A stretch of 31,712 nt of DNA from a virus. Below the pieces are notes generated by a model. The model searched no databases, was not told the DNA's origin, and was given only the letters and a program-made list of their open reading frames with translations. This document shows, one piece after another, positions 1 to 31,712 of the stretch. How positions within the stretch are numbered: position 1 is the first letter of the stretch; the number at the start of each line of letters is the position of its first letter. The translations under genes were made by a program, and so were the position numbers. The DNA lies in IMG/VR virus record IMGVR_UViG_3300039106_000158, positions 1 through 31,712 of that record, one strand, 5' to 3'.

Positions 1-139
1 ATTCGGTTTGTTAAAAACTATTAATACAGTTCGTCCGGTCTTATCCTTGATGAATTGTTGCACAATCATTCGTTTGTAGTTAAGTCCGGATTGCATGATA
101 TATTCCTTTTCTTTTGTAGTTCTTTAAGCAATGAACGGC
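1..139. repeat. Terminal redundancy, left copy
   Basis: The first 139 bases of the window recur as the last 139 bases (31574-31712) in the same orientation. The only difference is G at 79 versus A at 31652. This is what is seen when a circular or circularly permuted phage genome is written out past its own start. It could also be a short direct terminal repeat, but 139 bp lies inside coding sequence (the terL end and a 61-aa gene) and the break has no special features, so an assembly overlap is more likely. Confidence 0.9.
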
Positions 140-1282
140 AAGCGCCAGCGATATCACGCCGTCATCGTGCATTCCGCTCGGTGCGCTATATTGAACGTTC
201 CTGGTGTTCACGTTGTAAATGTAAGTAAAACTTTCCAATTCATCGACAAGCCATGTTTCGTTTATTATTGATATTGTCTTTTGTTCGAATGACATTGCCA
301 GGTCTTCAATGATTACCGGCTTCGATTTCGATGTGGTTGTAAATGGATTGACCAGGTTGCGACAAGATGACCGCAGCATTTCAAAGAACACGTCGCCTTG
401 ATTGTTTACTTCGACCAATGTCACCGCTTGATATTGACGGATGACTTCGGCCACCTTATCAATTATCTTTGACCATTCATCATGTCGCCACCTTTGAACG
501 TGAATCATTTGTCCTTTGTCGTTGAGTATTGTCAAGACGGTATAATCATCCGCGCGTCCGATATCAAGTCCAGCATAGTTGCGATTGGTCTTGTTCGCCG
601 TGCCGATGCAATCCTTGACATTCCGAAACAATCCGGAAGCGTTGTCAATAAATTCGGCCATGTATTCTTGACGAAAGATGTGATCCGGCAATGAACGTTT
701 CCTTTCGTCCAATTCCCTGGCGTCAATCATTGGATTGTCATACGACGTGTAATGGATGTAACGATACCGCTCGTCGTAGTTCGGTTGCATGCACAACCGG
801 TGAAAATGATTCTTTCCCTTCGGTGTTGAAATAAAGATAATCTTTTTTCCCTTGACCATTACCGTCGCCGATAAGACTTCGTCCCAAAGTTCCGGACGTG
901 TGAACGCCATTTCATCAACGACCATATAATCGAATGTATTTCCTCGGATATTATCCGGCCGTTCACCGGAAAAGAATTCAATCGATGAACCGAACCCCGT
1001 GATCCGAAGATCCGATTTGTTGAACTCGAATAGTCCGGACTTCGCCACCGCCTTTTCTAATTCGGCGAATACTTTTTTCCCTTGCTTATATACTGGCGTG
1101 ATCCATGCAATTTTGCAACCTGGATCGTTGATTGACCAATACAATAATTGGTTGATGCCAAGCAAAGTTTTCCCGAACTGGCGTCCGATGTTCAAAGCAA
1201 AATACTTTTCCGTTCCCGAATTAATGGCGGAATGAATTGCGCGTTGATTGTCGTGCGGTTTATAACCTTTGATTAATGTCAT
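80..1282 (-). CDS. terL: Terminase large subunit (ATPase-nuclease)
   Basis: 400 aa. This is the packaging motor that pumps phage DNA into the prohead and cuts it. The N-terminal ATPase has a Walker A-like GRQFGKT (residues 33-39) and a Walker B MVVDE (120-124, catalytic E124). It is followed by ISTPKG (151-156), which fits the coupling motif. The C-terminal RNase H-like nuclease shows acidic residues D240 (AGLDIG), E291 (LVEVN) and D373/D374 (MHDDG). Length is near the short end for TerL but all motifs are present. The start overlaps the stop of the small subunit by 4 bases (ATGA), which suggests translational coupling. The stop codon lies 1 base from the mismatch in the terminal redundancy. 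Family assignment is secure; the packaging mode (cos or pac) cannot be read from the sequence. Confidence 0.95.
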   Translation of the reverse strand: MTLIKGYKPHDNQRAIHSAINSGTEKYFALNIGRQFGKTLLGINQLLYWSINDPGCKIAWITPVYKQGKKVFAELEKAVAKSGLFEFNKSDLRITGFGSSIEFFSGERPDNIRGNTFDYMVVDEMAFTRPELWDEVLSATVMVKGKKIIFISTPKGKNHFHRLCMQPNYDERYRYIHYTSYDNPMIDARELDERKRSLPDHIFRQEYMAEFIDNASGLFRNVKDCIGTANKTNRNYAGLDIGRADDYTVLTILNDKGQMIHVQRWRHDEWSKIIDKVAEVIRQYQAVTLVEVNNQGDVFFEMLRSSCRNLVNPFTTTSKSKPVIIEDLAMSFEQKTISIINETWLVDELESFTYIYNVNTRNVQYSAPSGMHDDGVISLALAVHCLKNYKRKGIYHAIRT

Positions 1283-1677
1283 TCAAAGTCGAACTTGTCA
1301 ACCGTGCGCGTTTCGATTTGTTGGCGGTCGTGCATGCCAAGACGGTTCTTTGCGTAGAAAATTCCCTTGCCTTCATTGGCGACGATGTCGGATGCAAGTC
1401 CCTTGAAAAGGTCGTCTATCTTTTTTATAGTTTCCGATTTTAGTTTATCCTCACAATTCAACCATTCATACCAAGTCGAAGGAACGATTCCTTTTTCCTT
1501 TCGAATGATTGGAATCCATATCCTTAAAAAATAATCAATCGTTGGTATATGGCGATCCATTACCATAATGATTTCACCTTTGTTTGAAAGCGTTTCTTTT
1601 TTATGCGACGAACATTCTTCAATATATTCTATTGCCCAAAGTTCAAGGTTCTTTATATATTCGTTACTATATGCCAT
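1279..1677 (-). CDS. terS: Terminase small subunit
   Basis: 132 aa. Position directly before terL with a 4-base ATGA overlap, size, and a helical make-up fit the DNA-recognition subunit of the terminase. The C-terminal part (about residues 95-122) carries GIFYAKNRLGMHDRQQIE. That resembles the conserved end of the gp3-like DNA-packaging family common in Bacteroidota phages, where a K-x-x-x-G-hydrophobic-x-D-x-x stretch follows the helical core. The middle part (40-75) would contain the helix-turn-helix-like DNA-binding region. Its binding site (cos or pac) is not identified. The start chosen is the first ATG of the frame, 18 bases after the preceding glycosyltransferase gene. Confidence 0.8.
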   Translation of the reverse strand: MAYSNEYIKNLELWAIEYIEECSSHKKETLSNKGEIIMVMDRHIPTIDYFLRIWIPIIRKEKGIVPSTWYEWLNCEDKLKSETIKKIDDLFKGLASDIVANEGKGIFYAKNRLGMHDRQQIETRTVDKFDFE

Positions 1678-1695
1678 AGCTTTACATTTATTATA

Positions 1696-2445
1696 TTATC
1701 TTGTTCGTAAATTCAACAATTTATCTTTAATATTATCAGTGATGTCAAGGTCTTCAAGTCTTATTGACGTTCTAATAAAAGGATGACGAATGTTTGAATA
1801 AAACGATGTTCGTCCGATTGAAATATTGTTTTCGCCGTCGGTGTCGAAAGAATCCATTTTAGCCGGTTTCGATATCAACAACCGTTTAATTATTTTCGCT
1901 TGCTTTGAGACGTGACCAAACAAGAACCCGTCAATTCCTTTGCGAAGCGCCGAATCCGGAATTGTCCTGGCGTATTTTGTTTTGAATGCCATGTCAAGAT
2001 TCGTTCGCGCCTTCGCTGAATATTGAATCATTTGCCCGGTTGCCAAATTATAAAAGAATCCATTCTCGTAATCAACCCAATCAAAGTTGCGATTGACGAT
2101 GCAATTGAAAGCTTCTTCGATGCGATCCGCAGCCGAATAACAATCGACCGCTTGCAAAAGGAAAACCTTTGAATTCGAATCGGCGTGTTGTCCGATGTCT
2201 TTCCATTTCTTCGGAAGTGAAATCCATTGTTGATATTCAAGATATTTGATTGATTCGCAACCGGCATCTTTCAGGCGTTCGGCATATTGTCCGATAAAAT
2301 CAATTCCCAATTGTTGCGAATGTATTTCTTCGGCGACGATCAATTCCCACTTGACCGAAGTCTTTTGATTGCATAATGATTCCATTGCCAGGAAAGCAAT
2401 CTTATCGGCCTTGTAAACTGGCATTGCAATTGTCGCTTCAATCAT
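1696..2445 (-). CDS. GT2-type (GT-A fold) glycosyltransferase
   Basis: 249 aa. The N terminus (IAMPVYKADKIAFLAMESL) is the classic nucleotide-sugar binding beginning of family 2 glycosyltransferases. VFLLQAVDCY (94-103) sits where the metal-binding DxD motif lies, here reduced to a single D101 followed by C-Y-S. The enzyme would move a sugar from a nucleotide donor to an acceptor; donor and acceptor cannot be told. It overlaps the upstream 119-aa gene by 8 bases and lies just before the terminase genes, so it is expressed with the early/middle to late transition genes. In phages such enzymes modify DNA bases, virion proteins or host surface glycans. No base hydroxymethylase or nucleotide-modifying gene is present here, so a protein or surface target is more likely (inference). 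Confidence 0.75.
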   Translation of the reverse strand: MIEATIAMPVYKADKIAFLAMESLCNQKTSVKWELIVAEEIHSQQLGIDFIGQYAERLKDAGCESIKYLEYQQWISLPKKWKDIGQHADSNSKVFLLQAVDCYSAADRIEEAFNCIVNRNFDWVDYENGFFYNLATGQMIQYSAKARTNLDMAFKTKYARTIPDSALRKGIDGFLFGHVSKQAKIIKRLLISKPAKMDSFDTDGENNISIGRTSFYSNIRHPFIRTSIRLEDLDITDNIKDKLLNLRTR

Positions 2446-2797
2446 TGTTCAAGAATGTTTCGATGTCTTCGCGTGTCGTTGTCCTTGTCGCCTTGAATCC
2501 TTTTTCCTTCGCTTCGCTTCGAAGCTCGTTGAATGTCTTTTGTTTTACGCCGATGAAATGAACGGTTGGTTTTACATCCGTCTTTTGAATAAGCGCCGGA
2601 AGGTCACCGCGCATCAATTCATAATTCAATCGATCCATTGCAATTCGAACGCAAGTTGCGCATTGCTTATTCAATACGCCATGACCAAGATCATGATATA
2701 TTTTACCAAGTTCGTCCTTCATTGTACTGTTCAAGCTAAATGAACGCGTCCTTGAAAATTGATTCGCCTGGTATAATAATTCAACGCTTACTTTCAT
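2438..2797 (-). CDS. Conserved phage protein with CxxC and a HeH/LEM-like tail
   Basis: 119 aa, function not recognised. Residues 27-60 form a helical unit (MKDELGKIYHDLGHGVLN) followed by KQCATCV with a C-x-x-C pair at 46-49. The last 35 residues (FNELRSEAKEKGFKATRTTT, then EDIETFL) look like a short helix-extended-loop-helix of the HeH/LEM/Rho-N type, which in other phages binds nucleic acids. Similar two-part proteins are common just before terminase genes in Bacteroidota phages, but their role is unknown to me. It overlaps the next gene by 8 bases and the previous one by 17 bases, so it belongs to a tightly packed transcription unit. Confidence 0.7.
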   Translation of the reverse strand: MKVSVELLYQANQFSRTRSFSLNSTMKDELGKIYHDLGHGVLNKQCATCVRIAMDRLNYELMRGDLPALIQKTDVKPTVHFIGVKQKTFNELRSEAKEKGFKATRTTTREDIETFLNND

Positions 2798-2990
2798 AAA
2801 TCAAAATTAAGTCGGATAATAAATAAGAAACGAACGCCATTGGAATCATTCGATAATCAACGAATGAATAAATTGCAACCGCCGTCCAAAAGGAAAGACA
2901 AGACAAACAATTGAACGGTTTGAATTGCGGTAAGTCAAAAGATGTCAACGCTCTCGCAATCGCCACCGCTATAATTATATAAATCATATT
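2781..2990 (-). CDS. Small inner-membrane protein
   Basis: 69 aa from the ATG at 2990. A longer frame reaches back to 3053 but would overlap the sigma-like gene more deeply and would place charged residues before the first membrane segment. The protein starts with a hydrophobic stretch (IYIIIAVAIARAL), then FKPFNCLSCLSFWTA with a C-x-x-C pair, and a second hydrophobic stretch (MAFVSYLLSDLILI), so two or three membrane passes are likely. A Cys-x-x-Cys-x-x-Trp element between membrane helices is common in small Bacteroidota phage membrane proteins. Function unknown. It overlaps genes at both ends. Confidence 0.6.
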   Translation of the reverse strand, partial: NMIYIIIAVAIARALTSFDLPQFKPFNCLSCLSFWTAVAIYSFVDYRMIPMAFVSYLLSDLILIYESKR

Positions 2991-3414
2991 TGAATTTTTT
3001 AATTGTTTTGTGAATTGTGTCCAAGCAAATTCCGGTATTGTCTCGAATTTCACGATAAGTCATTCCGTAAAGGTGCATTTTCGTCACTTCTTTGATGAAC
3101 AATTCTTGATCGTCTTTTGGCCTGGTTGATAAAAAGGTGTTAATTAAGTTTTGATATTTGTTCGGAACATCTTCGGAATCGTCTTGAATCATTTCGCCAA
3201 GTTCATTTGAAGGAAAGCGCATTTCTTTATTGAATGCCGATTCTTTCCAATTCCATTGATTCCAAGCGAACCGAGCGAACATCTTTGGTAAGACATTCGC
3301 TTCAAGTTCATATTTGTGCAATAAGATGAACACATGAGAAACAAGGTCGCGATGCAATTCATGATTGTTTGTCAATTTCTTTGCAATTAAGTACGCGTCC
3401 TTTTCCCAAAACAT
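2935..3414 (-). CDS. Sigma-70-like transcription factor
   Basis: 159 aa. The N-terminal part (DAYLIAKKLTNNHELHRDLV, then FILLHKYE) resembles sigma region 2, where A-x-x-L-t-x-n-x-x-x-a-x-D-L-V-x-x-v-f is the usual pattern. The C-terminal part has a clear region 4-like helix-turn-helix at about 113-140 (MHLYGMTYREIRDNTGICLD, then TIHKTIKKF). The linker contains an acidic stretch (QDDSEDVP). The gene sits between the replication genes and the terminase/virion genes, where a late sigma factor would be expected to redirect host RNA polymerase. The match is to the general ECF/sigma-70 pattern, so it could also be a Sigma70_r4-type activator without full sigma function. Confidence 0.65.
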   Translation of the reverse strand: MFWEKDAYLIAKKLTNNHELHRDLVSHVFILLHKYELEANVLPKMFARFAWNQWNWKESAFNKEMRFPSNELGEMIQDDSEDVPNKYQNLINTFLSTRPKDDQELFIKEVTKMHLYGMTYREIRDNTGICLDTIHKTIKKFKYDLYNYSGGDCESVDIF

Positions 3415-3418
3415 TCTG

Positions 3419-3619
3419 CTAAATTATAAAAAAATCGAACCATTTAACAAAAAAGATTTGTCCGACTGGTTTATTATTTAGAAATCGATGCAACATTGCA
3501 TAAGAAACGCCAATGTCTTCGGCCAAATGTTTCATCTTATATCGCTTGGTAATTTTGTCCTTTGTCATCTTCATCATGAAATCCATTAAGGTTTCACCAT
3601 TAGTAAGGTAGATCGTCAT
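3419..3619 (-). CDS. Small HTH (Cro/XRE-like) DNA-binding protein
   Basis: 66 aa from the ATG at 3619. Upstream ATGs exist (3664, 3628) but would lie deeper inside the DUF3127 gene. The core YKMKHLAEDIGVSYAMLHRF reads as a helix-turn-helix with the second helix SYAMLHRFLNN. The C terminus ends in aromatic residues (FFVKWFDFFII), which may be a dimer surface. It is the only Cro-like candidate in the genome. It could repress early genes, with the inverted repeats at 12767-13017 as possible operators, but nothing in the sequence links them directly. Confidence 0.55.
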   Translation of the reverse strand: MTIYLTNGETLMDFMMKMTKDKITKRYKMKHLAEDIGVSYAMLHRFLNNKPVGQIFFVKWFDFFII

Positions 3620-3920
3620 CGATTTCATTGCGAATGTCGTTTTTAGTTTCGTTTGAAATATCAATCTTTATGTTCCAACCTTCAAGGCGCGTGAAATACT
3701 TTCCATTCCATTCACGGCCGCGAATATTGAATCCGATTTGAACTTGGTCACCGACCTTGCATTCATCAAGCAATTGACATTTGTCTTGACTAAATTCCAA
3801 CATGACTTGTTGTGGATATTTGTCATCCGTTTCGATTACGATTTCGCGCTTTGCGAATTTTTCCGTGATTTGTGTTGTCTCGGTGACAACCAAAACTTTT
3901 CCTTCGATAGTGTAATTCAT
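3600..3920 (-). CDS. DUF3127 OB-fold protein with SSB-like acidic tip
   Basis: 106 aa. Residues 1-85 match DUF3127: the start IEGKVLVV, REIVIETDDKYPQQVMLEFS, KVGDQVQIGFNIRGREWNGK and a closing F-T-R-L-E-G-W. This domain is typical of Bacteroidota and their phages and is predicted to have an OB fold. The last residues (EIDDDLPY) closely copy the acidic tip of bacterial single-stranded DNA binding proteins (D-D-D-[IL]-P-F), with Tyr for Phe. It most likely coats single-stranded DNA and recruits partners. It lies in the same unit as the ERF annealing protein and exonuclease. No other SSB gene is seen. Overlaps the next gene by 20 bases and the 33-aa gene before it by 4. Confidence 0.8.
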   Translation of the reverse strand: MNYTIEGKVLVVTETTQITEKFAKREIVIETDDKYPQQVMLEFSQDKCQLLDECKVGDQVQIGFNIRGREWNGKYFTRLEGWNIKIDISNETKNDIRNEIDDDLPY

Positions 3921-4018
3921 TTTTTTCTATTAAAATATTCGTGCAACCCAAAGCCGAGCGCAAGCCAACCGACAACCATTGCCGGCATCATCAAAATCAC
4001 ATAGATTGTTGTAAGCAT
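3917..4018 (-). CDS. 33-aa single-pass membrane peptide
   Basis: Short ORF: ATG at 4018, TGA at 3917-3919 overlapping the ATG of the DUF3127 gene in an ATGA pattern, as do many true neighbours in this genome. The peptide starts MLTTIYVILMMPAMVVGWLA and ends with a charged tail (HEYFNRKK), so one membrane helix with a positive cytoplasmic end is expected. Function unknown. The coupling to the next start and the good fit to the gap between 3920 and 4030 support it as a real gene. Confidence 0.6.
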   Translation of the reverse strand: MLTTIYVILMMPAMVVGWLALGFGLHEYFNRKK

Positions 4019-4029
4019 ATTATTTGTTT

Positions 4030-4302
4030 TTATTGGTTTATTATTTCTTGTTTTACTTGCTGCCAAAAATTAACAAAAGGATGTAAATCGTCAAAATGTC
4101 CGATACTTAAATCAAGTATTTCATCAACGGCAATCAATGCGCATTTTTTAGCTAATTCATTCCAATAAAATAAAACATCTTGTCCCAATTTATCATTCAT
4201 CTTTTCAGCTTTTTTACTTGTTTGTTTATTAGTCCATTCAATGGATTCCGCTAACTTAAAATATTTATCAAACAATTCTTTTGCTTTGTCTTTTGCTGCC
4301 AT
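4030..4302 (-). CDS. Conserved phage protein of unknown function
   Basis: 90 aa. Pattern KAKELFDKYFKLAES ... AKKCALIAVDEILD ... FWQQVKQEI. This belongs to a family of small proteins often found next to recombination genes of Bacteroidota phages. It is mostly helical, with a conserved K-x-C-A-L-I-A-V-D-E-I core at about 52-63. No catalytic motif is visible and I do not know its function. Its ATG overlaps the stop of the exonuclease gene by one base (TAATG), which points to translational coupling with the recombination genes. Confidence 0.7.
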   Translation of the reverse strand: MAAKDKAKELFDKYFKLAESIEWTNKQTSKKAEKMNDKLGQDVLFYWNELAKKCALIAVDEILDLSIGHFDDLHPFVNFWQQVKQEIINQ

Positions 4303-4922
4303 TATTTCGAATTTAGTTCATTAATATATTGTGAATAATATTCATTTGCGAAGATTAGTTTTTCACGAATCAATTCTTCTTTTTCCAAGTCACGTTCGTA
4401 AATTACCGAAGTGATTCGCTTTTCCGGTGCAATGTGATCCACGCGATGCAAATCGATTTGTTCCCATTGGTTCAAGAATTCATCTTTCGTTGTCACCATA
4501 CAAAAAACAAGCTCGAAGATTTCGCGATCGTAAAGCATCAAGTACGCGCGACCTTGCCATTCATATTCGTTGTCGTGCGCTTCGCCTGGCGTTGCCGGCC
4601 ACGTTTCAAGATTCCAAGATGTCTTGATATCGATTACACGGTCATCGGCCAATATATCGCATTCACCGGTCATGTATTCATCTTCAAGTCGAACATCGTT
4701 CTTTTTGTAGTTAGTGAACCGTACGGAATTCAGCAAATCGATTGAATCTTGTTCTTGATCCTTTCCCTTGTTGATATACTTGTTGTCAAGTTCAACCCGG
4801 TAATTAAAAAAATCTTGCTTTGCCACCTGGCGAATATACGTCTTCGCGCCTTGACTTAAATTATCGCCTTTTGATTTTGGCGATGTCATTAGTTTTCCCA
4901 ATGACGAAGGATGCCATTTCAT
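4302..4922 (-). CDS. YqaJ/lambda-type PD-(D/E)XK exonuclease
   Basis: 206 aa. The N terminus (MKWHPSSLGKLMTSPKSKG) is the usual YqaJ/RecB-like beginning. An early acidic helix (KDQEQDS, E57) is followed by the core motif GECDILADDRVIDIKTSW, with D89, D98 and K100 as the metal-binding/catalytic set. It would digest one strand of double-stranded DNA from an end and hand the single strand to the ERF protein. Its stop is joined to the following gene by TAATG and its start overlaps the ERF stop by 4 bases. The pair forms a phage recombination module comparable to lambda Exo/Beta. Confidence 0.8.
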   Translation of the reverse strand: MKWHPSSLGKLMTSPKSKGDNLSQGAKTYIRQVAKQDFFNYRVELDNKYINKGKDQEQDSIDLLNSVRFTNYKKNDVRLEDEYMTGECDILADDRVIDIKTSWNLETWPATPGEAHDNEYEWQGRAYLMLYDREIFELVFCMVTTKDEFLNQWEQIDLHRVDHIAPEKRITSVIYERDLEKEELIREKLIFANEYYSQYINELNSK

Positions 4923-5464
4923 AATTCAATAGCTTTTAGTTGAACATCCGTCAATGAATAAGTTGACTTCAATTGTTCAACGGTGAATTCTTTTTTAGAT
5001 ATTGCAAGCAAAGCTTTTTCAAATCGTTCCGTAGTGATTGCCGGTTTGTTTTTTGGCGCTGCTGCTGCCGTTTGTCCGTCGTCGTCAATAGATTGCAAAG
5101 CAAGCATTGATTGAAGCGTTCCACGACGAAAATAAGTGATCGCCGAAAGTATCTTTTGAGGATCGGTAATCATCGGAAGTCGCATCCACGATTCAACCAT
5201 TTCACCGGTTTCGATGTCCACGATTTGTGTCATCACAACATCGTCCTTGATTGGTTGTAATAAGACAAGGCCATTTTCCCAAAGAACTGGTTCAACCGTT
5301 TCAAGCAAAGCATTGATGTCGGAATAGTTCTTTTTAAAATGTGGATTCGTCGCGTTCTTCGCTACCTTTCCAATTGATTGTTTCGCGCAATGTAATCGCG
5401 CATAAATTCCAATCGGTTTGATTGGTTTGGCCGGTGTTTTCACCGCCGTTTGTTTTGCATCCAT
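4919..5464 (-). CDS. erf: ERF-family single-strand annealing protein
   Basis: 181 aa. The ERF domain spans about 20-110: YARLHCAKQSIGKVAKNATN, FKKNYSDINALLETVEPVLW, then LVLLQPI, MVESWMRLP and the closing ITYFRRGTLQSMLAL. This order (A-x-x-x-I-x-K, YaxxxdI, l-x-P-x-L) is the signature of ERF proteins such as P22 Erf. A short linker rich in D and A follows, and a small helical C-terminal unit (about 145-181) is probably for partner contact. It anneals complementary single strands during phage recombination and DNA repair. A promoter-like element lies upstream at 5490-5519, and a CTAAAC leader element sits between it and the start. Confidence 0.85.
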   Translation of the reverse strand: MDAKQTAVKTPAKPIKPIGIYARLHCAKQSIGKVAKNATNPHFKKNYSDINALLETVEPVLWENGLVLLQPIKDDVVMTQIVDIETGEMVESWMRLPMITDPQKILSAITYFRRGTLQSMLALQSIDDDGQTAAAAPKNKPAITTERFEKALLAISKKEFTVEQLKSTYSLTDVQLKAIEL

Positions 5465-5489
5465 AATTATTTGTTTAGTTTAATTTTAT

Positions 5490-5519
5490 CAAAGATAGTC
5501 AATTATTTCATTAATACAA
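5490..5519 (-). promoter_or_regulatory. Putative promoter before the ERF gene
   Basis: Read on the minus strand: TTG (5519-5517), a 19-base spacer, then TATCTTTG (5497-5490). This matches the Bacteroidota vegetative promoter pattern TTG-N17-23-TAnnTTTG. It lies in the 58-base gap before the ERF start codon at 5464, so it could give the recombination genes their own transcript. Confidence 0.5.
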
Positions 5520-5522
5520 TTT

Positions 5523-5741
5523 TTAATCAAGATTTATTTCATTTTCTTGTAAAATTTCAAAAAACTTTTCGCGAATCCTTTCAACCATTTCGAATTGATT
5601 TTCTTTCAGTTCTTCGTATTTCCAAATCGCTCGCAGTTCATCTTTGATTTCGGTCAAGGCGTGCCACATTTTATTTGACTTGACGGCATTGTCAAATTCG
5701 AATTGATCGTCCGGTAAATTGTACTCGATTGTTGCTTTCAT
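5523..5741 (-). CDS. Conserved small phage protein
   Basis: 72 aa, unknown function. N terminus MKATIEYNLPDDQFEFDNAV, then KMWHALTEIKDELRAIWKY and an acidic helical end. This start (hydrophobic strand, N-L-P-x-D-x-x-x-F) and the W-x-x-L-x-x-x-x-x-x-L-R segment are found in a very widespread family of small phage proteins near replication and recombination genes. They have no known activity. It follows the 191-base gap with promoter-like and repeat elements, so it may be the first gene of its transcript. Confidence 0.65.
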   Translation of the reverse strand: MKATIEYNLPDDQFEFDNAVKSNKMWHALTEIKDELRAIWKYEELKENQFEMVERIREKFFEILQENEINLD

Positions 5742-5932
5742 TTCTATATTTTAAGGTTGTACGTTAATTATATTTTAGTGCGATTTTTAGTTAATTGTGG
5801 TGATTAATACTTAATTTTCATACTTTGCGCTCATTTTACTTAATTTGCGCCCAATTTATAATTCGCCAAATGTATTCTTTATTTTTAGTTTTGGCGAAGT
5901 ATATCATTTTGATTCAAGACATGTGGCAATTT
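5742..5932. other. 191-bp AT-rich intergenic segment with repeats
   Basis: No convincing gene. On the minus strand TACATTTG (5874-5867) fits the TAnnTTTG promoter element, although the -33 position has only TTCG instead of TTTG. Downstream of it, two copies of TTTGCGC-[TC]-CA-[TA]-TTTA (5824-5838 and 5844-5858) repeat with an exact 20-base period, about two helical turns. That is the arrangement expected for a dimeric repressor near a start site. A 24-codon ORF (5832-5906 region) is too weak to call. Confidence 0.4.
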
Positions 5933-6406
5933 TTACCCCTTATCATTTATCGATTTGTCAAGACAAAATTTGTCGAACCATTCAAGAAACGAATCAAAAT
6001 CTTTGGCAATTATATACGTTCCGCCGGATCGTTCAATCATTGCTTGATAGTTCTTTTGCGCTTCGGACTGGCGATCCTTTCCGATCTTGACTTCAATCTT
6101 TACCGAACGGCCGTAAATCGTAGCCGAAATATCGGCGCTGCCAGGTGTTCCAGTTCCTTTCGTCCATTGACCTTCGGTCATTGTTCCGTCGGTTCGTCGT
6201 GACCTTCGAAAGACACCCATTGTGTTGATTCGTTCCGCTTGATAATCGGAAAAATTAAGGAAGTCGCATATACATTTAGTCAATCCGTTTGCGGTCTTGT
6301 CGGTGTACGCGGTCAATGGAATGATGTGACCAGGTGCGGACGGATAACGATACGACATATATTTAAATTCAACCGCCTTCAATCTTGTTTTGGATTCTTT
6401 GTTCAT
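5933..6406 (-). CDS. VRR-NUC-type nuclease (PD-(D/E)XK)
   Basis: 157 aa from the ATG at 6406; this start overlaps the stop of the upstream gene by 4 bases (ATGA), and the longer frame to 6442 adds only residues inside that gene. The core GTPGSADISATIYGRSVKIE followed by VKIGKDRQSEAQ has D92, E105 and K107 in the G-x-x-D-(x)n-E-x-K arrangement of VRR-NUC/Holliday-junction-resolvase-like enzymes. The ending AMIERSGGTYIIAKDFDSF is typical of the family, where it packs against the core. It may cut branched DNA during replication or packaging. Substrate is not proven by sequence. Confidence 0.75.
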   Translation of the reverse strand: MNKESKTRLKAVEFKYMSYRYPSAPGHIIPLTAYTDKTANGLTKCICDFLNFSDYQAERINTMGVFRRSRRTDGTMTEGQWTKGTGTPGSADISATIYGRSVKIEVKIGKDRQSEAQKNYQAMIERSGGTYIIAKDFDSFLEWFDKFCLDKSINDKG

Positions 6407-6873
6407 GATAATTGACCATTTAAGACAACAAACGTGTCGCATTTATATTCGAAGCTTCCATTCTTTTCGCCTTTCAATCTTAATTGGCGAATCTTTTTAA
6501 ATCGTTCCTTTGAAACATAACCTTTTATATGCGCCGTTGAATGACTTGAATCGACATTTAAAAACAAATAATAATCACATTGTTGTTCGGCGTTGTATAA
6601 TGAAACATTGCATTCGTGATATTCTTTTGGCGTTGCATTGACTTCCATTGTTTTGACTTCAATCTTTGAACCGTCAATCAACAAGTCAAAATTGAAATCG
6701 CCTGAATGAATGACAACCTTGTCTTGTTCCTGGTAATAATCGAAGGCGACAATTTCGCCAATCGCTCCAAGCAAATTTCCTTCGCCTTCTTTAATTGAAT
6801 TTTTTAATTTGTTAAACGAAAACAATTTCTTTGCTCGTTTGATTTGTGATTCTGTAATTTTAATTTTTATCAT
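6403..6873 (-). CDS. PD-(D/E)XK restriction-endonuclease-fold protein
   Basis: 156 aa. An N-terminal helical part is followed by GEGNLLGAIGEIVAFDYYQE (E40 as the helix-1 acid), FDLLIDGSKIEVKT with D63, E72 and K74, then strands around DYYLFLNV and IKGYVSKERF. This is the order of type II restriction-like and PDDEXK nucleases found in phages. Similar proteins are often annotated only as hypothetical. A role in processing phage DNA or degrading host DNA is inferred from the fold. It lies between the primase-helicase and the VRR-NUC gene; a CTAAAC leader element precedes the ATG. Confidence 0.65.
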   Translation of the reverse strand: MIKIKITESQIKRAKKLFSFNKLKNSIKEGEGNLLGAIGEIVAFDYYQEQDKVVIHSGDFNFDLLIDGSKIEVKTMEVNATPKEYHECNVSLYNAEQQCDYYLFLNVDSSHSTAHIKGYVSKERFKKIRQLRLKGEKNGSFEYKCDTFVVLNGQLS

Positions 6874-6883
6874 TTTGTTTAGT

Positions 6884-9286
6884 TTAGTTTACTTGTTTAT
6901 TAATTTCGTCCCAAATATCGCCTTCATTTGTGACCGAATCTTCGTCAATCAATTCAAAGTATCGGCCGCCATGATCACGTTCTTTTCTTAAATCTAATTT
7001 TTTAAATTTAGCATACTCCGAAATCCATTTCAAATATCTTCGCGATTCAAGTTCTTTCCAACCGTTTGTTTCTTGTTGGAACAATTGGATTGAAGCGTTG
7101 TTGTAATGGCGAATGTTTGATTCGATGTGGCCGTCGTTTACGAAGTCAAAGAAATCTTTGCTTGTCGCCTGGATGAATCGTTTCGAATCGGCGTTGATTG
7201 ATATTGATTGTTTCAATCCGTACTTCAAGAACATTTGAAGATTCCGGATCATGTAATTGTCAAATCGTGACCAGTCATCAACCGACCAAGAATCAAATAA
7301 TAAACGACCGTATAATTCAAGCGGTGATTTCTTTGCATTAAAGTATTGAAAGAATTCCAATTCATGGCGTCTTCGGTCGTGACTTGATCCAGCGCCGGCA
7401 ATAACATAATTCGTTGTAATAATTATCTTCGGCGACCTTTCAAATGGAATAAAGATTTCATCTTTGTTTTTTCGGTTGACGGTGATTCCTTCCGATATCA
7501 AAGAAAACAATTGCTCAAAATCAAAATTCTTTTTAACGTCGTCGAACGCCAGGACTTGCGTGTCTAAATTAACGCGCTGATAAACGAAGTCACCTTTTGA
7601 ATTGAAAGCTTTGCCGTCAATCTTTACAATCTTTCTAATATAAGACAAGGCCGTCAACATCAAAGATTTTCCCGAACCACCGTTTGCATTGTCGTCAATT
7701 TCTTGGTCATTGAAAATGATTGCCTTTTGATCGGTTTTATCTTTGAACGTGTGCAATAAATATCCAAGCGTTGATTCAAGCGCGGTTATTCGTTCCGGAT
7801 TTTCGGCCGATACTTTTGAAATTAAATCTTGAAAGTCATTCTTAAATTCATCAACTGGAATGAAGTCACGATCCAAGATTTGATTTTCCCAAATATATCC
7901 TTCGACATCAATATAAGATTGAAGAACGACGGAATTCTTGGTCACCTTTGCGACGCCATTTCGAAACGGAATCAATGAAACATCTTTTGTATCTTGAAGC
8001 ATCTTCAATCCAATTGAATCAATCATGTTCAAATGATTCTCGTTGAATAAATAAACTGACTTTGAACAATAGTTCCAAACTTTAATTTCACCGCGTGACA
8101 TCAAGAATTGAAGAACAAAGTCTTTTATTTGATCGGCCGATGAAAGACGAACTTTATTTTCTTGAACTCGGACAAATGTTGGTTTTTCAGCATTTTCCGG
8201 ATAATACTTATTAAATCCATTCTTGACCAAAAATTCGGCATATTTCAACGGTTCAATTGTAATCGATTCACCGGTCTTTTTTTGTTCAATTATCCAAAAT
8301 ATATCTTCGGAAGTTGAAAGATCCGTTTTGATATCGTCGATGACATCTTCATCAACATTCAATTGCTTTTTAATGTCGCGCAAATTTACGCCTTGTTTCA
8401 ATTTTAATTTTACCTTTTGAACCAAATCGACATTCTCAAAATACTTGATTCCTGGCGATGCTTTTTTGTACGCGCTTTTAATTGTCAATACCAATTCGGA
8501 CAAAGTAAATGATTCGGATATAAAATTGGCTTTTAAATAATATTCGGCCGTATCTTTCGAAATATTGTATTCACAAAAACAAGCAGCCACCTTAAAAATA
8601 TAAGCGTTTCTTGATCCTTCAATAAATGAACAACCGAAATCAAATTTCATTATCCGGTCAATTATCTTGTCTTCATCGGTCAAGATACATGTTGGCGCTT
8701 TTTCAGTGAAGTCGAATCCTTTTTCTTGTTCGATATCGGTATATTCTTGACAAAATTCATTGATGTAAGCTTCTGGATCAAATGATTCAAAACATACCCT
8801 TGAAACGTTGCATGAAGTTTTATCGAAGTAGTCACTTTGTATGTACTTTTCAAACGATTGGAATCTTCGTTTATGTTCGTCCTTGGTTGATTTTGGTATC
8901 TTAATAACGACCTTCAATCCTTTGCCACCTGGCGAAGTGAATACCAAATAAACAAACGGACAATTTTGCAATTTTTGCCGTTCGGCATCCATTGTGACGG
9001 CATCCGGATAATCGTCGAAATCCAAAACGCAAAGTCCTGAATGTTCAACCAATCCGTTGTCGTTTCTTTCGTTGAATGTTCCGTTGAACATAATGGCCAA
9101 TAGTGAATTTTTCAATGCGCGATGTTCTTCGGAATTTTCATCCATTGCCCGAAGTCGTTCAATCTTTTTATTTAAATCGGAATAACCGTTCTTTATTCGT
9201 TCGTAAACATCAAGAATCGTCAAAGTATATGGCGTTTCCTTGGAATTAAATAAACTTTTAAAGACGGAAAGTTTTGGAATGTTCAT
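6884..9286 (-). CDS. Primase-helicase (VirE-N/BT4734-type plus SF3/D5-like helicase)
   Basis: 800 aa, main replication enzyme. Residues 60-185 are a VirE-N/BT4734-like primase-type domain with GLCVLDFDDY (84-93; acidic D89, D91, D92) and SPGGKGLKVVIKI (118-130). Residues about 200-275 look like a PriCT-type helical domain (DRIMKFDFGCSFIEGSRNAY). The C-terminal helicase has Walker A GGSGKS (536-541), Walker B VLAFDDV (578-584), sensor IIITTN (621-626) and arginines at 638-640. It would synthesise primers and unwind DNA. A CTAAAC leader overlaps the stop of the HNH gene just upstream; only 2 bases separate them. No separate phage DNA polymerase gene is seen, so host polymerase is presumably used. 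Confidence 0.85.
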   Translation of the reverse strand: MNIPKLSVFKSLFNSKETPYTLTILDVYERIKNGYSDLNKKIERLRAMDENSEEHRALKNSLLAIMFNGTFNERNDNGLVEHSGLCVLDFDDYPDAVTMDAERQKLQNCPFVYLVFTSPGGKGLKVVIKIPKSTKDEHKRRFQSFEKYIQSDYFDKTSCNVSRVCFESFDPEAYINEFCQEYTDIEQEKGFDFTEKAPTCILTDEDKIIDRIMKFDFGCSFIEGSRNAYIFKVAACFCEYNISKDTAEYYLKANFISESFTLSELVLTIKSAYKKASPGIKYFENVDLVQKVKLKLKQGVNLRDIKKQLNVDEDVIDDIKTDLSTSEDIFWIIEQKKTGESITIEPLKYAEFLVKNGFNKYYPENAEKPTFVRVQENKVRLSSADQIKDFVLQFLMSRGEIKVWNYCSKSVYLFNENHLNMIDSIGLKMLQDTKDVSLIPFRNGVAKVTKNSVVLQSYIDVEGYIWENQILDRDFIPVDEFKNDFQDLISKVSAENPERITALESTLGYLLHTFKDKTDQKAIIFNDQEIDDNANGGSGKSLMLTALSYIRKIVKIDGKAFNSKGDFVYQRVNLDTQVLAFDDVKKNFDFEQLFSLISEGITVNRKNKDEIFIPFERSPKIIITTNYVIAGAGSSHDRRRHELEFFQYFNAKKSPLELYGRLLFDSWSVDDWSRFDNYMIRNLQMFLKYGLKQSISINADSKRFIQATSKDFFDFVNDGHIESNIRHYNNASIQLFQQETNGWKELESRRYLKWISEYAKFKKLDLRKERDHGGRYFELIDEDSVTNEGDIWDEINKQVN

Positions 9287-9288
9287 GT

Positions 9289-9765
9289 TTAGTCAATTAT
9301 TAATGCGTTTTGATATGTTAAATGCGCTTCGTATTCATTTATAAATGTACCCAAATGTTTTCTTTTTCCATTTATTTGAATTTGAACTTGCCATTTTTCT
9401 CTTTTAGTGTGCCAAGATACTCCTTTAAATTGGCTTGAATAATTTTCTTGTTTTTTAAAAGAATTAAATCGATTGCTTACTATTTGTAAATTATCAACTC
9501 TATTATCATTTTTAATATCATTAATATGGTCAACAACTAATTTCATTCCACAACAAACATGTCCCAAAAATGATTCAGCAACAACTTGATGAACCTTTTT
9601 TTGTTTTTTTATTTTGTCCTTAGACAATTCAAAAACATAATACCCTTTATTTAAAGATAATTTTAAAATTTTTTCTTTATTAAACCTTAAAGATTTTATT
9701 CTTCCGATATTACTAACTTGATAAATTCCATTATATCCAATTACATCTTTCCAAATTTCATTCAT
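9289..9765 (-). CDS. NUMOD4-HNH-AP2 homing-type endonuclease
   Basis: 158 aa from the ATG at 9765; a longer frame to 9834 would run into the hairpin leader and adds no domain. Three parts are clear: NUMOD4 (EIWKDVIGYNGIYQVSNIGR, residues 3-22), HNH_3 (VHQVVAESFLG and DHINDIKNDNRVDNLQIVSN, with H59, H80, N82) and an AP2-like DNA-binding domain (FKGVSWHTKREKWQVQIQ, 113-130 and following). This architecture is typical of free-standing homing endonucleases. The gene is visibly more AT-rich and lysine/asparagine-rich than its neighbours, which suggests recent arrival. It sits between the origin region and the primase-helicase. Confidence 0.85.
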   Translation of the reverse strand: MNEIWKDVIGYNGIYQVSNIGRIKSLRFNKEKILKLSLNKGYYVFELSKDKIKKQKKVHQVVAESFLGHVCCGMKLVVDHINDIKNDNRVDNLQIVSNRFNSFKKQENYSSQFKGVSWHTKREKWQVQIQINGKRKHLGTFINEYEAHLTYQNALIID

Positions 9766-9809
9766 AATTATTTTTTTTGTGCATAAAAAAACCCTCATTA
9801 AATCCGTTG

Positions 9810-9870
9810 CGTCTAACTTCAACTTCATTAACAAGGGGTAAACTGCCTTTTGTACTTATAATGTTAGACG
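9810..9870 (-). promoter_or_regulatory. Structured leader of the HNH/primase transcript
   Basis: Perfect 8-base complementary arms (GTTAGACG at 9863-9870 and CGTCTAAC at 9810-9817) with a 45-base loop, placed just downstream of the promoter-like element at 9882-9910. The loop can form a smaller hairpin around AAAGG/CCTTT. It could control translation or stability of the downstream mRNA. No match to a known riboswitch or intron core is evident. Confidence 0.4.
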
Positions 9871-9881
9871 AGTACATATTA

Positions 9882-9910
9882 CAAATATACGTTTTTTTAA
9901 TTAAATACAA
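9882..9910 (-). promoter_or_regulatory. Putative promoter for HNH/primase-helicase
   Basis: On the minus strand TTG (9910-9908), an 18-base spacer and TATATTTG (9889-9882) fit the Bacteroidota TTG-N17-23-TAnnTTTG pattern. It would start transcription near 9876, just before the structured leader, and drive the HNH and primase-helicase genes. Confidence 0.5.
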
Positions 9911-9935
9911 CATAAAAAAAAATATTTATTAATAA

Positions 9936-10205
9936 CGTGACGATAATGTTTGTTTCGCGACGATAAATCTTGTATCGTCACGTTTATCGTCACGGCTAAT
10001 AATCAAACTCACATTGACTTTCCGACCGAGCGTGACGATGTGACGATAAATTTCAAAAAATTTGAGATAAAAAACCACTTTTTCAAATTTAATAGAATCT
10101 CTCATATATTTTGTATCGTCACCGTCACGCTTTGACCTTCTTTTGTGACTGGCGTTGACTTTCAATCCGTGACAATGGATGTTTGTATCGTCACGCATCG
10201 TCACG
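9936..10205. repeat. CGTGACGATA iteron cluster, probable replication origin
   Basis: At least eight copies of the 10-mer CGTGACGATA or one-base variants. Plus-strand copies: 9936-9945, 9956-9965 (CGCG start), 10031-10040 (ends ATG), 10039-10048 (starts TG). Minus-strand copies, read as TATCGTCACG: 9973-9982, 9985-9994, 10114-10123 (ends ACC), 10186-10195, and 10196-10205 (starts C). Next to it (9890-9935) is a run of almost pure A/T, fitting an unwinding element. The cluster starts inside the stop codon region of the DnaA-like gene. Iterons plus AT-rich DNA plus an initiator-like gene are the usual parts of an origin. A 117-codon frame across it is only a by-product of the repeats. Confidence 0.75.
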
Positions 10206-10571
10206 CTTGTAAATGTTTTGACTAATTCGGCGCTTAATTTTGCATAAATCTTGAAAATTCTTTGCGTTTTGAACATCTTCAATCAAATTCCGTTGATCAA
10301 AAAACAAAGTTTTGTCATTGAATTCCTGGAATAAATCTTTTGTATGCAACAAATAAAATTCATCGTTTTGACTTTCAAAAATTTCCGCTTGTTTGATTCC
10401 GTGAATAATGGTCGCATGATGCTTGTCAAAAATTTCAGCAATTTCACGCAAATAATATTTTTGTTTTCTTAAATAGCAATAAAAAAACCACCTTCGATAA
10501 ACTTTTTCCGGACGATTGCAATTTTTTTTCAATTGTTCGTCTTCAATAATTTGTTTGATTCTTTCAATCAT
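10191..10571 (-). CDS. Stand-alone DnaA domain IV-like DNA-binding protein
   Basis: 126 aa. Residues 36-64 (QKYYLREIAEIFDKHHATII, then HGIKQAE) match the DnaA domain IV signature, where G-x-x-H-S-T-V-x-H-A reads here as K-H-H-A-T-I-I-H-G. There is no AAA+ ATPase part, so this is not a full DnaA. The rest is helical (NLIEDVQNAKNFQDLCKIKR). It probably binds the adjacent iterons or a host DnaA-box-like site to start phage replication or to divert host initiation. The last codons (K-R-D-D-A-stop) are themselves made of two tandem iterons, so the gene end and the binding sites are fused. Confidence 0.7.
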   Translation of the reverse strand: MIERIKQIIEDEQLKKNCNRPEKVYRRWFFYCYLRKQKYYLREIAEIFDKHHATIIHGIKQAEIFESQNDEFYLLHTKDLFQEFNDKTLFFDQRNLIEDVQNAKNFQDLCKIKRRISQNIYKRDDA

Positions 10572-10576
10572 GATTT

Positions 10577-10822
10577 TTAATTTAATTGTTTAACTCCGAC
10601 AACCGATTTGAACAAGTCCGAAGTCGTGTCAATCATTCCGGTTGCTTTTAAATAATCAATTTCAACCTTTGCGGAATTAATTATAACGCTGCCAACCATT
10701 GCGATTGATTTCGCCTTTTCAATTTCGTTCTTGATTTGTTCATTGGTCATTTGTTCGTCGTCCAATCGTTCCAGCGCCGCGAACATGTGATCGCGCAAAT
10801 CGCTTAATTTATTTCGTGCCAT
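10577..10822 (-). CDS. Conserved small phage protein
   Basis: 81 aa. Start MARNKLSDLRDHMFAALERL, then EKAKSIAMVGSVIINSAKVE and IDYLKATG. This pattern (S-D-L-R-D-H-x-F-x-x-x-E, A-K-A-I-A-x-x-x-x-x-I-x-x-S-A-K-V-E) is one of the most widespread small protein families in phages and prophages of many phyla, usually in the early replication region. No activity is known to me. Its start overlaps the stop of the upstream HNH gene by 14 bases. Confidence 0.7.
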   Translation of the reverse strand: MARNKLSDLRDHMFAALERLDDEQMTNEQIKNEIEKAKSIAMVGSVIINSAKVEIDYLKATGMIDTTSDLFKSVVGVKQLN

Positions 10823-11438
10823 AATTTTTAATTTTTTTTATTAGTTTATTTTTAGTTTTGATTAAAGTTTTTATTTCGTCCGGATAATTATGCAACCAAT
10901 TTCGTTTCAAATTATCAACTCGCGAAATCATTTCAAGATTTTCAATTTCGCAGTTCATCGGATTCTTGTCACGAAAGACAATAATATGACCTTTCATTAT
11001 TTCACCGTTCTTTTGTTCCCAAACATGGCGTTGCAAAAGTTTCCAATTCGAATCCGATATTTTGATATATTGGTAATAATTATCATTTGTATCTTTTCGC
11101 GCTTCAATTGTTCCAGGTTCTTTCCAATTCGCCGGTCGATTGCCTTTCTTGAACATTGTCTTTTTTACCTTGTCGAAAACATCTTTGGACATTTTTTGTC
11201 CTTTGTTCATTGGAACGTGTCCTTTTGTATATGTTCCATTTGATTTTCGAAACAATGTTGATCCTGGTTGCAATCGTCCCGAACTGGATGTCGATAAATA
11301 GTCATCCGCTTTTTTTAATTTCATCGAGTAAGCTTTATTATAAACTTGCGACATTGTCAATCCGAATTCCTCGGCAATTTCTTTCGTTGGTTTGAAAGGA
11401 TAAATTTCAATAAGGCGTTGAATCATTTCTTGGTTCAT
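10809..11438 (-). CDS. HNH_3-type endonuclease with N-terminal HTH
   Basis: 209 aa. Residues 17-40 form a helix-turn-helix (PTKEIAEEFGLTMSQVYNKA). A basic linker leads to the nuclease half: FKKGNRPANWKEPGTIEARK, then YYQYIKI, LLQRHVWEQKNGEIMKGHII and NCEIENLEMISR. The R-H-x-x-W (H138) and the G-H-I-I...N-x-x-N-C-x-I-x-N-L segments are the HNH_3 signature. Such proteins are common in phage early and packaging regions and may be homing enzymes or act in DNA processing. It overlaps small genes on both sides (ATGA at the start), which suggests it has been in this place for some time, unlike the other HNH gene. Confidence 0.8.
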   Translation of the reverse strand: MNQEMIQRLIEIYPFKPTKEIAEEFGLTMSQVYNKAYSMKLKKADDYLSTSSSGRLQPGSTLFRKSNGTYTKGHVPMNKGQKMSKDVFDKVKKTMFKKGNRPANWKEPGTIEARKDTNDNYYQYIKISDSNWKLLQRHVWEQKNGEIMKGHIIVFRDKNPMNCEIENLEMISRVDNLKRNWLHNYPDEIKTLIKTKNKLIKKIKNYGTK

Positions 11439-11581
11439 AGCGTTTCAACTTTTAAAATTAGTTTTGGCCACATTGACATCAATTGCAGCGCGTGTTCCTT
11501 GTCGTAAGCTTCAAGGATGCGAATTGCGATCCGTTTGTTTCCGCTTTCAAAGTAATTAAATGTTATTTTAAATCTTTTCAT
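11435..11581 (-). CDS. 48-aa hypothetical protein
   Basis: Short gene: ATG at 11581, TGA at 11435 overlapping the ATG of the HNH gene (ATGA), and a 14-base overlap with the upstream 63-aa gene. Sequence begins MKRFKITFNYFESGNKRIAI and continues RILEAYDKEHALQLMS. The alternating strand-helix pattern suggests a small folded domain, similar in style to phage proteins that read as one beta hairpin and a helix. Function unknown. Confidence 0.65.
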   Translation of the reverse strand: MKRFKITFNYFESGNKRIAIRILEAYDKEHALQLMSMWPKLILKVETL

Positions 11582-11759
11582 CTTCAAAAGTTTTATGTTG
11601 ATTAAAATCTTGTTCGTTTAAATAGTCAAGGTAAAGTTGAATATTGAAGCTGCCGCCTTTGTCTTCTTTTACTGATTGATTTCGCCACCACCGAACGCAA
11701 GCCATAACATTCGGACGGATCGGTGTGAATTCGTTTTCTTGTATCTTTTGTGTTTTCAT
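11568..11759 (-). CDS. 63-aa hypothetical protein
   Basis: Starts MKTQKIQENEFTPIRPNVMA, followed by CVRWWRNQSVKEDK and an acidic, aromatic end (LYLDYLNEQDF). No family recognised. Start supported by the GTTTAG-type leader (read as CTAAAC on the coding strand) at 11762-11767. Part of the run of small early genes that follow the early promoter. Confidence 0.6.
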   Translation of the reverse strand: MKTQKIQENEFTPIRPNVMACVRWWRNQSVKEDKGGSFNIQLYLDYLNEQDFNQHKTFEDEKI

Positions 11760-11770
11760 TTGTTTAGTTT

Positions 11771-12094
11771 TTAGTTTTCATTAAAATAATCGTCGTCAAG
11801 TTCTTTACTTTCCAACCATTCATCAATTCCGTAATAAATCAAATCTTCAAGAACAATGTCTTCAATTGCTGATTTCACTTCGCGCATTTCTTGTTGTGTT
11901 GGAAAGTATGGATGACAAACGCCGTTGATATATTGTTCACAATTTTCGGCGTAAACGTCAATTTTTGCCTCGTATTCGTCTTCATTATAATGAACGAATT
12001 CCCAGGTGAAATTCAAGTGAAATTCTATTTTGTCAATTTCGTAATAAAGACAAACGTTGTTTCGGTCGATAAATTCAAGATCTTCAAGATTCAT
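11771..12094 (-). CDS. Acidic 107-aa early protein
   Basis: Very acidic protein (many D and E; C-terminal ELDDDYFNEN), with beta-strand-like N-terminal part (VCLYYEIDKIEFHLNFTWEF) and a central QYINGVCHPYFPTQQEM. No known domain is recognised. Small, strongly acidic early phage proteins are often inhibitors that mimic DNA or bind host enzymes; this is only a general expectation. It is one of the first genes after the early promoter. Confidence 0.6.
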   Translation of the reverse strand: MNLEDLEFIDRNNVCLYYEIDKIEFHLNFTWEFVHYNEDEYEAKIDVYAENCEQYINGVCHPYFPTQQEMREVKSAIEDIVLEDLIYYGIDEWLESKELDDDYFNEN

Positions 12095-12105
12095 TTTTCT
12101 TCGTT

Positions 12106-12243
12106 TTAAAGATTAGTTAAATAACAAAATGTATAAACGGCCACCCAAAACAAAACGAACACAATTGACGTGTTTAAAATGTCTCTATGCTGATCGTTTA
12201 ACGGTGTGAAATAATAAATTAGATTGTTTAGTTTAGTTTTCAT
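12106..12243 (-). CDS. 45-aa single-pass membrane protein
   Basis: ATG at 12243, TAA at 12106. The N-terminal half is polar (MKTKLNNLIYYFTPLNDQHR) and the C-terminal half is one hydrophobic helix (ILNTSIVFVLFWVAVYTFCY). It fills the 150-base gap between two called genes. The order of a soluble N part and a membrane C part fits a small protein acting at the host inner membrane early in infection. Function unknown. Confidence 0.55.
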   Translation of the reverse strand: MKTKLNNLIYYFTPLNDQHRDILNTSIVFVLFWVAVYTFCYLTNL

Positions 12244-12246
12244 AAT

Positions 12247-12450
12247 TTAGTTTTTAAAAAGGTTGAACGCGGTTTCGATTTCTTTTAAGTTTTCGTCATG
12301 GATAAATGTCGCCATTGTTTGAATTATCAAATGTAACTGGTGAGTAGTTAAGGAATTTTCCTTTTGTTGCTTTTCTAAAAAGTCAAGCGTTTCAATAAAG
12401 TTTTTCATTTGTTCAGTTTTGAAAGTTATTAAATAATTTTGCGTTTTCAT
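12247..12450 (-). CDS. 67-aa helical early protein
   Basis: Starts MKTQNYLITFKTEQMKNFIE; two helices (MKNFIETLDFLEKQQKE and HQLHLIIQTMATFIH) follow a short strand. No family recognised. The ATG is preceded by CTAAAC-type elements at 12453-12458 and 12461-12466, the first of which includes the stop of the upstream gene. Size and charge resemble the 64-aa gene before it, but the sequences are not clearly related. Confidence 0.6.
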   Translation of the reverse strand: MKTQNYLITFKTEQMKNFIETLDFLEKQQKENSLTTHQLHLIIQTMATFIHDENLKEIETAFNLFKN

Positions 12451-12454
12451 TTGT

Positions 12455-12649
12455 TTAGTCGTTTAGTTTTAGAAATTTTTCGTAATCGGAAAGCAAGTTT
12501 ATTAAACTTGTTGTTTGTGATTCATTGAATGTCTTACTTAATGTCTTAATAAATTTTTCAGCGTTTTTTTGTCTTATTAATTTTTCAAATGATTCAAGTA
12601 CATTTGCGCCGTTAAATTTTAATTCGTAATTTTTTTCTTGGTTTGTCAT
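12455..12649 (-). CDS. 64-aa first early gene product
   Basis: Starts MTNQEKNYELKFNGANVLES; helical with LIRQKNAEKFIKTLSKTFNE and a C-terminal LLSDYEKFLKL. No family recognised. It is the first gene after the long regulatory region and has a well-matched promoter about 25-55 bases upstream, with a CTAAAC leader element (12653-12658). It is therefore probably expressed first and strongly on infection. Confidence 0.6.
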   Translation of the reverse strand: MTNQEKNYELKFNGANVLESFEKLIRQKNAEKFIKTLSKTFNESQTTSLINLLSDYEKFLKLND

Positions 12650-12672
12650 GTTGTTTAGTTTAAATTATTTTT

Positions 12673-12704
12673 CAAATCTACGGCGGTAATTTTAGATATG
12701 CAAA
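12673..12704 (-). promoter_or_regulatory. Putative early promoter
   Basis: On the minus strand TTTG (12704-12701), a 20-base spacer and TAGATTTG (12680-12673). This is a full match to the Bacteroidota TTTG / TAnnTTTG promoter. Transcription would begin near 12667, leaving a leader of about 18 bases before the ATG at 12649. Confidence 0.65.
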
Positions 12705-12766
12705 TAAATATCAACATTTTTTTTAAATAATGCACTATTAATAATCATTCTAAATAATAATGTAAA

Positions 12767-12821
12767 GGAATACCCTTAATTTATACATGATAAATAAGGG
12801 AATAACCTTAAATATACTTGA
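12767..12821. repeat. Imperfect direct and inverted repeats upstream of the early promoter
   Basis: GGAATACCCTTAATTTATA (start 12767) is repeated with few changes as GGAATAACCTTAAATATA (start 12799), a 32-base step. Inside, CCCTTAATTTAT (12773-12784) and ATAAATAAGGG (12790-12800) form an inverted repeat with one bulge around ACATG. Likely operator sites for a regulator. Confidence 0.5.
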
Positions 12822-12826
12822 CAAAA

Positions 12827-12889
12827 AATGTCTAAAATGTTAGTTATATTAGACATTATGCCATTATTTTAGACATTATGTTAGTTATA
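12827..12889. repeat. TTAGACATTATG operator-like repeats
   Basis: TTAGACATTATG occurs at 12849-12860 and 12869-12880, exactly 20 bases apart. The inverted form AATGTCTAA lies at 12827-12835. ATGTTAGTTATA occurs at 12837-12848 and again at 12878-12889. Three half-sites with helical spacing look like a cooperative binding region for a regulator, placed about 150-180 bases upstream of the early promoter. Confidence 0.55.
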
Positions 12890-12982
12890 ACCAACAAAGT
12901 AAAATAAGAAGGTGCATATACTCGGTAGTTGTTTGCTTTTACCGTTAATTTGTGTCACAATTCTTTAAATAACTGTGACCAC

Positions 12983-13017
12983 TTATGTCGCAAATATAGT
13001 AGATACTTGCGACATAA
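12983..13017. repeat. Perfect 11-bp inverted repeat
   Basis: TTATGTCGCAA (12983-12993) and TTGCGACATAA (13007-13017) are exact reverse complements around a 13-base spacer. The left arm and spacer contain TATATTTG on the minus strand (12998-12991), a -10-type element, but without a good -33 partner. A second pair, GTCACA (12954-12959) and TGTGAC (12974-12979), lies beside it. It may be an operator or, as RNA, a hairpin. Confidence 0.55.
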
Positions 13018-13045
13018 TATGTTACAGGTACCTCAGAATAACTAA

Positions 13046-13082
13046 CCCCCCTGGACATATTCTTGCCAGGTCTACCCCCCCC
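13046..13082. other. Poly-C tracts flanking a CCTGG/CCAGG hairpin
   Basis: C6 (13046-13051) and C8 (13075-13082) stand out in very AT-rich DNA. Between and beside them CCTGG (13050-13054) and CCAGG (13066-13070) can pair. An 8-base palindrome AGGTACCT lies at 13026-13033. It is just downstream of the last late gene, so it may help end transcription, form a G-rich structure in the minus-strand RNA, or be a packaging or replication site. Confidence 0.4.
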
Positions 13083-13115
13083 AGAATTGTCAAGTTTATT
13101 GCGCTAAAAACTTAA

Positions 13116-14150
13116 TTAGAATATATGCGTCAATCGTGCCACCTGGCCGAATTCTTTGTGATGCAAAAATCCTTCGACCGCCTTGATTGAAAGGTATCCT
13201 TTTTTGTGATGCCAAGAATCCGAACCGGACGGCGAGCGCAATGATTCAACCGTGATTCCGACGTAGTCTTTCGACGATTTGTGGTGAATGTGGTGAGTAT
13301 AAATATATCGATGCTTTGATTGTGACCATTCCATCGGAAATTCGGACGCCATTAACAAAGGTAAATCTTGTTGTTTTGCGCCGTCTCCATGTGTTGTTCC
13401 GATCAAGTTCTTTCCGTAAAGGAATCCTTTGCGATGCGCAATCGAACAATCGAAAGTAATGTTCTTCGAATCCTTGAACCAGGTTTGAATGACATCGGCT
13501 AAAAAGAACCCGGACATGTAATCGTGATTTGACGGATTGAAGGTAAAATGAACATCGGCAATCGGCAAAAGCATTTCTAAAATTTCAACATATAGCTTTT
13601 TAGCGGTTAAAAAATTCGAATACCAATTGCCGTCGGTGTCTTGTGGTGTTCCGCCGGTTGTGGTTCGATTCGGCGTGTCAACATGAAGAATGTCATTGCC
13701 ACCAATAAAAAGAATCTTATCGATGTTGAATCCTTTTGCCTTGTTGATTATTCCTTTCACGCCTTCGCGAACTCGTTTGACGGCAACCTGGCAATTATAA
13801 TCTTCGCCGGTCTCGAAAGCTTCGACCAACTTTCCGATGTGGATATCGGCCGGATCAATGACCAGCAAATGACCTTCAATCATTTCTTCGCGTTCAATTG
13901 GAATGTATTTCGGAATATAATTTGAAATCGAATCAATGATTTCTTGTTTCATCGTTTCGAATCCTTGTTGATCTTCGGTCTTGAAGTTCGGATTCTTAAA
14001 GAATAGCGATGCGGTTTTATTCTTGATCCAACCATGTTTGACGTTCTTGTCATCCATGTCCATTTCATTGGCCGTTCTTTTTATCGCGCGGTATTTTTCG
14101 AGCATTTCAGCTTCGTCCGGTTTTAAACGCGGTCTAAAATTATTTATCAA
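13116..14150 (-). CDS. Calcineurin-like metallophosphoesterase
   Basis: 344 aa. The two-metal set is complete: D102-x-H104 (DIHIG), G-G-N152-D153 (LFIGGND), N208-H209-D210 (PSNHD), H254 (GTTHGD) and H287-x-H289 region (THHIHH). An N-terminal region (about 1-90) is helical. The enzyme would hydrolyse phosphodiesters or phosphomonoesters; related phage proteins lie in many genomes and their substrate is not established (nucleic acid end processing or cyclic nucleotide signals are possible). It is the last gene of the late run; its start overlaps the spanin gene by 4 bases, so it is made with the lysis proteins. Confidence 0.8.
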   Translation of the reverse strand: MINNFRPRLKPDEAEMLEKYRAIKRTANEMDMDDKNVKHGWIKNKTASLFFKNPNFKTEDQQGFETMKQEIIDSISNYIPKYIPIEREEMIEGHLLVIDPADIHIGKLVEAFETGEDYNCQVAVKRVREGVKGIINKAKGFNIDKILFIGGNDILHVDTPNRTTTGGTPQDTDGNWYSNFLTAKKLYVEILEMLLPIADVHFTFNPSNHDYMSGFFLADVIQTWFKDSKNITFDCSIAHRKGFLYGKNLIGTTHGDGAKQQDLPLLMASEFPMEWSQSKHRYIYTHHIHHKSSKDYVGITVESLRSPSGSDSWHHKKGYLSIKAVEGFLHHKEFGQVARLTHIF

Positions 14151-14611
14151 ACGATTCGTCTTAATTTATCAACGATTCGCAAAATTAGAAACGTCACGAA
14201 TCCGGCTAAAAAACCCCAAAAAAATAAACTCCAATTCCTTTTGCGCTTTTCTTGTTGAATTTCTTTGCGCTTTTCTTTGGAATCTTTATAAATATATTTG
14301 TATTTCAAGACATCTTGTTTAACAACTTGCGTTTTGTAGCGATATTCGATCCTGGTTTGAAAACGTGTTTTCGGAACATAAACGTTTCTAAAAAAAATGA
14401 CCGAATCGCGGTAACGAATTATTTTTTCGTATCGAATCGTATCGTTTACATAATACGCGACCGAATCAACGGTTGCAATTCGTATCGTGTCGCTATCTTG
14501 AACAAGCTTCAAGCCATGTTTTAAGGCCTTTTTATAATGGTATTGTGCCATTCGTTCGGATGAACAACCAAACATTGTTAAAACGCTTAAAAATGCGATT
14601 AGTTTTTTCAT
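14147..14611 (-). CDS. Candidate unimolecular spanin (lipoprotein with C-terminal membrane helix)
   Basis: 154 aa. The start MKKLIAFLSVLTMFGCSSER is a lipoprotein signal with the lipid-carrying Cys at 16 (MFGC is a relaxed lipobox). The middle (40-120) is rich in alternating strands (IRIATVDSVAYYVNDTIRYE) and then a charged helix (KDSKEKRKEIQQEKRKRNWS). The last part has a membrane helix (LFFWGFLAGFVTFLILRI, about 128-145) and a basic tail. An outer-membrane lipid anchor plus an inner-membrane helix is the layout of u-spanins such as T1 gp11, which fuse the two membranes at lysis. It directly follows the amidase gene (4-base overlap). Confidence 0.6.
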   Translation of the reverse strand: MKKLIAFLSVLTMFGCSSERMAQYHYKKALKHGLKLVQDSDTIRIATVDSVAYYVNDTIRYEKIIRYRDSVIFFRNVYVPKTRFQTRIEYRYKTQVVKQDVLKYKYIYKDSKEKRKEIQQEKRKRNWSLFFWGFLAGFVTFLILRIVDKLRRIV

Positions 14612-15255
14612 AAGTTTTTCAGCATTTCAATCATTCTTGGACATGGATAAATGTCGGACTTGTCGTGACGAACTGAATTGTGAGTAAAGATTCCGTTTTC
14701 ACTTTTCAAAGCGCGCTTGTCGATGTCAAAAATTGAATCGTTGTATTCCTTTGAAATTCCGTAAGTATCGCAAAGGTAAACAAGCAATTGACGCGTTGAT
14801 TCGATTTGTTCATCGGTGTATTTTTGCCAATAAATATGACCTTTGTATTTTTCAGGCAATTCGGTAACTTGCGAATGATCAACTTTTCCACCAACATAAT
14901 TGATGAAATATCCGTTTTGTTTTTTTAGCGGCCCAAAATTACAAATTTCAATTCCGATTGATATTTTGTCCAAGCTTCGATAAGTGATTCCCATTTCGGC
15001 GAAAACTTCCGGTTTCAATCCAAGGTGATATGCCCAATGCTTTGAACTGAATAATTGAACGATTGTTCCTTTTTCACCGATTACGAATGCCGTCGCGACT
15101 TTTCCTTCCTTTTGTTGAAAAAACTTTGCAACCGATACCGGATTGCCACCGCCGGCCGTGTGATGCAAATAAATTTGTTTCTTTTCGTGAACGTCTTGAA
15201 AAAATTGGTCGTTAGATAGACGTTGTTGAACTATCTTGGTTTGATCTAATTCCAT
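14608..15255 (-). CDS. N-acetylmuramoyl-L-alanine amidase (endolysin)
   Basis: 215 aa, single Amidase_2 (PGRP-like) domain. Zinc ligands are the second His of IYLHHTAGGG (H31/H32), a His near 190-200 (FTHNSVRHDKSDIYPCP) and a polar residue of the same segment. GIEICNFGPL and the W-Q-K-Y region are typical. It cuts the bond between muramic acid and the stem peptide. No signal peptide is seen, so release through the holin is expected. The first 44 bases overlap the holin gene; no later ATG gives a full domain. An extra 120-140 insertion (YINYVGGKVD..) is modest. Confidence 0.85.
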   Translation of the reverse strand: MELDQTKIVQQRLSNDQFFQDVHEKKQIYLHHTAGGGNPVSVAKFFQQKEGKVATAFVIGEKGTIVQLFSSKHWAYHLGLKPEVFAEMGITYRSLDKISIGIEICNFGPLKKQNGYFINYVGGKVDHSQVTELPEKYKGHIYWQKYTDEQIESTRQLLVYLCDTYGISKEYNDSIFDIDKRALKSENGIFTHNSVRHDKSDIYPCPRMIEMLKNL

Positions 15256-15703
15256 TGATATCGTTTTTAATTTCTTTCGCCCTGGCGAATAGTGACTTCA
15301 TTGAATCCCAAATCGAAATGCCCCGAATTGCGATATAGTTCTCATTAATGGACATCGTCTCGATTGAAATTAATACCAATGCCAGGATCTTTGTCAACAT
15401 CAAAGGAACGGAAAAGAATTTCATGACGATATCATTGAGTATCCAAAAGTCAATCAAATAAAATCCGATCACCGCCAATTCATATAAGAACATTTTTGAA
15501 ACAATGGCGGAAAGTTTACGCGATGTTATTTTAATCTTCATTTTTTTAGCTTTCCAAAGTCCGGTCAAGGTGTCGACAAATATCGCGAATCCAACCAGGA
15601 ACAAAATGCCTGAAATCGGTAAAAAAAACGAACCAACAACCGCCAATAATTTTGGCAATGATAATCGGATGTTTGCCAATAAAATAAATAATTGTAACTT
15701 CAT
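15212..15703 (-). CDS. Holin (phage_holin_4-like)
   Basis: 163 aa with about three or four membrane segments: LPKLLAVVGSFFLPISGILF with FLVGFAIFVDTLTGLW, LYELAVIGFYLIDFWIL, and SVPLMLTKILALVLISIE. The D-T-L-T-G-L-W-K-A-K-K after the first helical pair and ITSRKLSAIVSKM are characteristic of the toxin-secretion/phage-lysis holin family. It would form the membrane lesions that release the amidase. The C-terminal tail is cytoplasmic and charged. Located directly before the endolysin and coupled to the small membrane protein upstream by an ATGA overlap. Confidence 0.75.
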   Translation of the reverse strand: MKLQLFILLANIRLSLPKLLAVVGSFFLPISGILFLVGFAIFVDTLTGLWKAKKMKIKITSRKLSAIVSKMFLYELAVIGFYLIDFWILNDIVMKFFSVPLMLTKILALVLISIETMSINENYIAIRGISIWDSMKSLFARAKEIKNDINGIRSNQDSSTTSI

Positions 15704-15861
15704 TTGTTTTCAAATTTTTCAATCAACTGGAACGTCAAGAACAATCCAAGCGCGACGCCACCAAGCTTCAAAAACAAAGCTTCTTCGAAATACATTGCGA
15801 ATGCCGTTCCATAAGCTGCAACAAAAAACATTACCGATAATGATTTCAAATGGTTGTTCAT
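15700..15861 (-). CDS. 53-aa membrane protein in the lysis cassette
   Basis: Start taken at the ATG at 15861 (MNNHLKSLSVMFFVAAYGTA), not the longer frame to 15915, which lies inside the upstream gene. Two hydrophobic segments (SLSVMFFVAAYGTAFAMYF and LKLGGVALGLFLTFQLI) joined by E-E-A-L-F, and a charged end. It could be a second holin, an antiholin or a pinholin-like partner. The ATGA overlap with the holin gene supports joint function. Confidence 0.55.
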   Translation of the reverse strand: MNNHLKSLSVMFFVAAYGTAFAMYFEEALFLKLGGVALGLFLTFQLIEKFENK

Positions 15862-15874
15862 GTATATATTATGT

Positions 15875-16339
15875 TTAGTTGTTCTCGAAATCGTAATTAT
15901 CGTAAGGTATTTCACACCAGTTTTCGTAGTCGTAAATGTTTAAGGCCATGTTCATTGTCCAACCGGCGGTCACGTCGTGTGAACGGTTGATGAATGGCGT
16001 CGTTGATAATGTTCCTTGAATATCCAAGAATTCTTCAAAGCGCCATTGTTTAAATGTGACATGAATATCTTTGCAAATGGATAAGCAATCGGAATGAATT
16101 TCATCAATCTGGCGATATTCTTGAAGATTATATTTATCAGCTATTGAAATAATGCAATTAACTCCGACAAAATTGTCACCAATTGTCCCAGGTTGCAAAG
16201 TGACAATCATAATTGGATATTGAACGGCATCGCGTGAAACGGCATCAAGAAAATCACCAAAAAAGAAATCGTTAATTTGCCGGTGTTCGGTCGCAATTAT
16301 TTGAAATTCCCTTTTTAATTGATTTATTGTTTTTTCCAT
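15875..16339 (-). CDS. Probable head-tail joining or tail-terminator protein
   Basis: 154 aa. MEKTINQLKREFQIIATEHR, FFFGDFLDAVSRDAVQYPIM, then VTLQPGTI and IISIADKYN, and a C-terminal DVTAGWTMNMALNIYDYENW. This order, with T-A-G-W near the end, is typical of a Bacteroidota-phage virion protein that lies next to the adaptor gene and has the size of tail terminator proteins. The function is inferred from neighbourhood and size. It follows the adaptor-like gene with a small overlapping ORF between them. Confidence 0.55.
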   Translation of the reverse strand: MEKTINQLKREFQIIATEHRQINDFFFGDFLDAVSRDAVQYPIMIVTLQPGTIGDNFVGVNCIISIADKYNLQEYRQIDEIHSDCLSICKDIHVTFKQWRFEEFLDIQGTLSTTPFINRSHDVTAGWTMNMALNIYDYENWCEIPYDNYDFENN

Positions 16340-16394
16340 TTTTTAAATATTTTTTTAGCTTTTCGATTTGTTCCTTCGATGCTTTGAACTTCAT
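16272..16394 (-). CDS. 40-aa lysine-rich small ORF
   Basis: ATG at 16394 overlaps the TGA of the adaptor-like gene (ATGA); stop at 16272 lies 68 bases inside the next gene. The peptide starts MKFKASKEQIEKLKKYLKNG and is very basic. The first 20 residues form a plausible helix, while the end is read out of frame from the next gene and looks random, so the gene may have been shortened. It could be a relic of a formerly longer small gene. Confidence 0.4.
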   Translation of the reverse strand: MKFKASKEQIEKLKKYLKNGKNNKSIKKGISNNCDRTPAN

Positions 16395-16909
16395 ATAATA
16401 AAATTTATTGGCGTGTAACCGCTTCGATCTTTTCGCATGTCTTCGGAACAATGTCCCGGACTTGAATTCGTTTCAATATATTCCGGATATTTCACGCCAT
16501 TATCAGCCATTAGATGAACGATTAATCTTTCTTTGTAGAAATACGCGTCTTTTCTTAATTGGTCGCGCAAAGCGCTTGTTTCGCTATCCGTGTTCGGTTG
16601 TATGTTTTCATCCTGGATGCGTCCGACTGATTTGTTTGTCAATTTTTCGTTCAATAGTAACGCGCAACGATAGTCAACGAACGCAACCAAACAAGGAACA
16701 ACATAATCATTCATTAAATCAAGATAATTTTGCGTCCAAGTATTGTTTTGAACGCGCAAAAGTAGCGCCTTGAACAATGGCGTTGACAATGCCGGTTGCA
16801 ACTGGATGTCTTGACTTCGTTTGATTGCCACCGCAAGGATTTTGGTGTCGGTGTTGGAATGGATCAATCCAAGCTTTTTTAAATTTTCAACGGAAAGTAA
16901 GTAGTTCAT
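16391..16909 (-). CDS. Head-tail adaptor-like protein (DUF6712-like)
   Basis: 172 aa from the ATG at 16909 (MNYLLSVENLKKLGLIHSNT); upstream ATGs would sit inside the portal gene. AVAIKRSQDIQLQPALSTPL, YLDLMNDYVVPCLVAFVDYR and a late LRKDAYFYKERLIVHLMADN follow the helical pattern of DUF6712, found in Bacteroidota phages next to portal or capsid genes. That family resembles connector proteins which sit below the portal. Its start lies 4 bases after the portal stop. Confidence 0.65.
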   Translation of the reverse strand: MNYLLSVENLKKLGLIHSNTDTKILAVAIKRSQDIQLQPALSTPLFKALLLRVQNNTWTQNYLDLMNDYVVPCLVAFVDYRCALLLNEKLTNKSVGRIQDENIQPNTDSETSALRDQLRKDAYFYKERLIVHLMADNGVKYPEYIETNSSPGHCSEDMRKDRSGYTPINFII

Positions 16910-16913
16910 AATT

Positions 16914-18899
16914 TTATTTTTGTTTAACGACCAATTGTTGAATCCATTCGTGACGACACCAAGGTGTTGTTTTTTGGGTGTCCGGATTGGTATAATATCC
17001 ACCTTTGTACGTCCAAACATTGCGATCAACTCGCGAAGAAATTGAATCAATGTCCTGGCGTGAATAAGATCTATTTAATGAAAGTAATTTTGTACAAAAT
17101 TCGCGTGATTCCGTTTTCACCGCCGGAACATCGGTTCTTGTCCGATACGAATAACGAACTTCGAATTCCGCGATTTCTATTTGAATATCTTCAAGCAATG
17201 ATTCACCAAGATTTGTTGTGTTTCCCTTTTGGTAAAGTTCCCAGGTTGTTAATTGATTGATTGATTTTGCAACCGCTTCAATATTTGTTTTCAATGCCTT
17301 CGCAATGGATGTCGAATCTTCGCCTTGTTTTAATAAACTCAAAACATTCTTGTCAAATTCTTTCATCTTGATTTTGATTTCGCCAATTGTTTCGAACATC
17401 AATTCTTGTCTTGAAAAAACTTCTTCTGACGATGTGTCCCAAGCGATTGGATGCGTCGAAATAACTTTATAATTATCTTGACTTTCGCCGAATTCTTCGA
17501 ATACTGAAAATTCATCTTTTGTGAATGAATTATGCTTGCACATTGATAAGGCCGTTGCCGGCAATCCGACAATTTTCCTTGCTTGCGTTTCATCAATTGA
17601 CGGAAACGATGCCAAAATTATATTCAATGCGGAATCGGATGTCAATATTCCGGACTTAATTTGCGCAGCTACTTCAATCAATGAAGCGATTTGTGAACCA
17701 TTCAATGCCGATTTCGCAACATCAACCGCAACATCAACCGGCGCGCTTGTCGTATCGGCCGGATTAACCGCAACAACTGGTTCAATTGTCGTTCCATTGT
17801 CCAAAGTTAACGGCAATACGTCAACCAATTTCACCGAACCAATGTAGCCACCAAGTTCCGCCATGTAATTAAGCATCCATTCAATCCTTTTTTGACGTGT
17901 TGAAACGTATGTTGTTTTAAATATTTCGAATAAGTCACCGGATTCGGCCGCGTTGAACGATCCTTGTTGCATAACTCCGAACAATGTCGGTGCGGTAACT
18001 GAATGCGCAACCAATATGTTTTGTTGAACCGATTGCATTGTGACTTCGTAACGCTTGTCAAGATCGTTTCCGTTCAATTGTTGAACCGTTGGCGCTAAAT
18101 CAGCGCCGTCCGAAAACGTGATAATAATTTCGCCAGCATCTTCGACCGATTGCGTTCGTCCTTTGATTGAATCGGTAATTCGATGAAGTTCTTCGGTTGA
18201 TTCCGGGAATCCGGACGGCATGTTTATCAACGTTCCGGACTTGAATCCGTTTTGAAGCTCGTACATGTGGAATTTTGCGATGTCGCAATCCGTTTGAATA
18301 GCCGTCAACCCGCCGTTGTATGTTGGTTTCGGATAAATTCCTTTTTCTTTTCTTGATTTCTTTGCCGGTTCTTTGTAATATATTACGAATTGTCCGGTTC
18401 GGTTTGTTTCATCCAATGCCGGAAACATTCGAAGGTTTGTTTTTTCAGCGCTTTGATTCATTGCCGTCCAATCGTCGGACAAATAATAAAATCTTTCGTC
18501 TTCGGTCATTCTTATTGCATCAACGTCCAAATATTCCCACTTTGCAACGCGTGTTCCTTCGCGATTCCAAGTACCTTTGACCGCAAAAGCGCCGAATAAT
18601 TCGAAATCAAAAGCCATTTGTTCCGAAATTTCGTTCATATTGAAGTCCGAATACTGGTTGTCGATGAATCCTTGCATGTCACCGGTCACAACTTCAAGGC
18701 CACCACCGGCAATATAAAAAGTTTTCGTCTTGACAATTCCTTGATGCCAAGCCGATCCATTAAAAAGGTCGATTAAAAAATACGGATAATCGTTTTTCTT
18801 TCCCCACTTGATAAATCCAAGTGAACGATCCTTTTCTTCGTCCGGTTTTACGAATTCTTTCCGAAAGGAAAGCGAAGTCATTTTTATTTTATTGTTCAT
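16914..18899 (-). CDS. Portal protein with long C-terminal extension
   Basis: 661 aa from the ATG at 18899 (MNNKIKM); the first ATG (18932) lies further inside the upstream gene. The core has FIKWGKKNDYPYFLIDLFNG, the clip/stem region around FDFELFGAFAVKGTW, YLDVDAIRMTEDERFYYLSD, LFGVMQQGSFNAAESGDLFE and IEWMLNYM, all in portal order. After about residue 400 comes a helical extension and a C-terminal module (GGYYTNPDTQKTTPWCRHEW) that is typical of Bacteroidota portal proteins and may act in head assembly. It forms the ring at the DNA entry vertex. The gene is far from terL, after the capsid and tail genes (see finding). Confidence 0.8.
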   Translation of the reverse strand: MNNKIKMTSLSFRKEFVKPDEEKDRSLGFIKWGKKNDYPYFLIDLFNGSAWHQGIVKTKTFYIAGGGLEVVTGDMQGFIDNQYSDFNMNEISEQMAFDFELFGAFAVKGTWNREGTRVAKWEYLDVDAIRMTEDERFYYLSDDWTAMNQSAEKTNLRMFPALDETNRTGQFVIYYKEPAKKSRKEKGIYPKPTYNGGLTAIQTDCDIAKFHMYELQNGFKSGTLINMPSGFPESTEELHRITDSIKGRTQSVEDAGEIIITFSDGADLAPTVQQLNGNDLDKRYEVTMQSVQQNILVAHSVTAPTLFGVMQQGSFNAAESGDLFEIFKTTYVSTRQKRIEWMLNYMAELGGYIGSVKLVDVLPLTLDNGTTIEPVVAVNPADTTSAPVDVAVDVAKSALNGSQIASLIEVAAQIKSGILTSDSALNIILASFPSIDETQARKIVGLPATALSMCKHNSFTKDEFSVFEEFGESQDNYKVISTHPIAWDTSSEEVFSRQELMFETIGEIKIKMKEFDKNVLSLLKQGEDSTSIAKALKTNIEAVAKSINQLTTWELYQKGNTTNLGESLLEDIQIEIAEFEVRYSYRTRTDVPAVKTESREFCTKLLSLNRSYSRQDIDSISSRVDRNVWTYKGGYYTNPDTQKTTPWCRHEWIQQLVVKQK

Positions 18900-19260
18900 A
18901 TATATTGAAGTAAATCGGTGAATCGTATTCATTAGCCGGCGAATCTAATTCGATCACTTCGGCGCGTCCGGTTTCAACCATTGAAACGGTATTATTCGGA
19001 TCAAGGTTTCCAGGCGATTGTTGTTCGTAAATGTTATAAATATAGTAACCGTTATAATCGAAATTCACATCAACCCCGTCAACCAAAATAAACTCGTCAA
19101 AGCGCGGCGTTGCGGTTGAAATATTATTCAATACGCATCGATATTCCTTGAAGCTTTGTTCATGGATGAACTCAAATAAATACGCCGGATTCTGGATCGT
19201 TGTCAATTCCGTCACCGTCACTATTAATGGCGTTGTTCCGTTTCTTTGTATTAATAACAT
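18889..19260 (-). CDS. Conserved virion-region protein
   Basis: 123 aa. MLLIQRNGTTPLIVTVTELT followed by NPAYLFEFIHEQSFKEYRCV, YNGYYIYNIYEQQSPGNLDP and RAEVIELD. It is all beta in appearance, with repeated Y-x-Y-x-I-Y-E-Q strands (also at the very end, FNIYEQ), and belongs to a family common in Bacteroidota phages that I know only as structural or unknown. It overlaps the 80-aa gene by 89 bases in a different frame and the portal start by 11 bases. Possible roles are head decoration or a tail-associated protein. Confidence 0.6.
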   Translation of the reverse strand: MLLIQRNGTTPLIVTVTELTTIQNPAYLFEFIHEQSFKEYRCVLNNISTATPRFDEFILVDGVDVNFDYNGYYIYNIYEQQSPGNLDPNNTVSMVETGRAEVIELDSPANEYDSPIYFNIYEQ

Positions 19261-19414
19261 TTTCTTTTTTTATTAGTTTTGGTTTTTCAATTTCGTAAAT
19301 GTCAAAGATTCCAAGATTATAATATAAATCACCTTTTGATTCGTCAATCACAAACCACCTTGACATTAAACTTGACCAACATTTTGATCCGATAAATTCC
19401 TTTTTTATTTTCAT
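19172..19414 (-). CDS. Conserved small protein, overlapping frame
   Basis: 80 aa. The first 45 residues (MKIKKEFIGSKCWSSLMSRW, FVIDESKGDLYYNLGIFDIY) look like a real conserved domain found in Bacteroidota phages between capsid and portal genes. The last about 30 residues are read through the start of the next gene and have a low-complexity S-D-G-D-G-I-D-N-D end. It follows the terminator after the tail tube gene, so its expression depends on read-through or an unseen promoter. Role unknown. Confidence 0.55.
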   Translation of the reverse strand: MKIKKEFIGSKCWSSLMSRWFVIDESKGDLYYNLGIFDIYEIEKPKLIKKENVINTKKRNNAINSDGDGIDNDPESGVFI

Positions 19415-19428
19415 AGTGCTAAAATTAC

Positions 19429-19465
19429 AAAAAAAAAGGGAAAGAAATAATTTTTTCCTTCCCTT
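19429..19465 (-). terminator. Intrinsic terminator after the tail tube gene
   Basis: On the minus strand a 7-bp stem AAGGGAA/TTCCCTT (19465-19459 and 19442-19436), a 16-base loop with further pairing, and then nine T (19437-19429). It lies just beyond the stop of the tail tube gene, separating the capsid/tube genes from the portal part. Confidence 0.7.
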
Positions 19466-19489
19466 CTTAAATTAACCAAACTAAACTTC

Positions 19490-20029
19490 TTAAATAACTG
19501 GCGATTGTTGTCCCAATAATGTTGTATAAAGTCCCGGTGCAACGTCAGGTACTTCATCGTTTTCCATTCCATTAAGAACGATTACATGTCCTCGTCGGTC
19601 GCTTTTTAGAACGCCAGAAGTGTATTCATTCGCATCAGCGATTTGAAGTCCTTCACCAAGTCCAAGCGCAACGATTGATCCGTCAGCATTTTCAACCAAA
19701 CAAACAACTTCGTTTTGTGCTAATAAGTGAATTTCACTTCTTAATTCTTTGTTGTCGGATGCAATTATCATTGACAAAGATTGTTCGTACCAAAGCGTTC
19801 CGTTGTTCTTGTCAACTTTAATTGGTGCGGTGTAACTTGACAAATTGCTTTTCAACTTGTAAAGGAATGTTTCACCGGCAACGGTCATCGCCGTTACTTC
19901 GTTTGTTCCTGGCGCGATAATCGCACCGGACATTGCGCCCAAAGGAAACAATAATACCGACTTGATTCCGCCTTTTCCGTTTGTACATGTCCGGTCATTG
20001 TAGCCGGCAATCATATCACATAAACTCAT
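19490..20029 (-). CDS. Probable major tail tube protein
   Basis: 179 aa. It starts MSLCDMIAGYNDRTCTNGKG and has GGIKSVLLFP, NGTLWYEQSLSMII, SEIHLLAQNEVVCLVENADG, ALGLGEGLQIADA and GHVIVLNGMENDEVP. The C-x-x-x-x-x-x-x-x-x-C start, the L-x-Y-x-x-x-x-x-x-x-(D/N) strand and the L-L-A-Q-N-x-V-V-x-V-V-E core are found in the tail tube family of Bacteroidota phages. It would form the tube through which DNA passes. A strong terminator follows it and an RNA hairpin precedes it, both fitting high-level expression with the capsid gene. A head decoration protein is the main alternative. Confidence 0.65.
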   Translation of the reverse strand: MSLCDMIAGYNDRTCTNGKGGIKSVLLFPLGAMSGAIIAPGTNEVTAMTVAGETFLYKLKSNLSSYTAPIKVDKNNGTLWYEQSLSMIIASDNKELRSEIHLLAQNEVVCLVENADGSIVALGLGEGLQIADANEYTSGVLKSDRRGHVIVLNGMENDEVPDVAPGLYTTLLGQQSPVI

Positions 20030-20049
20030 TTTTTTATTTTTTTAATGAA

Positions 20050-20065
20050 GGCCGGTTGCCCGGCC
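20050..20065 (-). promoter_or_regulatory. GNRA-type hairpin between capsid and tail tube genes
   Basis: GGCCGG-GCAA-CCGGCC on the minus strand: a 6-bp all G/C stem with a GCAA (GNRA) loop. There is no T-run after it on that strand, so it is not a simple terminator. A stable hairpin between capsid and tube genes may protect the upstream mRNA end after processing and set the ratio of the two proteins. Confidence 0.6.
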
Positions 20066-20088
20066 GTCGTTGTTTATAATTTATTTAA

Positions 20089-21060
20089 TTAGCTCGGTGA
20101 AGATGTTCCGTTCCAAACTCCGATTTGATCCAAGAAAGGAACTTGAACGCCAGCTCTGAATTTAGATCGTAAATAAATCACGTCGTCATCGAATGAATAC
20201 CAAAGGTCGTAAGATTCGAAGTCACCGGATAAATCCGTTCCGAATACAAAGTGACTTGATTTTCCAGTGTAAATATTATCAGTTCCGTTCAATCCGTTTA
20301 CTTTAACAACTCGCATGTTTGAACCTGGTAATAATAATTCGTTCATTGTTGCGAATTCACCTGGATTGTAAGAATACAAGTTTAAGTCAACTAAATTCTT
20401 CAATAACAAGTTAAAGTTTTCACGTCCAGTCATGCAAATGAATTCTTCACCTTCGGCAACGTTCGCCGGTGTGTTGGTGAATGCTTCATAAAATACATCG
20501 TAAGCGTTAGAAACTGTAATCGCTGCCGTTGATGAAGTGTTCAAGTTAACACAACCACCAGCAACAGTTAAGAATTGTCTGAATCCGTTCATGAAAGCAA
20601 GGTTTCCAGTTCCGGTTAATTTATTACCGTTCCAAATTAACTTGTCCAATTCGAAAGCATTTAATTTCAAAAGGTAGTCAGTGATTTGCGCTTCGAAAGG
20701 TAATGTCTTATCTTCAGCCATTGCGCCTGGTTGCAAAGCAAGTTGCGTCCAAAATCCAGCAAGGTCTTTTTGACAAAATCTTTTCATGTAACCGATTGTT
20801 TCAACTGAAATTGCACGATCAGTGAAAACGGTGTCTCCGTCAGGTGACATTGAACAATCAGCCGTTTGATAAACGATTGAATCGTCCATTAGCTTCAATT
20901 CTTCGCTTCCTTTTACGCCTTGTTGGATAGCAATGTATTGTAATGTTTGCGCTTCAGTAACCGAACGAACGATTAAATCTTCTCGTTGCTCGTCGGTGTA
21001 CGGTGCAAGTCCGTTGACATCGTAGTCAAAAGACGTTTTTAAGTATTTTTTTAATGACAT
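20089..21060 (-). CDS. Major capsid protein
   Basis: 323 aa. The N terminus (MSLKKYLKTSFDYDVNGLAP) is followed by an E-loop-like part, then the P-domain long helix region and TNTPANVAEGEEFICMTGRE. The C-terminal DLSGDFESYDLWYSFDDDVI and LRSKFRAGVQVPFLDQIGVW are typical of major capsid proteins in Bacteroidota siphoviruses with the HK97 fold. It follows protease and scaffold-like genes, as expected. A segment VYQTADCSMSPDGDTVFTD is the probable beta-hinge. No protease cleavage site is clear, and the start is used directly after the scaffold stop. Confidence 0.75.
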   Translation of the reverse strand: MSLKKYLKTSFDYDVNGLAPYTDEQREDLIVRSVTEAQTLQYIAIQQGVKGSEELKLMDDSIVYQTADCSMSPDGDTVFTDRAISVETIGYMKRFCQKDLAGFWTQLALQPGAMAEDKTLPFEAQITDYLLKLNAFELDKLIWNGNKLTGTGNLAFMNGFRQFLTVAGGCVNLNTSSTAAITVSNAYDVFYEAFTNTPANVAEGEEFICMTGRENFNLLLKNLVDLNLYSYNPGEFATMNELLLPGSNMRVVKVNGLNGTDNIYTGKSSHFVFGTDLSGDFESYDLWYSFDDDVIYLRSKFRAGVQVPFLDQIGVWNGTSSPS

Positions 21061-21061
21061 T

Positions 21062-21634
21062 TTATTTGTTTTTATTATTTTTTAACCATTGTTGTTTGGC
21101 TGTCAAGTTGCCAACTTTTGAGAATTTCTCGGTTTCATTTGTGTTGTTTGTCGGTGCTGATTTGAAGGTCTCGAATTCACCTTTCAAAGTCGCGATTTCA
21201 TTCGACAAATTATTGTTTGAATCGGCAATAACTTTCATCATTTCGGCAACCGCTTCGATGCTTGATGCGAATGATTCTAATTTTGCATTGATTATTGATT
21301 CAACTTTTTCTGTTGACATTTGTTCGGCAACAACTTCTTCTTCGGTTTGTGCAACATCAACCGCACGCTCGTCGATAATTTCAACAATTATTCCGTTGGC
21401 ATCAACAACAACCGAAACGCCTTCAAGATCACCGCTCAAAGCGTGCGTTCCTTCCGGTGCTGGTATTGTTTCCGTTTCCGTTACAACGAAAAGCGGTTGT
21501 CCAACTTCTAACATGTCAAATTCAACGATTGTTCCGTCCATTAAAGTCGCTTGTTCGAATTTTTGCGAAGCGCTTGCGAATGATTGTTTCATTTCGCTAA
21601 TTAACTCCATTACTTTTTTAAAATTCTTGTTCAT
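21062..21634 (-). CDS. Scaffold-like protein
   Basis: 190 aa, very acidic and helical. The N-terminal helix (NFKKVMELISEMKQSFASAS), a small beta part (LMDGTIVEFDMLEVGQPLFV, with LEGVSVVVDANGIIVEI), then a long coiled-coil segment (EKVESIINAKLESFASSIEA) and a basic C terminus (NLTAKQQWLKNNKNK). Acidic middle, coiled coil and basic end are what is known for capsid scaffolds, where the C terminus binds the capsid protein. It sits directly before the capsid gene, one base from it. No scaffold motif of other families is evident. Confidence 0.65.
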   Translation of the reverse strand: MNKNFKKVMELISEMKQSFASASQKFEQATLMDGTIVEFDMLEVGQPLFVVTETETIPAPEGTHALSGDLEGVSVVVDANGIIVEIIDERAVDVAQTEEEVVAEQMSTEKVESIINAKLESFASSIEAVAEMMKVIADSNNNLSNEIATLKGEFETFKSAPTNNTNETEKFSKVGNLTAKQQWLKNNKNK

Positions 21635-21661
21635 GTTTATTTGTGTTTATATCTATTATGT

Positions 21662-21943
21662 TTATTTGTTCGTAATTTGTCTCAAATATTGATTGATTTT
21701 ATTCTTTTGCATTTCGCTTGTTGCCTTATTCATTAATATTTCAACGGCATTTCGTCTCAAAGCATTTATTTCGCTTATTGAAATTTTATTATTTTCAACG
21801 ATCAAGTCATTCGCTTCAATTTTACTTTGTATTTCATCCATTTCTTTGACCAAGAATTCATTTTTAATCATTGATTTGTTTACAATCGCTTTTTTTGCAA
21901 CGTAATTTTGTAATGAATTCAATACAAGTTTATAATTATCCAT
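21662..21943 (-). CDS. Helical protein in head-assembly region
   Basis: 93 aa, almost entirely helical (YKLVLNSLQNYVAKKAIVNK, EMDEIQSKIEANDLIVENNK and NALRRNAVEILMNKATSEMQ). No family recognised. It overlaps the protease stop by 8 bases and lies before the scaffold-like gene. It may be a second scaffold element or a core protein. The lack of tryptophan and the high lysine/asparagine content are notable. Confidence 0.55.
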   Translation of the reverse strand: MDNYKLVLNSLQNYVAKKAIVNKSMIKNEFLVKEMDEIQSKIEANDLIVENNKISISEINALRRNAVEILMNKATSEMQKNKINQYLRQITNK

Positions 21944-22532
21944 TGATTTGTAATTTTAATTTTAATAATTCCGTAAAAATCAAGGCCATTTCTTGTTCTT
22001 CTTTTGTGTCAATCAAGTTGAAAACGCCTTCAATCGAGAATCCGTTGAATTCGCCGTTCTTTGCTTTGTCAAATAATTCCTTGTCGGTCACCTTATAAGA
22101 TACGATCCAAGATCCGTCGTTTGCGTCCTTGAATCTTTCCGGTGCGGTGAATCCTTTTTCCGCGTCGATTTGATATGAATGAATCATGAAGATTGATTTG
22201 ACGATTCGATTCGGATTGTGTTCCAAGTTTACGTTGTTGAAATTGTCTTTCCTGGCGTAATCAAAAATAATGTCCTTGATTGCTTGCTTTGTGAAAACAA
22301 CATAATATTCTTCGCCGGTTTCTTGGTCGAATCGATATATTGGCGTATCGGCCGAAATAGCCAGGCCGGTGATTACTTGTTCTTCGTCGTTGAATTCGAA
22401 CGCCCTTTGTTTTGAAAATGTCATGAAGTTCTTTTCATGCGCTGGCATTGAAACAAGTGAATTGAATGAAACGGTTGTTTCTTCATCCAACAAGTCAATT
22501 GATATTTCGTATATTGGTATTTCTTTCTTCAT
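21936..22532 (-). CDS. Prohead protease (XkdF-like)
   Basis: 198 aa. The start IPIYEISIDLLDEETTVSFN leads to ITGLAISADTPIYRFDQETG, VNLEHNPNRIVKSIFMIHSY and GFSIEGVF. H105 (LEHN) and S166 (GFSIEG) fit the catalytic His and Ser of the XkdF/phage serine protease group. SWIVSYKVTDKELFDKAKNG is the strongest family match. It would process scaffold and capsid during head maturation. Its start codon lies 22 bases from the ATG of the oppositely oriented Stealth gene, so the two share a tiny intergenic spacer. Confidence 0.8.
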   Translation of the reverse strand: MKKEIPIYEISIDLLDEETTVSFNSLVSMPAHEKNFMTFSKQRAFEFNDEEQVITGLAISADTPIYRFDQETGEEYYVVFTKQAIKDIIFDYARKDNFNNVNLEHNPNRIVKSIFMIHSYQIDAEKGFTAPERFKDANDGSWIVSYKVTDKELFDKAKNGEFNGFSIEGVFNLIDTKEEQEMALIFTELLKLKLQING

Positions 22533-22542
22533 ATTTATTATG

Positions 22543-22550
22543 TAATTTTG
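22543..22550 (+). promoter_or_regulatory. Putative -7 element for the plus-strand gene
   Basis: TAATTTTG exactly fits TAnnTTTG and ends 4 bases before the ATG of the Stealth gene. If used, the transcript would begin at or next to the start codon (leaderless). No good TTG partner at the right distance is seen, so support is weak. Confidence 0.35.
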
Positions 22551-22554
22551 TTCG

Positions 22555-23232
22555 ATGAATTTTGTATTCCCTTATAAAAAACGAACATCCGATTTTGAAT
22601 TGATTCAATCAATCCGTTGGATTCGAATGGCTTTTCCCCTGGCAAATGTTTTCACAATTGGCGACGAAATCGAAGGCGCTCAAAACATTCCTTGTCCGGT
22701 CTTTTCCAAGATTCGCGGTGTCGATGTGACAAACAAGATTTTAACCTTTGCAAATCAAATCGGCGGAAAATTCATTTACATGAACGATGACTTCTTTGTC
22801 ACTCCGAAGCTTCGCGCCGATGTTCCAATTTATAACGGTGAAATAATTGTCAATCCAAAACATCCAAGTCACTATCAAATCGCTTGTAAAAATACGCTTG
22901 AATTCTTGAATCATTTCGGTCATTCAATTAAAAACTTTGAAACACATTCGCCGGTGTTAATGGATTCGAAAAAATTAATCAAAACTTTCGACAAAGTAAA
23001 TTGGCAAAGTGACAACCATTTTATTAAGTCAATTTATTTGAATGTCAATCCACCGAAAAAAAATCGACCTGGAACAAACTTAAAACTTTCAAGCGGTGAC
23101 ATCGCGAAGGCCGAATCATTCCTTCGCGATTATGGATGCTTTTCATCAAGCGATGAATTCATAAATTCCGCCGGCGGTCACTGGATCAAAAACTTGACTT
23201 TTGTTCTTGAACAGCCACCTTGTTTTGAGTAG
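22555..23232 (+). CDS. Stealth-type sugar-phosphotransferase
   Basis: 225 aa, the only plus-strand gene. FVFPYKKRTSDFELIQSIRW, RMAFPLANVFTIGDEIEG, then KFIYMNDDFFVTP (72-84; N77-D78-D79) match conserved region 2 of Stealth proteins, which move a sugar-1-phosphate between a nucleotide sugar and a glycan. The order of segments N-terminal strand, I-R-x-x-F-P, D-E, and Y-x-N-D-D-F-F is diagnostic. The C-terminal part (FETHSPVLMDSKKLIKTFDK, then SDNHFIKSIYLN) gives the H-x-P and the S-D-N-H-x-x-K-S-x-Y motif. It ends in a 47-base antisense overlap with the tape measure gene. It may modify host surface glycans or virion glycans. Confidence 0.75.
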   Translation: MNFVFPYKKRTSDFELIQSIRWIRMAFPLANVFTIGDEIEGAQNIPCPVFSKIRGVDVTNKILTFANQIGGKFIYMNDDFFVTPKLRADVPIYNGEIIVNPKHPSHYQIACKNTLEFLNHFGHSIKNFETHSPVLMDSKKLIKTFDKVNWQSDNHFIKSIYLNVNPPKKNRPGTNLKLSSGDIAKAESFLRDYGCFSSSDEFINSAGGHWIKNLTFVLEQPPCFE

Positions 23233-26101
23233 ATGAAATATCATTTTCCAAAACGAATACTTGAACCGGTTGCGATGCCGTTTGTGCATCTTGAAGAAGT
23301 CCATTCGTTGACGTCGATGTTGTTGACGTTGATGCGGTGAATGAAGATCCACTTGTTCCGGCCATTGATGCACCACCACCACCACCACCACCGGAAACGC
23401 TCGGCATTGTCGGCGCCGTTCCGCCTTGATATTTTTGATTAGCGATTGCGAGCGCTTGCGTCACTCCGATAATTCCGGCCGATGCGATTGCAGCGATTCC
23501 CATTGGTGAAGGCGGTGGCCCAAATTCCGCGATTCCTTTGACGATTGCCGTTGCGGTGTCGATTCCAACTTGTGCCAATTTGATTGCTTTGTCTCGGTTG
23601 AATTTCGCGCGGTTGATTTTATCTTCTTCATTAAATGCTTTTAATTGAACCGCATATTTTTGTTTTGCGAATTTTTCTTCAATGGCGGTCTTTTGATCGG
23701 CGGTCAATCCTTCGGCATTTAATTCCGCTTGTTGTTTTTCGTCAAGACTCGCTAAATCTTGGTCACGTTCTTCGTTAATCTTATTGATTCTCGCCGCGCC
23801 AATTTCGTTCAATAAGTCATTAACCATTTTCACCTGGTCAAGCGCCTTTTGAGCGGTTGCAATTCCATTGGTAACGCTTGAAAGTTCTTCTTCGCGCGCC
23901 TTTTGTTCAACCGCCTTCGCCGATGTTTTGGCATCAAGATTAATTTTTTCGATTGCCGTAATCTTTTTCTTTTCAAGTCCAATCATTGCGGCGTCAAATT
24001 CTTCTTGCGTTATTTTTTCATCAAGATTGTCGGTATTTAATCGCTTCAATAATTCTTTTTTCGCGTCGTCTTGTATATTGTTTAAATCTTGAAGCGCAAT
24101 TTCTTGATCGGTTGCAATCAATGAATTCAAAAACTTCGTTCGTTCCCTTCGAACCGCTTCAACCCTCGCAGCTTCTTCAAGCGCTTTGTCGGCATATTTT
24201 TTCCTTACCTTTGCTTTTTCAACTTCTTCATCAATTACCAATTGCAACGCCTTCGCTTTTCCTTCTTCGCCTTGACTATTGGCCAATGCGATTCGTTCTT
24301 GGAAAGCGGTCGTAACGTCTTCAAGTTCTCGTTCTTGTTCCGTCAATTTTGCGCGTCGAATTCCTTCGGCCAATTGCGTTTCTTTTTCGGTCATCAATTT
24401 TAATTCTTCTTCGGTCAAATTCTTGACTCCTTTGTCCATTATATTTTTAAGTTCTTTTCGATAATCTTCTTCGGACATTTTACCTTTTGCGAATTTTTCG
24501 TCAAGTTCCTTCAATTCCTTTTCACTGGCTTTTCGAATCAGTTCATTTCGCCAATCGCCGTAAGTATCTTCGAGCGTTGCAATTGTTTTCGCCTGGCCTT
24601 CGGCCATTTGTGAAATTCTTAAATTTTCGGAATCTTCGGTCGCTTGAATTTCGCGTTCCAAATGTGATTTCAAAGTTTCAAGTTTTGATTTGTTCAATTG
24701 GTCTTGAGTCTGTTTTGCAGCCGTTCCGGCGGCCTTCGCTTTATCGGCTAAATCGCGCGCGTGTTCAGCTTCCATTATTTCAATGTTGTTCTTGGTTGCA
24801 ACCAGGTCATTGTAATTTTCACCGGCCACCTTTGAAACATCGGTCAAAGATTTCTTCAATGCCTTTACACGTTCCGAATCAGCGTCACCGGTTGCAATCA
24901 ACATTTCAATTTCAGCTTTGTAAGCTTTAATTTTAGCAGCTTGCGCCGATAATAAAACGCGACCTTCGGCCAAATGTGATTTCGCTTTCAACAATGACAT
25001 TTCATAAGTCGCCTTTCCGGATGCCTTTAATAAATTTATTTCGTGATCGTAATACGCGTCGTTTGCCTTTTGCTTTTTCGATGCGGCCGCAATAATCTTG
25101 TCTTGTTCCTTGACAATTCCTTTTGTTCGCGCTTCGGCATTCGCTTTTAATTTACGCGTGTTCACGTCGTCAATAATTCCAAAATGTTCCAATGCCTTTA
25201 CCACTCCGACAATCACTCCAATCAATGGAAACATTATCATGATTATCGCCTTGACGGCTGGCCCAAGTTTATTAAATTTGTCGTAAGCTGAAATAACCGC
25301 ATCGCGTACCTTGTCAAAATTGGCAATCAACATCGCAAGTCCAACGACAAGCGCGCCGATTCCGGTTGAAATCATTGCGATTCGAAGTAATTTCATCGCC
25401 ATTGTTGAACCTTGCGTTGCAACCGTTGAACCAACCGTTGCCGTTCCAAGTGAAACTTCACCGGCGGCTTGCGCTCGCGTCGATGCAATCGTTCCAGTCA
25501 TTACAAAATTTCGTAATTTTTCCGCAGCCGTTCGCAATTGAATTCCAAGAATTGCATCCTTGTTCAAATTCTTTGCAACCGTATTCACCGCGTTTACGAT
25601 TCCTTGCGTTGCTTGAAGCTTGACCATTGTTTTCGTTAATTCTTCATTTTCAACGCCGGTCAATGCAATGGCCGATTGAAGTCCCTGGAATACCGCCGCG
25701 CCGGTTTCGATTCCTTGAACGGCCGTGTCCAATTTAACGAAGTCCGAAGACAATGCCGTTGTCGCGCCTTTCAAATCGCCGATCGTGTCTTTCATTTGCG
25801 CAGCCGCGCGAATCGCTTCCGCTCCGACCGGACTTTCAACGCCAGCTTGCGCCGCAATGGATTGATATTCCTTCATTGCTTTGGTCATGTCGCGCATTGT
25901 CAAGCCACCGGCCGAAACGCGCGCATTCAATTCATCCAAGTTTTGTTGAAAGGCGTCCATTGCCGTTCCACTGGATGCGATTGTTTGCGTTTCTTTAAGG
26001 TCTTTATTAAAATTCTTGACCGCTTGATCGGCGTTTTGAATATCTTGAACCGAATTACCGGTGTTAACGCGTAGCGAAAATATTGCTTCTTTTGTTGCCA
26101 T
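23186..26101 (-). CDS. Tail tape measure protein
   Basis: 971 aa, the longest gene. It starts MATKEAIFSLRVNTGNSVQD with a coiled-coil-rich N part, has two hydrophobic segments (about 241-261 and 282-304: GIGALVVGLAMLIANF, AIIMIMFPLIGVIVGVV), then long charged helices (400-800; QLNKSKLETLKSHLEREIQA style) and a C-terminal glycine run (SGGGGGGGASMAG) with a T/S-rich end. These are the features of tape measure proteins that set tail length. From about 1.5 angstrom per residue a tail near 145 nm would follow (inference). Its last 47 bases overlap the Stealth gene on the other strand. Confidence 0.85.
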   Translation of the reverse strand: MATKEAIFSLRVNTGNSVQDIQNADQAVKNFNKDLKETQTIASSGTAMDAFQQNLDELNARVSAGGLTMRDMTKAMKEYQSIAAQAGVESPVGAEAIRAAAQMKDTIGDLKGATTALSSDFVKLDTAVQGIETGAAVFQGLQSAIALTGVENEELTKTMVKLQATQGIVNAVNTVAKNLNKDAILGIQLRTAAEKLRNFVMTGTIASTRAQAAGEVSLGTATVGSTVATQGSTMAMKLLRIAMISTGIGALVVGLAMLIANFDKVRDAVISAYDKFNKLGPAVKAIIMIMFPLIGVIVGVVKALEHFGIIDDVNTRKLKANAEARTKGIVKEQDKIIAAASKKQKANDAYYDHEINLLKASGKATYEMSLLKAKSHLAEGRVLLSAQAAKIKAYKAEIEMLIATGDADSERVKALKKSLTDVSKVAGENYNDLVATKNNIEIMEAEHARDLADKAKAAGTAAKQTQDQLNKSKLETLKSHLEREIQATEDSENLRISQMAEGQAKTIATLEDTYGDWRNELIRKASEKELKELDEKFAKGKMSEEDYRKELKNIMDKGVKNLTEEELKLMTEKETQLAEGIRRAKLTEQERELEDVTTAFQERIALANSQGEEGKAKALQLVIDEEVEKAKVRKKYADKALEEAARVEAVRRERTKFLNSLIATDQEIALQDLNNIQDDAKKELLKRLNTDNLDEKITQEEFDAAMIGLEKKKITAIEKINLDAKTSAKAVEQKAREEELSSVTNGIATAQKALDQVKMVNDLLNEIGAARINKINEERDQDLASLDEKQQAELNAEGLTADQKTAIEEKFAKQKYAVQLKAFNEEDKINRAKFNRDKAIKLAQVGIDTATAIVKGIAEFGPPPSPMGIAAIASAGIIGVTQALAIANQKYQGGTAPTMPSVSGGGGGGGASMAGTSGSSFTASTSTTSTSTNGLLQDAQTASQPVQVFVLENDISSTQNKVAVQEQKSSF

Positions 26102-26103
26102 GT

Positions 26104-26703
26104 TTATCCGACTCTATTTATTGTGATTATTACACTTGGTATTGCCGGACAAGGTAGTCCAAAATCTTCCGGTTGTGCTTGAAGTTGAATTCTTGAATCC
26201 GTTGGTGACCAAATTATTTCGGCATATTGATCCGCGTTCATATATACCAACCAATTCCACGCGGCCACCTGGTAAACGGCGTTCGCATTTACATTCACTT
26301 TCGTTGTCGATGCCGGAACATCCGCGCCGTCAATTCGCAACCAAATGTCAACATGTGCCGATGTTCCGCCGGCGGTTCGGTAAAGTTGCGCCGAAAATTG
26401 GATGTTATAATATCCGGCCTTCGCAACCTTAATTCCGCTTGAAGCTTCCATTGAAACGCCGTTCATAATTGTATTTTGACGGATATCCATTGGCTTGGGA
26501 TTCAATGCAACGGTTGTTTGTATTGCATCGTCCGAAAACGCGCCGAATGTACTGTTTCCAAAAATTGTTTCAACCAATAAACCGGTTGACATTTTCTTTG
26601 AAACAAAAACCCCTGGCATTGAAGATTCACTAACTTCAATCAAGTCCCTTGATGACATTGCAAATCCCTTTACTGGTAATTCACTTATTTTAATATCGGC
26701 CAT
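26104..26703 (-). CDS. Tail-fibre-like protein with C1q/TNF-like jelly roll
   Basis: 199 aa. MADIKISELPVKGFAMSSRD is a common N-terminal attachment motif of phage tail proteins (I-S-E-L-P ... D-L-I-E-V). The second half (SGIKVAKAGYYNIQFSAQLY, then DIWLRIDGADVPAST and VYQVAAWNWLVYMNADQYAE) has the strand pattern of a C1q/TNF-like jelly roll, with G-x-Y-x-I-x-x-S as its typical core. It probably forms a trimeric receptor-binding head or fibre tip. The gene lies between the tail protein and the tape measure, in tight spacing on both sides. Confidence 0.65.
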   Translation of the reverse strand: MADIKISELPVKGFAMSSRDLIEVSESSMPGVFVSKKMSTGLLVETIFGNSTFGAFSDDAIQTTVALNPKPMDIRQNTIMNGVSMEASSGIKVAKAGYYNIQFSAQLYRTAGGTSAHVDIWLRIDGADVPASTTKVNVNANAVYQVAAWNWLVYMNADQYAEIIWSPTDSRIQLQAQPEDFGLPCPAIPSVIITINRVG

Positions 26704-26705
26704 AA

Positions 26706-29024
26706 TTATTCTATTATTCGTTTGTTTATATTATTTTCTTCGCGACGGACAATTCCGTCTTCAGTTATTCGCCAATGTCCTTCAATGATTTCGCCAGCGC
26801 TTTCACCTTCTATTATGCGAATCAGTTCGACCAATGTCGATTGACCTTTCCCGGAATCGTAATCATTTATTTTTTGTAATCGATAAACAACCGCATCGAT
26901 ATTAATTAAATTTCTAAAATCCAACTTGTTGATAATATCGGAATCAATTGTCGCGTACAATGTTAACATTTTACCGAACCTTGAAACAATTTCTTTGATG
27001 AACCTTTCGTGATATTGGTAAAGATTATTTGACGTGTACACGGTCGCCGGATAATAAACGACTTCGGGAACGCCGAAATTGAAATCAAATGTTGGCGTGT
27101 CGATGTCGTCCAAGTGTCCGACGTATGGATAAATTGTTTGCGGAAAATCAAATCCGGTTTCTTTGCGGTGAATCCAATTACCGGCGCGCATTTCGCCAAG
27201 TTGAACAATGAATGACTTTCCTTTTTTCAAAACGATTTGACCATTCCCGAATTCATCGAAGTTCACCTGGTAAAATCTCGGAACAATTAAATTGGTTGAA
27301 TCAATCAACGCCAATGGATGTTGTCCGAACGGAAGCTTCATGTCGGTTGTGTCGGTTGCATATTGCGATTGACTTGACAATGTGAATGATCCGTATTGTT
27401 CAATGAAAGCATTAATATATTGGGTGTTCCAATAATCGTCTTCTTTTTCAAATAAGAAATTATAATCTTTCGATGCGAAGTTAATTGTCGGTGTGACCTT
27501 TATTTCTTTTGACTTGTCAACAAGATACGTCCAATCAAGCGCCTTATCCGATCCGTTGTAAAAATCCGCAAGCGGTTCGATTTCAAGGATCGTCGGATTG
27601 TTTGCATCCGGTTTCAAATATAAATTGAAGGCCGTAATTATTCCTTTCAAGAAAACATCGCAAGTCATGTCCGGTAAAAATGGATTTAATGTCACGGCCG
27701 ATCCTGGTGTCAATGCTTGTTGACTTTTGATAATGTCAAGCGCGACGCCGGTTGATGTCACCGTTTGCGTTACTGAATAATTAGCATAAACTCCGACCAA
27801 TAAATTCAAATTTGTTCTTGACAACATTATTTCAAAAGTCAATTCATCGTTGATCAACATATTAACCGAACGTGTTAAATTGAACGCAAATGAAACGGTT
27901 GCAATTGGCATCGTTGCCAAATTCAAAACTCCATTATAAATTGGATCGGTTGAAATTACTATATTATTTTTTTTGATAATTAAAGAAACGTTGTATTCAC
28001 ATGAAAGAAAAGCGCCGGTTGCCGTTGAAAAATCCACGTTGTGCGTTCCTGAATATTGAACCTGGAACAATCCATTTGAAGACGCCCGAAAAATCAATGG
28101 CGTTGTTGACAATATTTGTGATGAAGGATCGGTCACAATCGTCGCGTCGTAAACATCAAGCATTGTTGCATCCGGAAAATATACAATCGGTTGTCCCGAA
28201 GACGTTGCCGTTCCGTTCATAATAAAACCGCCAGCGTTATTATTCTCGGTTGTCGTTGCCGAATCCGTTAATGAATCGCCTGGCGTTATTGTTGGCAAAG
28301 CGCCGCCATAATAAGCAAGCAATAATCTTTTAAATCTTTGACTTTCCAAAAAATTAGATGACCAAGTAATTCCGGCAAATTCAAATATCTTTTTTAAGAT
28401 ACCATAAACAAACGTTTGAACCGGTATGTTGTCAACGGCGAAGGTGTCCGGTGTCGGTCGTGAATAACCGTAATCAATCAAGCCGTAATAATATCCAATG
28501 CCGTCCCAATCCGATCCGGTTTTAATTGGTGTCGAAACGCCGTTGATTTGATTGAATCCGTTCCACGTTTCTTGTTGATCGGCCAATGTCAAGTTGTGTT
28601 GATATTCAGCGAAATCAAGTTCATTAACTTTAACTTTTTTCAATTGCGCAATGTAGTCAATCGTGTCCGATACCATTGTGATTTCAAACGACCAAGTTCC
28701 GTTGTTCAACTTGCATTCCATTAGTTGCGCAATACCGTTGAATTCAAGCAATCCGTTGTTGTAATATTGACAAGTTGCTTTTATCGACGGATCGAAGTTC
28801 ACGATTCCGGATGTTGTGGTTGAAATCTTTTCGGTTGCCGTCAATAAAAAAACCGATGTCATTAATTGGTGATTAACTCGCGTCCCTGGCAAAGTAATCG
28901 TTTTCGATTTGTTTCCTTTCCTTGATGAAACATCCTTGATGTCCGAAATATTGAACGTCAATGGAAACGGAATCGATTGGTCGATATCAACCAACCTTGA
29001 ATTGATGTATAATTCGCCGGCCAT
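26706..29024 (-). CDS. Large tail tip/baseplate-like protein
   Basis: 772 aa. The N terminus (MAGELYINSRLVDIDQSIPF) with NISDIKDVSSRKGNKSKTIT is a family start seen in tail proteins of Bacteroidota phages. About 60-200 reads as paired beta strands, and the rest is mostly strands with long loops rich in S, T, N and D, ending in a helix with IIEGESAGEIIEGHWRITED. No enzyme motif is visible. Its place between the fibre-like gene and the 399-aa gene and the size fit a tail hub or tip subunit. Function by analogy only. Confidence 0.6.
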   Translation of the reverse strand: MAGELYINSRLVDIDQSIPFPLTFNISDIKDVSSRKGNKSKTITLPGTRVNHQLMTSVFLLTATEKISTTTSGIVNFDPSIKATCQYYNNGLLEFNGIAQLMECKLNNGTWSFEITMVSDTIDYIAQLKKVKVNELDFAEYQHNLTLADQQETWNGFNQINGVSTPIKTGSDWDGIGYYYGLIDYGYSRPTPDTFAVDNIPVQTFVYGILKKIFEFAGITWSSNFLESQRFKRLLLAYYGGALPTITPGDSLTDSATTTENNNAGGFIMNGTATSSGQPIVYFPDATMLDVYDATIVTDPSSQILSTTPLIFRASSNGLFQVQYSGTHNVDFSTATGAFLSCEYNVSLIIKKNNIVISTDPIYNGVLNLATMPIATVSFAFNLTRSVNMLINDELTFEIMLSRTNLNLLVGVYANYSVTQTVTSTGVALDIIKSQQALTPGSAVTLNPFLPDMTCDVFLKGIITAFNLYLKPDANNPTILEIEPLADFYNGSDKALDWTYLVDKSKEIKVTPTINFASKDYNFLFEKEDDYWNTQYINAFIEQYGSFTLSSQSQYATDTTDMKLPFGQHPLALIDSTNLIVPRFYQVNFDEFGNGQIVLKKGKSFIVQLGEMRAGNWIHRKETGFDFPQTIYPYVGHLDDIDTPTFDFNFGVPEVVYYPATVYTSNNLYQYHERFIKEIVSRFGKMLTLYATIDSDIINKLDFRNLINIDAVVYRLQKINDYDSGKGQSTLVELIRIIEGESAGEIIEGHWRITEDGIVRREENNINKRIIE

Positions 29025-30224
29025 TTAATTAAGTTGTGAATTATAAGAATAAGTTTTTTTAATTTCAATCGTTTCCATGATCAAGCCGTCCTTTCGTGAT
29101 TGCTTCAAGTCATAACCTTGATTGGTAACGTTCACTGGTTCGAATGCGCCGGTCGCAGCTTCAAGATAAACATTCGGCGATTCGTATAATTCCCGAACCA
29201 ACCATTGTTGAACTTCTTGATTGATCCAATCCGAATTCAAAATCATTGTGTCTTCGGCGCGTTTTGAAAACGTTGTCATTTCACCTTGGTATAATGGATA
29301 TATGTAATTCGTTCCACTCCAAATTCCGGACTCCCTTTCGTATGTTGAACCGGCCACCTTTGTTGATTCGGTTGAAACAAGCGTGAACGTAAACGAGTCC
29401 CAAACTCCGAACTTGTTCAACCAATGCAAGCGCCTTGTTGGATATCGGTGACATTCATTGTCGATGTATATCTTGAAGGTTTCCGATGAACCGTTGAATG
29501 ATCCAGTTCCGGCAGCACGCGCAATAACTTCGTAATAAGCGGCGGCGGCAAAATCCAAAGCGGTTATTGTTGTGTTCGCAATAATTGTGTTCGGACTACA
29601 ATCAACAACCGTCAAATCATTTAAGGTCAATGAAGTCACAACATTTGCAATGATTGAACCGGTCGCGGTTCGTAAACGAAAGCGAACATTGAATGCCGTA
29701 TCGTTCGAAATAAATCCAAGGAATATATTTTCATTCAATCCACAAAAATACTTTCGCGCCCTTGGCCAAGATGTCAAGAATTTAACCCCTGGCGTTAATG
29801 GATTGTTCGTGTCGACATTATAGTCTTTATAATTCCAATTGATGAATTCCGGATGTCTCAAAGCGCCGTTGAAAGGTTTCATCGTTGCCGTTGTGGCCGA
29901 TGCGCCAATGACCGGCGGTGTTCCATACTTTTCCGAAACGACAATCCAAGCGTTCGTTATTGCGGTATTGTAATCGGTCGTCAATGATCCGTTGACAATC
30001 AATGGCGACGACAAGAATGACTTCAAAGCTTCGGACGCGTTGAACCTTGACAAGATTCCGAATTGTGGAAAGACTTGATGTGTTGAATATAAACTTCCGA
30101 AAAGGTAAAGTTCAACGATGAAACAAAAATTCGGTTGCGCGGTTTGATCGGATTCGAAAGTCCAAACGATTGGATTGCCGGCCGGTGTGAAAAGTTGCGG
30201 TTGTTGTTGGATTGTTATTGCCAT
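29025..30224 (-). CDS. Tail protein (distal tail-like)
   Basis: 399 aa. Start MAITIQQQPQLFTPAGNPIV with WTFESDQTAQPNFCFIVELY is a well-repeated pattern of a tail protein in Bacteroidota phages. Strand-rich with many aromatic residues (FETLKSFLSSPLIV region) and KFGVWDSFTFTLVSTEST in the middle, CHRYPTRRLHW before it. No catalytic motif is found. It ends 1 base before the 772-aa gene start. Placement near the tail chaperone and hub genes suggests a distal tail or baseplate component. Confidence 0.6.
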   Translation of the reverse strand: MAITIQQQPQLFTPAGNPIVWTFESDQTAQPNFCFIVELYLFGSLYSTHQVFPQFGILSRFNASEALKSFLSSPLIVNGSLTTDYNTAITNAWIVVSEKYGTPPVIGASATTATMKPFNGALRHPEFINWNYKDYNVDTNNPLTPGVKFLTSWPRARKYFCGLNENIFLGFISNDTAFNVRFRLRTATGSIIANVVTSLTLNDLTVVDCSPNTIIANTTITALDFAAAAYYEVIARAAGTGSFNGSSETFKIYIDNECHRYPTRRLHWLNKFGVWDSFTFTLVSTESTKVAGSTYERESGIWSGTNYIYPLYQGEMTTFSKRAEDTMILNSDWINQEVQQWLVRELYESPNVYLEAATGAFEPVNVTNQGYDLKQSRKDGLIMETIEIKKTYSYNSQLN

Positions 30225-30746
30225 TTATCTTTGTGTTGCTTTGTCAAATTTAATACTAAAAATCAAGCCGGTCACTTCGGCCAAATCATTTGCGATGCGG
30301 TCAAGAACATCTTCGCTCAAAACCGTTTCAATTATTTTCTTTGGTCGAATACCGTATTCCTTAATTGAATGCGATATAGCGTAAGCATGCGACGACGTGA
30401 CGCCGTAAGCTTGTTGAATAGCATTCGCCATTCTCGGTGAAACGCCAGGATAGCGAAAACTAAATTCGCTGCCATGATTACTCGAACCAACCGCGTTGAC
30501 GCCTTGATCTTGAAATTTAAAATAGTCATCCGCTTGAATTTCGAAGGAAAGCGCGCCCGTTGGAAACGGAACAACCGAAGACGCAAGGCCACCGGAATTG
30601 TTTGCATTCGCTTTGATGTACGTTCGAAGATCTTCAATTAACTGGTTGCTAACTTTGAGAATGAATTCTTGATAAACGTTTTCCGGTTGCGCGACATTGG
30701 CCGTTGATATTCCGAACCCTTCAAGAAAATCAAAATTATCGGCCAT
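30225..30746 (-). CDS. Tail completion/HK97 gp10-like protein
   Basis: 173 aa. MADNFDFLEGFGISTANVAQ, then VYQEFILKVSNQLIEDLRTY, the central FEIQADDYFKFQDQGVNAVG (glycine-rich loop after aromatic helix) and the C-terminal helix IETVLSEDVLDRIANDLAEV. This helix-strand-helix layout and size are those of gp10-like neck or tail-completion proteins; the family match is moderate. It is coupled to the small ORF before it by a TAATG overlap. The product would act at the head-tail joint. Confidence 0.5.
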   Translation of the reverse strand: MADNFDFLEGFGISTANVAQPENVYQEFILKVSNQLIEDLRTYIKANANNSGGLASSVVPFPTGALSFEIQADDYFKFQDQGVNAVGSSNHGSEFSFRYPGVSPRMANAIQQAYGVTSSHAYAISHSIKEYGIRPKKIIETVLSEDVLDRIANDLAEVTGLIFSIKFDKATQR

Positions 30747-30850
30747 TAACTTAATATGTTTTTTTGTTCGTCAACTAATTTAAAGTAATTCATCCAGAAT
30801 AAAGTTTTTACATAAGGTTGCGCCGTAATTCTTTCCACGTCTTGTCCCAT
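30746..30850 (-). CDS. 34-aa ORF overlapping the tail chaperone gene
   Basis: Frame -1 relative to the 235-aa gene: ATG at 30850, stop at 30746 overlapping the ATG of the next gene (TAATG). The peptide is MGQDVERITAQPYVKTLFWM followed by NYFKLVDEQKNILS. A helical peptide with P-Y-x-x-x-L-F-x-x-N-x-x-x is like small products found next to tail chaperones. The frame opens just after a TGA upstream, so a -1 frameshift fusion is possible, but I find no canonical slippery heptamer. Confidence 0.45.
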   Translation of the reverse strand: MGQDVERITAQPYVKTLFWMNYFKLVDEQKNILS

Positions 30851-31515
30851 CTCTTTTGATAATCGATGAAGGATAGTTGTCCAAGTGAACCACTCTGAAT
30901 TTTTAATTGTTGATCCATTTCCAATGTCATCTTCATCGTCCTCAGTTGTTGAATCGCCAATATAGCGAGATTCCGCGTCTCGTATTCGCGCAAAAAAAAA
31001 CCGAAGAAATTTAAGAATTCATCTCCTGGAAAATGTTCCTTGAATAATTTATACCGGACGTCCGTCGGATTGATTATCCGGCCTTTCGAATCTTCGTGAC
31101 AATAGTCCATGTCTTCTTCGATGTAGCAAATCGCGACCGCCTTGCATGGATCGGATGCAATGTCTTCAATCAATTTCAAGTCAATGATTTGACCGGTCGT
31201 AATGAAACGAAAGTCCTTATAAAAATAATATTTCTTTCCTTCAATTTCAACCAATCCAACCGGATCGCTTGATTTGTATTCCGACAACATCGAAAGCAAT
31301 TGGCTTGAAGCTTGTTGCACGTCGTCGATGTTTCCCTTCTTAATGTTGCTAATCGAAACGCCTGAAAAGATTGAAAGAAGTTGACATTGGAATTCAATCA
31401 TTCCCAACCATTCATCGTCCTGGCGTTCCTTCATTGCATCGGCAAGCATGATCCATTTAGTTAATTGATCCGGCAGGCAATCTTTAATTGTTTTTGGTAG
31501 ATTTAATTTTATCAT
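30808..31515 (-). CDS. Probable tail assembly chaperone
   Basis: 235 aa from the ATG at 31515 (MIKLNLPKTIKDCLPDQLTK); the longer frame to 31575 overlaps the small gene before it deeply. About 100-130 (PVGLVEIEGKKYYFYKDFRF, then ITTGQIIDLKLI) has the y-x-f-x-x-D-l-x-x-i-T-x-G-Q-f-I-D-l pattern of Bacteroidota tail chaperone-like proteins. The later FFGFFLREYETRNLAILAIQ helix fits too. Such proteins guide the tape measure and tube during assembly. The overlapping small ORF after it is consistent with that role. A different structural role cannot be excluded. Confidence 0.5.
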   Translation of the reverse strand: MIKLNLPKTIKDCLPDQLTKWIMLADAMKERQDDEWLGMIEFQCQLLSIFSGVSISNIKKGNIDDVQQASSQLLSMLSEYKSSDPVGLVEIEGKKYYFYKDFRFITTGQIIDLKLIEDIASDPCKAVAICYIEEDMDYCHEDSKGRIINPTDVRYKLFKEHFPGDEFLNFFGFFLREYETRNLAILAIQQLRTMKMTLEMDQQLKIQSGSLGQLSFIDYQKRWDKTWKELRRNLM

Positions 31516-31669
31516 AATGTTCCTTTGCGATTTGATAAGCATGTTCCAACATGAAGACATGTCGTTGCATTTCATTCGGTTTGTTAAAAACTATTAATAC
31601 AGTTCGTCCGGTCTTATCCTTGATGAATTGTTGCACAATCATTCGTTTGTAATTAAGTCCGGATTGCAT
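31484..31669 (-). CDS. 61-aa protein spanning the contig seam
   Basis: 61 aa. MQSGLNYKRMIVQQFIKDKT followed by GRTVLIVFNKPNEMQRHVFM and EHAYQIAKEHYDKIKS. A strand-helix-strand start and a helical end, no family recognised. Its start overlaps the terL stop by 17 bases in the circular reading (bases 31653-31669 equal 80-96), so it is the next gene after terL. The single mismatch between the two seam copies is synonymous here (AAC or AAT for Asn). A later start at the M of MIVQQ is also possible. Confidence 0.6.
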   Translation of the reverse strand: MQSGLNYKRMIVQQFIKDKTGRTVLIVFNKPNEMQRHVFMLEHAYQIAKEHYDKIKSTKNN

Positions 31670-31712
31670 GATATATTCCTTTTCTTTTGTAGTTCTTTAA
31701 GCAATGAACGGC
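31574..31712. repeat. Terminal redundancy, right copy
   Basis: Second copy of the 139-base end sequence (see left copy at 1-139), identical except A at 31652 for G at 79. Joining the copies gives a closed unit of 31,573 bp. Confidence 0.9.

Follow-up and report, generated by a model that had tools for sequence, protein, structure and literature searches.

The window, as we call the whole 31,712-base virus record analysed here, carries a tailed-phage gene set that lies nearly all on the minus strand. One part of it brings together a stand-alone gene for a DnaA-like protein, a cluster of 10-bp repeats, A/T-rich DNA and the gene of a primase-helicase, with the following features:

10191-10571, minus strand: stand-alone DnaA domain IV protein, a 126-aa ORF with KHHATIIHG
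9936-10205, no strand assigned: iteron block, putative replication origin; repeats at fixed spacing with 0 indels in 17 loci
10196-10205, minus strand: iteron site CGTGACGATG within the DnaA-like gene, covering its last codons, R-D-D, and one further base
10186-10195, minus strand: iteron site CGTGACGATA, whose TGA terminates the DnaA-like gene
10168-10177, plus strand: degenerate iteron site CGTGACAATG, with a (T)GTCACG core in most relatives
10120-10129, minus strand: iteron site CGTGACGGTG, overlapping the 10114-10123 site and invariant in the aligned loci
10114-10123, minus strand: iteron site GGTGACGATA, CGTGACGATA-type
10039-10048, plus strand: iteron site TGTGACGATA, overlapping the 10031-10040 site
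10031-10040, plus strand: iteron site CGTGACGATG, CGTGACGATA-type
9985-9994, minus strand: iteron site CGTGACGATA
9973-9982, minus strand: iteron site CGTGACGATA
9956-9965, plus strand: iteron site CGCGACGATA, CGTGACGATA-type
9936-9945, plus strand: iteron site CGTGACGATA
9883-9935, no strand assigned: A/T-rich tract (91-92% A/T), candidate unwinding element
9882-9910, minus strand: promoter-like site TTG...TATATTTG, overlapping the A/T tract
9785-9884, minus strand: structured leader RNA upstream of the HNH gene; its interleaved stems covary, and it ends in a U tract
9289-9765, minus strand: NUMOD4-HNH endonuclease gene, inserted between origin block and primase; close relatives have no such gene at this place
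6884-9286, minus strand: PrimPol-type primase/SF3-like helicase of 800 aa, proposed origin-binding initiator

The AlphaFold2 model of the 126-aa protein (mean pLDDT 84.4) has DnaA-DBD entries as its top structural matches, with a Z score of 8.9 and an rmsd of 3.0 for 3pvp_A (86 aligned of 96) and a Z score of 8.5 for 1j1v_A (85 aligned of 94). Because these are the structures closest to the model, we assign the DnaA domain IV fold to residues 1-87, which in the prediction correspond to the DnaA-DBD over the whole domain; residues 88-126 or thereabouts are modeled as an additional helical tail. The Pfam profile Bac_DnaA_C matches the protein with an E value of 1e-4 at 22.7 bits, under its gathering score of 31.5, and is matched by 13 of 14 close relatives (best 1.5e-6). 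A more distant relative (L094) matches the full-DnaA profile TIGR00362 at domain IV (E 6.6e-7), and the only other Pfam matches of the 126-aa protein at E≤1 are weak ones to HTH_38 and Phage_pRha. We found no AAA+ ATPase in the protein and no Walker motif in its sequence. A preliminary description had called it a KHHATIIHG protein with a DnaA domain IV but no ATPase, and both the ORF and its fold bear this out. No credible match was obtained in a PDB sequence search with the protein and its profiles, no match by tblastn in INPHARED, and no relative of either this protein or the primase-helicase among the GTDB species genomes. All relatives are metagenomic contigs; flavobacterial hosts are suggested, with only distant annotated relatives pointing to them. 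Beside the DnaA-like gene, an 81-aa gene (10577-10822, minus strand) matches phrog_2044, 'RNA polymerase beta subunit', at an E value of 4e-20, a label that looks doubtful given the small size of the protein.

The motif CGTGACGATA occurs at one mismatch or fewer 12 times in the window, and nine of these occurrences fall within 9936-10205. Shuffling the whole 31.7-kb window yields 1.95 occurrences, equivalent to a chance expectation of about 0.02 for the 270-bp block. Two weaker sites (10120-10129 and 10168-10177), which are also recurrent in relatives, raise the count from nine to eleven, arranged as five same-orientation pairs and the single degenerate copy at 10168-10177. The earlier count of at least eight 10-bp repeats in both orientations can thus be put at nine to eleven sites. 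As had also been noted, the last codons of the DnaA-like gene consist of two tandem repeats, CGTGACGATG CGTGACGATA, which read R-D-D-A-stop. In a sister allele (L011, L021 and L028), both terminal repeats are kept and the gene ends within the first of them (...NHIA* or ...NYIA*), which indicates that the terminal repeats are DNA elements and not protein-coding repeats. The A/T tract described beside the repeats is present as well; it is 91-92% A/T and ties with two other regions as the most A/T-rich 50-mers in the window. DnaA boxes (TTWTNCACA) number 2 in the window against 6.6 expected, with none in 9936-10205. No GC-skew switch is seen at the block; skew follows the gene strand here and says little about an origin, since the assigned genes are almost all on one strand, and we set it aside as evidence.

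We aligned the block across 17 loci, comprising the window and its relatives from IMG/VR. Every repeat is equidistant across these loci, and the 270-bp block combines a mean divergence of 11.5% with zero gap openings; the adjacent non-coding A/T and leader DNA has 10.6% divergence and 1.53 gap openings per 100 nt per pair. Variable columns of the block divide over the codon positions as 30/29/28, and pN/pS is 0.97. The fixed spacing, the lack of indels and the non-coding substitution pattern together mark the block as a rigid non-coding DNA element, and such rigid spacing is as expected of a phased nucleoprotein complex. With a cluster of short repeats, an adjoining initiator-type gene and A/T-rich DNA, the locus has the makeup of an iteron origin, and on these sequence characters the block at 9936-10205 is probably a replication origin.

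In the 800-aa protein, the N terminus is of the PrimPol type, with profile matches to BT4734-like_N (1.1e-18), PriCT_1 and PrimPol_Db (1.4e-18); BT4734-like_N and PriCT_1 are found in all 25 primase members. The SF3 motifs follow as Walker A GGSGKS at 536-541, Walker B FDD at 581-583 and motif C ITTN at 623-626, so that a primase domain is fused to SF3 helicase motifs as in P4 alpha. The helicase assignment stands at the level of motifs, DUF5906 being matched in three of the 25 members. The AlphaFold2 model of the protein is poor (mean pLDDT 49), with two well-predicted exceptions: residues 726-780, which form a winged-helix-like strand-helix-helix-strand-strand arrangement at a pLDDT of about 75-90, and residues 286-326, which form three helices. 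Owing to the poor model, a candidate origin-binding domain is indicated by this secondary structure and one weak structural match (7rmw_E, Z 6.9 over 65 residues). The origin-binding structure of P4 alpha is absent among the structural matches listed for the primase, which means little with a model of this quality.

The interval between block and primase gene also carries leader RNAs. The first of these, about 100 nt long, is present in addition directly past the DnaA-like gene in L035-L051, L061 and L067, and in L139 and L145 it precedes an inserted gene (HNH-like by eye). Its 8-bp stem pairs in 128 of 128 cells, with compensatory changes in six of the eight pairs. Another stem, which also covaries, interleaves with it, and a third lies just before the U tract. 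This pattern of covariation identifies it as a predicted pseudoknotted, attenuator-like RNA, for which no family was matched in Rfam 15. In several members from different primase clusters (the window, L139 and L145), an insert between block and primase consists of an HNH-type gene together with its own leader, and the junction is a recurrent insertion site for this type of gene. Close relatives that lack the NUMOD4-HNH gene have another leader before the primase. A second leader RNA, ATGGCGC...GACCGAGTA...GCGCCAT...GAAAGGTC...UUUUU, lies past the iteron block and just upstream of the primase gene in L080, L073, L124, L091, L103, L099, L121, L097, L125, L135, L111, L134 and others. Its stems are interleaved and at least one of them covaries (AACG/CGTT, AGCA/TGCT, AACC/GGTT); it could attenuate expression of the primase. 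Searches with the copies from L089, L104, L125 and L008 gave no credible Rfam match, nor did the block and the leaders yield a credible Rfam family at permissive thresholds.

To ask whose repeats these are, we compared relatives in IMG/VR, where the DnaA-like protein as query gave 52 loci and each of three primase queries gave at most its best 80. At least 90 loci share the order of DnaA domain IV gene, intergenic block and primase-helicase of about 800 aa. Among the loci listed, every primase of the family (identity to the query of roughly 57% or higher) with enough upstream sequence has a DnaA domain IV gene directly upstream, and the block between the two genes measures about 190-490 bp, not counting inserts present in a few loci. 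Of 90 such blocks, 81 could be assigned a clear repeat class (CGTGAC, CGTTAC/CGCGAC or ATGACGC/ATGACAA). Where primases are at least 90% identical and DnaA-like proteins less than 65% identical, the repeat class is shared in all 139 locus pairs, as it is in all 67 pairs with DnaA-like proteins below 45%. With DnaA-like proteins at least 75% and primases less than 80% identical, neither of the two pairs shares its class, and at thresholds of at least 60% and less than 85%, respectively, 12 pairs have the same class and 39 have different ones. In partial Mantel tests, repeat class is associated with the primase given the DnaA-like protein (r 0.54, P 3e-4, an exact value not to be leaned on because locus pairs are not independent), and its r with the DnaA-like protein given the primase is -0.20; for the first 30 loci the two values are 0.61 and -0.18. 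It is the swaps themselves that serve as evidence. We counted at least six events in which the DnaA-like gene was replaced without a change of repeats, and the repeats stay unchanged across DnaA-like versions that are only 32-61% identical. In L111, a DnaA-like protein of L104 type (84%) is combined with a primase of L099 type (98%), and the repeats are of L099 type. These patterns suggest, at the level of sequence, that the repeats belong to the primase-helicase and not to the DnaA-like protein.

Recognition appears to tolerate some change. In cluster P1 of the primases, the repeat spelling changes between ATGACGC and ATGACAA though both proteins are 96-98% identical, which counts against the primase as the binder, and the DnaA-like proteins of L062 and L070, 98% identical, sit on these two spellings, so it would be unwise to over-read them. 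Among the relatives retrieved, such repeat clusters are missing wherever the DnaA-like gene stands without a primase of this family; these DnaA-like genes are followed by replisome-organiser-like, other NTPase or nucleotide-metabolism-like genes (named by eye). Sister phages (L041, L048, L064, L067 and L072) have lysis-type genes and a DnaA-like gene in common but another replication module, in which a replisome-organiser-like protein (MSGWIKIHRQILDWEW) or another gene, joined in some by an NTPase (ILGHDNVGKSYW), replaces block and primase, and the module is thus exchanged at this position. The primases of L212-L291, related to MW202828 and 39% identical to that of the window, have no iterons next to them. 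In about one third of these loci a DnaA-like gene lies some 1.8-2.3 kb upstream, and for most of the rest the retrieved flank stops at about that distance; their origin is elsewhere. Separately, the motif TCTCTTATATACCG or variants of it stands at a fixed offset past the stop of the DnaA-like gene (24-25, 36 or about 95 nt) in blocks of primase clusters P1, P2, P3 and P5 (e.g., L136, L094, L059 and L091). It may be bound by the DnaA-like protein or act as a promoter; the motif is not significant in the class of the window, and hence we make no claim for it as a site of that protein.

The reading that we favor, with somewhat better than an even chance of being right, is that of an iteron origin fired by a self-loading, repeat-recognizing primase-helicase, with the DnaA domain IV protein as an exchangeable accessory. 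We infer the origin activity, the repeat binder and the order of the steps as follows. The block at 9936-10205 and the A/T tract at 9883-9935 would form the phage replication origin, and the primase-helicase (6884-9286) would recognize the repeats through its winged-helix-like C-terminal domain and the three-helix segment near 286-326. It would then assemble, melt the A/T-rich side, prime and unwind, and the DnaA domain IV protein would bind nearby DNA, either shaping the origin or regulating the replication operon. The ATP-driven step is probably supplied by the primase-helicase. It is possible that both proteins bind the repeats.

The preliminary description had taken the locus for an origin and its initiator, the latter being an ATP-free, DnaA-type protein with its own iterons. 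The origin-like repeat block beside a DnaA domain IV gene stands; the DnaA-like protein as owner of the repeats is not supported, for the repeat type follows the primase and is constant through swaps of the DnaA-like gene. The description left the primase-helicase out of account, and none of our results bears on its idea that host initiation may be stolen. A form of that proposal, in which the iteron-binding initiator is the DnaA domain IV protein and the primase-helicase is recruited later, strikes us as unlikely, though it is the strongest of the alternatives. It accords with the fold of the 126-aa protein and with the fact that its gene always adjoins the block within the primase family, and a TGAC-like core common to all repeat variants could still be read by diverged proteins. 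It is weakened by the lack of any relation between repeat class and DnaA-like protein when the primase is taken into account, by the constancy of the block across proteins as little as 32-61% identical, by the different repeat spellings beside the 98% identical proteins of L062 and L070, and by the missing repeats in relatives that have no primase of this family.

Improbable to a greater degree is that the block is a regulatory region, with the repeats as operators for the replication operon. A promoter-like site (TTG...TATATTTG) in the A/T tract, a structured leader RNA just downstream and the gene of a small HTH protein immediately upstream would all suit such a region, but eleven rigidly spaced sites over 270 bp exceed the usual operator, and the block associates with an initiator-type helicase and not with the HTH protein. 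The last alternative, that the repeats are part of a small overlapping gene (MRDDT..., 89-99 aa, starting over the DnaA-like stop as ATGCGTGA), has an open frame in most relatives and the forward repeats in one common frame in its favor, but is refuted by the even substitution over codon positions (30/29/28, pN/pS 0.97) and further burdened by an internal stop in L021 and a variable C terminus, leaving it a negligible chance.

Returning to the primase-helicase as the proposed protein that fires the origin, we tentatively suggest, short of an even chance, that these phages carry a module whose DnaA domain IV protein, free of an ATPase, is a swappable adaptor at an iteron origin worked with ATP by a PrimPol/SF3 helicase. 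The module would be widespread and would probably belong to phages of Flavobacteriia and relatives, and the adaptor might, for example, position host factors or set the firing rule. We know of no described two-protein origin composed of a DnaA domain IV protein and a PrimPol/SF3 protein. If the proposal is right, the origin would be located in a large group of uncultivated phages, and natural part swaps, in which repeats and primase stay constant and the DnaA-like protein differs, would separate origin recognition from the role of the DnaA domain IV. In addition, the use of the DnaA DNA-binding domain alone, without its ATPase, would become directly testable in vitro.

Bacterial DnaA shares the fold of its DNA-binding domain with the 126-aa protein, but, in contrast to DnaA and oriC, the 126-aa protein has no AAA+ ATPase and the block has no DnaA boxes. 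Small DnaA domain IV-type phage proteins are already annotated: phrog_27829 is named 'DnaA-like replication initiation protein', and the 'DnaA protein' of Olleya phage Harreka_1 (145 aa) and the 'dnaA' of MW202828 (100 aa) resemble the 126-aa protein. For such stand-alone phage DnaA HTH proteins no iterons are described; the annotation of Harreka_1 has no adjacent primase-helicase of the window family, while MW202828 and its relatives (39% primase) have the DnaA-like gene about 2 kb away and lack such repeats. P4 alpha, like the window protein, unites primase and helicase in one polypeptide, and the P4 origin consists of short repeats and A/T-rich DNA, as at the window block. Its primase is of the Toprim type, whereas that of the window is of the AEP/PrimPol type, with origin binding proposed, and to our knowledge P4 has no DnaA domain IV companion. 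Precedents for repeat recognition by the helicase itself are P4 alpha, which binds its origin repeats through a winged helix (PMC4234260), and the SaPI Rep helicase, whose C-terminal domain recognizes iterons (PMC7581432). SaPI Rep and SCCmec Cch2 are self-loading helicases that, like the window protein, are element-encoded initiators with iterons adjoining their gene (PMC7581432); they differ in that their origin lies downstream of the helicase gene, where the window block lies upstream, and in that their primase is a separate protein instead of being fused. The replication proteins pRN1 ORF904 and that of Bordetella phage BIP-1 combine an AEP primase, an SF3 helicase and a winged helix, an architecture that the window protein, with its candidate winged helix, may share, and a further likeness is the small transcriptional repressor ORF56 encoded in the pRN1 operon (PMC4234260). 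Their proposed origin is a stem-loop in place of the iterons of the window.
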